Assembly (NCBI GenBank): GCA_013407085.1
Contig: JACCGJ010001312.1
Span: 124,001-188,000 of the forward strand
DNA: 64,000 nucleotides
Reading direction: 5' to 3'
Origin: Atriophallophorus winterbourni
Taxonomy: Eukaryota; Platyhelminthes; Trematoda; Plagiorchiida; Microphallidae
Shown here: positions 1-64,000 of the stretch, piece after piece
Numbering within the stretch: the stretch's first letter is position 1
Layout: each line of letters opens with the position of its first letter
Position numbers and translations under genes: made by a program
Notes under the pieces: generated by a model
The model's database searches: none
What the model saw: the letters and a program-made list of their open reading frames with translations, nothing else
Told to the model about the DNA's origin: nothing

Positions 1-952
1 GATATTATTCGCTATACTTCGATATATTATTTTCTATTCTTAGATGTAGTATTGCTATACTTTGATATAGTATTGCTATACTTCGAAATAGTAGTTTAAC
101 TTTTGTACCCAATGGAACCTAATACAAAATACTAAACCTGTCTCATTTTCTTTTAGGATGGTCTACGCCATCCCGGCAACCTCAGCCTCATCAGAGAGGG
201 TCTTCTCGGAAGCTGGACTCGTGACCAAGCCCACCCGAAGCCTTCTGAACAACGAGAGGGTACAGGAGCTCGTCTACATTCATGACAATTACGAGAGAGT
301 GCTCCCCTACATGAAGAGGATGAAGCTCCGCATCCAGGAGTTCACCAATGGCGAAGGTACCAGCACTTAGTGTCAGCAGCAGCTCAAAGACCAGGATGAC
401 CCTGAGGCCAACCTTGAGGATGTCGAGTTTGTCGACACCCAGGAGCTCACGGCGGGGGCCTACTCCCCTCTGACTGGAGGCAGCCGGACCAGTTCCGGCA
501 CCAGGTCCAGGTCCAGAACCCCGGTCTCAGAGACCGAGTCAGAGGAGGAGCCTAATTTCCTTTGAGAAAACACGGTTTTTTATATTTACAATTCCAAAGC
601 TCATGAAAAACTCCTCTCTTGTCAAATAAAAGTTCTTTCATGGTCAAAAAATAATTTATTTCGGAATTCGTTTTATTTCAGCGAAGAAAGGCGAATTTAA
701 ACGAATATTAGCGAATTATAGCAAATTAAAGCAAGGTTTTTTGTCGAAAACGAAGTTTTTGGGTTACATCGAAGTTGAGCGAAGATTATTCGCTAATATT
801 CGTTATGGCGAAGTGCGAATATTCGCTTCGCTTCGCCATTGCGAAGTGCTTTGCTTTGATACTATTCGCTATCGCGAAGGGCAGTTAGGGCACTTCGAAA
901 ATTCGCTTCGCACTTCGCTTCGCTCCAAAAAAGTGACATTCGTTATTGTCTG
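1..952 (+). mobile_element. hAT transposon, 3' end (copy A)
   Basis: This is the right-hand end of a hAT element whose left part lies outside the window. It matches 11157-12108 of the complete copy at 9385-12108: the same AT-rich intron, a terminal coding exon from the AG at 155-156, a polyA signal AATAAA at 625-630, then a TTCGC/GCGAA-rich tail ending in ATTCGTTATTGTCTG at 938-952. The following 8 bp (953-960, ATTTAGAT) should be the target duplication, but its partner is out of view. Confidence 0.9.
157..565 (+). pseudogene. hAT transposase C-terminal exon, copy A (dimerisation domain, broken)
   Basis: This is the last exon of the hAT transposase. It encodes the hAT C-terminal dimerisation domain, recognisable from MVYAIPATSASSERVFSEAG followed by a leucine/asparagine-rich helix and a YIHDNY motif. 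The exon opens after a polypyrimidine tract ending in TTTTAG (acceptor at 155-156). An in-frame TAG at 368-370 stops the reading frame, but the same frame continues to a TGA at 563-565 through an acidic, serine-rich tail. Copy B lacks this stop but has a frameshift in the tail. Catalytic residues would lie upstream of the window. Confidence 0.85.
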
Positions 953-969
953 ATTTAGATTGCTCGAAT

Positions 970-1300
970 TGAAAGATAGATTGATTGCGAAAATCTTTCA
1001 CAATAGATTCCTCCCATTGGGTGAGGAAAACTTCAATTGAAAGTGGCTCAATAAATAAAACATAAATAATCAGAGAACGTGTCTGGGTCAAATTATCAGG
1101 GATAAGTGGTTGTATGTTATCTGGACCTGGGGATTTTGCTGGGTTAAGAATTCAGAGCACGAGCTCCACTTTGATCGAGATGCGTATTATATTATCCAGT
1201 ATTATATCATTCAACGGATTCTTTGGCATTGGATGACTTCAGCAGTGATCCAATACGATCGTTGATGTAATCGGTATGTTTTACACATGCAATGGTCATC
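970..1300 (-). mobile_element. CR1/jockey-like LINE RT fragment
   Basis: The reverse strand carries a decayed start of a LINE reverse transcriptase, around the 'KSPGPD' block that opens the RT domain. About 230 bp of it is clearly repeated at 21060-21340, where the same region is a little better kept. No open frame longer than a few dozen codons survives. A segment at 1285-1320 weakly resembles a decayed hammerhead core on the - strand (CTGATGA followed by an A-rich arm), too weak to annotate. Confidence 0.5.
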
Positions 1301-1669
1301 AGGTGGTGAAGGGTTCTAAATTTTTAGTGCTATTAGAACTAGTTTCGTATAATAATATACATTGCATCTCTTCATCTTTATAAGCGTAATTGTTAGCTAT
1401 AGAAGAACCGAAAATTGTGTTCTATCTATAGCTGAATTTGCACTACATTGAATGAAAATAAGATAGACTAATTACAACAATACTCTCCTACGAAGGATGA
1501 TCAAAACAGATGAAAATGAAGATTGTAATTTCGTTGAAATGAATATAGAGAGTGAACCTAATAAGTGAAATAAATTAATTGGAATCACGTACCAAATTCG
1601 ATCATCTCGGGAAATGCAATTCCAATTTATTTAAATCAATAGACATTTTAAAACTACTACTTTACCCGA

Positions 1670-2295
1670 GGGTGATAGTCAGGACAGGGAACATGATTAA
1701 GTAGTATTGAACTCCCCACCACTTATTTGACCTTACCGCTAAACAGCCTATAGTACGCCTACCGTGTTGTGGAAATGACCAGGATCAGTGATCGACTTTC
1801 TTACTAGTGTCTATCCATATCATTCTAATACAAGTAAACACGGTCAAGGTCAGTTGACACAGCGGCCCACATGCGCAAAAACACAACTAATGGGGCTAAG
1901 CTTAAGCTATTTTTGAAGAAGAACAAAAATTAAATTAACAAGTAGGTATAAGGTGAATAATAAGCATTTTCATTGGCATCGGTCCCGAGCGCCAGTTTTC
2001 GGAGTCTATGCCCCATCCATCTTATTGACCGCCCGTCGGCCTTGGCAATTTCGACCTCCTCCGTAAGTAGGCGTTCGCTATACGGTTTAATAGCGAGTCT
2101 CAATATTTCCTCAATGTCTAGATAAACGCTGTGGCCGTACCTAAAATGTGCTCCGCCTAGGCGGAATCACAAATGAGGGATTGATATTCCCTCGCATCCT
2201 GGGGCTGTCTTCGGACACGCTTTCGGTGTTCTTCGATTCTAGTATGAATTTCCCTGAAAGTCTGCTCGATTGATGTGTCAAACAATTAAGGCCAG
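1670..2295 (-). mobile_element. Penelope-like element, 3' fragment (GIY-YIG end plus 3' region)
   Basis: On the - strand, 2290-1985 encodes the C-terminal half of a PLE GIY-YIG endonuclease with stops and frameshifts. Recognisable blocks are REIHTRIEEHRKRVRRQP and AREYQSLICDSA, matching the intact version at 8995-9384. Downstream (1985-1670) lies the PLE 3' non-coding region, which aligns with 61180-61430 on the + strand. Homology stops just short of where the hammerhead motif sits in that other copy, so this one appears to have lost its ribozyme. The reverse transcriptase is absent: the copy is truncated at about 2295. Confidence 0.75.
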
Positions 2296-2299
2296 GAGT

Positions 2300-4650
2300 G
2301 AGTCTATAACAAAATTAGATAAATATCTGGTTACATTTAATGAATAATGCCTCTCACATTGTGTTTAGCATCAAAACTGCATTATCTGTAGCGTTTTCAA
2401 TGCCCGATTGGCCCGATTCATGAGGGTGATTCACTTCCACCGCGCGCACAGATATAGGCCATTCTCACCCGATCAGTAATATTTGCATGCTGACGGCGGA
2501 AAATTTATTCTGGTTTCGAGAGCAGTATATGCTATTCGCCAAAATAAAAATGACGCTCTAAACAGTGTTATCATATTCAGCGGGAAGATCAAAATATTCC
2601 CAACCTGAAGGATCAAATTCATGTGCTTTAATTTCTTGTTGCAAACATCTTCGTACCAAAGTGGCGGGGTGCGCAAAGCTCGATATTCTTAGTTCGGCAC
2701 ATCATAGAGCAAATGACTTTGAAGTCTACACCATCATCAAGTCTACATCTGAATATCAGCTTTAGAAAGCACGCTGGCATTTTTAATGTGTTTATTCACG
2801 AAGTTTTAATGGCCAAGTAAAACTGTGCGCTAATATCTCGGTATTTGCACCAGGTGCAACCATTACAATCCTTGTCATGTATTCGTAAATCCAAGTGATC
2901 TGCTTTTTTCAGATTTCGATAACAGTGTCGCATTGAAAATTTTCTTTTCATTTCCAAGAACTGCTCAATTTTAAACGTTTTTGTAAGGTTTACTTGAATA
3001 TCCCTGAGTTCTATGTTCTTGAATGTATTCGTTTTAGTATTCAAAACTACTCCCGATCTCTTAAGTAGCTACGTGGCCATTATTATTTTAATTTATCACA
3101 CGAGGCATTCTATTTATTCATCGCATAGCATCATGGTATGGCAGTGGAATTGATCTTTAGGTTTCCCCGTCATATTCGAAGTAACTTGATTCCATGCAGC
3201 TGTTCGCAGGAATATTCAATATATTCAAATCATGTTTTATTTTGAATCACTATTTTAATGGTCAATTCCCTGGGTTATACATACGGAAATCATTTAATTT
3301 ATCAAAACTTGATTAATACCAGTCTGTTATTATTTGCTTCGCGCGTTGGACATCTCTGTAAATCAAAGTGATAAGTGCTTTTTCAATTTTTCGTTTCATA
3401 GCCGAATTTTGTATCTGACAATTTCCATTAAACATTTTTCCAACAACTCCTTTCTGGATGTTTTCAAGTTTTACCAAAAAATATTTAGCATATCGGTTTG
3501 TTCGATTTTACCATCAGCAATTATTTGTGCAATAAAATTGGCCAGAAAATGATAATTAACAATAACTTTGAATAATTTTCCCGATTGTTTACTATCTTTC
3601 CAATCTAAAAAGTATGTATCTATTCGAGTAAAGCGAATGCTGATCAAACAGCTGCGATTCGTTTATTTTTTTGAGCCATCCTAAATATTAAATGCTCAAT
3701 AAATATTTCATGTTATACTTCGTGGGATTTGCCGAAGTTATCTACAGAAAACTTGATCAAGATACGCTTTATATTATTGATTGTACAAAAATACATATTT
3801 CTATGAAGTCTGTTCAATTCTTCTTTATTTTTCTCTCGACATATACCACTGACATTATTCGAAATTATGAAAGCAATCATCAATCTCCATTATTGTGGAT
3901 TCGGTAAAATTTCATCTTCATATCTTGAATATCGCTGAGCAAATTGTAGATACCGGTTAAAGGCCACATAAATTTATAAAATATTTCAGCCTCCACGTAA
4001 ATATACCATAATTTAATAATCTAGGCTTTTGAAGTATTTCAACGCTTTGATGGATAATTTTGGATCCTTCGTTAATATATTAAAAAAGTCAAATCTAGAA
4101 AATTAGAGATGATTCGATAATTCTAGATGGAAATAATCACTTAGAATTCTCATACCTCAAATTACTAGATCATGATCGTCCGGAAACTGCTTGAATATGT
4201 TTTTATAGTAAAGAAGGTGAATGTATTTCAAGTTATTAAAGACTAATTTGCCATGCATCCGTTCAATATTTTGAGGTGAACTAATGATAGTTGAAGAAAA
4301 TATAAAAAATATTTCCTTCCACATTGATTATCAACGTATTTAATTTTGCGGTTTGGTTACACATTTTGTTCCTGAATATTTTGAGCCGAAATTTAAAATG
4401 CCATAAAATATATATTGAAATATATGTTAAAATTTCTTCAAAATATTTAACGGCAATATGTGCGGGAACATTTGTTGTTTATCCGATAAAGCGTATGAGC
4501 ATTGCCCAGAAGATTTTATTAAAGTTGTTCTAATGCCGATCAATCGCTTGCCTCACGGTCAATGTCGACCGTGTGACACGAGTAAACTTCATCGGATATG
4601 TGCTATAACAAGCATTGATATTCGGTTACCGATTACAAATTATTCGTCCA
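2300..4650. other. No gene or element recognised
   Basis: AT-rich sequence with only short, low-complexity open frames on both strands. I see no conserved protein motif, paired inverted ends, LTR or tRNA. It may be intergenic sequence upstream of the lectin-like gene, or old unrecognisable repeats. Confidence 0.5.
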
Positions 4651-4654
4651 AAAT

Positions 4655-4920
4655 GTGAGAATCGACTGGCGCATATTAAGTTTGATACGCTGGCCTGCAG
4701 AAGACTTAGATTAGATTTAATCATCAAATATAAAATACTGAACCAAGGATTCGTATTCTGGATCATCTTTTTCTTCTCCGGTCAAGCCAGACTTCACTCA
4801 ATCATACATTGGCATTGCATATTCCACATTCTCACCAGGATGGTCCCCGGTTCTTCTTGTCGATGCGCGATTGTTTCTTTTTTGAAACGCTTTATCGTTA
4901 GACTTTTTGCAAACATCTAG
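4655..4920 (+). mobile_element. LINE C-terminal remnant
   Basis: A short frame reads ENRLAHIKFDTLACRRLRLDLIIKYKILNQ-like sequence split by decay. It matches the post-RT tail of the CR1-like LINEs here (compare RRRIRGDLILVYNILN in the element at 57507-60175). No RT motif remains. It is probably an old 5'-truncated insertion. Confidence 0.5.
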
Positions 4921-5436
4921 TAAAAGTATTTTCAGTATCAATTGAAAGTATTGGTATAAGGTTGTATTGCTCTTCAAGTCAACACATGTTTTAAGGGATT
5001 GTGAAATCGCTTTAAATTTATGTTCGATACCGGTTAAATTGATATTATCAAATTTAACTGTTCCAATGATTTCGAGAATCGGACTTACTGATTGTTTTTA
5101 TGGAAGAAATTGGGTGATTACGCATCTACGTTGATTAAAGCGCAATATATTGTTGATAAAGTGATTAAGTGATTAAAGAAGACTGTTTTATTTCCTGTTA
5201 GTTGGATGGATTTTGAAAATTTTTACAGAAAACAATGGATTATCAATTTCACGTTTTGGGAAATGCAATCATTATGAAATACCGAGAAGAGTTTTGTTCA
5301 CATTTGATGTGAGTTACTAATTACTTGTCAAAAAACCCAAAGAGAATGTTGTTACAAATTCAGTTACCATGGGCACGCTCTTTGATAATAAATTTGTTGT
5401 TTTTCAGGTAAATGATCAATTTCATCTTGTGGCAAA

Positions 5437-6053
5437 ATGGTAGTTACACGAATAATCTTTAAACTGTTCGTTTGGCTTCTGGCTTGTAATCGCACGCAAT
5501 CGGCTCAATGTCCTGCCGATATGACACCAATTTCAAATTTCGGATGTTTCAAAGAGGTTGGGAGAAACGACTCATTCTGCGATGCAAACATGCAGTGCTT
5601 GTCGTACGGGAAATCGGTCGGACTGAGAACGCATTTGATAGGTGCAGATTTTGACGCAATCCGACATATCGGTGGAGATGGTCGATATTGGACAAGCGTG
5701 AATGATCTGTTAGTTGAACGTTTCGGGTCTTCAAGCGGTTGGAATTCCATAGCGAGAAACGGAAGCCAACGGATCATCGATTTCACCGGTGGTACTAATT
5801 TGAATCATGGAGACAATATCTTTGTTGACATATATGCGGGAGTCATGTATTTGGATGCTCACAATATTTTGGCATCTACCTATCCGAAGGTTCTCTGTCA
5901 ACTAACTGAGGGAGACAACAAAAGGCGGGAAACAAAATTTATACTTGATTACCCTAATAAGTCTGTTCCATCGTTTGATGAAAACTTGAATAACGAATTA
6001 CCGTGTATTGTAGATTTACAAAATATTCATTCGGACATTGAATGTGGATTCAG
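5437..6053 (+). CDS. Secreted C-type-lectin-like protein, first coding exon (partial)
   Basis: This looks like a host exon rather than a transposon: 205 open codons, a signal peptide (hydrophobic core at residues 6-17, likely cut before QCPAD), then a cysteine pattern typical of the start of a C-type lectin-like domain. That pattern is C25-P, C37-F, C48 and C54 in a SFCDANMQCLSYG block, then YWTSVND near residue 87 and a late VLCQ cysteine. Two more cysteines (PC, EC) follow in a linker. The frame runs into a good donor (CAG|GTATGT at 6054), so the open frame's own stop at 6094-6096 is probably intronic. A possible acceptor (TTTTTCAG) ends at 5407, 29 bases before the ATG. Ligand-binding residues are not clearly present, so sugar binding is not implied. 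Later exons were not found. Confidence 0.55.
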
Positions 6054-6099
6054 GTATGTATCACTCAGTCTGAAAATCTATTTTAACCACTTCTAGAAA

Positions 6100-7765
6100 A
6101 ACCGGTTCAATCCAACTACACCGTACAGAATCTTGTATTCTATCGCACATTCAGATTATTTACATTTTAGATAAGAGTAATAATTTTGATAAAGTGGCTC
6201 GATGTTTTCGTGATATGTAGAGATGACGAGTAATCATTGAGTGAATAACATTGGTTTCGGTTATTGAAAAGCATACTTAGTTCTATGCCACGAAAACTGA
6301 AGCTCGAATGATTGTAATGAAATCGCATAACGGCAGCAGTAATAAAAAGCTTTGTTCGAAAATTTTTGAGATTTCAGCTGTAAGTTGTCCTTCAATACAA
6401 AACGGTTGGCGATTGGAAATAAAACACGATGTATAACAAAATATTAGTGAGATACGACCGCTCGCACACATAATCTTGCAAACGATATATTGAAGCAACT
6501 CGGATCACCGGTATAGTGAAATCCGTGATAGATATATGTTAAATTGTAATCAAATAATAGACAAGTATTGAAGCAGTTCGTTGTCGAACGATAGAGTATT
6601 AGCGGTGATGATATTATGATTTAGTATTTTGAATTATTTTATCAAAATGCTTTCATGGGAGAGAGACATTGAGCGAGTAATAATGTTGATGCAAAGTTTC
6701 ACTTTTTATAAAGGCTTTGCCATGGAGTATATGAGACTTTGCTTGGTTCAAACTGCGGCAATAAATCAGATGCATACTTGCAAAACATATCAACAATATT
6801 ATCTCCTCAACCTTGTCGAAGTTCAACCCGTTACATGGACCAACTTCACGACATCGAGTAGATGCATACGAAATAACTTTGGCATAAACGTCAACCTCCA
6901 CTCCAGGAAGCCAGAGGTAGTATGTTGTTGCATAATTATCCAGCAAAATACCGATCGGATTCTGGAGCATAAAAAAGATCGAAAATTGGTGAAAAATTGT
7001 GAATTTTGATTTTCATGAAATGTTGATCTATACCATGTGTACCAGTGAGTATATTCATGATATTATTAACATCATCATCATTATTATTCACGATAGAATT
7101 TGAAGCGAAATTGGCCTGACATATACGAAATGTGGTTATTGAAAGTACGCATACGTTATACTCACGTTATATGCTCTATTTTATTGAGTCTGAATTACCG
7201 TGTTTATGTGATATACATAATCCTATATGTTTTGTCAAAATTCGCTCAATTAAATAATTATCGCATGTTACAAATTTTCCGTGCTCAATACGGACTTTGT
7301 TTATATTCCAGACATATTAGTTTGAATACTCCGTTAGATCGCACCGATGAAGTTTCACTTCAGGGTTGAAATTCCTGATGGTTTTGTCCATACCTAATGT
7401 GTGCAATCAGCAAGAAACTTGCCAGGAAACCATCTACGTGTATATGGGCATGTGATCGAACTAGTGGGTCGTGTGTATCCTGATCCAACCTTTTGCGTAC
7501 AAGTGCAACTCTTGCACCAATTATCTAATATTTTAAGTGATGATCGTACTGTCCATCCCTAATGAGCTCAAATATCATGAAACAGGTGGTGGTTTGTGTG
7601 CAAAGCAAATGCATTAATACCAGGAATGCTTGGTCCAGCTCTCTGGTTTAAATCATCTGCTTGTGTGTTAGAACTTGCGATTGAGAAGGCTGGTCATGAC
7701 GATTTTATTTAAAAATAAATAAATTTTCAGATTTTCTAGTGCTCACATCATCTGCGCTTACATAC
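6100..7765. other. Intron or intergenic, nothing firm
   Basis: Possible downstream intron of the lectin-like gene. Frames of about 105-126 codons overlap on both strands at 6629-7009, but neither shows a recognisable domain and each is the shadow of the other. I could not identify the next exon. Confidence 0.4.
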
Positions 7766-7769
7766 CTTA

Positions 7770-7850
7770 CAGGATATCTGACTGTTTGGCGTCATCAGGT
7801 GGAGCCAGTAAGATTCGCTTCAGTGAGCCCTAAACGAGAAATAAATGCAT
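7770..7850 (-). repeat. Decayed hammerhead-bearing repeat, fragment
   Basis: The - strand reads CTTACTGGCTCCACCTGATG followed by a GCC-AAACA-GTC arm. This is the same family as the + strand copies at 50225-50290, 50541-50590 and 51414-51480 (CTTACTGTCTCCACCTGATG or CTGACG). The CUGAUGA box is kept, but the GAAA box is lost here. Confidence 0.45.
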
Positions 7851-7859
7851 AACTTTCTA

Positions 7860-8820
7860 ACATATATATTCACTCTTTTACTTTTGTTGAATTATGAAAT
7901 TAATAGCTGATGGCATCACCCATTAAGAAATCATTCAAATGAATATTTGTGTTTTAATGAAACAGAAAACCTACGTAAATTTCCGAAAATCAAATATGGA
8001 TAAATGAAGATTAATAGCGTCGAGTAAAATTACTAGATTTGAATGAAACTGGTAACCATTGTTAACCATTTTCCAAAATCTCACCAATTATTATGGTTAG
8101 TGAAGTAATTTTTCGATTGATTTACAGATGCGTCATCGACCACAGTTGCGTCATGTTCTACTTCAGCAAAACTGACTCAATTTGCTTGAAAGTTCTTTTC
8201 GTCAACGCCGCGTACGATTCGAGATATTCCCGGATTAGTTCACTCAGACGATGGGCTAGTCCACCATGAAGAACACGAACCGACCGCAGGATATATAATA
8301 TCATTCAGACATCCATACGCCCATTTATGAAAGATATTCACATTTTTTCGATTAAACTCATTCTCATCTCAATGGAAGTTCAGCTTTTCTTTTGCTTCTC
8401 GATGAATATGACCTTTGGTTTGACGATGGTGCTCTGTTCCCCCATGCAGCATTCATTTTTTGATTCTTTCGTTATTAGTATCCTAGTTGCAGAATATTAT
8501 CTATTAAGTATGCATCATTGTGAACGTTTTACACCAAAATTCAAGGCACGAAAAGCGCTAACAATTCCAATAATCCAAGCTTGTAGGTCGCTAGCGATCT
8601 TCTATGTCATGAACTAATTGATAACTGCTTGGGTCTCGTTGATAATACATCGTTTATCATTATACCTCTATTTGTTTCTGCAAAACAGAAATTTGCCGTT
8701 CCGAAAGTCGATTTTTCATTGCAATTATATCTCATAGTAAAGTATTTGAATATATTCGAGACCGATCGGGAGTCCATAATCATGAAAATAGAGTTTGCAA
8801 TGAATCGGTTATAGTAAGTT
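7860..8820. other. Nothing recognised
   Basis: AT-rich sequence between the decayed hammerhead repeat and the 3' region of the PLE. It contains a 96-codon open frame at 8327-8617 with many hydrophobic residues and no recognisable motif, which I do not call a gene. Confidence 0.4.
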
Positions 8821-8821
8821 T

Positions 8822-8865
8822 TTGGTAACGTTTCGCTTCTGAAAACAGAAGCTCCGTCAGACCAA
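8822..8865 (-). ncRNA. Hammerhead ribozyme motif in the PLE 1 3' region
   Basis: Read on the - strand: stem I TTGGT/ACCAA (5 bp), core CTGACGG, then A, stem II GCTTCTG/CAGAAGC (7 perfect bp) with a TTTT loop, core GAAA, and a minimal self-complementary stem III (ACGT), giving a GUU cleavage triplet before ACCAA. The last base of the CUGANGA box is G instead of A, so this copy may be inactive. It lies 130 bases downstream of the endonuclease stop and in sense with the PLE. Hammerheads in PLEs are established knowledge; the secondary structure here is drawn by eye. Confidence 0.7.
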
Positions 8866-8994
8866 GGGTGTCGATACGAACAGTGTTCAGGTATAAATGG
8901 AATTCTCTTGACCAATCCTGAGTACACTAAGCTACACAGGGGAGATCAAGATAATTGATCACACCTAATTGCTGTGTTCATCCCTAATTGTTTA

Positions 8995-9384
8995 TTAATG
9001 GATCAGGTCAGCGTATGCCGACACACTGCTTACGTAATCATGTGCGTATTGGGTGTGATGTTCGTTAATCCTAATCCGCTGCAAAACCGAACGCCAGATT
9101 GTTGAGATATCCGCCCCATCCACCTTGTTCACCGCATTCGCCCCAGCCTTTGTTATTGCAACAGCCTCGGCGTGAAGTCTTTCCCTATAAGATTTCACAC
9201 CCCGTCTTATCACTTTCACGTTATCAAGATCTACGCTGTGTCCAGTGTCTAGCACGTGTTGAGCTAGGGCCGAATCCCGAATCAGTGATTGATATTCACT
9301 GGGATTGCGGGGTCGCTTTCCCACTCGTTTCCTATGTTCGTTTAACCTAGTGCAGAGTTCTCTAGACGTTTGCCCAATGTAAAC
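8995..9384 (-). pseudogene. PLE 1 GIY-YIG endonuclease, C-terminal part
   Basis: From the hAT junction, the - strand frame reads VYIGQTSRELCTRLNEHRKR, then EYQSLIRDSALAQHVLDTGH and ERLHAEAVAITKAGANAVNK, ending in a normal stop. These are the YIG motif, the R-rich helix and the HaxxxGHxx region typical of PLE GIY-YIG domains. The frame is open, without lesions. It is separated from its own N-terminal half by 2.7 kb of hAT and is therefore inactive as it stands. Confidence 0.9.
9377..9384. repeat. hAT target-site duplication, left copy
   Basis: ATGTAAAC, identical to 12109-12116. Eight bases is the hAT-typical length. Confidence 0.95.
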
Positions 9385-9644
9385 CAGACAATAACGAATA
9401 CTTCGCTTTGGGATTTAAAGCGAAGCGAAGTTGCGAAGCGAAGCGAATATTGTTGAATATTCGTTTCGCTATCGCCATGGCGAAGGGCAAAAATAAACTT
9501 CGCTAAAAATTCGTTATACTTCTCTTCGCTTAAAACGAAGTGCAAGTTCAAACTTCGCCGTAAACGAATATTAGCGAAGTCTTCGCTAAAAGCGAAGAGT
9601 GTTCATTTTTGTACTTTAATATTTTAACCCGGAAATTGTTTTTG

Positions 9645-9815
9645 ATGTTGACACTTGTTGACTTGTTGATAGACAAAGGCCAGACAAGTGCACTCCGATG
9701 GTGACTGAAAGTACCGACGTAAGCGACTTAGCAACCGACTGCTTGTTTAATTGTAATAAGCTAACATTTGAGGTGGTAACTAGAGTTACGGTCAGTAGAC
9801 AAAGGGTTGTACTTT
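9645..9815 (+). repeat. Segment shared between the hAT and tra2 intron 1
   Basis: The stretch from GACAAGTGCACTCCGAT to GGTCAGTAGACAAAGGGTT recurs at 41925-42040 with small indels. In the hAT it lies between the left inverted end and the first exon. Either the intron holds a hAT remnant or both captured an unrelated repeat. Confidence 0.7.
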
Positions 9816-9960
9816 TTTGTACTTTAATATTTTAAATGTATTCTCGTAGGTGTGTGGCCGGATGCGAAGGGCGTGGGTGTTTGCCGCTCTGCGTGGGTGC
9901 TTGCCGCCTTGCCTGGGCGTTTGTTTCTTTTGCGTGCGTGGTTGGAGGACTATAAATAGG

Positions 9961-11785
9961 ATGAAAATTCAATTGTCTTATCATAGTCTCATCATGAGCC
10001 CCCCGAAGACGCACCACAAGTCGGACAAGTACAAAGACTTTGCCTCGGCCCAGAAGTCCAAGAGGAGCCCGACTCTCAAGAAGGCAGCTGACTTGGAAGG
10101 TGGGTGAGCGCAATATTCGGTTAACTTCGATACTATTCGCTATAATTCGCTATATAATTTGCTATGTTATTCGTTATACTTCGCTATATTTGCAAAGCTT
10201 CACCATATTATTAGCGAAGCTTCGTTATTATTTGCTATAACTTCGAAGTTCAGAAGTCATTCCTTTACAGTTCCCTTCATCAAGATCGTTCAGTACAGCA
10301 AAATCCGCTGGTCTTCAATGTGCATGACCATCACATCCATCGTCCGGAACAAGGCGGTCCTGTTGTCGCTGAAGAATGATGTCTTCAACACCCCTTCAGA
10401 CTTTGCGGCCCTCATTCCAAACAAGCTGCAGTTTCAGGACCTGGAAGACATCCTCTGGCCCCTCGAGCAGATCAAGGAGGTCAGCAAACGTCTCCAGGCA
10501 GATGAGACGCCCACCCTGCAGCATGTCGTTCTGGACATGGCCAACATTGCCATGATGTCCGCCTCCAAGATCAAGCTGTTCGCCGACTTCAAGGATGCCA
10601 CCAAGGCATTCATCAAGAAGTTCCAGTAGGAGATCAAGATCAGAGTTCCCGAGCTGGGCAGGAACGTGGACCTCTACCAGATGGCGCACTACCTGAACCC
10701 CACTCAGAAAGCCGTGTACCTTAGGACCAGGTCTCATGGTCACCTCTTCTACAAGTGCGAGCAGAGCATCAAGTTGCTCTTGGCCCCAGGCGCCCCACCA
10801 TCCATTCAGATCCTGGAACCCGCTTGCCAAGATCTTGAAGGTTTTCTCCAAGAGCACCATGACCTTGATCTTGATCCGGAATTGGCCTTCGGCAGCGTCG
10901 ACCAGTCCCAGTCTAAACCAGCCCCAGTTCCTCCCTATGTCAAGGAGATGAATGAGTGGATGGCGTCTCCCCTGGAAAAGGAGGACATCGACGTGCTGCA
11001 GTACTTGAAGATGAAGGCCAAGAAGCTCCCTCTACTCGCCAAAGTCGCCCAGTAAGTTGTTTCAAAGTTAAAGGTCACTTATTTTCCGTTGGATTATAAT
11101 TTATTCTCGTTATTCGCCATACTTCGCTATAATATTCGCTAAACTTCGCCACACTTCGATATTATTCGCTATACTTCGATATATTATTTTCTATTGTCAG
11201 ATGTAGTATTGCTATACTTTGATATAGTATTGTTATACTTCGAAATAGTAGTTTAACTTTTACACCCCCTGGAACCTAATACAAAATACTCAACCTGTCT
11301 CATTTTCTTTTAGGATGGTCTACGCCATCCCGGCTACCTCGGCCTCATCAGAGAGGGTCTTCTCGGAAGCTGGACTCGTGACCAAGCCCACCCGAAGCCT
11401 TCTGAACAACGAGAGGGTACAGGAGCTCGTCTACATTCATGACAATTACGAGAGGGTGCTCCCCTACATGAAGAGGATGAAGCTCCGCATCCAGGAGTTC
11501 ACCAATGGCGAAGGTACCAACACTCAGAGTCAGCAGCAGCTCAAAGACCAGGATGACCCTGAGGCCAACCTTGAGGATGTCGAGTTTGTCGACACCCAGG
11601 AGCTCACGGTGGAGGCCTACACCCCTCTGACTGGAGGCAGCCGGAAAGTTCCGGCACCAGGTCCAGGTCCAGAACCCCGGTCTCAGAGACTGATTCAGAG
11701 GAGGAGCCTAATTTCCTTTGAGAGAACAATGTTTTGTATATTTCCAATTCCAAAGCTCATGAAAAAGTCCTACCTTGTCAAATAA
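9961..11785 (+). pseudogene. hAT transposase, spliced, deleted and with an early stop
   Basis: Exon 1 (from ATG 9961 or 9994 to 10099) is lysine-rich. Exon 2 (10271-11051) begins with the IRW motif of hAT transposases and helical PTLQHV-type repeats, but has a TAG at 10627-10629. Exon 3 (11314-11785) is the dimerisation domain. Both junctions keep phase: G|TT at the first, CA|G at the second. The protein would be about 460 residues against roughly 600 or more for an autonomous hAT. The BED zinc finger and the first catalytic acidic residues are missing. The C-terminal tail has a 1-base deletion near 11643 relative to copy A, changing its end. The stop TAA overlaps the polyA signal AATAAA at 11781-11786. 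Codons are strongly G/C-ending, unlike neighbouring genes. Confidence 0.8.
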
Positions 11786-12108
11786 AAGTTCTTTCATGGT
11801 CAAAAAATAATTTATTTCGGAATTCGTTTTATTTCAGCGAAGAATAGCGAATTTAAACGAATATTAGCGAATTATAACAAGGTTTTTTGTCGAAAACGAA
11901 GTTTTCGGGGGACATCGAAGTTGAGCGAAGATTATTCGCTAATATTCGTTATAGCGAAGTGCGAAGCTTCGCTTCGCTTCGCCATTGCGAAGTGCACTTC
12001 GGATATTCGCTTTGATACTATTCGCCATTGCGAAGGGCAGTTAGGGCACTTCGAAAATTCGCTTCGCACTTCGCTTCGCTCCAAAAAAGTGACATTCGTT
12101 ATTGTCTG

Positions 12109-12116
12109 ATGTAAAC
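12109..12116. repeat. hAT target-site duplication, right copy
   Basis: ATGTAAAC, matching 9377-9384. Confidence 0.95.
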
Positions 12117-13600
12117 ACCCGCGCAACCCTTGCAGTTGATTTGGTAGATGCAGTTCGTCGCACAATCTAAAGGAGTCTTATCTTTGAGATGCATTAATAC
12201 GGAGCGGAGAGTTCTACCTGCCTTATATGTTACTCTAATACCTGCGCTATTCAAGAGTCGACTTATTCCTTCGGAGGCGCTTTTGACATACGGTAGAGAT
12301 ACCGTAGCTCGCCAAACCTTTTCCGTCTTCGGTTGCGGATATTTAACTCGGTTCAATTGGCGTTTAATTAAGCTCTTGGGGTACCCATGATTTGCAAGTC
12401 GGCGACTGACTTCTTCATGAGCTCGTCTCTTATCTGCATCATCGCTGCAGAGGCGGTCAACCTTGTAGAATAGCGATTTTGCTATGGACTGAAATACCCT
12501 TTTGGGGTGCGCAGATGTGAATCTCAAAATGGCATCCGTGTCGATAGGCTTACGATATACCGTTGTTCTAATCTTGCCGTTGTCTTTTTGCGCAAGACAG
12601 TCCAAGAACGGAAGTGTCCCTTCCGTAGACTCGGTTTCCTTTGTGACCTGGATTTTTGGATTCAAACTATTGAGATAACTATGAAATGCTTCTAGTCTGT
12701 TTCGCTTTATGATGACGAATGTATCGTCGACATAGCGCCACCATATTTTTGGTTTCAACGCTTCGTTTCTCAAAGCTATCTCTTCAAAGTGCTCCATGTA
12801 CATATTCGCTAGCACTGGAGAAATGGGTGAGCCCATCGCTAAACCATCGTTTTGCTTGTATAGCTGTCCATTAAATAAGAAGTGGTTCATATTTAGACAA
12901 ATTGCTACACCGTTGATGATTTGTTGTACACTCAAGTTGGTACGATCCTTCAGGGTCATATCGGAGTTGAGTGATTTCCTCACTAATTCTAAAGCGCTTG
13001 TAGTGTCAACATTCGTGAACAAGGAGCTTACGTCAAAACTAACCATCATCTCATCCTCCCCAATTGTTACGGTACTTAAGCGACGAACAAAATCAAACGA
13101 GTTCATAATAAAAGAATTCGTGTTACCAACTAATGGTTTCAAAATCTGAGCAAGGTGCTTAGCCAATTCGTGTGTTGGGGATCCAATGCCGTCTACAATG
13201 GGCCTTAAGGGGATGCCTGCCTTATGTATCTTCGGAAGTCCATAGAACCTTGGTGTCTGAGCAGATTTTGGGTAGAGCGTGAACCATAATCTCTGACCAA
13301 GGTTTTCCTTAATTCCTCGCAGGTATCTTGAAACAACCCTCTTACGGTTATTCATAATGGTCGTAGCTCTAAGGTTGTCAATAACCTGATACGGACCTTC
13401 AGTAAGGTGTGACTCTGCCTTATGTCTATAATCACTTTTAGAAAGAATCACAGTTGCCTTGCCTTTATCTGCCTTAGTGATCACTATTTCCTCTTCTTTT
13501 CGCAATTTGAGAAGTGCTTGTTGTTCATCTCGAGTAAGGTTCATCCTTTCTGGTTGTTGTTTTTTGATAAGACTAGATATACCTTTTCGTAGCGCATCTG
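12109..13600 (-). pseudogene. PLE 1 reverse transcriptase and start of GIY-YIG
   Basis: A long open frame (ATG at 13544, but homologous sequence continues in frame upstream to a stop near 13618). Blocks in order: TKADKGKATVILSKSDYRHK, RFYGLPKIHKAGIPLRPIVD, MVSFDVSSLFTNVDT (catalytic D), GLAMGSPISPVLANMYMEHF, WWRYVDDTFV (catalytic YVDD), TLPFLDC and TVYRKPIDTD. It then enters the cysteine-bearing linker (CATNCIYQINCKGC) and the first residues of GIY-YIG. All RT catalytic motifs look intact; the element is broken by the hAT insertion and by N-terminal lesions (TGA/TAA near 13618-13625). Confidence 0.9.
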
Positions 13601-13759
13601 CCTGATTCTCATAGTCTTATCATACATCACACAGGCAATTATACAAATTTTCTACTCGGTCGATATCCTTTGGTGAAAGCATACGATTGGGTGGTTAGTG
13701 TGTCGGTGATAAATCCGGATGAATCCAATAAAAGCGTTTAGTTTGAATTTAGAAATGAA

Positions 13760-15970
13760 ACAGAAATTGTTGTGTATGCTGCAATTAATTGTAGGTGCAA
13801 CTCCGTTTGGATTATTGATTTCTAGCATGAAATTTGACCTCGTGTCGTGAGACGAAATGTTTCGCTCTTTCCGTGTGATGGCAACTAAGTCTTTATAACT
13901 GTTCGAGTGTGATTTAGCTGTAGAAATTCAATTAACATGAATTCGAACTTTCTCCACATACAGAATGCGTTTTATATCTCTTATTCTCTATACAATCAGT
14001 CTTCCACGAAATTATCAAACTTCGAGAATATTTCTTCTTTTCATGTGTAACTTGTACAGCATTCATTGTGCGTGCTGACCTGAAGAAGAAATATTTAAAC
14101 ATTTAGAATGAAGTTTCGTGCTTCTTTTTCTATTAGGTGTATAATGAGCTAGTGTGAAATATCTGTCAAGGCCATTACGAGTATCGGTTCTAATCAAACA
14201 GTAAGTGACGATGGATGAAATTTGAAGCGTTCAAGTAAGTATTGCCCGATTACTATCTGGGTACAAATGTCCGGCTTATTGGCAGTCAACTCTCTCTAAC
14301 AAAGATATGCGAAAAGTCTCTTCCGTATAATTTGAGCAATACATTGCAGCGAAGTTTGGAATTTCTCATCGTCAGTCATTCCGTTCTTGGTTCTAAAGTA
14401 AATGGCATGTGGAGTAACTATTGTTATTTTTCTAATGCTGACAAAAACGATAGTTTCGTTAAAATCGTTGTACTACCTACCCACCGGTAATCCTAAATCA
14501 CCATTTTCAATTTTCTGAAAGATGCGCTGTCTACTGATAACCTCCTATTTTTCGCAATCGCTGGCGCAGCTTTAAGTAAAGAGCTTGCTCCAAAATCAAT
14601 TATTTTCCCGCATCAAATTATGAATAGAACTATAATTTTTTGAAAATACGGTAAACGGAGTACATATACATTCTCATGGCATGCTTTTTATTCGGCCCGT
14701 GATTACTCAAGAAGTCCGACCAACATAATATTATCACACTGGCTAGATAACTACGCAAGCTTCGACATCATCATCAAAATTTTGTCCTTTGACTATAAGA
14801 CGTGCTTCCCGAGAGCTATCAGCGTATTGGTAAATTAAATTATATTGATTCGAAATCGTTAATAACGAGATATGAACCCCATCCAGTACAATATTTAATC
14901 GTTGCAAATTGACATTTATTTAAGCGTATCAGTCTACGCATCGTCGGGATCAGCTGGGCCTATTCCGATTTTGATTTTCTGGAAAACTTAGTTCAAAGTC
15001 AGTAAGCGATTTGAAGTTTCCTCGTGCGAATGTTCTGCGCGTTTCACGTGGGCAAATTGAAAATAAGGACAAGTAAAATATTGACATTAACCGAAAATTT
15101 CATTTTAAAAATTGTTTCATTAAACGGTGTACTGTTCCATCTTCATTGCTCAAAACTAGAGTGTATTTGGAAAAATGCCAAAGAATAATTAGAGTCACAA
15201 ATGTATAGCTTCGCTCACTTCCCTCAATCACACACCACAACCGGTTTCTGACTGCCCGCCTTCTTCAGATGATGACAGTAAGATCAGTTCTGGCATAACT
15301 TGACTGGGTGAAGTTTCCTGTGCAAGAGCTAGCTCATCATATGCAATGCTCATGTATCTCTTGTTTAACGAATCGATTGTGAATTTTTGATTCATAAAAA
15401 AATCCAATATTAAACGTAGTGACCACAAATATCAGCATTATTATTCTCTACCATCTAAAAAGATGTTTTTCTAGGTAATGTGATTCTGTAGTATGCTTAC
15501 AAGATGGAGCATCTAGTCAAATTAATGATTTTCTGTTTCTAGCTTGTTTGAAGCCAACGACGTTTTTCGTAAAACACCGGTGATCGTAAGTTTTGATGTC
15601 ATGCCGGATGTCATGGTTCCCAATGGTTGATTTAGAACACAGTTCGAAAATCAAAAAAGGATTTATGCAAAAATTGACTCGACATTGAACGTGTCAAAAA
15701 ATATATAATCGAAATTTCTAACAAATAATCCAAAGGCAATCATCAATGTTGTTAACAATATCAGAATCTTCTGTGCAATTTGCACCAGGAATTGGATTTG
15801 CTACATCTACGAATGTGGATATATTTTGTAAATTACGTTTGTGACATACATGTACAGAAAGTAGACTTTTACAAAAAGCGTGCATCAACGTGCCATTCGT
15901 CATCTTTTAAACATTGATGACTAATAACATATTACAAAGAAAACTAGTGTCCCCAATCTGCCTAAATATT
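13760..15970. other. No element recognised; two possible small exons on the - strand
   Basis: AT-rich sequence. Two short - strand frames have protein-like composition: 15718-15903 (includes NPIPGANCTEDSDIVNNIDD) and 15228-15428 (includes AQETSPSQVMPELILLSSSE). They are on the same strand 290 bp apart and could be exons of an unrecognised host gene, but I see no domain and no convincing splice pair joining them. Confidence 0.25.
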
Positions 15971-15974
15971 TATT

Positions 15975-16490
15975 TTGGATCATGAATACATACTTCAGAT
16001 TAGTCACGAAATATGGTGTGCAATCATGGTCTCCGTGGCTCAAGAAGGCTGTAGAACTTAAACAGCGAACCTCAACACATCTAAGTCTCAGCATTCGAAA
16101 CAAGCCCTATAAAGAAAGGATAGCTCTACTAAATCTGTTCGACTTTCCGTATCGACGAATGAGATGAGGACGTTTTCCTACTTTACGAATATATTCAATA
16201 CCGAAATATAAAAATTCACACAAAGAAATAAGAAGAATATACACTGGTGGTACACCATTCCCGCCTTAATTTTGTACGGTATTTTTATCCTAACCGCGAC
16301 TGAGTTACTTAGAACAGTTTACCTACTACCGTTGCTCACTCCACTATTAAATTATCCGTTTCACGACTACACGTATACCATTTAATCTGATTGCTTATCT
16401 TGTTTTATACATTTATGTTTTACATTTTATTATCCTATGATTATTGTTGTTTGTTGCTTTATAGACCATTAACAACCTTGCATTACCTTG
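15975..16490 (+). mobile_element. CR1-like LINE 3' fragment
   Basis: The + strand frame reads MNTYFRLVTKYGVQSWSPWL and RNKPYKERIALLNLFDFPYR, matching the C-terminal tail of the LINE at 57507-60175. The 3' non-coding part also matches (a TTTATAGACCATTAA-like stretch before the end, near 16460-16490). It is 5'-truncated and decayed. Confidence 0.75.
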
Positions 16491-16494
16491 AATT

Positions 16495-17030
16495 TTGGCA
16501 CTAATTTCCAAACCAGTGTCCATAAGGAAAAACGTTTATCCTGTGGTTCAGAATGCCACATTTATGATAAAAAATCGTGTGTTATATTATCGGTTAAACT
16601 TACTGTAATACGTATAGCATTCAATCTCAGCAGTTCGAATATTGCTCATGAGTAAACATTTGGCGAGAAATGCATGCTTGGACAAATCATTAATAAAATG
16701 GGCCTATAGATATCTCGCAAATAATTTCAAGCAAATTTTAGCGAACACAATGTTACTCAACGCACTCAATTTTGAGTTTGCATATTGCCTCATTCCTTAA
16801 TGTCTTATTTTCAGACAAAATTGAGTCTCATTAAAGCGTGCACGAACCGAATTGAATTGTTGTTGGATTGGGTAATGTTTCATCACGCAAGCATCTTATC
16901 ATTAGAGTAGACTCAGAACTTAGAACTCAGAACTCAAAAATGCCACATTTAGAAAAAAATCGTGTTTATATTACCATTAAACTTAGGTAATACGAACATA
17001 AAAATATCAAAAAAAATATAAAATATCTCA
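16495..17030. other. Between two LINE fragments, nothing firm
   Basis: AT-rich, with short local duplications (AGAACTTAGAACTCAGAACT near 16915-16935 and a repeated AAAATCGTGT motif near 16570 and 16960). It may include the decayed 3' untranslated region of the - strand LINE that follows. Confidence 0.4.
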
Positions 17031-17034
17031 AAAA

Positions 17035-17700
17035 TCAATAGGGACATTCGCATACCGCATGGTTCGTCATAAACTCATCGAGTTTGGAAGCGAAAACCTC
17101 AACAGATTCTGATCGTGTGATTTCTTCAGGCAAATAGTTCCAAGTGAAACAAATTCTTACGGAGAAAAAATTACGACGTATATCCAATCGAGAATGCGGA
17201 ATGCTTAAAGCCTTTGAATGTGTTCGTGTTCTAGTAAGGTCATTGGGCTTTAGCAAGTGTTTAAGATGAAGGTCAACATAAGGTCACTACGTATCCGCCG
17301 TTGGGTAAAATCTTGTAGGTTCAGTTTTAACATTTGCTCTGTGAAAGGCAAATTTCTGTACCGGTAGACCAACTTTGTAGCACGATGATAAATCCTGTCG
17401 AGTAGTTCGATATCCTTCATCAGCCATGGTGCCCAGGCTTGGATGGAATATTCCATAATAGGACGTATATACGTGTTAATTACCCGATGTAGGGTTTCGG
17501 GCGTAAAAATCCGGAATATTCTTTTGAGAAGACTCAAGATACGGCAGGCTTTATTGTACACCATCCGGCAATGCTGTCCAGGCTTTAGGTTAAACGAAAC
17601 CCAGATACCCAGATCTTTTTCTGCTGTGGTCAGACGAGATCTTGCGTGCCGAGCTGATGCGTGTGTTGCAGAGATTTCCCAAGCTGCAGCATTTTACATT
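17035..17700 (-). pseudogene. CR1-like ORF2, C-terminal tail of element A
   Basis: Two overlapping frames (17564-17250 and 17256-17035) encode the conserved tail: NTYIRPIMEYSIQAWAPWL, YHRATKLVYRYRNLPFTEQM, RRIRSDLML, then PHSRLDIRRNFFSVRICFTW. A frameshift near 17253 separates them, and another near 17700 separates them from the RT. Confidence 0.85.
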
Positions 17701-17708
17701 TCGCAGGG

Positions 17709-18530
17709 TTAAAATGGTAACTCATTTAACTGGGACCAACGAAATAGGATGCTTAGATCCCGTTGTAATGCCATACAGTCATTAACAGACCTGACACGTT
17801 TCCAAATTTTAATATCATCGGCAAATAGTATCAAGTTGCATCCAATATCCTTTACTATATCGTTCATATACACCAAGAATAGAAGAGGTCCAAGCACCGA
17901 GCCTTGCGGAACTCCACTCGTGACGTCTATTTTTCTAGATAAGGTGCTGCCAACGCGAACTTGGACATGTCTATCAGTAAGATAGTCCCTTATCCAATTC
18001 AGCAATATTCCCGTTATTCCATAGGATTCGAGCTTTTTAATTAAGATGTCATGGTTGACTCTGTCGAAAGCTTTGGAAATATCGATGTAGCAAGCATGTA
18101 CAGCCTCACCTTCGTCTAGTGCCGTGGTCCAATCCTCGAACGTTGTAAGAAGGTTAGATGAACAGCAACGACCTCTTCGAAACCCGTGAGGTGCTGCGGT
18201 CAAAATATTTTGGTTTTCAAAATGTTCTCTTATGCGCGCAGTCACAATGCGTTCCATTAATTTGGAGATCACCGGAAGTAACGTTATCGGTCTATAGTTT
18301 GCTGTGTCTGAACGGCTACCGCCTTTATAAATAGGAGTTATCATCCCTGCTTTCCATTGCGGGGGTATTTTTCCTTCATTTAAGCTGAGATTGAATATGA
18401 AAGTGAGAGGAGCAGTCAAAGCAACGCGACACCTGCGAATTACGGCGGGGGTAATTTTGTCTGAGCCAGGGGACTTCTTTTCGTTTAGTCGACAAAGTTC
18501 CCGCCCAACCATGTATTCGTTTATAGTCAT
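17709..18530 (-). pseudogene. CR1-like reverse transcriptase core, element A
   Basis: An open 273-codon frame with the complete RT core: KSPGSDKITPAVI, GGSRSDTANYRPITLLPVIS, AAPHGFRRGRCC, ACYIDISKAFDRVNH (catalytic D), GVPQGSVLGPLLFLVYMNDI and LILFADDIKIWK (catalytic FADD). The active site is intact, in contrast to the younger-looking copy at 57524-59971 where the second D is N. The frame ends where a frameshift moves the tail to another phase. Confidence 0.9.
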
Positions 18531-19790
18531 TTAACTTAATAATTCGAAATGTGGCGAACTTGATAAAGCTTGATATGGTATACAACGCTTAGCATTAAAG
18601 ACAAATGAGTAAAACGTTGCTAAAGCATCGGCGGTATCTTGGGCAATGTGGGTCAATCCTCGAGGTGTTAGTACAGAGAATACACCTGGTTTGATCTTTG
18701 ATCGTTCATTTACTATTTTGTAGAGAAGCTCAGGATTCTTTTCCATTCTCTTAAACAAGTTCCATTGGAATTGCATGCGATCTTCTCTTACAAGAGTCGT
18801 GACGTTATTCCGTATCTTACAGAATCGCTTCCAAGTTTCTTCCGTACCAAACTTCTTATGAGTTACCCAAGACTCTCGCTTAACAGCTAACCATTTCTTC
18901 GTTCTACTCCGAATAACAAACTGATTGTTGTAGCTGCGTTTTCGTGGTACAAAAATCGAGTTTTCGTAAATCTTCGAATTGAGATAATTTAGAAACGAAT
19001 TGTAATATGAGCCAGGATCCATTGAATCGAACTCATGAGTGTATGCATCCCGGAGACTGATATTTAAGGATTTCAATTTTATTTTCCTTATGACTTTTGT
19101 CTGTTCACACAATCGTTCCGCACTACATACATAATCAAACAGAAGCACAACATGATCACTCTTCCCCAGTGGTGCCGGGTATTGTATACACTCTACTGCG
19201 GTTGCCTCAGGCGTTAAGACAAGGTCAATGGTTGAACGTTGGTCAAGACCCCGCCAGCGAGTTGGCTGGTTAACGTGATTGTGTAGTGAAGCAAATTCTA
19301 TAACCTCCTTGAATTTATGTTCACGAACGAATGCAGGGAGTGCTCACCTCTCGAAAACAGATGCGGGAGATTAAAATCGCCAATGATTAGCAATTGCATA
19401 GTCTGGCTTCTTGTGATGTGTCACAATGATTCGATGAGCTTATCATTGTATGAGCTTTCGGATGATGGCGAGCGGTAAATGATGCCGATCGTACATTTAT
19501 CTCCATTGACTAGCTTTACTGAACACCACATCGTATCAGGAAGACTGAGGTCAGGATGATCGATGACGTTACACTGCGCTATACGTTCGTGATAGTAGAC
19601 TTCAACTCCACCATCGGATCTTCGATCACGATCGCGACGAAGTAGTGACATTTTCGGAATCAAAAGCTTAGCATCATTCATGCAGGGCTGGAACCAAGTC
19701 TCTGTAACTGCAATCAAATCGGGTGAAAGTCTATCACAAAGCTCACATAGTTCAGCTAATTTGTTAGTTAGGCACTGAGCATTTGTTTAA
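18531..19790 (-). pseudogene. CR1-like endonuclease and linker, element A
   Basis: 19790-19421 encodes the start of the AP-type endonuclease: LTNKLAELCEL, then SPDLIAVTETWF, RRDRDRRSDGGVEVYYHERI and WCSVKLVNGDKCTIGIIYRS. 19420-19150 is decayed. 19148-18531 is the linker to the RT (LLFDYVCSAERLCEQTKVIR, RSRTKKWLAVKRESWVTHKK, KIRNNVTTLV). A stop near 18531 separates it from the RT core. ORF2 is therefore intact in order but broken in several places. Confidence 0.8.
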
Positions 19791-19842
19791 AGTCAGATTT
19801 TTATTAATAAGTAGTATATGACGTTCGAAAAGCAGGACAGAA

Positions 19843-19885
19843 GCACACTACCGGTTTCGCGGTTATTGCCGCTCATCAGGTGTGC
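19843..19885 (-). ncRNA. Hammerhead ribozyme, complete core
   Basis: Read on the - strand: stem I GCACAC ... GTGTGC (6 perfect bp), core CTGATGA, stem II GCGG/CCGC with a CAATAA loop, core GAAA, then CCGG, T, and A as the cleavage nucleotide (GUA). Stem III is A-C-C paired with G-G-U with no loop, so as a monomer it is strained; because ACCGGU is self-complementary, two copies could pair and cut as a dimer. All invariant bases are present. Confidence 0.85.
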
Positions 19886-20149
19886 GTATCCGTGACCTGA
19901 CATTCGAACGCCGTTCTGACTTTGTGCTAAACCCATTTATTTGCGATTTCGAGGATAAATCCTCATTTGCAAATTGAAATTTAGCCTTTTATATGGGGAC
20001 TAATCTAAGTCCCACAGTTGGTGCAATGTAGCACCGATAACTGTTTGTAATATTTTTGCAACATTCCAATAACAGCAGGATGGTATTTATTGTTTAAAGT
20101 CAGATTTTTATTAATAAGTAGTATATGACGTTCGAAAAGCAGAACAGAA

Positions 20150-20184
20150 GCACACGACCGGTTTCGCGGTTATTGCCGCTCATC
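20150..20184 (-). ncRNA. Hammerhead ribozyme, 5'-truncated second copy
   Basis: The second tandem copy has the canonical GTC cleavage triplet and the GTGTGC strand of stem I, but loses the other stem I strand and the first two bases of CTGATGA at the element boundary. Cleavage here would need the core of a neighbouring copy. Confidence 0.75.
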
Positions 20185-20240
20185 TGTATATATTCACCTG
20201 ATCGTATTTGTCTTACACAATGTCGAATCGTGTACTGTAG

Positions 20241-20732
20241 CTATTGGTCCGACTCGCGATGAGCCGGACCCTTTTCGTTTTTTGGGGTAACATTTGAACT
20301 GTCAATAACAAGATTGCAATCAGGCTGTGGTTGCGATGGTTCTCTGGGTTTCAGTGAGGAAACACGCTTGGGCACACTTAGTCTCACGTCTGGTGGAAGT
20401 TTTGAGCGGTTAGATTTCCAGTCGGTGTTCATAGCGATAGCCATTTCAGTCGTTAGAAAAGTGATTTTCAGAGGACTGGGCCCATTGCCTTTGTAGTTGG
20501 AGGATCTAGGTATTCTAAAAGTTTCTACGACAATGGAATCACGAGATCCAATAGCATCGGCAATGTATAACCATTGCTTCAAATCATGTTGCTTTGATTC
20601 AGATGCTGATACTACATCAACATTTTCGGGGACACCGAGGAATATTAAACTACGTGAAATAGAGTGGTCTCGACGAGTGGATTGACCTCTCCTGACCATT
20701 GTTGAACTTTCTCCAGAGATGCTGTTTACCAC
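20241..20732 (-). pseudogene. CR1-like ORF1 protein, C-terminal part
   Basis: An open 163-codon frame: RSLIFLGVPENVDVVSASES, KQHDLKQWLYIADAIGSRDS, FRIPRSSNYKG, LKITFLTTEMA, ending ...ESDQ. The same blocks occur, decayed, at 61640-61870 and begin at 63900-64000. It resembles the RNA-binding ORF1 proteins of CR1-like LINEs. The N-terminal PHD-like zinc region (seen at 62880-63012) is absent. Confidence 0.75.
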
Positions 20733-20754
20733 TTGTTAGCGGAAAGTTTACCGG

Positions 20755-21055
20755 AACTCAATTTTCCAATGGAGAGAGTTGAATATATATTATATATAAC
20801 CTCTTTCGACCAGACATACAGGCTACGCTTTATTAACTTCAAATTTCAAATGTTGTTACGGTAGACACTGTCGGTATTCCATTAGTTTTTCAGGTCGCGC
20901 AGCAAATAGAACAACACATCAAATAAACTGTAGAATCCACGAGGTACGAACTATCAGGTAAATTTTAACCAAATAACATGTGTTCAGACTTATCTCAACT
21001 CAAAGACAGCTTACTTGTGACGAGCCGATTGAGATGCCGTTGAAAATTATGAAAA
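20755..21055. other. Nothing recognised
   Basis: AT-rich spacer between LINE fragments, with a TATATATTATATATAA run near 20785. Confidence 0.4.
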
Positions 21056-21059
21056 TGTT

Positions 21060-21340
21060 TCAGAGTAGAGTCCTCCGATGTTGAGAGGACAACTTCATTT
21101 GGAGGTGGCTCGTTAGATAAAACATGTAAATAATCAGAGAACGTGTCTGGGCCAAATTATCGAGAATAAGTGGTTGTATGTTACCTGGACCTAGAGATTT
21201 CGTTGGGTTAACGATTTCCGAGCACGCGCTTCACGTGGATTGAGATGCGTATTATATTATCCAGTATTACATCATTCAAAGCATTCTTTGGCATTGACTG
21301 AGTTAAACAATGGTCCAATACGGAAATGAAGTGATCACCT
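21060..21340 (-). mobile_element. LINE RT-start fragment, same family as 970-1300
   Basis: Aligns with 1000-1290 over at least 230 bp, including ATAATCAGAGAACGTGTCTG and GAGATGCGTATTATATTATC. On the - strand it carries the RT-opening block in decayed form. Two copies of one truncated region in one window suggests a moderately common family. Confidence 0.6.
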
Positions 21341-21344
21341 AGTA

Positions 21345-21965
21345 GTTTCGCATTCATCATCTTAGAATACTAATTCAAGGTGATTCAATATAATTCCAGG
21401 TATTTAATTGTCTAAAAATCAACTAGCTTAACAATAAACATAGGATGGTAAAATTTGTTTGTAAGTGTAGAAAACAAGATAAACAATCTGATTCAGCAGT
21501 AGATAAGAATTCGGGAAACGAAAAGTTTAATAAACATCTGTGTAATTTCGTTTTAAAGTCATGCACATGTTGGAATGAGCAACGGTACAAGGTAAACTGT
21601 TCTAAGTAAAGCAGTCACGGACAGAATAAAAATAAATTCAACCTTTCATGCTAGAATGGTGTGTCATCAGCATATCTCCATTGTCCGATAAGTTTTTGTA
21701 TCCTTTACCGAAAAGGGTGGCTCGAGATATGGAATATTTTATTAAGTAGGATATGGCCTCTTGTGATTCGCCGATAAGGAAAATCAAACAGATTCTGATA
21801 AGCTATCCTTTCGTTATAAGGCATGTTTCCGATGCCGAAAAATAGTTTAGGTGAGCAATGATAAAATTCACGGATTCACGGATTTATAATGAAAATGTTA
21901 ATACTTTACTACACCACAAAAACACGGTATGAATGAAAAGGTAAAAAATACAATAGTATAAAAAT
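21345..21965. other. Nothing recognised
   Basis: AT-rich, short frames only. It includes an AAAGCAGTCACGGACAGAAT stretch without known context. It may be the 3' untranslated region of the following - strand LINE. Confidence 0.35.
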
Positions 21966-21969
21966 GAAT

Positions 21970-24250
21970 AGATTCTATCAAATGTAAGTCTCACACATAA
22001 TATTCATTTGTTTGTATAACATCGCCAGGCAAGGAGAGTCCAATACACGTTGAGGTTGGGATTTCCATATAATGCGTACGGCAAAAATCGCGCCGGTACT
22101 CATTAAGTAAACTTGGGATGTAAAGGAATAATCTATCTCCGCTTGTCACTTTCTTATCACTCACATCGAGCAAGTGTCTTGGTAGATGTCCGTCGGTAGT
22201 CACCATTCTATAAACCTGAATAACATGGAGCTGTATCTTCCTTTGGGTAAATTCACATAGACCCAGACCTCGTAATTTGTCGAAATATGGAACACTTCGT
22301 AGACTGATCACTAACTTTCCTGCACTGTGATAGATTTTATCAAAGAGAGCGAAATCTGTTAGCAGCTAAGGAGCTCAGACCTCTACCGCATACTCCATCG
22401 TAGGGCTAAGTTAGACATTCATTATTCTCGGTACTGCTAACAGCGAGAATCTTCCATATATTCTTCGAAAGATACCTAACAAATCTGCTAGCTTGTCGAT
22501 ATAGATTCTGGCATTGAACAGTGCTCTTCAGAATTCCACAAATCCATGCTACAACATATTTTCCAACGAGCTTAAAGCTAAGTTTTTAGTTCCCAATTGA
22601 TATGTTCAAGGGACATTCTCGCCGCGGTGGAGCATCTTAGTTTTCCGTATGTTGAATGTGATATTATTCATGACAGCCCAATTCGACATGCTGTCCCTTG
22701 GAGTTTCTCACAGTCATCTGCAGAACCGATTTGTGTCAAAATTTTCATATCATTCGCCAACAAGATTCAAGATTCAATAATTCATAGTATAAAAAGCTTG
22801 TAGCTATACAACACCATAGTATATTCGTATAAGGATATGATGGGGTTTTTTCAATCGTCTATGTTTAATAGAAAAAAGAGCAAGAGTATTACGTATCTTT
22901 GTGGGACTCCGCTGGTGCTTTTTAACTCTTGGGATAGCACTCCGTTGACTTTAACCTGTTCCTGACAATCCGACAACCATGAGAGAAGTGGTTCACATAT
23001 TCCCAAAGCTATCAGTTTTAGAAGAAGCAAACGGTGATTGACGTTATCAAAAGCAATGCAATGCAATGAACTTGTATCCAACTCCTTCGTCCAGTCGTCT
23101 AACGCTATAAGAAGATTTGTTAGACAAGAACGATGAGATCGAAATCCATGCTGCGCTGGCGAAAAAGAATTATGTAATTCAAGGTGTGCAACCATTCTTT
23201 TCGAGACTATACGTTCCATGGCCTTACCAAGAATAGGTAAAAGTGTGACGGGACGATAATTTGCAGCGTCAGATCGGCAGCCTCCTTTAAATATAGGTGT
23301 AATCACGCCAGAATTCCAATCATTCGGTACTACTCCCTTAAGAATCTAGCGGTTAAACAGGATGGAAAGCGGTTCACAAAGCGGACGATGGCAGAACCTC
23401 AGCTCATCCTGTGTTATGCTATCCGCACCTAGGAATTATCTTACATTAAGTTTGAGCAACTGTCTGGCTACGATCTCTGGATTTATCAAACTTTCGCCGA
23501 ATGTCTCGATTCCTGAGTCGGCTTAATACTCACAACGTTCAAATAAAACGTTTGACACGAACACTTTAGATAAATAAATTGCAAAAGCATTCGCGTTTTC
23601 CAACGCGGGCGAAGTGAGTTTTTCACCAATCTGAACGGTAAAAATACCTGGTTTTGACTTTTGCTTTCGCGTTCATGATTTTTGTAGAGTAACTTGAGGT
23701 TGCGTTCCATTTGAAAGAAACATCAATTGGTGCGCTTCCGTATCATCTGGAACAAGTGCAGTCACTTTGTTGCGTAACATACGGAAATGTTGCCAAGGAA
23801 TCTTTTGAGAACGATCTGCGAGTTCTCATATATCTTCAGTTTCAGAAAATATATAGGTTCGTTCCACTGCGAGTCATGGCTTATGTGGTCCGTCTACTAA
23901 TTCAAAAACCGACAAGCGATTTACTCAGGATCAATTAATCAACCCAGCGAAACACCTCATTTCGAGGAAGATATTAGTGTGTACTGCCAACATAGTCGAA
24001 CACAAGCACTGAATGGTCACCAAGACCTAGCGGAGCCTGGGATCCGATCACATAAACAGATTGTTCATCCAATGTACACACGAAATCCAAGACGCAGGGG
24101 CGTTCAGAACCTCTTCTCCGAGAGCATTCATGAATATGTTTGTATAAAGGGACTGAATCTAGTAACTCTTTAAATCTGTATTCGAGCGTTTTTGGTTAGT
24201 GAACGTCCCTGATATAAAGAATAAGTAGCTTGCAATCACTCATAATAAGT
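21970..24250 (-). mobile_element. CR1-like LINE (element B), decayed
   Basis: Read on the - strand: endonuclease end (24200-23940: LLDSVPLYKHIHECSR, then LGDHSVLVFDYV), linker (23710-23486), RT (23306-22851: MITPIFKGGCRSDAANYRPV, AQHGFRSHRSCLTNLLIALD, FDNVNHRLLLLKL, TSGVPQ) and tail (22311-21991). The RT is cut before the FADD motif, and many frameshifts are present. More diverged than element A. Confidence 0.75.
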
Positions 24251-24255
24251 ATTGT

Positions 24256-26270
24256 TAGAAGAAGAAGAAGGAAAATGGCTTTATTCGAGTACACGAATGT
24301 TCAGCAATACTATTAATTCAACCATACAAAACAGAATCTACATTTGTTTAAAAAGACATGTCAAATAATGATGATGACACTTCAGTTGATATACTGTCAG
24401 TTTCTTCCTCAAATCGAGAATAACTTTCGTATGATCAACCAAATATCGAGCCAGGTAAGTAATAAAAGAATTTTTGAACTTCTCAGTTCTTGCATACGGG
24501 ACGATATGTTGACTACGCGGAGCTGGGAACGATCTGTAAGCCATAAGGACCTCATGCAGTGGGTGTGCATTATCAGACGATATGACTCTGACCAAACTGT
24601 CATATTCACGAAAGTGGCGTTCGACGATCATATCAAGAATTAACTCGGTAGAGGAAAAGCTCAATCTTAAAATTAATTTGATTCCTCTTCTGATCATCAA
24701 AAAATTCTTTTCAAGAAGACCAGGAAAGATTATAGGGGATGCGTAGATTAAAATGGGAACAATGCAGGAAAAAACAAAAGATCTAACTACATCAGGAGGA
24801 ACAGCTAAAATGATAACCTTCTGACCTGCAAGTACAGCGCAGTCACATGATCGGTCCATTTGAGACCCTGTGATAAAATAACGCCAAGTTACTTGAAACA
24901 TTCGCTTCTGCTGAAGTTCGAGCCATGGAAGGAAATCGTGGGAATTCCTTGAATCAGAGTTTGACGACGCTGACCAGCCAAGTTTGAAAATATTACCTCT
25001 TTGCATTTTTGAGGATCTAACGATAAGCCGAGTGAGGACGACCACCGGCCAATGTTGTTGATAATAAATTCAGATGTAGGAGAGTCAGCTCGTCTATGGT
25101 GGTCAAAAACAACAGCAATGTCATCAGCATATTTCAGAATAATAGTGGAATGAAAGCAAGGAAGATCAGAAATGTAGATAGAAAATAAGAATAGGGAAAG
25201 TGTTGCGCCTTGTAGAACACCACGAGAAATCGCTACAGAATTGGAATAGTATACTGCACGCGGTCCTCAAAATAGGACGCTATCCAGTGAACTAGGGTCA
25301 GGGGTACACCGCAATCATGAAGTTTTTTGAGCAAAAAAGTCTGATAACACTATTGAAAGCGTTGGTGTAATCAAGAAAAAACCTGCACCGTTTTTGATTT
25401 CGAATCCAATGACCGGGATACATGGTCAGTTAGCAACGCAAGTGCGTCTACTGTCGAACGATTTTTGCGGTAGGCGAACTGATGCGAATCTTCTACCTAG
25501 CAACTCGGAAAAAGTTGTAGCACTATACGTTCCAGTAATTTGAGTAGCTGCGACGTACACGCAATAGGGCGGTACTCCCCAGGATCATTTTTGGGATTGG
25601 TGTAATACGTACCGACTTCCAACAGTCAGGAAAAATACTTTGCTAAATGCATCTGTTGAAGATAGATGAGATCGGTGAAGAAAGTTGACGTGCGCATTCT
25701 TTCAGCAAAAGAGGGGAAAGATTATCGGGGCCTGGAGCCTTTGAGCGGGCTACAGCGTAAAGTGACTGCATAACTTCCTCTGAGGTTGTAAAAGTTGGAG
25801 TTGAGAAATAGGATGGTGGTGAAACAAAATCAGTGATTTCTTGGGTTCGATAAAAAGATAAAAAAGATTCATTAATTGAATTAATAACATGGATAAAGGG
25901 AAGTACCTTCCTGTCTTTGCCATACAAACCTTTGAGCGCACTCCATAATTGACGACTGTTATTCGTTCTCAAAAATTGATTTGACGTATATCTCTCGCAT
26001 GCGTTGAATCTCAAGCTTGATTGATGAAGACAGCTGGGAGACAGCGTGACGATCTAGATTTTTGAAAGCCTTTTCCTTCAGTCTTCAGAGGCGCTTCAAT
26101 TTATTGGAGCAAAACAATCAGGTCGAACAAAAATAGTTTCCTGTGGACAGCATATATCAAAGCAAAAGTTGGGATAGGATGTAAAAACGTCACATTCAAG
26201 TGAAACGTCCGGTTTGTTAAAAATACGTAAGTCAGTGACTCTTAGCATGGTCATCACCGCTGAGATATTG
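24256..26270 (-). mobile_element. Second LINE family (element C) with AATAAA and (CTT)n 3' end
   Basis: The 3' end reads, on the - strand, GAATAAAGCC followed by CCTTCTTCTTCTTC at 24256-24290; the same terminus occurs at 52572-52610. Upstream are the C-terminal frame (25045-24338, 235 codons), a decayed RT centre (FLDYTNAFNSV, near 25370) and the RT start (26014-25643, with RSKAPGPDNLSPLLLKECAR). Sequence and tail differ from elements A, B and D, so it is a separate LINE family. Confidence 0.75.
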
Positions 26271-26282
26271 TCAGGTTCGCAT

Positions 26283-26490
26283 GCTCTACTTACTTTACTT
26301 TACTTTAGTGCGAGTATCTCCTCCTGGAGGATGAGTCGGCTTCATTGATGTCACGGATTGCAGCCGCCCACGCTTGGCGGTTAGAAGCGAGATCCGCGCA
26401 GATTGTAAGCCAGGTCCGGTCCCACGTGCGCCATCCGTAAACCGATCGTAGGCCAAGCAGCTCCACGCACGATTCTGAAAGTTATGTAAC
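26283..26490 (-). mobile_element. RTE-type LINE 3' end with (AAAGT)n tail
   Basis: On the - strand, WLTICADLASNRQAWAAAIR then DINEADSSSRR leads to a stop and an AGTAAAGTAAAGTAAGT tail. This is the C-terminus and microsatellite tail of an RTE-type LINE; related ends are at 47685-47900 and 50600-50700. Confidence 0.7.
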
Positions 26491-26639
26491 TATGCCCCAT
26501 AGTTCCGTAGATTTTAGGGAGTATTGAGATCACACAGTGATCAGAATTTCTAATCGGCGCAGATTTACGGGCATGATACATTTGTGGCGCATTAGTGAAA
26601 GCGTAATCCAGACAAGCATCGTATTAATCTGATGTATAC

Positions 26640-26890
26640 TATCTGGTCATACAACATCAAGGTTCTTACCGACATTAGACAAGAGGTAGCTTTTAAAAAT
26701 GTTACTGGAATATTCCATGTAGCAGACAACTTGATAACCTTTTGAGTATCCTTCATTCAGTGATTTACTAAACTTGACATCATCCGAAAACATATAGCAC
26801 GGACACTCGAGCGACATTGTTAAGCCATCGATGAAAATAAGGAAATATAGCGGTCCGATTAAACTAAGCAGCAACGCTCACTTTGTGGGA
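26640..26890 (-). mobile_element. LINE RT fragment
   Basis: A 75-codon frame with IGPLYFLIFIDGL followed by MFSDDVKF matches the GPLLF...FADD part of CR1-like RT. It is isolated between an RTE end and a Gypsy LTR. Confidence 0.6.
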
Positions 26891-27046
26891 ACATATACAG
26901 ACAATTCTGACGTGAAAGTACCTATTGCTTAAGACATGTATTATCTATTTTCTCAGATTATCATCGATAACCGTATAATCAAGTTTTATGCAAACGATCT
27001 GTGGTTTATCGACAGAACCTATTCCCTAATAGCACTCACAAGACTA

Positions 27047-27189
27047 TGTACAAATGGTATTCAATCGAAGAATATCGTTAACTGAGTTAACGAACAGAAA
27101 ATTGATTGAATGTTTGTAAAACGATAAAAGGAAATCGATAAATCAATATGGCGTTATCGGTAATCGAATCGAAACGATAATGTATACGT
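27047..27189 (-). repeat. Gypsy element 3' LTR, first part (interrupted by BEL/Pao)
   Basis: Aligns with 33752-33890 (for example AACTGAGTTAACGAACAGAAAAT and ATATGGCGTTAT). Its continuation is at 31749-31796 across the BEL/Pao insertion. Boundaries are approximate. Confidence 0.75.
27185..27189. repeat. BEL/Pao target duplication TACGT (left)
   Basis: TACGT, matching 31744-31748. Five bases suits BEL/Pao. Confidence 0.9.
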
Positions 27190-27710
27190 TGTATCGACCA
27201 ATGTCGTTAGTTAACGCGTAGATCTCCCGTCCCTAGTTCGACAAATTCAGAACCACGATTTGGGTTTACTACGGCACTGTAATTAATGACAGTTACAATA
27301 ATAATGGTATACAAACCTCAATTATATCGGAACGCACCGGTACAATGGAGTCAAAACTCCAGCAATAATAGATTCAATGAAAATGACGACCTGACGCATA
27401 AAAACTAGAAATAGTTAATTTACCAATGTTGTCGTCCAAATTTCCGTATCAAACAACAAATGACACACAAATTGGTGTCCAAATTGAAACAATAAAATGA
27501 GCCCAAATACCACGTGCAAAAATATGTGGAATTTTAATGGCAGCCAAGCAAAATCAATTAGTTCAACAAAACAAAAAATGTGTACAAGTGGATCGAACAG
27601 TATCAAAAATGTATACACAAATATGTAAAACCGTGAAGAATTAAGAAAAAATCAATTTGTTTAAATAGAAAAATAAGAAGGAATTTTACACAAATTTCTT
27701 GTCATTTACA
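27190..27710 (-). repeat. BEL/Pao 3' LTR (521 bp)
   Basis: Starts TGTATCGACC and ends CATTTACA in + orientation, so it has TG...CA ends on either strand. It differs from the other LTR by a few substitutions and 1-3 base indels. Confidence 0.95.
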
Positions 27711-27935
27711 CCGCCCGCCAAATTCCTTCTAGAGCTAACTTCTGAATGAACAAACTGATTGGTTCCACCTTCCTAACTACCCGACCCTGAATAAAGCAGA
27801 ATGGCAATGACTCTATTTAGTGGCGAGTCACACACGCCACGTCGCATCGCCATCATTGGACACATGTGGCTTTTTATAGGGAAATAGTTTGCCGGACTAA
27901 GACCCACCACGTCCTCAGGTTCTGCCGTTTTCCCT

Positions 27936-30900
27936 TTAAGAAGTTTGAGCTAGCCCTATCTGCGCCGCCACGCCAGACTCCGAGCATTCCTCTTCTTGTG
28001 CTCCTTCCAGCAGACAAATTTTCCGTATGTCACGTGTTACCAAACCATTTTTTGAGCGAAAAACAACAGTCTTGACCAGATCATCTTGAGTTATCGGTCT
28101 GGCATCTAACCGTTTACAGGTTAAGCATTTCGCGATTGCTCGCTTCACGCATGATAGCCCACTGATCGGCCAAAATTTCCTGCGCAGGACGCTGAGGGTA
28201 TGCGCTGGCCCAGAATGTCCTTCGAGCAGATGAACATCAAAAATCAATAGGTCAGTAACATTATGCCTTTTAGGAATTATAATGGGATGAATGCTTTCAT
28301 CTTCAAGATCAGAATGCCTCAATCGACCACCAACTTTCCTAATACCTTGATCAATAAATTGGCGTAACTTCTTCAATGATGACACATTGAACTCGCATGG
28401 CTCACTTAGCGCCTTATCACCAAATACATTCCGCTGCGTCAATCGAATAATTTCTGCTTCGGCATTTCGGAATTCGTCTAATCCGATCTTGCCTACCGAT
28501 AAAGATCCATTGGAGCCAGGACCAAACATGATAATAACATAACGCTTGAAACAGATCAGCCATGCAATCGAGCGTACAAGCCGTTTCCAACTAGAGAATC
28601 GACGAAGAATGACGTCCATCCGAATCCTTTTAATGGGACCCGAAATGTCATTTTTGTCCCAACGGAGAAATCGAAGAGCATCTCTATCATTCTCTGGCAC
28701 CTTTACCTGTAAGAACATTTCTTCGATATCAGCGGCGACGGCATAGGCGTGTAAGCGGAAGCGTATCAACACGTCGATCAAATTCGTTGTTAGATTTGGT
28801 CCTTGAAGTAGGGCATCATTCAACGATACAGCGTTGTGTTTAGCAGCACAATCGAACACAATTCTAAGCTTCTCTGGTTTCTTAGGATTGAAAACAGGAT
28901 GGTGAGGCAAATACCAAGCATGATTCTCATCTGCATTACTCGGAATGGTTTCGATATAACCAGTAGTCAAATGATGTGCCATTATCCTGTTGTAGCGTTC
29001 GAATAACGCACTGTCACGTTCGAATCGAAGCCTCAAGTAGCCCAAGCGCTTTTCCGCTATCCAATAATTTGCGGTAAGTTTACGTCTATCACCTCTCCAT
29101 GGTAGCGGCACCTGGAAGTGACCGTCAATAAATTTTGATCGTTTTACTAGAGAAAATGCTTCTTCATCTTCACGCGATCGTTCCTTGCTTTCTGTGGCAA
29201 TATCCGCAAATTCAGTATTGTATGGCCTCCTGATACATTCATCGATGGACCCCTCATCCGTATAAGAATTTAAACTGAAGACATTTTTCGAGTCTTGGCA
29301 TGCCGGTCCTTGCAAAATCCAACCCAACAATGTTTTCGTTGCAAATGGACGGCGCCTACCTCCTAATCGCTGTTCCAACGCCCAATGCGCTTCCGGAACG
29401 TTACATCCAATCAGCAAGGTTATTTCTTGTCCAACATTCTCTGAGAATGTTAGATCCTTCAAATGATCATATCTTGCGATGATACTATTCGGGGAATTCA
29501 TTGTTACTTCAGGTAACTTGGAAACCGTGTACGCTTCGGCAACATGAATTACTTCATCCCCGTCAACGGAATGTACATTGAAACTCAATACTGAACTTTT
29601 CAATTTTTGATGCAAACCGAGCGAGGTTATCGACACATCAACTGCGACACTAGGCATACCGAATTTCTCAACAAATCTTTGTGAGATCAGAGTGGTATCC
29701 GAGCCATTATCGAGTAACGCTACGACTGGAACAAGCCCCACAGGCGTGTCAATTTTCACCGTCAGGTAACCCAGGCTTACTGCTGGACTGAGAGCAGTAG
29801 CACTGTAATTAATAGTTTTTTGTTGCTCACTTATACGATTATAATGTAGAGACGAATGGTGACGTCTACCACACCCTTCGACGGAGCAAACAGTCGGCAC
29901 CTTGCAGTCGCATGCTTTATGAGACCGGTTCAAGCAAACGTAGCACATACCGTGTTGCTTAGCAATAGCCCATCTGTCTTTCACATCAGCCTTCAGATAT
30001 GTAGGGCAGTTTTCTATTCGATGAGGTCCTTTACACTGGTAGCATTCTATTCGCATTGATGGGGAGTAACTTGTGGTCATGTACACTCTTCGTCCTTCGG
30101 ACAATTTCAATTTCTCCGATGGCTTAGTCTCATTAATGAGCATGCCAAACCTGCTCCTGGCGATTCTCGCTTTGCGGGAGACAAACTCGGATAAACGTGC
30201 AAAGTCAACTTCTGACCCATCAGCGGCAATCGCATCTGCCAGTTCAGCCCATTGCTGTTGTAGTCCAGCCGGCAAACATTTGACCAATCCTTCCAAGGTG
30301 GTGACAGAGTTCAAGTCTGCTTCACAGCGCATTTGCTTTAAAGCAATCTGACAACTTTCCATCTTCAAAGCAAGGTTTGACAGACTATCCGAATCGCTTC
30401 TTACTTTGGCTGCTTCACTCAACACCTCGGTCAATAACGAGCGTGCAACGACATGAGGCAGGCCAAACATTTCCTGTAGGATGCTGCGTGCTCTTTTATA
30501 CCCGTCTTCAGGCGACAGCATCACACAAGCATCAATCGCTTTTCGAGCATTGCCTCGGCAATAATACATAAGATATAGCAAACGCTGTCCGGAATCGCAA
30601 GTTTTCGATTCTATATAACACTCAAATTGCCGAATAAATTTCCAGTAATCCACCGAATTGCCATCAAATGTAGATAACTCTACCCTAGGCAATGAAGCAA
30701 CATCGTTGACGACCCTTTGTGACATTTTCACCGCTTCCGACTCAATATGTCGATTAACCGGAACTTCAGCAACATAGTTGTCGTTGACACTGCATCCGCT
30801 CAAACGAGCTATCGTCTCCTTAGCAATCACTAAATCTCTCTCTAATTCGAGCTCACGCACAGACGGCCCATGTTTAGAGTCGAAATTAGGACTACCTCGA

Positions 30901-31007
30901 GATGATATACAAGAGCTACGCGAGGCGGAACCAACAGTGTCACTATCATTATTACAGGCAAGCTTATCAGTAATGTTCAGACGTTTCGATTTACGTGGCA
31001 TTATCAA
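27936..31007 (-). pseudogene. BEL/Pao gag-pol polyprotein, in-frame deleted
   Basis: One open frame of 1,023 codons (likely start at MPRKSKR, 31001). In order: gag with a DUF1759-like region (LPRVELSTFDGNSVDYWKFI), zinc knuckles (CYQCKGPHRIENC, CYVCLNRSHKACDC), a Pao-type protease (VALLDNGSDTTLIS), the RT start (LRIVFDCAAKHNAVSLND and AVAADIEEMFLQVKVPE, first catalytic D). The RT then stops before its YVDD, and the frame jumps to the region before integrase (FSSWKRLVRSIAWL) and the H2C2 zinc finger (GHSGPAHTLSVLRRKFWPI ... CLTCK). The integrase core is absent and the last ~45 residues are unrelated sequence. RNase H is missing. The frame surviving two deletions is notable. Confidence 0.9.
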
Positions 31008-31225
31008 AAATGGCGAAACACAAAATAAAAAAAGGCAAGAACGTCACCAATGTTTGAACAGAAATGAGTAGATGTACGAGGGTCCAAGTTGATCCTCGTT
31101 CCGCTGGATTGGACCGTATCCAATTATGCAATTCGATTTGAGTGCTTCCCGTCAAGTTCGGGAAGAAAACGAATACTTCTCGTCCAGTTGGAGAAGAACC
31201 AAAATCCAGTTCCCAAATTGAGTAC

Positions 31226-31743
31226 TGTATCGACCAATGTCGTTAGTTAACGCGTAGATCTCCCGTCCCTAGTTCGACAAATTCAGAACCACGATTTGGG
31301 TTTACTACGGTACTGTAATTAATGACAGTTACAATAATAATGGTATACAAACCTCAATTATATCGGAACGCACCGGTACAATGGAGTCAAAACTCCAGCA
31401 ATAATAGATTCAATGAAAATGACGACCTGACGCATAAAAACTAGAAATAGTTAATTTACCAATGTTGTCGTCCAAATTTCTGTATCAAACAACAAATGAC
31501 ACACAAATTGGTGTCCAAATTGAAACAATAAAATGAGCCCAAATACCACGTGCAAAATATGTGGAATTTGATGGCAGCCAAGCAAAATCAATTAGTTCAA
31601 CAAAACAAAAAATGTGTACAAGTGGATCGAACAGTATCAAAAATGTATACACAAATAGTAAAACCGTGAAGAATTAAGAAAAAATCAATTTGTTTAAATA
31701 GAAAAATAAGAAGGAATTTTACACAAATTTCTTGTCATTTACA
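31226..31743 (-). repeat. BEL/Pao 5' LTR (518 bp)
   Basis: Same ends as the 3' LTR, with about 99% identity by eye. A primer binding site should lie just left of 31226; I could not assign a tRNA with confidence. Confidence 0.95.
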
Positions 31744-31748
31744 TACGT
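31744..31748. repeat. BEL/Pao target duplication TACGT (right)
   Basis: Matches 27185-27189. Confidence 0.9.
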
Positions 31749-31949
31749 TAACAAATTAAGATGATACAAAATATAAGGCTGTACAAATTACTATAGAATT
31801 TTCCCTAGATTCTCAAGGAACAAGAAAAAGACGCTCGATTGAACATTAGGTTATGAATTAATCAAACCTTGGGGAACATGGACATTATGACCAGAACGTG
31901 TTTGACTGCTAGCGGCTGGTAGTTGAGACACAAAGATAATTGTGGTGTA

Positions 31950-32430
31950 TCAGGGGAATCAGGCGTACGGTTGATTTCTGGTGAGGCGGATGATGAAACC
32001 TGTAGGTCTTGGTGTTACATCTGTGGAGTAACGTTTCGTGTATGTTCGTTCGATTCGGCCGTAGTGGGATAGACGTTGAATTGCTTTAATGCAGAAATAG
32101 CGTTGAATAAATGTCATTCTAAGAAATTTGAACAAATCAAGTAAAGTGGTAATGGCAGATTTGGGAATATCTTCCTCAGCTACGGGGATTTGATGATATG
32201 TGCGAACTAAATCCAACTTCGAAAACACAGATTTTCCGTGAAGAGACAGTGCAAAGTCATGTATTTGCGGAATAGGGTATCGATCTGGGATGGTTGCACG
32301 ATTTAGAGCACAGGTTTGTTAGTCGCCAGTCTGCGTGGAAAACTGAAAACCGGGGTTCCACGGGTTGAAATATGGTGTTTGATGTCATGTATCAGAGAAG
32401 TGTTGTGTGCACATGGTTTGAGGATATACG
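31950..32430 (-). pseudogene. Gypsy reverse transcriptase start
   Basis: On the - strand: HHISTRGTPVFSFPRRLA (the usual start of Gypsy RT), then [20 protein letters not shown] in another frame, [20 protein letters not shown] (catalytic D block) and [18 protein letters not shown]. At least one frameshift. No YVDD is seen, because the frame leads into unrelated sequence near 32100. Confidence 0.85.
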
Positions 32431-33297
32431 AAAATTCCCTCATGAGAGAAACGTAATTCGGTGCAGGATCTGAAATCAGGACTCGAATAGTTTGTATGGG
32501 TTTATTAAATGAATGGCCGATGGTGTTAATCTTTGTGACTTGTCAATGAGTTTTCATGTACTCACGTTGAATGAAATATTAAAGTGCGAGAGGAAATCGG
32601 CTCCCAGTATAAGGTTTTTACATCGGCAACAGTGAAGATCCATCGAAAGTTCCGTCGCAGACCAAGGTCGATGAAGAGTGATGTGGTTATTCTAGTACCG
32701 TTCGACGCTTGTGGGGTCATTGAAGATTGGTTTATGCGTTCTGAAATTGAGGGTGTGATAACGCAAAGTTGAGCTTGTGTTTTGTTGAACCATCAGTGAC
32801 GTTATTGCCAGTGGTGTTATTCCAAGACATTGCTGCCGCTTCTAGTGCCTGGCTTCGCGGTTTCCCTGATTGTGGTTTTGTGTTTTGAAGCTGCATGGGG
32901 TTCTTTTCACTGCCTTGACTTCTGTTTAAGTGCCTGATTTGTAAAGTCAAATTGATGATCTAGATTTTCAAAACAGATTTATCCTTATTTAAATCTACGC
33001 TGGAAGTACAAGGGGTAGAAATCTTTTGGCTGACCATTCAGATTGAGGTGTTACGAGAGATTTCATAGACTGCAGCTTGAGCAAGCTTGTCTAGGTTTTT
33101 GCGTTTTCCATTATAACCAGAACTTTGCGCAAATCGGTCGGCAAACTCAAGAACAAGATCTGTCGTAGAACTCGATCGTCAACCTTCAGTGCTGCCTATA
33201 ACTGTAACAAATGGCGTAAGCCTTGTGAAGGTGTTCGGCCTCCTAGCTCATATCTGGATAAGAGTTTTCGCAAGTATTGCTTATCGGTGTAACTGAT

Positions 33298-33590
33298 TCA
33301 TGAGATAATCGCAGATTTGAGCTCATCGTAAGGATCATTGGCAGGTTGATCATAAATAAAATCAATAACTTCTCTGGCTACGGAGGTTGGAGGCATTCCA
33401 ATAATGCGGTTGTGGCGTGTGCTTTGCCTTCGAACACGGTATGAATCGAATAGAGCTTCGATCTGTGCAAACCAAAAACGTGGATCGGTCGTGTTGAAGA
33501 CGGGTAGTATGAGTTGGTTCATAAAATCATCTTCCGTCTTTTCTTCCTTATTTGCATTATGGATAATGGCGCGAATCGCATTGAGTGCGT
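33298..33590 (-). pseudogene. Gypsy gag fragment
   Basis: The 74-codon frame has DPRFWFAQIEALFDSYRV, then GMPPTSVAREVIDFIYDQPA and DPYDELKSAII. This is the gag capsid signature common in flatworm Gypsy elements (WF.Q.EA.F ... PYD.LK). The upstream start lies near 33590. Confidence 0.8.
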
Positions 33591-33751
33591 GTTAGGGCTC
33601 ACCAATTTGTAGTGGATAGTGAAGAATGGACCCTTAGACTGCGTGGGTTCTAGTTACATCCACATACAATTTTGACTTCGAGATAAACACAGAGGCACGA
33701 AGACCGCGCGTGGATAAACAGTATATTGTAATTAATAAGTTTGTTGACAAC

Positions 33752-33940
33752 GTACAATTGGTATTCAACAGATGGATATTATTAACTGAGTTAACGAACA
33801 GAAAATCGATGAAACGTGAGTGATTACGATAAAAGGAATTCGTTATATCAATATGGCGTTATTAGTAATCGAAACGAAACGATAATGTCTAAGATAAAAA
33901 TTAAGATGACACAGAATATAAGACTGTAAAATTACTATGA
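33752..33940 (-). repeat. Gypsy 5' LTR (approximate)
   Basis: Aligns with 27047-27189 plus 31749-31796. Limits are estimated from where similarity starts and stops, since TG/CA ends are not clear. Confidence 0.6.
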
Positions 33941-33944
33941 GTGA

Positions 33945-34690
33945 ATGTAGAAAAGCAGCTCCGAAGGAAAACAATATGAATTTTATAAAAAACTGAGTAC
34001 AAAATCAAAATTGTACAGTGATTGAAACAAGCAAATTGAGTACAGGAAACAAAATAAATTTAAAACTTCCGCTAATGACTCCATTAAAAAAAATTGTGAG
34101 ATATTTTCCTCATTGATAATGTTTGATACTGAAACGGATTGATGCATATAAAAGTAACGCATTACCTTAATACAAATTTTGCTGGTTTCACATGAGATGT
34201 TTAAACACATTCATTTTGCGCGGAGGTTTAAATTTTTGAGGTGCGTTTGGCTTTATTTTTCAATGTTTGTTTGCTGCTGCTATTCAACTTCGTATTCAAA
34301 ATATTTGAAATATAACTAATTGATTCTGCAAGTCAATGTTGAAAATATTTTTTTGCAATCCGTCTGTTACGCTGAAAACATTCAGGCTGCCCATCTGGAC
34401 ACAAAATGATTAAGACTAAATTGTTTAGCTTTTGAAAGCCAGCGAAGTTATTCAGGGTTCATAATTAGATGACGCCCTTGTGTCTGCACTTCGGTCGCCG
34501 AGTTAAATCAAGTTCTCTTCATTGTTTCATGAAAAAGTAGCCTGAAATTAATCAAAATGATAACGGACATGCGCTGTGCATAACCGAGGTACGATTGCCG
34601 GTTTCTTATTGAGATTGCTTAAAAATTTCTTCTCTTTACATCATACAGCGTTCACCATTTAGTTTTAATCTCCCGTTTCCTTTGCGCAGT
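33945..34690 (+). promoter_or_regulatory. Upstream region of tra2, with an AG acceptor just before the ATG
   Basis: No repeat recognised. Immediately before the tra2 start is a pyrimidine tract ending CTCCCGTTTCCTTTGCGCAG, then TA, then ATG. This is a strong 3' splice site two bases from the start codon, so the first coding exon is not the first exon: either a 5' leader exon exists upstream or a spliced leader is added in trans, which flatworms are known to do. Confidence 0.5.
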
Positions 34691-34691
34691 A

Positions 34692-34765
34692 ATGTCGTTT
34701 GTTGCATCTCCTGTATCACGTCGTCGTGGCAATTCTCCTTATGGTGGGTACGACCGTTCCAAAAT
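34692..34765 (+). CDS. tra2: tra2 coding exon 1
   Basis: Encodes MSFVASPVSRRRGNSPYGGY and the next residues to a donor AAAAT|GTAAGT. It ends in phase 2 (AT), completed by the T that opens exon 2. Confidence 0.85.
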
Positions 34766-36805
34766 GTAAGTTTTGTAAGAAATCGATTTTACATCATATT
34801 ACTTCACTTGATGATTAGCTACGTAAGGTAATTTTTTGCAAGTCTGCTTGAGTGTGTCAATATTTCTTATTTGTCGCCATTTTTAAATAAATTTTTTCGC
34901 TGTATTATGTCTGGTCGAATTTGCTGGCCTTTCAGTCTAAAAGTAGTTTAGTGTAATACCAGCTTGACGTGATCCTGGTAGTCGTGATGATGATTATTAC
35001 TGCCATTTATCCGGTGCAACCCATTTCTGGAATCATTTCAAAATAACCGCCGACTCAGGTGAGAAGCAATACACAATTTCTTTTTCGTATACCTGACTTG
35101 CTTAATTTACACGTACAGAGAATATTAAATAATGTTATCACTAATGAAAACATTCTTGAATCGTAGCACTCACGTGGAATCACGTCAGATTCGATGTCAT
35201 AATCATATAATATTGAAGCTAACGCTACTTCAACCAGTAATTCAAAGCGGCAACCACATGTACGTTCTAAGTATTTTGGATTCTCATCCGCAACAAAATA
35301 TGTGCCTCCGAACTAGATACATCTTTCAACTGTTGAAAGAGCTGAAATAGGCTCTGCTTGTTAGTTGTAGCCATACAGTGGAACCCTGGTACAACGAATC
35401 GCTGGGGAGAGAGTAAAATGTTCGTTATAAGCGGAGTTCGTTGTAAGCGAGTTGCGACACTGACAGTCCAATCTCACGTTTTCTGAAGTAGCTGGCGATA
35501 CTCTTTTGTTTAAGTTTTGACTTCGCCACTGCCTCGATCTCTCTCTCCACAAATTCAAGTTCTCTTTCGACGTCTCTTCCTTTTATTCTAAAAAATCTTC
35601 TGCAGAGATCAAGAGCACTCCTGGCATCTTTCACAGACGGAGTGTCTGACTGAGTGATTGCAATTTGTCATGAGTCTGTGATTACCAATCACAGAGAATT
35701 CACGTGATTTTCTTGTGCGTGCGTGCGAGTCAGTTAGCACACTGTAGGCCAGGCTGCCTGTGTCTCGCCAAGCTGTGTGTGTCAGTTCTATTCTTAACGC
35801 ACTGCAGGCCACTCTTGACGGAGCGTTGTGGGTTAAAAACCAGACAAAGCGAGTTCGTTGTACGCATGTACTTTATTGAACAAACATAGCTGTCGGGAAA
35901 GTGTACGGTGTTCGTAATAAGCGAGATTCGTAACGAACAGATTCGTTGTACGCATGTTTCAAATAAGCTTGCAGATAAGGAATTTATTTGGGAAATCATG
36001 GTGTGTTCGTTATAAGCGGGAATTCGTTGTACGTGGGTTCCACTGTATATGCTTCGGATGGGAGCATATACATTTTCAACAGTTGTACGGCGTGCAATAC
36101 GTTCAGGTATCTAAGACCGGTGTAGATGCTCAACTTGGCTGTCTAGATGTTACAGAGCAACCATTATTGTACCTTCGGTTTTAACGCCCGACGTTCAACA
36201 AGTGCTCATCGCTTTCTTCACCAGTTTAGTAGCTCTTCGTTTTTAGCATACGCAACATCGTGCTTTTTGCGTCTAATTATAATCGCTAGATAAAGAGACT
36301 GCCACACATGCAACATGCTTAGATTGTGTGCACACTCCTTTTTATCGAAATTTACATCTAAATTATCTGATCAAAATACCATCACCATCCAGCATACACC
36401 TTTCTAGAAGCCTTTAGCAATCTCATCGAGACCGCGTAGTAGGTAATCTTCGAATGGCGGTATCTGAAAATAGAAAGGAAGCGTATCGCGCTGGTTATTG
36501 CCATACACCATTTGCAAGTACCATTTTTAGCAGACGGTCCCCAACAGTATTATCTATTTCTCATATCTGTCTAGCCCTGGGCAACCTGACAGTAACATGA
36601 TGTAATGTGATGTGAAAGCACAAGCCTGATCCAGGAAAAGCGCCGCACAGTCAGAGACTGCACGTGGGCTAAGATACTGTCAGGTTACCCAGGCCTAGAC
36701 AGATATGTCAAAAGAAATAGACAGAAAATAGAAATAGTAATAGTAACATCGCCCACGTGCAGTCTGCCTGCGGCACTTTGCCTCGATCAGGCTTGTGCTT
36801 TCATA

Positions 36806-36837
<32 letters not shown>

Positions 36838-39800
36838 TTACACAATCATTTAAAAATGAAAAAGTGCGACCCAGCAATGCACGAGAAAACGAAAGAAAGA
36901 AAAAAGTACAATATGAGGGGGATTTTTTTGTCCAATGTTCCACATGTCGATTTTTTCAATTTTTTTACAAAGTTGAGGGGGGAACACAAAATAGAATGCA
37001 CTCTCTCCACTGTTGCCGGTTCTCAGCCATCTTCGACAGCCACAGACACTCACTATCCCTTGGACCCCACCCAGGAAGCCGCGTTCGTCCGACCCGAGCT
37101 AAACCCGACGTCAAGCGTTTTAAGGCCTTCTTCCAGGTCAGCGGTTGTCCACCTGAACACCGCCGCCAGCCTGGGCCAACCGACACACGCAGCGCGCGGA
37201 AGGGTAGGCGCTCAGGCTTCATTCTCAAGACATGCCCTAGCCAGCGGAGACGGGAACGGTCGATCAGGTCTCGTAGCATCAGGCTGTCCCCACCTAGAAC
37301 ACGGTGCCTCACTTCAACGTTGCTAGTGCGGTGTTGCCACCACACTCGTGCAAGCCTCCGTAAACATCGATGTTCAAACACCTCCAAGCGCCGGAGCTCC
37401 TCTGCGCGTACTGCCCAGCTCTCGCACCCGTAAAGCAAGACCGACCTGACTGAGGCCAGGTAAACTCTCCCCTTGAGTCTCAAACTCACGTCAGACCGCT
37501 TCCAGAGATGACCTAGACTAGTGAACGCGAAGCGAGCTCTCGCAATGCGAGAGCCGATCTCACTTTCCAGCCCTCCTCCCGCCGTGATGCAGCTACCAAG
37601 ATAGGTGAACTGTTCCACACAGTCCAGACTGAGGTCATCGACCGTCAGAGTGGGCTGCAACCCCTCCCAATCTTGAAGAAGAACCTTACACTTAGTTGGA
37701 GCTAAGTGCAATCCGTACCTAGACGCCTCCAATGCTAGCTGGTTCAGGGCATTCTGTAGGAACACCGGATCATCACCAAGCAAAGCAATGTCATCGGCAT
37801 AATCAAGGTCAGTGACACGGTTACCTGGAAGTAGCTCGATCCCACCCTCAGTGAAGCTACGGAGAGCATTCTGGAGGACATCCTCGATCGCAAAGTTGAA
37901 CAAGAATGGGGACAGCGGACAGCCCTGGCGCACGCCACTGGTTGTGAGGAACGCCGGCGATAGGCTGCCGTAGACCCTGACCCTCCCTGATGAATGGGAA
38001 TAGAGCTCCTTCAAGATGGCGACATACTTAGAAGGGATGCCACTCCTAAGCAAGCAGTTGCGCCGAGACTGGACCTTGACGTGGTGCAGTGGCTTGCGTG
38101 CCTCGATGATCCATTGAGCTATACTGGGTGATGTCTTCGTGGCATCTTCAGAGTTACTCATACCAGGTTGGTCAATGGTGAGAAGCCAGACAAACACAGT
38201 CTCCTTGTCCCTCGCGGACATTGTATACCAGAAGAGGCGTATGAATCCGCAAGGATCACCGGCTCGACTGGTTTGGATGATGTCGGGAGTCCCTGCTGGT
38301 CTCTACCTCGCGAATGGCTTGTGAACTGTACTACAGTATCCGGCCACGATAGGTGCGATCCTTAATCTCGCTCCGCTGCCTTGCGGGTTAGGCTTTCGGG
38401 CCAAAGGCTTGAGGTGGGAGTCCTCAAGATCAACTCCTCTACTTCGGCCTGGGCAACCTGGTAGTATCACGCCCACACCCAAACAATGACAATAACAGCA
38501 CTAGAAATTCCTACCTCTATCTCCTCTATTGCTTCTATTGCTCTATTGCCTCTTCTCCACATGTTACCATCCCCGATTCGCTCTCTCTACCTGATGTACG
38601 ACTCATGCCGTCTAGACAGCCGTCGATTGCTGCAACTCTTCTACGCCCGCGGGTTTCATTTAGGTTAGCTTCGTTTAACGTTCGGACCTTGCTACAACCG
38701 GGACAACAGGCCGGCCTTGCACGAACGCTTGAGACGTTAGGCATTGATATCTGCTGCTTGTCGGAAACCCGTTTCCGTGACACAAGCGAAGTCTGTCAGT
38801 TGGTCTCACCAGCTGAACCAGACAGCAGATTCCACCTGCGCCTCTCTAGTGACCCGGATGCTTCCTCTGCCGGATTGGCTGGCGTCGGTATCGCGCTCAG
38901 TTCCCGTGCTGAGCAATCACTCTTAGAGTGGATTCCCGTTGACAGCAGACTGTGCGGTGCACGATTTCGTGGCCACTGTCGGGTGAACAGGCGGTGCGAA
39001 ACGCGGAGGGACTTGTTTGTGATTTCTGCCTACGCTCCAACGGACTGTAGTGTGGATCCCAGTAAGGACAACTTCTATGAGAAGTTGCATAGTTTGTTTC
39101 GCAAGGCACGCAGGACAGATGTCGTAATCATGGCAGGAGATCTCAACGCTCGCGTTGGTCGCCTGTCTGAATACGAGCGCCACCTAGGAGGTCAGTATGG
39201 GCTGGATGGCGGGCGTTCAGATAACGGAGAACGATTGCTCACATTCTGTGGCGATCACCGCCTCTATCTCTCCAGTACGGCATTTCGGCGTTCCCAGCGT
39301 CGAATGGCCACATGGCGCTCACCATCACAGCACGTCTGGTCTCAAATTGACCACATTGCTATTAGCTACAGGTGGCGTGGTAGCATCAAGGATTGTCGTT
39401 CATACTGGACCACCAGTGTGGACTCAGACCATGCGCTAGTCTGTGCGACAGTCAACTTCCAATTTGGGGGTAAGGCACGCGCAAGACGAACTCATGTAGA
39501 CACCGCCTCTTTGATGCTCCCCGCTGTCAGAACCGAGTTCCATCATGCATTGACCAGGGAGCTCGCAGAAGCAGCACTGGAACTTCGTATATATATATCC
39601 GCCCAACTGAACTTATGCTACTAGAACGGCAAATGATTCCTTTCAGTTCACAGTGCAATGCAGAACCAACACGCGTCAGCAATAATCTCCGGCGTAGCAT
39701 TCGATCAGACAAGGATGCATGTTGCCCAAAAAATGGAGGCAGCTTTCAATACAATCAAGCTCAGTAGATTTTCATTTAATTTGATCCTCATTTTCTGGTA

Positions 39801-42800
39801 CCATTCGAGTAAACGAGACTATCACAGATGTCGCCTTAATCATCAACGAAAAACGCCACTATTTTTAACACGAACATTTTTATGATAAAAGGTGCGTCGC
39901 GTCATGGGACGCATTAGTATGTATGTATGAAAGCACAAGCCTGATCCAGGCAAAGTGCCGCACAGTCAGAGACTGCACGTGGGCTAAGATACTGTCAGGT
40001 TGCCCAGACCTAGACAGATATGGGGGGAATAGAAATAAAGAGTGAGACTCCAGCGTGTTTCAGCATGCAGCTCACTACCGTTGGCCAATCAATTTAGCAC
40101 GATGTTAGCCGTACAGCATATAAATGCTGCACGATTGCACATCCGTGCACGCATTAGTGGAGAGATCTGAGGGTATGTATTTATGAAATCATAAGCCTGT
40201 TCCAGGCAAATTGTCGCACAGCCAAAGACTGTATGTTGGCTAAATTACTGTCAGGTTACCAAGGCATAGACAGACATAAGAAAGAAAACAGCATTAGCAT
40301 TGAGAATCCAGCGTATTTCAGCATACATCTTACGTTATTTTAATTTAGCTCGGTGTTGACATCGCGGCACAGAACTACTGCATATCCATGCTGAGAGTAG
40401 AATAGAAACTACTATCTTGTGTTAGTAAAACCGATTTGTTGGGCTTGCGGAAACCGCTTGTTCAACTGAGGTACCAACCATGGTTAACGACATCTATTTC
40501 GGCCGCATGCCATATAAATACATTATAGCATTTTGGGGTTCATTTCTACTACAACAACAATATGCCGTGGAGCTAGCGTTCGATTATTTCTTGTGTCAAC
40601 CAACGATTTCCGTACGGATAAATTTTTCAATGTTAGGTCATGTATTCTGTATTCAGCGATAATCGATTTGAAATTGGTAGCTGAATTGGCAAATCGGTCG
40701 CCGGAGCAGACTGGTTTGTGTGCGGTAGCCATACATATCCGCTCCTTCTCTTGCCAGTGGAAGCATTTCTGCCGTGTTTTCAAAAGGCATTATGCAGGTG
40801 TGTATGTATGAAAGCACAAGCCTGATCCAGGCAAATTGCGGCACAGTCAGAGACTGCACATGGGCTGAGATACTATCAGGTTGCCCAGGCCTAGCAGATA
40901 TGACAAAAGAAATAGATAGAAAATAGAAATAGAAATCGTAGTGAGACTCCAAAGTGTTTTAGCATGCAGCTCACTGCCGGTGGCAAGTAAATTTAGCACG
41001 ATGTTAGCCGCACAGCACAGAAATACTGCACGATTGCACATTCGTGCACGACATGCAGGACGAACTTGTCGAGGTTTTTCGAAACCGTTTTGGACGCACA
41101 CCATAAGATAGCATTTTATTGAAATTAGAGTCTCATTTCTACTGCCACCCACGACTCTAACAACCGTAAAATCGCCCGCCTTTGTCTATCGCCACATTTC
41201 TCCATAAGGCTAGTTCCAAAGTAATTGTGTAAACCTTTTGTATAAACAAGTATCCAGACTTCATTGCCTCTGACAACCAAGTCCAGGTTCTGGCCTGCAC
41301 GAGTGGCTCCCCGAGCCCGGCGGAACTTCTACCAACAGGAGAAGGGGCGAAAGCGAGTGACTGGCGCCTGAAAACCAGTTGGCTTCGGGCACATGTAGCT
41401 CGTTAGCCTGGGAGGGCATTTAATCTAAGGGAAGGAAAACCCTGATTTTAAACATCCGCTGCCTTGCGGGATATCCGATCGCGGGAAAGGCTTCTGAGGA
41501 AAAACCTGGAACAGAGTCTGGTAGACGGTTAGTTGGTGCACACCACCTGTTTCTGGCAACTCCATGCTAGATTGCAGGTCGCACTTGGTTGTGCAAAGGC
41601 TAGAGAAGCTGACTCGAACAAACGCCGAGTGGTGCTGGAGACGTCGCTTTGTACCCAAATTCCCAAGAAACTTCATCCTCCAGGATGAGATAGTCCCACA
41701 CAAGTACAAGTACTTCATTGCCAGCAGCTGTCCGTGATGGGAGAATTTTTTCAGAGAATGGATGCACAATGTACCTGAACTGTGACAACACAGGAACACA
41801 ATTTAACAATTAACACATTGTCTACGGGAATTGGTTTACGTATTTTATGTTATTTTTGTGTTATTCTGCTTAATTATGGCATACATAAAACACATGAATA
41901 ATTTTTACGGATTAGATGCCAGACACTGCCTGACAAGTGCACTCCGATAGTGACTGAAGGTACCGACGGCAGCTACTGATCAATCGACTGCTTGTTTGAG
42001 GTGGTAACTAGAGTTACTGTCAGTAGACAAAGGGTTGACTGCCTGTTGACTTCTATCTCTAAATGTTATATGTTAAAATTAATTTTATATTTGTATGTGC
42101 TATCTTTATACAGTGACACAGTTTGTCAATTCTAGTATAAGAGTCACAAACCAGTATCAATCAAGGTACCTCCCGTTTGATCGACTGTAACATAGACGGG
42201 TATATTCCTATATTATCCATGTGTAAAAATTTAAGAAGCCTATAAGACTTGTTTCGTTCGACGTACTCGTCAGATGCACGGATATGCAATCGCGCAGCAC
42301 TTCAGTGCTACGCAGCTAACGCCGTGCAAAATTTAGTTGCCACCGGTAGTGAGCTGCAGGCGAGTGCACACTGGAGTCTCACTGCTATTACTATTTTCCT
42401 TGACTGTCTAGGCCTGCACAACCTGACAGTATCTTAGCCCACGTGCATTTTCTGACTGCGGCACTTTGCTTGGATTAGGCTTGTGATTTCATATATACTC
42501 GTCAGATAGTTGATCATGTATAGCCGTCATTCTATTTCGATTTGTAGTCCTTGTTGCACGGATGTACAATCGTGCAGCATTTCTGTGCTGTGCGGCTAAC
42601 ATCGTGCTAAATTGATTGGCCAACGCTAGTGAGCTGCATGCTGAAACACGCTGGAGTCTCACTACCATTTTTATCCCCCCCTCATATCTGTCTAGGCCTG
42701 GGCAACCTGACAGTATCTTAGCCCACGTGCAGTCTCTGACTGCGGCACTTTTCCTGGATCAGGTTTGTGCTTTCATACCATTCCATACCTTGTTTCACTG

Positions 42801-45800
42801 TTGTGCAAAGGGCATTGACTACGCAATAATGCCGCTGGACTGCTTAGCCCTTTGTTCTAGATGCATACGTAGTTATATACCTTTTCTTTGTGATTTGCTG
42901 AATTTTCGTTTTCGATCACTCATCAGTGATAGCTATGACAGATCCGCCAGAGATCGAACCCCACCACGAGAATCAAACGGTTATTCCTCTTCGAGATACT
43001 CACGCGATACCGGCCGATCATACGGAGGTCGTGATGAACATCACAGGTCGAATGATAGACGGGAACGTCCACCATCTCCTAAACCATCACGGGTTTTGGG
43101 TGTTTTCGGACTCTCACTTAGAACGGAAGAGCGCCATTTGCACGACATAATGCGTAAATTTGGCCCTTTGGAGGATATTCAAATAGTCTACGATAATCTC
43201 TCCGGTGAGTGTCGATATTGTAATCGCGGAGTCATTCCAACAAATGAATTACTCATTTTTCCTAACTAGTTTTAATATACCGCTATTTTTGTATCAGGTC
43301 GTTCTCGTGGATTCGGTTTCGTCTATTTCCAAAATCTGGAGGATGCCCGGTCCGCTAGAGCTGCATGTGCACGTGGTCTGGAGTTACACGATCGTGTGTT
43401 GCGTGTGGACTACAGCCTCACCTCAGGTCCTCATCAACCAACTCCTGGCATGTATTTGGGCAAAGACAAACGGTATGCATTCAAAAAATTTAATTCATTT
43501 TTACACAATTGTTGTTGTTGTTGGCCTCCCTCGGTCGATGTCGACCATGGATGTACATCACATCGCATGAATTTCACGTTTTGCAGCTTTTTGAATGACT
43601 AAACAGTCCGATTCGGGAGGAACAATCTCTCCCGCAGCGCTTGCAACGATAGTCAGAACTCTGTTGTATTGCATCAGTTGCACGCCGGCGGCGTGATCTG
43701 CGTTCAGCAGCCGAGAGCTGTATTTGTTCCTCCCCAGCTTGCAGACGACACAATTAGCTTGATTGATATATTCTTATCATCGTTTACCTAACGCGGTTTT
43801 GTTTGCCACTCCTAATTCGGCATGGTGTCGTTGTAAGTGTAGCCAGACTCTGACTTGGCTCAAGCAGATGGAGGCCTTAATCATACGGCCCAAGATCGTG
43901 TTCAGTGGCAGTCTTGTTATGGACATCTTTTGAAATGTTTTGATTAATCTTGTCTGTTGTCAACTGAAGTGGCGAGCAAAAAGTTTGTTAAGATGTGTGA
44001 CCGTGAATGCCCCAAAGAAACTGTCATTCTGATGTTGCTCTACTGGCTCACTTGCTTGAATCCATTTTTAATTAGAGTTGTAGGTACCTAATTTCAACCT
44101 AATCTATTATAGGTTCAGTAACTTTTTGGGTCCTAACCTTCCCCATATCTTTTAGAATTTTTCACTGTCATGGTTGTATGGCAGTACTTAGTACTTGGTG
44201 TAATGCTGTCAATGATTAACGGGGATCTCTATGTACTTTTCTCGGTATGTTTCGCTGATACTACAATTGCTGAGTCAGAGTCACGCTAAAGCATGATGCC
44301 GGGTAATGACGTGCATAAGGCTTATCCCCCTATGGTCAGATCATGAAGTACGCACAACTTTCTGGAAAATAGGTGTGATTATTGATTTTCCCCATCACTA
44401 CGGAGCTATTTCTGTTTCCCATATTTGACGAATAGCTCCGATAGTAGGCTTAGTCAGGTAGAGTTGCCCTAATTGACCAGTACCGGGGTTAGTTCATCAT
44501 TAACTAAATGCTAAGCTTGATTTCCGCTTTCTTCGTAGGCGTCCAATCACCTGGCCAGTGTTCACAACATACAGTAAACGACGTGTCAACTGATGCTGGC
44601 TAGCTAAATTGATCGCGAAAATGTTTAAGACACCAATGACGAGCGGCGGTCTTTATTAATGATCCAGACATTTGTTTCTTTGACTCCGACTGCTTTGGAG
44701 TGTTTGTAGTATTACAGAAGTAATATGTAATTGTCACATTGTCTACGCTGAAGGTGGCATAAAGTGTACAACAATTTGGTTAAACCGCCTAAACTTTTGA
44801 GGCGCAAGACTTACTAGTTTGTGTGATCGAGAGAGATAACATCCGCACAACAGAATCCGGCTCTCGGTTTAACGTGTCTTGGCCGATTTTCCCTGATTCC
44901 ACTTAACAATCTTGCGAGATCGCTTACATACCCTTATGAGATTCTTTGAGACACTTACCATGTTGTCATGTGCTATCAACGCTTGCTACCTCGAATCGTA
45001 GACGACGAACTGCGGTAAAGCTTCAGCGACATTGATAAAGATTCTATCGTCGAAAAAGCTCCGCGCTATGTCCGAATTGCGTTTTCTGTGTTGCTCAGTG
45101 TATTTAGAAGTTACACGATGTGCACCTGTACTGCTTTCTCCTAAATGTTTTTACCCGTGCGCAACCTGACAGTATCTTAGCCCAGAATCTCTGACGGTGC
45201 GCCACTTTGCCTGGATCCAGTTTTGTGATTATATGCATGTACGAATGCATAAACAACGTTGAGGTATAGTTTCACTGTGATAATTTTTCCGCTGAATCAA
45301 ACAGAAATATTTGTTATCAAACGACCATAGCATTGTATATGTTGAGATCCGCAAGCAATACTTGCCAACTACTTTGAGCTGCTGTGGTGACACCCTTCGG
45401 CCTACTAGAGCAACACACCCCAAACATGTACTTGGGTTTCCTTGACAATTTTTGCTTGCGAAAGTAGTGATATAGTTTTTCATCTGCGGCACCGTCCGAG
45501 TTAGGATACTGTAACTGTTAAGCTATCTGCGGTTCGTGCGATCCGTCTCCCAAGTTCGGGTCCGAGAGAACAGAATTCGCTGTCGCTTCTTAGCCTTAAT
45601 GATGCGGCTCAAAATCGTGTTCAATGACAGTCTTGTTATAGACATCTTTTGAAATGTTTTGATTAATCTTGTCTGTTGTCAACTGAAGTGGCAAGCAAAA
45701 AGTTTGTTAAGATGTGTGACCGTGAATGCCCCAAGGTAGCTGTCAATCTGATGTTGCTCTACTCGTTCACAACATTCACGGTGTAAACACCTCGTCCTAG

Positions 45801-46437
45801 TGTGTCTGTGCCAACTCTTCAGTGACATTTTATGTCCCACCATTCCCCATTTTTTAGAATTTTCACCGTCGTGGTTGTATGGCAGTTAAGAACTTGTTCC
45901 CGACGTTCATGATAAAGATTGTGATTTTAGCTGTTTAGCTCAAGCCCTTACGGAAATCCACGAATGCCGTAGCACGTCACGATAACACCTAATCCCTTTG
46001 CCTGTATTGCACCTAAGTATTTGTGTTTACTTTCAGTTGAACATACTAGTCAGCTTCCTCTCATTCACCCATACTACAATCTGTATAACAAATCGTTTTT
46101 ATTCCGTCTTACAATTTTCGTTTTTAGTCGCAGTGCACCTGATCGAGGTCGTCGCCATGCTTATTCAAATGATCGTAGACCTCAGCGGCCCCCTGTCGGG
46201 TCTTACCGACGATCACGCTCGCCTCCACCAAGACGTCGCGAGGAATATTCTTCTCCCAGTTATCGTCGAAGATCCCGTGTGGTCTCTAGCAGCAGGTCCA
46301 AAAGCCCTCCAGCAATTTATGGTTCCGGTACGCATGAGCGAAGCAGGGGTGAGATGAGTCCCGCAAACGGTGGCCGTTTTGTCCCTATGTCCAAAGGAAG
46401 CCGTGAATGGTCCGATCGAAGCATTTCGCCTAGATGA
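34692..46437 (+). CDS. tra2: Transformer-2-like RRM/RS splicing regulator (4 coding exons)
   Basis: Join 34692-34765, 42927-43204, 43298-43472 and 46128-46437; all introns are GT-AG and phases match, giving 278 codons to the TGA. An N-terminal arginine/serine-rich part (residues 1-80) leads to one RRM (about 81-160) with RNP2 VLGVFGLSL and RNP1 RSRGFGFVYF. A Tra2-specific linker follows (VDYSLTSGPHQPTPGMYLG), then a C-terminal RS region with RRSRSPPPRRRE. Tra2 proteins bind GAA-rich exonic enhancers in the nucleus and promote exon inclusion. The RRM and linker are what separate it from other SR proteins. Intron 1 is 8.2 kb and full of transposons; intron 3 is 2.7 kb. Exon 4 has two AG acceptors 6 bases apart. 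Confidence 0.93.
34766..35370. other. tra2 intron 1, leading part
   Basis: No repeat recognised here. AT-rich intronic sequence with short frames only. Confidence 0.5.
35376..36045 (-). mobile_element. pogo/Tigger-type DNA transposon, internally deleted (670 bp)
   Basis: Inverted ends CAGTGGAACCC...GTACAACGAA (35376-35398) and their complement at 36023-36045 are flanked by TA on both sides (35374-35375 and 36046-36047), the Tc1/mariner-superfamily target. Subterminal TTCGTTATAAGCGG-like words recur at both ends. The interior encodes only the C-terminal end of a pogo-type transposase on the - strand (35634-35425). Confidence 0.88.
35425..35634 (-). pseudogene. pogo-type transposase C-terminal remnant
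   Basis: A 70-codon frame with ARSALDLCRRFFRIKG, an amphipathic stretch, then LKQKSIASYFRKRE. The A..AL..L..FF ... KQ.SI..YF layout is the usual end of CENP-B/jerky/Tigger-type transposases. The DDE domain and helix-turn-helix are deleted. Confidence 0.7.
36046..36555. other. tra2 intron 1, no element recognised
   Basis: Intronic sequence between the pogo element and the first SINE-like copies. It includes TATATGCTTCGGATGGGAGC directly after the pogo end. Nothing else stands out. Confidence 0.4.
36556..36808 (+). repeat. SINE-like repeats, head-to-head inverted pair
   Basis: A + strand copy of the ~245-bp family (GAAAGCACAAGCCTGATCCA at 36616, to CTAGACAGATATG) is followed 45 bases later by a - strand partial copy (36748-36806, CCCACGTGCAGTC to GTGCTTTCATAA). 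A - strand piece also precedes it (36556-36600). The inverted halves could fold into a stem in the tra2 pre-mRNA. Confidence 0.7.
36807..36842. repeat. (CA)n(TA)n microsatellite
   Basis: ACACACACACACATATATAT followed by a further TA run. Its position, at the 3' end of the - strand RTE element, suggests it is that element's tail. Confidence 0.85.
36965..38055 (-). pseudogene. RTE-type reverse transcriptase and C-terminal tail
   Basis: Open on the - strand: GIPSKYVAILKELYSHSSGR, TTSGVRQGCPLSPFLFNFAI, VTDLDYADDIALLGDD (catalytic YADD) and the post-RT blocks FTYLGSCITAGG, LRRLARVWWQHRTSNVEVRH, RLRWLGHVLRMKPERL and RTRLPGWGPRD. The active site is intact. The N-terminal third of RT, with the first catalytic D, is gone. 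The open frame continues to 38221 but its first 55 residues are the antisense of the inverted 5' UTR. Confidence 0.88.
38056..38604 (+). other. RTE 5' UTR, inverted segment
   Basis: Reads GGACCTTGACGTGGTGCAGT ... CGTGCCTCGATGATCC then CTGCCTTGCGGGTTAGGCTT before the endonuclease frame. A related CGCTGCCTTGCGGGATATCC stretch appears at 41456-41476. Non-coding. Confidence 0.6.
38605..39590 (+). pseudogene. RTE-type AP endonuclease domain
   Basis: An open frame of the apurinic endonuclease of RTE LINEs: LASFNVRTLLQPGQQ (N-terminal), DICCLSETRF (catalytic E), VISAYAPTDCSVD, VVIMAGDLNARVGR (GDxN), HVWSQIDHIAISYRW and TTSVDSDHALV (SDH). All signature residues are present. Real coding seems to end near 39585, where a TATATATAT run starts; the frame stops at 39622-39624. 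The RT that should follow is on the other strand. Confidence 0.9.
39925..40155 (+). repeat. SINE-like repeat (~245 bp), full copy
   Basis: Starts GTATGAAAGCACAAGCCTGA, includes AGACTGCACGTGGGCTAAGA and GGTTGCCCAGACCTAGACAG, and a second half with GCATGCAGCTCACTACCGTT, GTTAGCCGTACAGC and a GCACGATTGCACATCCGTGC hairpin. No clear RNA polymerase III boxes are seen. Confidence 0.75.
40173..40400 (+). repeat. SINE-like repeat, diverged copy
   Basis: The same order of blocks as at 39925, but more diverged (AAGCCTGTTCCAGGCAAATT, CAGCATACATCTTACG). Confidence 0.65.
40800..41055 (+). repeat. SINE-like repeat, full copy
   Basis: Starts GTATGTATGAAAGCACAAGC and ends with the GCACGATTGCACATTCGTGC hairpin. 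Confidence 0.75.
41280..41700 (+). repeat. RTE-related non-coding repeat
   Basis: Blocks CACGAGTGGCTCCCCGAGCC, GAGTGACTGGCGCCTGAAAA and GCCGAGTGGTGCTGGAGACG recur in reverse orientation at 50640-51060. They look like 5'/internal parts of an RTE-type element or a derived SINE. No intact frame. Confidence 0.55.
41925..42040 (+). repeat. Segment shared with the hAT element
   Basis: Same sequence as 9645-9815 with deletions (GACAAGTGCACTCCGATAGT, GGTGGTAACTAGAGTTACTG, CAGTAGACAAAGGGTTG). No hAT inverted end was found next to it. Confidence 0.7.
42280..42495 (-). repeat. SINE-like repeat, reverse copy
   Basis: Reverse complement of the family: hairpin end first (GCACGGATATGCAATCGCGC), then GTGAGCTGCAGGCGAG, ending GGCTTGTGATTTCATATA. 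Confidence 0.75.
42550..42775 (-). repeat. SINE-like repeat, reverse copy, 150 bases before tra2 exon 2
   Basis: Reverse complement of the family (GCACGGATGTACAATCGTGC to GTTTGTGCTTTCATACC). Its distance to the exon 2 acceptor makes it the copy most likely to affect splicing. Confidence 0.75.
42927..43204 (+). CDS. tra2: tra2 coding exon 2
   Basis: Acceptor CACTCATCAG at 42917-42926, donor TCCG|GTGAGT. Encodes the end of the RS1 region (SYDRSARDRTPPRESNGYSS) and the first half of the RRM up to VYDNLSG. Confidence 0.92.
43298..43472 (+). CDS. tra2: tra2 coding exon 3
   Basis: Acceptor TTTGTATCAG; starts in RNP1 and covers the second half of the RRM and the Tra2 linker to LGKDK. Donor CG|GTATGC. 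Intron 2 is only 93 bases. Confidence 0.92.
43500..43790 (-). mobile_element. RTE-type LINE 3' end in tra2 intron 3
   Basis: On the - strand it ends in GGCC followed by AACAACAACAACAA. The preceding 120 bp (CGAATCGGACTGTTTAGTCA, CATCCATGGTCGAC) matches the + strand end at 55430-55550. Confidence 0.7.
43855..44200 (+). repeat. Intron 3 duplication, copy 1
   Basis: TGTTATGGACATCTTTTGAAATGTTTTG and neighbouring sequence repeat at 45590-45910 over about 200 contiguous bp (roughly 95% alike), then again around GGTTGTATGGCAGT. Confidence 0.8.
44201..45140. other. tra2 intron 3, centre
   Basis: Between the two duplicate copies. Nothing recognised; no open frame of note. Confidence 0.4.
45150..45235 (-). 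repeat. SINE-like repeat, reverse partial copy
   Basis: GCGCAACCTGACAGTATCTTAGCCC to GTTTTGTGATTATATGCATG: the first half of the family only. Confidence 0.65.
45590..45910 (+). repeat. Intron 3 duplication, copy 2
   Basis: Second copy of 43855-44200, with an internal deletion relative to it. Confidence 0.8.
46128..46437 (+). CDS. tra2: tra2 coding exon 4
   Basis: Begins after TTTTTAG (46121-46127), or alternatively after TCGCAG at 46133, in the same frame. Encodes the RS2 tail to TGA 46435-46437, rich in RS, SP and RR pairs. No canonical AATAAA is seen in the next 200 bases. Confidence 0.9.
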
Positions 46438-46439
46438 AT

Positions 46440-46670
46440 AGAAACGCTATTCTAACTCGGTTCAGCTCGCTGTTGTACTAACCGTGACGCATTTCCTATA
46501 CAAATTTTTTGTCTAATTTTCTGACTTTTGTATCGTTTTTCTTGCGTTGGTGTACTATTTCACTTGATTTGGCTGTTTATTTTTGTCCCTGAGATAAACG
46601 TCAGGATCGATTTCGATAACTATTGCACCTTCATACATTAATACACTGCCAATATTTAATCAAAATATAT
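46440..46670 (+). other. tra2 3' untranslated region (probable)
   Basis: T-rich sequence after the stop. A GAGATAAACG word at 46590 and AATATATGG at 46663 are weak polyadenylation candidates. It runs into a SINE-like copy at about 46670. Confidence 0.5.
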
Positions 46671-47160
46671 GGTGATGATCCAGGCAAAGTGATACACACC
46701 CATAGACTGTCAAGTTGCCAGACCTAGACAGATATGAGAGTTCGTTTCCCCTTTGGCCGCCGCTAGCTGCCGCTCGGCAGCCATCGCCTTCCAGCCATCC
46801 GGCTGCGCATCCAGACAAGGACCTGTGAACAATCATCCAGCGACCCAGCTGCGCATCAACCACAGGACTTGTCTACTTCGGTGTAGGCAACCGGGTAATA
46901 TCATGCCTACGTTCAACGATGCCGATGACAACGCTTTGTACCCCCCTTCTCGCTTTGTACATCTCATTGTTTATGTTGAACGGCACTATATCTGTATCAG
47001 ATTGTGCAAATATAATAATAATAAGACAGATATGAGAAGATAGAGATGGAAACGATAGTGAAACTCCAGCTTGTGTCAGCATGCAGCTTACTACCAGTGG
47101 CCAATCAATTTAGCACTGTTAGCCGCACAGCACAGAAGTATTGCGCGATTGCACATCGTA
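46670..47160 (+). repeat. SINE-like repeat, copy split by an inserted segment
   Basis: First-half blocks (GATCCAGGCAAAGTG ... CCTAGACAGATATGAG, 46677-46740) and second-half blocks (GTGAAACTCCAGCTTGTGTC to GCACATCGT, 47055-47160) are separated by about 300 bp of other sequence, including CTACTTCGGTGTAGGCAACC, an RTE 5' UTR-like stretch (compare 38440-38460). A partial CAGATATGAGAAGATAG repeat before the second half suggests a target duplication. Confidence 0.6.
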
Positions 47161-47334
47161 CAATTTAATCAAAACGCTAAAACTTGAGTGAAAGATATGC
47201 AGGGATTTTCGTTTGTCACACATTGGCATCGGTTTTGGCAAAGCTGTCGCACGGGGTAGCCTCTATATTAGCTTGGGCATTACCAATAGCTATTTAGTGG
47301 TGATGCCATCACGATTTTGACTGCATAGAACGTG

Positions 47335-47578
47335 TTCCGAGAATGGTATGAAAGCACAAGCTTGATCCAAGCAAAGTGCCGCACAGTCATAGACTGCATG
47401 TGGGCTAAGATGCTGTCAGGTTGCCCAGGCCTAGACAGATATGAGGAATAAAAAAGAACTGGAAATGGTAGTGAGACTCTAGCCCGTTTCAGCATGCAGC
47501 TCACTACCTCTGGCCAATCAATTTAGCACGGTGTTAGCCGCACAGCACAAAGTACTGCACGACTGCATATCCGTGTTC
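47335..47578 (+). repeat. SINE-like repeat, full copy
   Basis: GTATGAAAGCACAAGCTTGA to GCACGACTGCATATCCGTG. Confidence 0.75.
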
Positions 47579-47684
47579 CGAGAATGGCCCCTCATGACCT
47601 AATTTACCGCTCAAATGATTGAAACTGGTAGGTTGAGCAGCAGACTTGATGTTGGATCCGCCAATTCGTGTCTGCTCCGACAGC

Positions 47685-47900
47685 TTACTTACTTTACTTT
47701 TGTTTGCGGCTGGCCTCATTGATGTCTCGAATCACACCAGCCGACGCGCTTCGATCTGAGTCGAGATCGTCGCAGATCGTGATCCTGTCGCGTTCCCATC
47801 CCCGAACACCGTAGACGGTACGCAGTCCCAGGGCGTCTACGTCCTCCTTCACAGTTGACAGTCAGGTCTTCACTTGATCGCTTTGTCGCCGACAAACCGG
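47685..47900 (-). mobile_element. RTE-type LINE 3' end with (AAAGT)n tail
   Basis: A CTTACTTTACTTTTG end like 26283-26490; upstream coding is decayed but keeps the SDLDSDRS...VIRDINEA-like C-terminus. Confidence 0.6.
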
Positions 47901-48039
47901 TTTAGGGTTGAGGACGAGCGCTGAGTCTACCAGTGCAGTCTTCGCCGTTGGATGTGAACGGATAGTGGAGGTATTTCGTTGCATCGCACCCGAATGACAG
48001 CGTTAGATAACCGATCAGTATATCGAACGCCTGCATCGT

Positions 48040-48125
48040 CATTGACAGTAACTTAGCCCACGTGCAGTCCTTGACAGTGCGGCACATTCCCTGGATCTGC
48101 CTTGTGATTTCATACATACATACCG
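48040..48125 (-). repeat. SINE-like repeat, reverse partial copy
   Basis: TGACAGTAACTTAGCCCACG to GTGATTTCATACATACA. First half only. Confidence 0.65.
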
Positions 48126-48129
48126 TCAT

Positions 48130-49290
48130 TGACCAAGGATGGCGGTTTCGCTCTAGTTTGCGAACTTCAAGCGCTGTTCGCCAACATATGGACTGAGGAG
48201 CGCATTCCGATCACTTGAAGATAATCAGTAATTGCTCCGATTTTCTTGTAAAAATAATCGGGGTATCAGTCTCACTTCAGTAGCGCCTAACATATTGTCT
48301 CCATCCTGCTTCATCGGTTGAGTACCAAACGGGAAGAACAAATCCTTGAGGGGAAAACTGGTTTTCGTACCGGTCGAGGGTGCATAGATCAAATCGATTG
48401 CGAAAGTCTGCTGAGACATGGAGTGTTCGAGAAGTATGTTTGGATCTCAAAAACATTATATTGCAAACCTCGGACAATTGTCGTCCTCGGGCAATATCTC
48501 CAGCGGATTGCGTCAGGGCTGCGCTATGTCGCCGTTCCTTTTTTAACTCCGCGATTGATGTCCTAAGGAAAGCTTAAGTCGTATGGTTTGCGCCTGTGTT
48601 TAACTTCTGCCGGGTGAAAGAGCAACCGATCCAGAATATGCTTATGACATCGCACTTCTGGGGATGACCCTCAATGTAACAAACCCTCGAACGCCTGGCA
48701 CTTGAAGCTTCAAGGTATGGCATGTGCTTTGCGACTAACAAGTGTAAACCACTTACACATGACTGGAGCGGCTCTCCTAAATCTAACAATGTGTGATGTC
48801 AATATTGAATTGGTCGACAGCTTTGTTTACATCGGCAGTTGTATCTCTGTTGGCGGCTGTGTCGAGGACGATATCTCATAACGTGTACGCAAAGCGGGTG
48901 TAGCGTTCGCTAACCTTCGCCATTTGTGACGTCAATGCGATGTTTCACTCCATAATAAAGGTTGAGTGTACAAATCAGTGGTGCATTCTACACTACTGTA
49001 TGGCTGCGAAACGTGGTCTATTCTAGAGGAAGATGTCCGTCTGCCTTCAGTTTTTGACACCAGTTGTCTGCTTAGGGTTGCTAGCATTCGTTGGCATGAT
49101 CGTCTTACAAATATAGATGTCTGCAAGCAGGTGTTAGGACCAGGTGGCCACGGACTGAGAGAAATGCTGATGCTTGCTCGTTTGCGATGGTTGGGACATG
49201 TTTTAAGAATGCCTCCTCACCGTCGACCGTACCGGACCTTATTTGCAGAATCTGGGAGAAACGATCGGTTGGCCAGTTCATGACGTGGCG
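48130..49290 (+). pseudogene. RTE-type reverse transcriptase, decayed
   Basis: Pieces in several frames: NRGISLTSVAPNILS, GKTGFRTGRGCIDQI, SSGNISSGLRQGCAMSPFLF (the RQGC block), SFVYIGSCISVGGCVEDDIS, then the open stretch 48966-49283 (STLLYGCETWSILEEDVRLP, RLRWLGHVLRMPPHRR). Order and spacing fit one RTE element running left to right with many frameshifts. The YADD block is not recognisable. Confidence 0.75.
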
Positions 49291-49299
49291 CGTTGCCAC

Positions 49300-49900
49300 G
49301 AATTATTGTTTTATAAAATACAATAACAAAATCACATGCAGTGAATCTACAATAACAAGCTGCTTTTTGTGCATTTGCTTTTGCATATTCTACTTGCCCG
49401 CTTTCCTGTTTTCATGCGCTTGCTCGTCTGACTTTCCTATTTCATTTTGCTTGGCACATTGTCTGACTCCGGACTCGTGCTTCATGATGATGACGATTGA
49501 ACGATTTGCAATTCGTTAAGTTCCGTCAAAGAAGCCTAACGTAGTGAGCGCTAAAGGGGAACCGGTTGAGGGTAAGAAACTGCTCATCAATATCATCTAT
49601 GGGCTTCCTACGTTGGTTTGGGTTTCCTAAAGCTGCCAAGTTTAAACACATCCTATGGTTTTTATTTTGGCGGTTTTGCAGATGAAGTCGGAGTTTTGGG
49701 CGAGCGAGAGTGTTTCATCCCCACGATTGAACCTACAGTCCAGCACTGATGGCACCCAGCTGGCACGAATTAAGATATAAACGATCTGTTTCACTTTTTT
49801 CCATCGTTCGAGTACCAATTAACCAAGTTTTTCCTAGAGTGCTAGAACTTGGTGTTGCGAACACATAGGTGATGCGAGGCCGCAAACTCAATTAATCGGT
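49300..49900. other. Nothing firm
   Basis: Follows the RTE fragment; may be its 3' UTR. No tail or terminal repeat seen. Confidence 0.4.
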
Positions 49901-50330
49901 GATTGTGCAAAGGCTGGAGAAGCTGACTCGTGTAACGGATGGAGATGTGGTCACCAAAATACCTCAATTAGCTGCTGATTCCGAAGTCGCGATGAAAGTT
50001 CCAATCCATATTAACGCTTGAAGTTCAAAGGCTTTGGAGAATCACCGAGACGTCAAGCAAGGATATGTTTTCGCTCCCGCTCTGTTCGACATTTTTTACT
50101 CTGCTGCTTAAATACTTTTTCGATGAGAACAGAATGCATTTATTAGGGCTCGCATAAACCGATTATTCGACTCATTTATATAAAATCGGATAAAAACGAG
50201 TTTAAATGCTCACTGAAACTGATCTTACTGTCTCCACCTGACGACGGCCAACAGGCAGAAACCGGTAGGTGTGTGTGTAAGGGATGGGGATGTGAGCAAC
50301 GCATTACTTTGATTAAAAACCTGTTTGCAA
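49901..50330 (+). repeat. 430-bp direct repeat, copy 1
   Basis: Nearly identical to 51090-51518. It contains a relic RT block (DVKQGYVFAPALFDIFYSAA with a stop) and, near its end, a hammerhead-like CTGACGA...GAAACCGGTA (50238-50267). Confidence 0.85.
50234..50272 (+). ncRNA. Decayed hammerhead-like motif
   Basis: CCAC, CTGACGA, a GCC-AACA-GGC stem II, then GAAACCGGTA. The core fits CUGANGA/GAAA, and stem III is again ACCGGU, but stem I no longer pairs well (GGTG). Probably inactive. Confidence 0.5.
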
Positions 50331-50558
50331 CTCAATTAATAGGTGGTCGTTCTCGTAGCGCTGCCCTAAACCAAATCTGCCCAACAGTCGGTTGGTTGCA
50401 GCATCTGCTGGCCCAATGCGCGCGTTCCAATGTCCGGTCACAAACAATGTGTCGTTTCTATCGACGATGGATTGTAGTTGACCATAAAATTCTTGGGGAC
50501 AGGCGTCCAAGATATGAGTGATTGCTTGGCTGGATCACTGAAAATGATCTTACTGTCT

Positions 50559-50586
50559 CCACCTGATGACGGAAAACCGGTAGTGG
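50559..50586 (+). ncRNA. Hammerhead-like motif lacking stem II
   Basis: CCAC, CTGATGA, CGG, AAAACCGGTA, GTGG: stem I CCAC/GTGG and the CUGAUGA box are kept, but the stem II hairpin is collapsed. A decayed relative of 50234-50272. Confidence 0.45.
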
Positions 50587-50599
50587 CGTGTAACGGGTA

Positions 50600-51060
50600 C
50601 TTACTTTACTTTTGTGTGGCCATCTCCCGAATGATGAGTCGGCTTCAATGAAGAGCCTTGGGAATTTGGGTTCAAAGCGGCGTCCCCAGCACCACTCGGC
50701 GTTTGTTCGAGTCAGTTTCTCTAGCCCTTGCACAACCAAGTTCGGGCAGTTGCCAGTTTGCAGGCGCCAGTCACGCCCTCGCCTCTTCTCTGCTTGGTAG
50801 AAGCAGTTCCGCCGGGCTCGGTGAGCCACTCGTGCAGGCCAGAAGCTGGACTTGTTTGTCAGAGGCTATTTGTGAGCCGCGCCATATGGGAGCATTTTAT
50901 AGACAGTGGGAGCTTATCAACACTGCCACCCCTGGTTATGATAATCGTTGGAACCCTGTAACGAGCTATCTGCCCGAAGCAAACTGGTTTTCAGGTGCTA
51001 GTCACGCCCTCGCCCCTTCCACCGGGCTCGGGGAGCCTCTCGTGCATACCTCTTTCTGGC
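50600..51060 (-). repeat. RTE-derived repeat, reverse orientation
   Basis: Starts with the CTTACTTTACTTTTG tail end, then blocks shared with 41280-41700 in opposite orientation (CACCACTCGGCGTTTGTTCG, GCTCGGTGAGCCACTCGTGC). The last block repeats at 50990-51050. Open frames here are accidental. Confidence 0.6.
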
Positions 51061-51089
51061 AATTCCCTACTGCCTTGCACCTCTCACTT

Positions 51090-51518
51090 GATTGTGCAAA
51101 GGCTGGAGAAGCTGACTCGTGTAACGGATGGAGACGTGATCACCAAAATACCTCAATTAGCTGCTGATTCCGAAGTCGCGATGAAAGTTCCAATCCATAT
51201 TAACGCTTGAAGTTCAAAGGCTTTGGAGAATCACCGAGACGTCAAGCAAGGATATGTTTTCGCTCCCGCTCTGTTCGACATTTTTTACTCTGCTGCTTAA
51301 ATACTTTTTCGATGAGAACAGAATGCATTTATTAGGGCTCGCATAAACCGATTATTCGACTCATTTATATAAAATCGGATAAAAACGAGTTTAAATGCTC
51401 ACTGAAACTGATCTTACTGTCTCCACCTGACGACGGCCAACAGGCAGAAACCGGTAGGTGTGTGTGTAAGGGATGGGATTTGAGCAACACGTTACTTTGA
51501 TTAAAAACCTGTTTGCAA
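51090..51518 (+). repeat. 430-bp direct repeat, copy 2
   Basis: Copy of 49901-50330, with very few differences; it has the same hammerhead-like end (51427-51456). Confidence 0.85.
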
Positions 51519-51519
51519 A

Positions 51520-52130
51520 ATTTAGAACAAATCCAAAGAAGACAACTACGTACACAAGTACTATTTATTGTTATAAAAACAATCTTAATCTGTAACAATT
51601 TTATCAACATTTAGAAATTCCTAGATGATCGACATTTTTGCAAGCAATTTTTCAAGAAACGCAATGCATTGTGTGTTTTACCAGACAAACTTGTTCTAAT
51701 TTTAGCGATTGAGTTTAAATAAAATCCCACCATAGCGGCTAGTTTTCAAGTCTCTTTTCTTCCACAGGTTTCTTAATAAAAATGTTTAACCTTCTTGCAA
51801 TTTTCACAAGAGGTTGATTCGTATCTTGATTTAAGTCGATTTGAGGAAATCAAAGATTCGGTTGTTCCTCCTGAAGACCTCATGGTCTTGTGACACTTCG
51901 TGCATTGAACTTTATCACAAATTAGTCATGAAAGCTATCATATCAACAAATAGAATATTGATATTGAAAAGATCATTACAGATGTAATTTGATCTTAAAT
52001 AAACCTAAGATAATTTAAAATCCGAAGACGGATAAAAAAGGAAAATATTAAAACTACAAATATTACAAATAATGAAACCGGTTTTTATTGTTCCGTTTTG
52101 GTGATTATTACATGAAAATCGGTTTTATAA
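51520..52130. other. Nothing recognised
   Basis: AT-rich with short frames only. Confidence 0.4.
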
Positions 52131-52139
52131 AATTCAAGC

Positions 52140-52440
52140 AATAGTATTTTTCTATGCACGCGATGTGATGGAAGCTTTTAACTTGAATCGTTTGGGAGCA
52201 TTAATGAAAGTATTTTCAATCCGTAACCTGCTCTTTGCCGTCGATGCAGCCATTATCGTTTACTCCCAAGAGCATCTCAAGTCGCCATTGTACTACTTCT
52301 CGCTGGCATGCGTCCAATTTGGGCTGACAATCAGCATGAACAAGACCAAAGTCATTAGTCATCATCAATTTTGCAAACTGTTAGCTTTGTCATGTGCATA
52401 TCTTGGTTCTCCGTCGCGGATAACCTCTCGCTAAACTATG
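52140..52440 (+). mobile_element. LINE RT fragment
   Basis: An 89-codon frame: RNLLFAVDAAIIVYSQEHLK (a decayed FADD region, ...FAVDAA...), then SLACVQFGLTISMNKTKVIS, the block that follows the RT active site in RTE-like LINEs. The catalytic motif is mutated. Confidence 0.6.
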
Positions 52441-52571
52441 CCGCTCGGAGCGACAAAATTATTGATGCTTCTATGCAATATTCCCGATACTGAAAACTTG
52501 CGATGCCGGGTCTATCTGACTAGCCAATGGAAGGTACGGCGTGATATTATTTATGCCTAAAAGATTTTATC

Positions 52572-52680
52572 TAAGAAGAAGAAGAAATTGGCTTTATTCA
52601 TATAAACGAATTTTCAGCAGTTACAAAAATTTCACCAAATAATTTAAAACAAATTGACCGACAGGTCCCGATATCAATTT
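52572..52680 (-). mobile_element. 3' end of a LINE of the element C family
   Basis: AAGAAGAAGAAATTGGCTTTATTC matches the 3' terminus of element C at 24258-24287 (AATAAA plus CTT tail on the - strand). Only the end is recognisable. Confidence 0.6.
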
Positions 52681-52684
52681 GTCG

Positions 52685-53240
52685 AATGAACGATGTTTCT
52701 TTTCCGTCTTGATTGATAATTTCCACATGAGATCCAGTTTATTAACAAATGGTGTAACCAAAAGTTTTGAGACAAGTGTCACAACAATTCCCGGTATCTC
52801 GTAATTCGTTTAAAATTGCACGTCGGAAATTGACCTCAGTTGATACGAAAAAATGATGAATTTTTCCCACCGCGTTGACATTTAACAAAAAATGTTGAAA
52901 AAACCTGCGGAGAAATTATTTTATGCACGACCGATTTGAAGGCCCCGCGAATGACATGACACGTAGACATTTTTCAATTGTGGTAACAAAGTGACAAGCT
53001 GCACCTGAAGTTCACGTATTTTTTCAGCGGAATTTTAGCTGTGCGTGCATTCCTCAACATGGCTTTAGTTGAGAACCTTAATTTGACAATATACGAATGG
53101 GCACACCCTGATATTATCATTGCCCTAACCTGAACTTCCTCTCATCCTATTATATCCTAAATCCAAAGCTCACTCTATAAAACCACATGTCCCATGAATT
53201 TAAAAATCAAGTCAGCAAGCTGCTTCGGCTCTCATTCTGG
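52685..53240. other. Nothing recognised
   Basis: No motif found. It precedes the decayed RTE element. Confidence 0.35.
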
Positions 53241-55560
53241 ATTCTTTGTCTATCGATGTTTGTTGCTTTTCATGGGCAAATTATGATTCCTCTAAGAGAG
53301 AGAGAAATAGACTGCAGCATATCTTTCAATCTTTCAATAGCAGGATGTCCAGCTCGGCTCGCTACATTTATCAATGCAGCATTCCGAATGCTAAATTCGG
53401 TCGCCCAGATGTACTGAATCACAGCTGTGTCTCGATACTCGACAATGGTGAACACTTTTTACACCAAAATGCACATTACAGGCTATTTATTAGTAGCAGT
53501 TCGTTTGAGCACAATATGTGACAGTTGGCAACTTGCCGTCTGTCTAAGGATAATCCGTCGTGGGTACAAATAGACCATCTCACTATAACTCCTAGATAAA
53601 TGGAATGTATTCGAGTCTGTTGCTCCAGTAATATTTGCGTATATTCATTTCACACGCTTCGTCGATCGACATTTACATTGAAATTCTCTGGTCCAAAACA
53701 GTCATCTTTAGGCGCACACCATCCGAAAAGTTTTTAGCCCCTTATTCAACTAGCCAATTGAGGTGTCTTGGTAAATAACCTTTCCACCGCGGTACCCTAC
53801 AATATCCCACATAAATAGAATGCGATTGCTACTATAATGAATGATTCATACGGAGTTGGCATGTAGAAGTTTCACCACTAGCAGAAGGTCCCACTGGATA
53901 ATTCAGCATACCATTCGGTTACTGTTAGTAAAACGAAGGATTCCTTCTGGTTTAAATATAACCCAAAACGTAGATGTTTCATAAATAATCTCTAGCGTAG
54001 CATCCGGCTAGATACATGCGCGTCGTGGCTGCAAACATTTGAGGAACAAGAGCTAGCGAGGGATTCATTTAAGGTCAGGAAACTTTTCCAGTTAATTCGG
54101 CCTACATGTTTTAAAACCATTGCGGTCAACGAGACAATTAGTGAACGACGGTATGTAATCACCGGCAAAGACTGTCTTATTGGGCGGCGAATTTTCATAA
54201 GCAATTTTGCTGACCAGCAGCAGTTAACACATTTTATTCTAATCGAAATCGTGTATCCTGAAGTTGTTCGTATCTTCGGTCATCTGTGGTATCAGAGTGG
54301 TTTATATCTGAAGCTGTAACGCAAAAGAAATAAGTCTACAGTTCGCGTGGTTTAACTATACGGTCGGGAAACATGGAAACCGAGGAAAACAGAAATCAGA
54401 TGTCTGCGGGTCTTCGAATGTCTCTGTTTTCACTGGAGCTATCTGGTGCCACAGGATACGGAACTCATTTATCCGATCTTTGGTAGCGGTGTAGCTAAGG
54501 TTGCTACTATTTCTCATGCATAAGTAACGTATGGTGTTGACGTGTGGTACCAAACCTGTAGCGATCGAATATACTAGGTTGCTTTTATCCCGAAATAGGA
54601 TATGCTAGACAGATCAATTCTTAGTCGGGGAAATCGTATATTAATCTTTTGAGTGTTCCCGTTCGCTGTTATTGAAATATCATTGTTAGTTGCTTTTTAC
54701 TAGTCGGAATATAGTGTGACGCAAAAGGTTTACGTAAGTTGCAGCCTACTCATAAGTAACACGGAAACAAGCATTATCTACGCAACAGTCTTCAAGCACA
54801 ACTGGTCATTCAAAACACAAATAATCATTCCCTTGTTTGGTTTACGGTCTCAAGAGACTCCTAACGAAAGTACTGCACAGTTAGCCATAGAAGTCTTACT
54901 GTGATACTCAATTTTGCACATGTCTCTGTAGATATATAAGTGATAATGTCAAAGGACTGGTATACAGCGCGTGGGTACTAAATGCTTTAGTGTACGGCAG
55001 TGAGATACTTGGACCAGCCACGTAAGATACGAACATAAGTTGGATCCTTTCCATCTGTGAACCATCCCTTGTATATTGAACATATCCTGGATCGACAAAG
55101 TTACTGAAGTGATTTTATATGGTGGTCTACAGAGAATGTTAACCGTACTACGACAGCGCCTCCTAATGTGGCTTGGTCACATCGACGTAATGGAAGATGC
55201 TTGTAATCCCAAAGATCACTTGCGCTACAAAAACGTTCGCTATGTTTGAAAGCATTTGGCATTGACCACACGTGTTGGGGAGTATTTGCGCATGACTGCT
55301 CACTTATGAGGCATTGTTCAAAGCGTCGCGTACAAGCTGTGGGTGAGCAGATAATGCTATTAACTGCTGAACGCAGGTCTCCTCGTCGACGTGCAACTGA
55401 CTGAGTACTGTTTATCGCTGGAGAAATTTTTCCTAAGAATCGGACTGTTTAGTCATTCGAAAAAAGGTGAAGCATGAAAAAATCGTGTGTTTGTGATCTA
55501 CATCCATGATCCACATCAACCGAAGAAGGCCAACAACAACAACGTCAATGGGCTACAGAA
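53240..55560 (+). mobile_element. RTE-type LINE, heavily decayed but collinear
   Basis: In order: endonuclease end (53490-53640, NPSWVQIDHLTITPR, compare QHVWSQIDHIAISYRW), the linker before RT (54050-54130, DSFKVRKLFQLIRPTCF), the post-RT tail (54950-55230, ALVYGSEI, then LLMWLGHIDVME), and a 3' end with GGCCAACAACAACAACGTC at 55528-55546. The RT itself is unreadable. The 3' terminus is shared with 43500-43790 (opposite strand). Confidence 0.65.
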
Positions 55561-55564
55561 ACGT

Positions 55565-56870
55565 ATCCCTGAATCTAATTGTATATCAGAGCCACTTTTA
55601 CCAGGCATGTCAATAAATAGAGTTTAACTGAACGTGGTTTGAACCGAACCTACTCCCTATTGGGTAGGCTATGTTGTCCAAAGGATTTTGTCAGGAACCT
55701 GTATTGTTCTCCGGTCTACCCAGAGGCGACCTAGTAGCATTTCAACCCGCCTGCAACCAATACTTGTTTTATTGGCATCCGCCTTGTCGATGATGATGAT
55801 ATATGTTCTGTAAATCAGATTTCGGAAACATGTTTTCGCGTACATGTCTTGCTTTAATGTTTTTAGTGCCACCTTCAGTAACCTACGCCCAGTTGATATG
55901 TGTGGAATTGCCGATCATATGTGGAACATCTACGGGACAGAATTATCAGCACCAATATCCATCTGGGTTTCACAACGTTCAACTGTTATTCTTCACCAGT
56001 GGTGACAACTAGCTTCTGGTCCTGAGCACAAAAAACAGAGATCGATATGAAAGAACTAAAACGTAGCTTGAGACTAGACAGAAAAAAGTTGTGGCTAAAT
56101 AAGTTCAAACAAATGAAACAAGCAAAATAATGCTGATAACGCACGCAAACTCTTCCGAAATTTGGCCAAAAATAACAAAGGATCAAGTGTGAGTATCGCG
56201 GAATTAGAAAACACTATTTTAACCAATCAAACTCGCCGCAACTCACGTTGAGTCGACAATTTTAGAAAACAGTTTAGCTTGTTCAATATCATTTTCAAGC
56301 ATTTGGCTTTTGACCTCTTTTGTTATTCAGTCTAGATCCTCCTCGTGGTTTAGAAATTAGAGTATGTATCATATCCATTAAACGATCTAAGGCAGCCAGC
56401 CCCGATATCATACCACATGTTTTGTCTAAGGGTGGTGGCCAAATCTTAATCACTACATTACGCAATCTTCTCCGGGAGCTGTGGCTGTCAGAAATTACCG
56501 TTAATGGTCGTTGTGAATCGACTGTCATGCGGGTTTTCTAAAAGTGAACTAATCATCGCGAGATAGATGTCAGATCAATCGAACCGAAATTATTAGGGCC
56601 AGTAAGCTCTAAAAATGAAACCACGTCATGAATCGCAGGTTAGTGTTCTGAAGCGTTCTTTCGTTCGTTCGGACATGGCATTTTTATTCTTTGACGGATC
56701 TTCGAACTGCGATATACTTTCAGGCCGTCCACAATAGACATCTCAGACATTTCAAAAGTCCCGCAACCAGCGAGATCGACAGGCACACCCTGAACAATCG
56801 CTCCATGGACTAAACGTATATGAAACGTATGCAACCATACTAGGGTACAGGCTAAATCACGATAAAATGA
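55565..56870. other. Nothing recognised
   Basis: Short overlapping frames, no domain. A frame pair at 56295-56541 is mutual antisense and I do not call it. Confidence 0.4.
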
Positions 56871-56876
56871 ATTGAG

Positions 56877-57131
56877 AAAATGCTCATTTGCATGCATTTC
56901 CGTCACACCCCACGACCGGTTTCGTGATGTTTGCACTCATCATGTAGGCACAGTAAAATTAGGATTTGTGTGTGCTTGAAACAGTGGGAGGATTTCAAAC
57001 AAGAAGCGCTTGTATGCCACTGTTGGATAAGACTGGTACGACCAACCTGTTCAATCGCGTGTCCAAACACGTATAATGGGGTTAAACTCATGACCGTGAA
57101 GCAAAATGCTCATTTGCATTTCCGTCACACA
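56877..57131 (-). repeat. Partial tandem repeat (about 225-bp period) with a hammerhead-like motif
   Basis: AAAATGCTCATTTGCATGCATTTCC...GTCACAC at 56878-56908 returns at 57102-57130 (without one GCAT). The first copy is followed by a hammerhead-like motif on the - strand. The layout recalls the tandem unit at 19784-20186 but is shorter and more decayed. Confidence 0.5.
56908..56949 (-). ncRNA. Hammerhead-like motif, core mutated
   Basis: On the - strand: stem I CCTAC/GTGGG (one G-T pair), ATGATGA in place of CTGATGA, stem II GTG/CAC with a CAAACAT loop, GAAA, CCGG, then the GTC cleavage triplet. The first core base is A instead of C, which should stop cleavage. Otherwise the fold is complete, with the same ACCGGU stem III as 19843-19885. 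Confidence 0.6.
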
Positions 57132-57184
57132 TAAGTACGAGCTTTTTGAAGGCTGAGGATCTTATCCACTGTGAGTGATCATTA

Positions 57185-57506
57185 AATGCACTTCCTAATA
57201 AACAGGCAGATGCGATAAGTAACTGTATCGCTGGTGTCATTAAAAACCAGAAACAAGGCGATGCAAACCTCGATTCTCAGGAAAGACAAGCACTTCTTAC
57301 GCTGAAGCGTTATGATTTGACAGATAATAGCAAAATGAAAAATATTATGAATAACTGCAAAGTGGTAGTCTATTAGTACTTATGTAGCGTTAAACAGAGA
57401 TTTGGAAAGGGCTTGTAACCTTTATCCCGAATCTACTCTCACCCTTAGATTCTACTGCCTACCTAAAATGCATAAATAAGGCATTCCTGTAATGACCTAT
57501 CATCGA
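57185..57506 (+). pseudogene. PLE 2, N-terminal part
   Basis: The + strand pieces ADAISNCIAGVIKNQKQGDA, LDSQERQALLTLKRYD and LRFYCLPKMHK correspond to ADALRKGISSLIKKQ, LTRDEQQALLKLRK and RFYGLPKIHK of PLE 1. Many lesions. It stops at PIID, where the CR1-like LINE is inserted. Confidence 0.75.
57502..57506. repeat. CR1-like LINE target duplication ATCGA (left)
   Basis: ATCGA, matching 60176-60180. Removing the LINE and one copy gives PIIDEIGSP, the expected PLE motif. Confidence 0.7.
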
Positions 57507-60175
57507 CACCAGCAGCCCCGGAAGTGTATAATACGAATCTACTCGACAAGCTACGCTTGATTGCCTCGAGATATCATACCAGAATCTTGATCATTGGAGA
57601 CTTTAATCTGCCTAACTTGCTGAAGACGAACAAAATTTCTCACACTTCCACTGCTGCCATCTTCCAGCAGCTGTTTGACGAAATTCCTTTGTATAATCAC
57701 GTTGAAAGCAATACAAGATACAGAGGGAGAGATATGCCTTCAATGCTCGATCTTATCTTGACAACTGAAGAGGACTCCGTCGAAAGCATTACATACGATT
57801 GTCCGCTAGGTTCGAGCGACCATTTGGTCTTGAATTTTGACTACCTATGTCGAGCAGAGCGAACAAACGATAGAACAAAATTCATCAGAAAGGTATGCCT
57901 ATCAAAATTATCAAACGCCCTAAGTTTGATTAACGATTGGCAAATTGAAGACATAGGAGTAAAAGAGCAGTGGTGTAGCATTTTGACCAAGCTAAACCGG
58001 GAAATCAACTCAAACTCAGCATTCGTACCAAAACAGTGTGGAAAGGCATTCGAATTTAAAATCCGCAGTCGCACTCGGAAATGGATTAAACTGCGAAATA
58101 AGGCTTGGATAAACCATCGCCAGTTAACCACCGATGCCACATGGGAGACCTTTAGAAAACTAAGAAACCAGGTCATCAAACTTATTGCTGAAGACAAAAT
58201 ACAGTATCAAGCTGTCATAATGTCTAAAATGGAACGGAATCCCAAGCTTCTTTACCAGATTGTGAACAAGCAGTGTTCAGTGAAACCAGGAGTTGCGGCC
58301 TTGCGGACGCCCACTGGAATGACCACAAATGCAGCTGACACCGCGGATGCTTTGGTAAATTATTATGCTACAGTATTTTGTCCAAAGGAAAGCGTGGATA
58401 TACAAATGGATCCAGAAATAACGCATCCTCTACCATTGGACACAATAACCATCAACAAAGAAGAGGTGCTGGGAACACTACTATCGTTGAATCCCAGAAA
58501 ATCCCCTGGTTGTGATAAAATTACCCCGAATATACTCAAGCATTGTGCACAATCTCTATGCGGACCTCTAACTCAGTTATTCTGCGAATCGTTGTCGCAA
58601 AGTGTCATACCGACTGAATGGAAATCTGGTATAATCTCCCCGATTTTCAAAGGCGGGGTGCGTTCGGAGCCCGCAAATTACAGACCTGTTACTTTGTTGT
58701 CCGCCGTATCCAAGGTACTCGAAAGGATCGTGGCAAAAAAACTGAGCAAATACCTTGAGGAAAATAAGCTATTTTCGGGAGCCCAACACGGTTTTAGAAG
58801 GGGATACTCCTGCCTTACTAACCTTCTCCTCACCCTTGACGACTGGACTCGAGCAGTGGATGCTGGGGATACTATCCATGTATGTTACCTCGATATGTCG
58901 AAAGCATTTGACCGTGTAAACCACAGTATTCTCTTGCAGAAACTGGAACGTTGTGGTATCACTGGCAGTCTGTTAGCATGGTTAGAAAATTACCTGACTG
59001 ATCGGTTTGTTCAAGTCTCTGTGGACGGTGCTCTATCGAAGTCGGTAGCCGTGACAAGTGGAGTGCCTCAGGGATCCGTCCTCGGACCAATCCTCTTCGC
59101 GCTTTATGCTAATGACATACCAGCTCTCATCAAATGCAAGATCGTACTGTTCGCGGACAATATAAACGTTTGGTCTAAGATAAGTAAGTCGGAGGACTGC
59201 GAACTGCTCCAGAATGATCTGGACAACCTCCATGCTTGGTCCCTAAAAAATCGCATATTTTTCAATATCCAAAAGTGTCACATGTTAAACATTGGCAAAT
59301 ATGTGGAGTACCAGTATTTTCTTGGAACACACAGCCTCTCGTGGACCATGGAACAAAGGGACTTGGGTGTGTTAATAAGCAACACCCTAGGGATGTCGAG
59401 CCACTGCAACTACGTCTATCGCAAAACATCACAGAAATTGTCACTGCTAAAGAGAATTTTCGGTAGGTTCTCAAAACAGACAATTCCCTGTATTATAAAT
59501 ACGTATATCAGGCCCACGATGGAATATGCGGTTCAAGCATGGTCGCCATGGCTTAAAAAAGATGTTGCGACTTTGCAACGAATATATCATCGAGCTACCA
59601 AACTTGTCACTGGACTCAGCCGGAAACCCTACAATGAGCGAATCAAAACGCTGAATTTATTTGATTATCCACGTCGTCGTATCCGAGGCGATTTGATTCT
59701 GGTTTACAATATTTTGAATACTGAAAATCACCCTCTACAATGCTTATTGAATCTACGGAGCTCGCATAATACAAGAGCTCACACATTTACTCTAACTGTC
59801 CCTCACTCGAGACTAAACTGCAGACGACATTTTTTTGCCGTGCGAGTTTGTTTTACTTGGAACAATCTGCCAGATAATGTTGTGAACTCACCAAACCAGC
59901 AAACTTTCAAGAGAAGCCTTGATGCCTATTTGACCCTAAACCCGTGCATTGAAGAAAACTATACATCTTAACACCATACACCTACATTTGTTATCCCACC
60001 AATCGAAAACAATTTCTGCCCTTGGATATTTACTTGATTTTTGAACTGCCCAGTAAGCAATCTAATCCCATTTTTGCTTGTTATATTATTCGTTGTTGTC
60101 ATATTATTCTGTGGTTGTTTGTAAAGCTATATGCTTTTTAGACCATTAAAATTGAATTGAATTAAATTGAATTGA
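57507..60175 (+). mobile_element. CR1-like LINE (element D), 5'-truncated, nearly open, inserted in PLE 2
   Basis: Begins inside the endonuclease and runs to a 3' tail of TTGAA repeats (AATTGAATTGAATTAAATTG, 60149-60175), flanked by ATCGA. ORF2 is open from the 5' junction to TAA at 59969-59971. It is the best-preserved LINE in the window. Confidence 0.92.
57524..59971 (+). CDS. CR1-like ORF2: partial endonuclease, reverse transcriptase, C-terminal tail
   Basis: 815 open codons. The endonuclease end has ILIIGDFNLPNLL and GSSDHLVLNFDYL (SDH). The linker is RSRTRKWIKLRNKAWINHRQ. RT blocks are KSPGCDKITPNILK, ANYRPVTLLSAVSKVLERIV, AQHGFRRGYSCLTNLLLTLD, VCYLDMSKAFDRVNHS (catalytic D), GVPQGSVLGPILFALYANDI and VLFADNINVW at residues 541-550. 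The tail has RPTMEYAVQAWSPWLKKD and FDYPRRRIRGDLILVYNILN. The second catalytic aspartate is N546, so polymerase activity is unlikely although no stop or frameshift is seen. The N-terminal two thirds of the endonuclease are missing by truncation. ATG 57524 is not a natural start. Confidence 0.9.
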   Translation: MYNTNLLDKLRLIASRYHTRILIIGDFNLPNLLKTNKISHTSTAAIFQQLFDEIPLYNHVESNTRYRGRDMPSMLDLILTTEEDSVESITYDCPLGSSDHLVLNFDYLCRAERTNDRTKFIRKVCLSKLSNALSLINDWQIEDIGVKEQWCSILTKLNREINSNSAFVPKQCGKAFEFKIRSRTRKWIKLRNKAWINHRQLTTDATWETFRKLRNQVIKLIAEDKIQYQAVIMSKMERNPKLLYQIVNKQCSVKPGVAALRTPTGMTTNAADTADALVNYYATVFCPKESVDIQMDPEITHPLPLDTITINKEEVLGTLLSLNPRKSPGCDKITPNILKHCAQSLCGPLTQLFCESLSQSVIPTEWKSGIISPIFKGGVRSEPANYRPVTLLSAVSKVLERIVAKKLSKYLEENKLFSGAQHGFRRGYSCLTNLLLTLDDWTRAVDAGDTIHVCYLDMSKAFDRVNHSILLQKLERCGITGSLLAWLENYLTDRFVQVSVDGALSKSVAVTSGVPQGSVLGPILFALYANDIPALIKCKIVLFADNINVWSKISKSEDCELLQNDLDNLHAWSLKNRIFFNIQKCHMLNIGKYVEYQYFLGTHSLSWTMEQRDLGVLISNTLGMSSHCNYVYRKTSQKLSLLKRIFGRFSKQTIPCIINTYIRPTMEYAVQAWSPWLKKDVATLQRIYHRATKLVTGLSRKPYNERIKTLNLFDYPRRRIRGDLILVYNILNTENHPLQCLLNLRSSHNTRAHTFTLTVPHSRLNCRRHFFAVRVCFTWNNLPDNVVNSPNQQTFKRSLDAYLTLNPCIEENYTS

Positions 60176-60180
60176 ATCGA
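60176..60180. repeat. CR1-like LINE target duplication ATCGA (right)
   Basis: Matches 57502-57506; partly overlaps the TTGAA tail, so the true length may be shorter or longer by microhomology. Confidence 0.65.
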
Positions 60181-61130
60181 TGAAATCGGATCACCTGCGC
60201 AAGAGTTAGCGAAACATTTGGCTTATTTGTTGGAACCTTTAGTGGGCAATACGGCCTTGTTCTTTAATACCGCATATCACTTTGCAGCACGCTTAACGTC
60301 GGTAACAATTGATGACGATGAAATAATGGTTAGCTTTGATGTGAGCGCTTTGTTCACCAACATCGATACAACAACTAGATAGATGGGCCTTGGAATCTGA
60401 TGCCAGTTTGTCAGATCGCACAAACTTGAGCGCACAGCAAATTATCAACGGTGCATCGATCTGCCTATGCATGAACCACTTCGTATTTAACGAGCAATTA
60501 AATTGAAAAATGAAATGTTGGCAATGGGTCACCGATATCTCCAGGATATGCGAATAAGTGTATAAACCATTTTTAGAACAAGTCTTTAAAAATGATGCGC
60601 CTAAGCCAAAATAATAGTTGAGGTCTCTTGTTGTTATCATCAAGCTAGATAATTTAGTGGACTTCTTCAACTATTTGAATGAAATTGACCAACGCATTAC
60701 GGTCACAAAGGAAGTGGAATCTTGCACCTTTCCATTTTCTGACTGTTTAGTACAAAATTAGACGGGAAAATAAAAACTTCTGTCTATCGGAAAGAATTCC
60801 GCTCATATAAGACAGGTATTCAGACCCATAGTTCGTTCCATTTTACATGTAATATAACGCATTTGCAGCGACGAAAGTGACCGAAAACAGGCGCACCGTA
60901 AAGCGAGCCAAGGCTCATATTCCAGGTTTAGCCAAAACGTTTTGTAAAACGCCAATTGATGTAGGTAACATACCCGTAGAAAAATAGGAGATACCGTATG
61001 TAAACTGCACATCTGAAGCGAACGCCTGCAAGCGGAGACGGTCGAAATTGCCAAGGTAGATCGACTGGCGGTCAATGAGGTGGATGGCTAGAAATCTCCG
61101 CAATTGGGCCCTCGGCATTGATGCGAAGGT
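60181..61130 (+). pseudogene. PLE 2, RT and endonuclease, decayed
   Basis: IGSPAQELAKHLAYLLEPLV and MVSFDVSALFTNIDTTT (catalytic D) are in one frame to 60382. Then come scattered matches to PLE 1: DRTNLSAQQIINGASICLC-like, VYRKEFRS, SDESDRKQAHRK. At 61018-61110 the GIY-YIG end appears as RLQAETVEIAKVDRLAVNEV. Several hundred bp around YVDD are lost or unreadable. More decayed than PLE 1. Confidence 0.8.
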
Positions 61131-61179
61131 AAATAGTTGTTATTCCTCTTATGCCTATTAGTTAATTATATTTTTCTTT

Positions 61180-61480
61180 TTCTTCAGAAATAGCATAACC
61201 TTAGCCCCCGTAATTTTACGCATGTGGGCCGCTGTGTCAACCTACCTTCACCGTGTTCACTTGTATTAGATTGATGTGGATTCATATTAGTAGGTAAATC
61301 GACCACTTATTCTGGTCCTGCTTATGAGACGTGTCAAACCTTAGATGTACTATATGTTGTTAGGCGGTAAGGTAAAATCTGCGGTGGTGGGTTTAATGTT
61401 ACTTAGTCATGTTCTCCGTCGTGACTACCACCATTTGTCTGACGAAGCTTCTGTGTCAGAATTGAAACGTTACCAAAATA
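61180..61480 (+). repeat. PLE 2 3' region (pLTR-like)
   Basis: Aligns with the complement of 1670-1985 (CACCGTGTTCACTTGTATTAGA, GGCGGTAAGGT, TTAGTCATGTTCTCCGTC). This conserved non-coding block belongs to the PLE family and ends with the hammerhead motif. Confidence 0.75.
61434..61477 (+). ncRNA. Hammerhead ribozyme motif in the PLE 2 3' region
   Basis: TTTGT (stem I 5' strand, one base lost against ACCAAA), CTGACGA (canonical CUGANGA), A, stem II GCTTCTG/CAGAATT (5 pairs plus G-T, one mismatch), GAAA, CGTT, ACCAAA. It has the same architecture and position as 8822-8865 in PLE 1. Here the core box is intact but stems I and II have lesions. Confidence 0.65.
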
Positions 61481-61864
61481 CTACTCTTACCGATTGCACT
61501 CAAGTTTCTTTGCTTTATGAATACTCGATCGGTTCCAAACATATTCCAATCGACTGCATATCTACTCAGTTCTTTTTCCGGTTTCACCTGCCGTGTGCAA
61601 GACGATATACCCCGGCGGGAAAGAAAAAGGTCCATTTACTTGTCGAGCCAAGTCTTCTTCACGTAGTTTAATACTCCTGAATGGTGATGCAATATCAGCT
61701 TCTCAATCAAAGCAACATTATTTGAAGCAATGGTTATACATGGTCGATGCTACTAGATTTTGGGGTTCAATTGTTGTAGACAATTTTAGAATACCTAGAT
61801 CCTCAAACTACAATGGCACTGGGCCCAGTACTCTAATTATCACTTTTCTAACGACCGTCATGGC

Positions 61865-61877
61865 TTATGCCATCAAT
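61865..61877. repeat. Target duplication of the RTE fragment (left, 13 bp)
   Basis: TTATGCCATCAAT, identical to 62235-62247. Confidence 0.85.
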
Positions 61878-62234
61878 TTTTTTCAGTCCTCTCCGTGCCG
61901 GGTGGCACATGAGGCGAAGACAACTTCACGCCAGTGGTTCCGGTCTGTCGCTGCTTCCGTTGCCGTCTGCACCGTGAATCCTTGTGCATGTAGTTCGCGT
62001 TCCAACGTTCTGCGCCAAGTTTCCTTGGCCCGTCTCCTTTTTCGTTTACCTAGCGGATGCCAGTGCATGGCTATCTTCGTATGCGAACTGGGATCCATCC
62101 TGCAGACATGACCGAACAACGGATCTGTTGTCATCGTTTCCGTAGCAATGTAGGTTTTACGGGATAGGGTTGCTAGCCCTAAGCCCAACCCTCCTCCTTT
62201 CTCAGACGGGCTTGGGACCGTCCTTGGCGGAGTT
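61878..62234 (-). mobile_element. RTE-type LINE, 5'-truncated 3' fragment (357 bp)
   Basis: The - strand frame (62188-61883) reads LFGHVCRMDPSSHTKIAMHW, GKRKRRRAKETWRRTLEREL, DRNHWREVVFASCATRHGED, then a stop. That is the C-terminus of an RTE-like ORF2 (GHv.RM ... KRGRPKETWRRT ... CATRHEED). A short A tail (AAAAAA on the - strand) abuts the left target copy. Family differs from the tails at 26283 and 43500. Confidence 0.88.
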
Positions 62235-62247
62235 TTATGCCATCAAT
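62235..62247. repeat. Target duplication of the RTE fragment (right, 13 bp)
   Basis: TTATGCCATCAAT, identical to 61865-61877. Confidence 0.85.
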
Positions 62248-62319
62248 ACCGACTGAAAATCTTACAGCGTCAAACTTCCATCAGACGTAAGCCCTAGCGT
62301 GTCCAAGCGTGTTCCATTA

Positions 62320-62521
62320 TCAACACCCAAAGAAACATCGCGGTCACAGTTTAATTGCAATCTTGATACGGACAGTCAAAATGTTACTCAAAGAAACTAA
62401 ATAGGTCCGACTCATTGCAAGTCGGAACAAAAGCTACATTACACGATCCTACTTTGTGTACGATAAATACGACCAGGTGCACATATACGAATGCTTAGTG
62501 TTTAACTAACAAATTAGCTTT
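62320..62521 (+). repeat. Inverted repeat, left arm (CR1 ORF1/ORF2 junction)
   Basis: About 200 bp that recur in reverse at 63013-63222, both covering the ORF1 end, the gap and the start of the endonuclease (LTNKLA). Confidence 0.85.
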
Positions 62522-62813
62522 CTGGATATACCACTCTCGTAGCGGTATTCGATAATACGAGCAAATTCGGATTTATCGTGATTTTCCCATATTGGATCTA
62601 CGCGTGCAACTCTGTTAATACTCTTCAAGTCCTCAAAGGGATTAACGTCATCGGAAAGATCTTATTCTTCGCCGTCGACTGGTCATACTTTCAACATCGT
62701 GCGATGAACTACCGAAGAGTATCACCGGATTAAATTAAGATTTTGCTCTTTTTCGTGAACACTGAATTTTTGTCGCGGACATTATATTCCTCATCGATCG
62801 CTCGACAGAGCCA
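62522..62813. other. Spacer inside the CR1 inverted repeat
   Basis: Between the left arm and the ORF1 start; no motif. Confidence 0.35.
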
Positions 62814-63012
62814 ATGCTTGTGCACAAACCACTGAACAGTGCTGCTCATAACCCTGACCGGATGACCCCGAAACGAAAACAAAGCGCACCGGGCTGCATG
62901 TGTGCGGTTTGCCGAAAGTCGGTAAGTCCTAAGGCAAAGTCTGTCACGTGTAACGATTGTTTGTCGAAATGCGACAAATCGCTGACCTCGGATTTAGTAT
63001 CGATAATCGATA
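62814..63012 (+). pseudogene. CR1-like ORF1, N-terminal PHD-like zinc region
   Basis: MTPKRKQSAPGCMCAVCRKS then KSVTCNDCLSKCDKSLTSDL: a CxxC...CxxC...C pattern like the PHD-type finger at the start of some CR1 ORF1 proteins. The expected last cysteines (CLVCKAKS) appear only at 63239-63262, after the inverted segment, so an ORF1 gene was interrupted here. Confidence 0.65.
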
Positions 63013-63017
63013 CTAAA
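62993..63017. repeat. Perfect 25-bp palindrome at the inversion junction
   Basis: TTTAGTATCGAT, A, ATCGATACTAAA: two perfect 12-base arms around one base, exactly where the inverted arm starts. Confidence 0.9.
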
Positions 63018-63222
63018 GCTAATTTGTTAGTTAAAAACTAAGCATTCGTTTATGTGCACCTGGTCGTATTTATCGTACACAAAGTAGGATCGTGTAATGT
63101 AGCTTTTGTTCCGACTTGCAATGAGGCGGACCCATTTAGTTTCTTTGAGTAATATTTTGACTGTCCGTATCAAGATTTTTATTAAACTGTGACCGCGATG
63201 TTTCTTTGGAGATAATTGCCCT
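63013..63222 (-). repeat. Inverted repeat, right arm (inverted CR1 segment inside ORF1)
   Basis: Reverse complement of 62320-62521, inserted into the PHD-like region of the + strand ORF1. Confidence 0.85.
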
Positions 63223-63224
63223 GG

Positions 63225-64000
63225 TGTTTGATATGTTTGTCTGGTTTGCAAGGCCAAATCAGCACCGTCAGCCTCGGCGACGAAAACCCATGAATTTGAT
63301 ATTGAGACGCGTCTAAATAGAATGGAATCCAGTATACAAAAACTAAATGAACTGATAATAAACGTCATAAAAGCACCGTCGTTATCCGACTTAGAGGTTA
63401 CTGCCGAAGAACCGGTAGGTAATCCAGCATACTCGAGCAGGCCAACATTTGCCCAGATGGTGACTAAAACGGGAAAGCGTTCGTTGGGATCAGTGACTCC
63501 TCGACTTTACGTAAACGAAAAAGGATTCAGAAAAACCATTACTAAAATGACTGTCTCACATTATAAAACAAAATCCGCGGGTGTAAACCTCAGCGTTATA
63601 TGTACAAAGGTGACCGAGTCACAGGAAACGCTGTTTGAAGCTAAGCAAAAACATGACATAGCTGAGTGGTATAAACTCTGCAGTCAGATGAGATTGGCCG
63701 CAGTTACTCCTTCATCAATAGTTCGATTAAACCACCACCTGAATTCTCCTCACAAGGATGATCCTCGCCTTTTAAGAATAACGCTACAATCTGCGGAGGA
63801 CGTGGAAAACGTACTCTTAAATGCTTACATTCTTAGAGGTGTTCCAGAAACTACATGTCGTATCCATGCAGACTTATCATAGTGGGAGCGGAAGTCGTCG
63901 CAGAAATCTCGTGAGGAATGTAATGGAAGAAGTATTGTAATTCTAGGTATTCCGGAAGATGCTGCTGACGTACCTTCTCAAGAAAAGTCTGAGCACGACC
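63225..64000 (+). pseudogene. CR1-like ORF1, continuing past the window
   Basis: After the inverted segment the ORF1 frame resumes: VCLVCKAKSAPSASATKTHE, FDIETRLNRMESSIQKLNEL (a coiled-coil-like stretch), then a long basic region, ending at a stop at 63880-63882. The next frame continues with SIVILGIPEDAADVP near 63930-63985, homologous to RSLIFLGVPENVDVVS at 20241-20732. A frameshift near 63880 separates them. The window ends inside the gene. Confidence 0.7.

Follow-up and report, generated by a model that had tools for sequence, protein, structure and literature searches.

Insertion scars of a flatworm hammerhead retrozyme favour a Penelope-like protein acting on a presumed circular RNA

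Introduction

The insertion scars of a 307-nt hammerhead retrozyme in the genome of the trematode Atriophallophorus winterbourni favour integration by a Penelope-like element (PLE) protein acting on a presumed circular RNA, with a LINE enzyme as the main alternative. That the PLE protein would start reverse transcription internally on this circle is, in our estimate, the best explanation, at a probability of about three in four. The repeat family, its hammerhead, two sites holding the 3′ ends, variable 5′ ends, head-to-head doubles and some target duplications are all present in the DNA, and they resemble the scars of PLEs. The element was found inside a CR1 LINE in a 64,000-nt stretch of contig JACCGJ010001312.1 (assembly GCA_013407085.1), hereafter called the window.

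Metazoan retrozymes were defined in PMC7229834, which in 2020 named PLEs as a strong candidate for their mobilisation on the grounds of shared hammerheads, tandem copies and co-occurrence; passages of PMC7761336 and PMC11722881 repeat the proposal. Among the open-licence PubMed Central papers listed for the subject we found neither a mapping of retrozyme insertion ends nor internal initiation for retrozymes, and to that extent retrozyme integration scars are unreported.

Results

The insertion in the window

The features of the insert are as follows.

19783..20186, sense strand (−): retrozyme insertion, 1.31 times the 307-nt unit in length (repeat, boundary mapping, uninterrupted CR1 copies)
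5′ end ~20184 and 3′ end ~19783 (−): ends of the insert (boundary mapping)
19843..19885 (−): complete type I hammerhead (Rfam match, structural scan, dimer fold)
20150..20184 (−): 5′-truncated hammerhead that begins GATGAG and lacks the 5′ strand of stem I; its triplet, at 20156, is GTC (direct reading, partial HH9 match)
19783..19790 (−): 3′ end of the insert, putative start-of-copying site 1 (unit positions 63-72, ..TTTAAACAA; end mapping, unpaired in the predicted circle)

A first-pass annotation of the letters alone had described a block repeated at 307 bp, a hammerhead on the − strand in each repeat copy with one core complete, and differing cleavage triplets. These observations are borne out: the 95 nt at 19783-19877 appear again, 98% identical and 307 apart, at 20090-20184, one hammerhead is complete and the other is 5′-truncated. 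The structural scan and direct reading also agree with its 6-bp stem I, 4-bp stem II and loopless stem III, as the complete hammerhead consists of stem I GCACAC/GTGTGC, the core CTGATGA..GAA, stem II GCGG/CCGC (four pairs) and a stem III of ACCGGT (RNA ACCGGU), 3+3, without a loop. Its predicted cleavage falls between 19849 and 19848 after the triplet GTA, which, like the GTC of the truncated copy, is read directly from the letters. The Rfam model HH9 (RF02275) matches 19900-19826(−) with 42.3 bits, under the curated cut-off of 52, at an E-value of 2e-7 for the whole window (6.4e-8 in another run), and partially matches 20186-20156(−) at E 0.43. By the criteria of the script-based structural scan, the window holds one complete type I core, with a 6-bp stem I.

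The host is a CR1 element on the same strand.

17709..19786 (−): remainder of CR1 ORF2, its frame broken between the endonuclease-like part and the reverse transcriptase
19786-19421 (−): endonuclease-like frame (TNAQCLTNKLAEL.., by eye)
19343-18531 (−): downstream frame, PF14529 match of 25.2 bits, below its cut-off of 27.4
18530-17709 (−): reverse transcriptase (PF00078, E 5e-31)
20187..20735 (−): upstream part of CR1, family copies 98-99% identical
20241-20735 (−): ORF1-like frame in the upstream part, no Pfam match

The insert had been placed between ORF1 and ORF2. It does lie inside CR1, but not strictly between the two frames: in an uninterrupted copy (L037) the ORF2 frame crosses the site (..MKYIYT|NAHCLTNKLAEF..), reaching a stop codon within a few residues, so that the insertion sits in the first codons of the endonuclease-like frame of ORF2. 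CR1 sequences without the insert were found at L037 and, in the window, at ~62487 and ~63051. Flank searches, which scored 40 of 1,450 and 40 of 1,608 candidates, gave eight contigs with uninterrupted CR1 (C6405, C184, C410, C6276, C12263, C11611, C8735 and C3366), in each of which the sequences on either side of the site match at 96-99%, with a 4-bp overlap there. Because these copies are so nearly identical to the flanks, the insertion is recent. Neither the flanks nor the eight contigs reveal a target duplication of the window copy longer than 3-4 bp, and the 4-bp overlap coincides with the element's own ACAA end (microhomology). A match to the Twister-P1 ribozyme at 62239-62185 (−) borders an interrupted CR1 copy; its 44.0 bits (E 2e-6) fall short of the curated cut-off, 67.2.

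A dispersed family of metazoan retrozymes

The 30-nt hammerhead core, with up to three mismatches, matches the 537-Mb genome 2,161 times (1,070 + 1,091) and its reversed control never; thus, the hammerhead repeat is not due to chance. A DNA search with the insert gave at least 214 matches (40 of 1,806 candidate places scored). The fetched loci comprise dispersed insertions of 0.5-3 units as well as arrays that hold between 5 and 31 (the largest 30.6), which supplies the genome-wide tandem copies that the first-pass annotation had proposed to look for; its reading of a retrozyme-like tandem hammerhead element inside a CR1 LINE is supported by the repeat, the core and these copies together. The core pattern is intact in 103 of 135 full units and absent from the other 32. 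At H17 these 103 carry C in 100 cases and G, a non-cleavable base, in three; since the family mostly has C, the GTA triplet is the window copy's own deviation.

On its sequence the element is a non-coding metazoan non-LTR retrozyme, as every sequence criterion that could be tested agrees. Its 307-nt units fall within the ~170-400 bp expected of tandem retrozyme units, at 0.5 to 30.6 units per insertion, and the type I hammerhead expected of each unit is the one described above. The GC content, expected below 50%, is 38.8%, and no coding frame was found: an endless tandem of the unit has no open frame longer than 51 aa (longest 49 aa in sense, 51 aa in antisense), and the frames within the window insert reach 54 aa. 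Target duplications should exceed 4 bp if present; five of the 17 simple insertions have one of 8-14 bp, and the double L044 has one of 13 bp. PLEs occur in the same genome, and the retrozyme shows the PLE-like behaviour of two internal 3′-end sites and head-to-head doubles. A plant LTR retrozyme, with a type III hammerhead in long terminal repeats, is ruled out by the type I core, and a Penelope-like element with its own reverse transcriptase frame by the non-coding unit.

The retrozymes of Acropora, Mytilus and axolotl, as described in PMC7229834, likewise consist of tandem non-coding units of 170-400 nt with a type I hammerhead, a GC content under 50%, a highly self-paired predicted circle and coexisting PLEs. 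This likeness is one of description, and the integration mechanism, proposed for those elements, is here read from insertion scars. The schistosome SMalpha/Sjalpha and W elements are also flatworm repeats with type I hammerheads; PMC8490949 describes them as SINE-like or as W-chromosome satellites, and they too are compared with the retrozyme by description.

A second hammerhead repeat of ~200 bp (..ACC CTGATGA GTGC..GCAC GAA ACCAGTC..) occurs at L015 3616-3437 (−), with partial copies in many loci, and in the window at ~56960-56877, 57131-56997, 7543, 50222, 51411 and 15284. Its likeness to the 307-nt unit is confined to the ~36 nt of the hammerhead core. Elsewhere in the window, a long frame at 27936-31043 (−) matches an integrase zinc-binding domain and, more weakly, DUF1759 and an aspartyl protease, and we take it to be probably a BEL/Pao retroelement. 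COX1-like fragments with stops on C4859, C4746, C8922 and other contigs (24 matches) are apparently nuclear mitochondrial insertions. The cytochrome oxidase fragment, judged by eye, translates best under the flatworm mitochondrial codes (tables 9 and 14), and among the 120 of 5,051 COX1 matches listed no name belongs to a flatworm.

Two fixed 3′ ends and variable 5′ ends

Unit positions are numbered from the base after the hammerhead cut. The 3′ ends of 27 retrozyme insertions were mapped: 13 lie at 63-72, 13 at 213-220 and one was called at 86, so that 26 of 27 fall in two 10-nt intervals of the 307-nt unit, where the best of 2,000 random sets reached 12. The end called at 86 by BLAST (L062), probably an overrun through a 9-nt shared word, was counted as outside; L046, which belongs to the same array as L045, and L055, whose 3′ end is cut by the contig, were left out. 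The 5′ ends (n = 25, leaving out L046, L048 with a run of N, and L053 and L058 at contig starts) are variable and far less clustered, with 10 in the best two intervals against a random mean of 6.6 (P = 0.009). Target-primed copying is marked by a 3′ end that is fixed and a 5′ end that varies; to find two fixed 3′ ends, both away from the ribozyme cut, is unusual. The first-pass statement that the insertion starts inside the hammerhead holds for the 5′ truncation of the window copy but not as a fixed feature of the family, which is the 3′ end, at two places. Six of the 25 5′ ends lie at 164-173 (P = 0.016, best interval), near the 5′ base of the predicted hairpin that holds site 2, and several of these show, by eye, GCT microhomology.

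Three head-to-head doubles have both 3′ ends outward: L044 (72/218), L047 (66/220) and C33 (L063+L065, 69/213). All three carry one end of each kind. By eye, L044 has a target duplication of 13 bp and L047 one of 12 bp with two mismatches; in C33 no clear target duplication was seen by eye. Among simple insertions, the duplication score reached at least 8 in 5 of 17 (the 8-14 bp cases above), compared with 5 of 272 mismatched control pairs.

This pattern bears on whether the repeat is satellite DNA, spread by unequal exchange or by reinserted extrachromosomal DNA circles, with the hammerhead incidental. The long arrays of 17-31 units could have grown in this way, and conservation does not single out the hammerhead stretch, since 45 of 307 intervals of the unit are just as conserved. 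Its mean divergence is, however, lower than that of the rest of the unit (0.028 versus 0.044), and spread at the DNA level predicts neither 3′ ends confined to two sites and target duplications nor a recent insertion into one young LINE copy. We regard this origin as very improbable; satellite-type dispersal is disfavoured by the end pattern, and the arrays may have grown by exchange.

The resident PLE leaves similar scars

A PLE lies in the same window.

12102..13616 (−): truncated PLE, reverse transcriptase (same family as genome copies with open 878-aa frames)

It marks a candidate family for the source of the enzyme and is itself not that source. A genome search gave at least 86 matches (85 of 13,595 candidate places scored), many 95-98% identical. 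The family includes several stop-free 878-aa frames and ~2.75-kb tandems, with protein identities of up to 98%; three fetched copies whose 878-aa frames lack stops, two standing in tandem, are 97% identical to the PLE of the window. Named relatives among 120 of 2,790 matches listed include Opisthorchis, Heterobilharzia and Schistosoma, and also a tapeworm, lancelet, corals and fish. A Pfam search of the open 878-aa frame did not find the GIY-YIG domain; the motif GVYIGQT was seen in the frame by eye alone. Rfam found no hammerhead in four PLE loci; a minimal PLE hammerhead (TTGGT CTGACGA .. GAA ACGT T ACCAA) was read by eye and placed by script. Near the truncated PLE of the window, a frame at ~11252-11785 (+) looks by eye like the end of a hAT transposase.

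Counted in nucleotides after its own hammerhead cut, 9 of 35 PLE 3′ ends lie at 36-54, 18 at 83-96 and 8 elsewhere; L026 contributes two of the 27 at the two main sites. In L010, L017, L020 and L023+L067 two copies stand head to head with their 5′ ends abutting and each outer end at one of the sites; all four doubles have one end of each kind. They carry, by eye, 11-15-bp duplications, one with a mismatch. This count omits L026 (a palindrome that includes the flanks, both ends at one site), L013 (a 423-bp gap between the partners, ends 46/89), L015 and L022 (one outer end away from both sites), and L018, L019, L028, L032 and L038 (an end cut off or truncated elsewhere); the L018 junction is common to L018 and L023. 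In L010, L017, L020 and L023 the first-site arm is long (~2.2-2.7 kb) and the second-site arm short (0.35-1 kb), in four of four. Under independent choice of site, the mixed doubles of the retrozyme (3/3) and the PLE (4/4) together would have a probability of 0.005.

Work with the purified anole PLE (PMC11167929) showed internal initiation at two adjacent sites and extension of both strands of the target, and for rotifer PLEs the account in PMC3846280 includes head-to-head inverted copies with 8-10-bp duplications, in one case without a duplication and via microhomology. The retrozyme resembles PLEs such as anole PAc (PMC11167929) and rotifer Pen2a (PMC3846280) in its two apparent internal starts, partial tandems, head-to-head inverted copies and short target duplications (9 bp in Pen2a). 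The differences are that PLEs encode a reverse transcriptase and an endonuclease whereas the retrozyme codes for nothing, and that its sites lie ~150 nt apart, compared with ~45 nt in the flatworm PLE and 30-50 in PLEs. The hammerhead-tail region of the PLE showed no significant sequence similarity to the retrozyme or its sites, their best local score of 20 being reached by 67 of 300 shuffles.

A single cDNA that primes itself on an antisense template could account for the doubles in place of priming by both target strands; only this step is at issue, and the enzyme could still be that of a PLE. Self-priming from palindromes was proposed in PMC3846280 for inverted junctions of rotifer PLEs, and the junctions of the flatworm doubles overlap by 0-18 bp. 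Still, all seven evaluable doubles have different initiation sites at their outer ends, each joined to target DNA, and six of the seven show recognisable duplications by eye. Two independent primings give mixed outer ends and duplications directly, and we consider self-priming unlikely.

Predicted RNA folds

In the modelled folds, ACCGGU closes on itself by one pair at most, and stem III needs two copies in order to form. When two hammerhead strands with C at H17, the usual base in the family, are folded together, the result is a double hammerhead with ACCGGU paired to ACCGGU, at a predicted −35.1 kcal/mol for the dimer versus −15.5 for the monomer, whose best fold is not a hammerhead. The PLE hammerhead strands gave no double hammerhead in the same cofold test. 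The flatworm unit resembles axolotl HHR_Amex1 and the satellite hammerheads of newt and salamander (PMC7229834) in its one-pair helix III and its predicted need for a dimer; the counterpart of their palindromic tetraloop is CCGG capped by an A-U pair. Invertebrate retrozyme hammerheads, by the account in PMC7229834, typically have a longer helix III and are active as monomers, and in this the flatworm element departs from them.

The circular fold of the unit has a predicted minimum free energy of −89.9 kcal/mol, compared with −58.2 ± 5.5 for 100 shuffles (z = −5.8). In the predicted circle, site 1 lies in the unpaired multiloop stretch 61-79 and site 2 at the internal loop 218-221, in a hairpin that opens from the multiloop. 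Seven of the 13 ends at site 2 fall in the unpaired 218-221, and six just inside the neighbouring helix.

Discussion

The internal start on a circular RNA that we prefer can be set out as a sequence of steps, in which transcription, cleavage, circularity and the PLE protein as the enzyme are inferred from the DNA. Tandem genomic copies would be transcribed, and the transcript would cut itself as a double hammerhead, owing to the self-complementary, loopless ACCGGU of stem III. The 307-nt monomers would be closed into circles. The PLE protein would cut both strands of the target and copy the circle from an internal start at one of two sites, at unit positions ~63-72 and ~213-220, proceeding round it over a variable distance; insertions of 0.5 to many units, fixed at the 3′ end and variable at the 5′ end, would be the result. 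Where both cut strands prime, two cDNAs would be joined head to head, in many cases through microhomology, with an 11-15-bp duplication flanking the product. The link between retrozyme and PLE suggested in the first-pass annotation gains support from the insertion scars common to both.

As a rule, LINE copies have one common 3′ end. A LINE enzyme of CR1 or RTE type that used conventional target-primed reverse transcription on retrozyme RNA, whether linear or circular, would sit poorly with the two internal 3′ ends of the retrozyme, neither at the hammerhead cut, and with its doubles, whose 3′ ends both point outward as in the resident PLE. Young CR1 copies are nonetheless abundant (98-99% identical; 40 of 1,450 candidates scored), target duplications do occur in retrozyme insertions, and PMC7229834 names LINEs and PLEs alike as candidates; we judge a LINE enzyme improbable, if less so than a satellite origin. 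Copying of a circle by the PLE protein has its own points against it: the small counts of doubles, the 8 of 35 PLE 3′ ends off-site and the 12 of 17 simple insertions without a duplication above control. Also against it stand the insignificant similarity between the PLE hammerhead-tail region and the retrozyme, the different spacing of the two sites, the six site-2 ends inside a helix, the window copy and C33 with no clear duplication, the PLE pairs L015, L022 and L026 that depart from the pattern, and the PLE hammerhead that did not form a double.

A circle has no 3′ end, and thus an enzyme that starts internally and primes from both strands is what can integrate it. It seems fairly likely that animal retrozymes in general exploit this PLE habit of starting reverse transcription internally, and a pair of fixed 3′ ends, with head-to-head doubles bearing one of each, would then with similar likelihood be the genomic hallmark of such integration. 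The scars in the retrozyme and the PLE of one genome turn the earlier PLE proposal into a specific, testable model, which would explain why a circular template needs initiation of the PLE type. The same scar test can be applied to any sequenced animal with retrozymes, and the shared scars suggest a route by which circles of retrozyme RNA may return into DNA.
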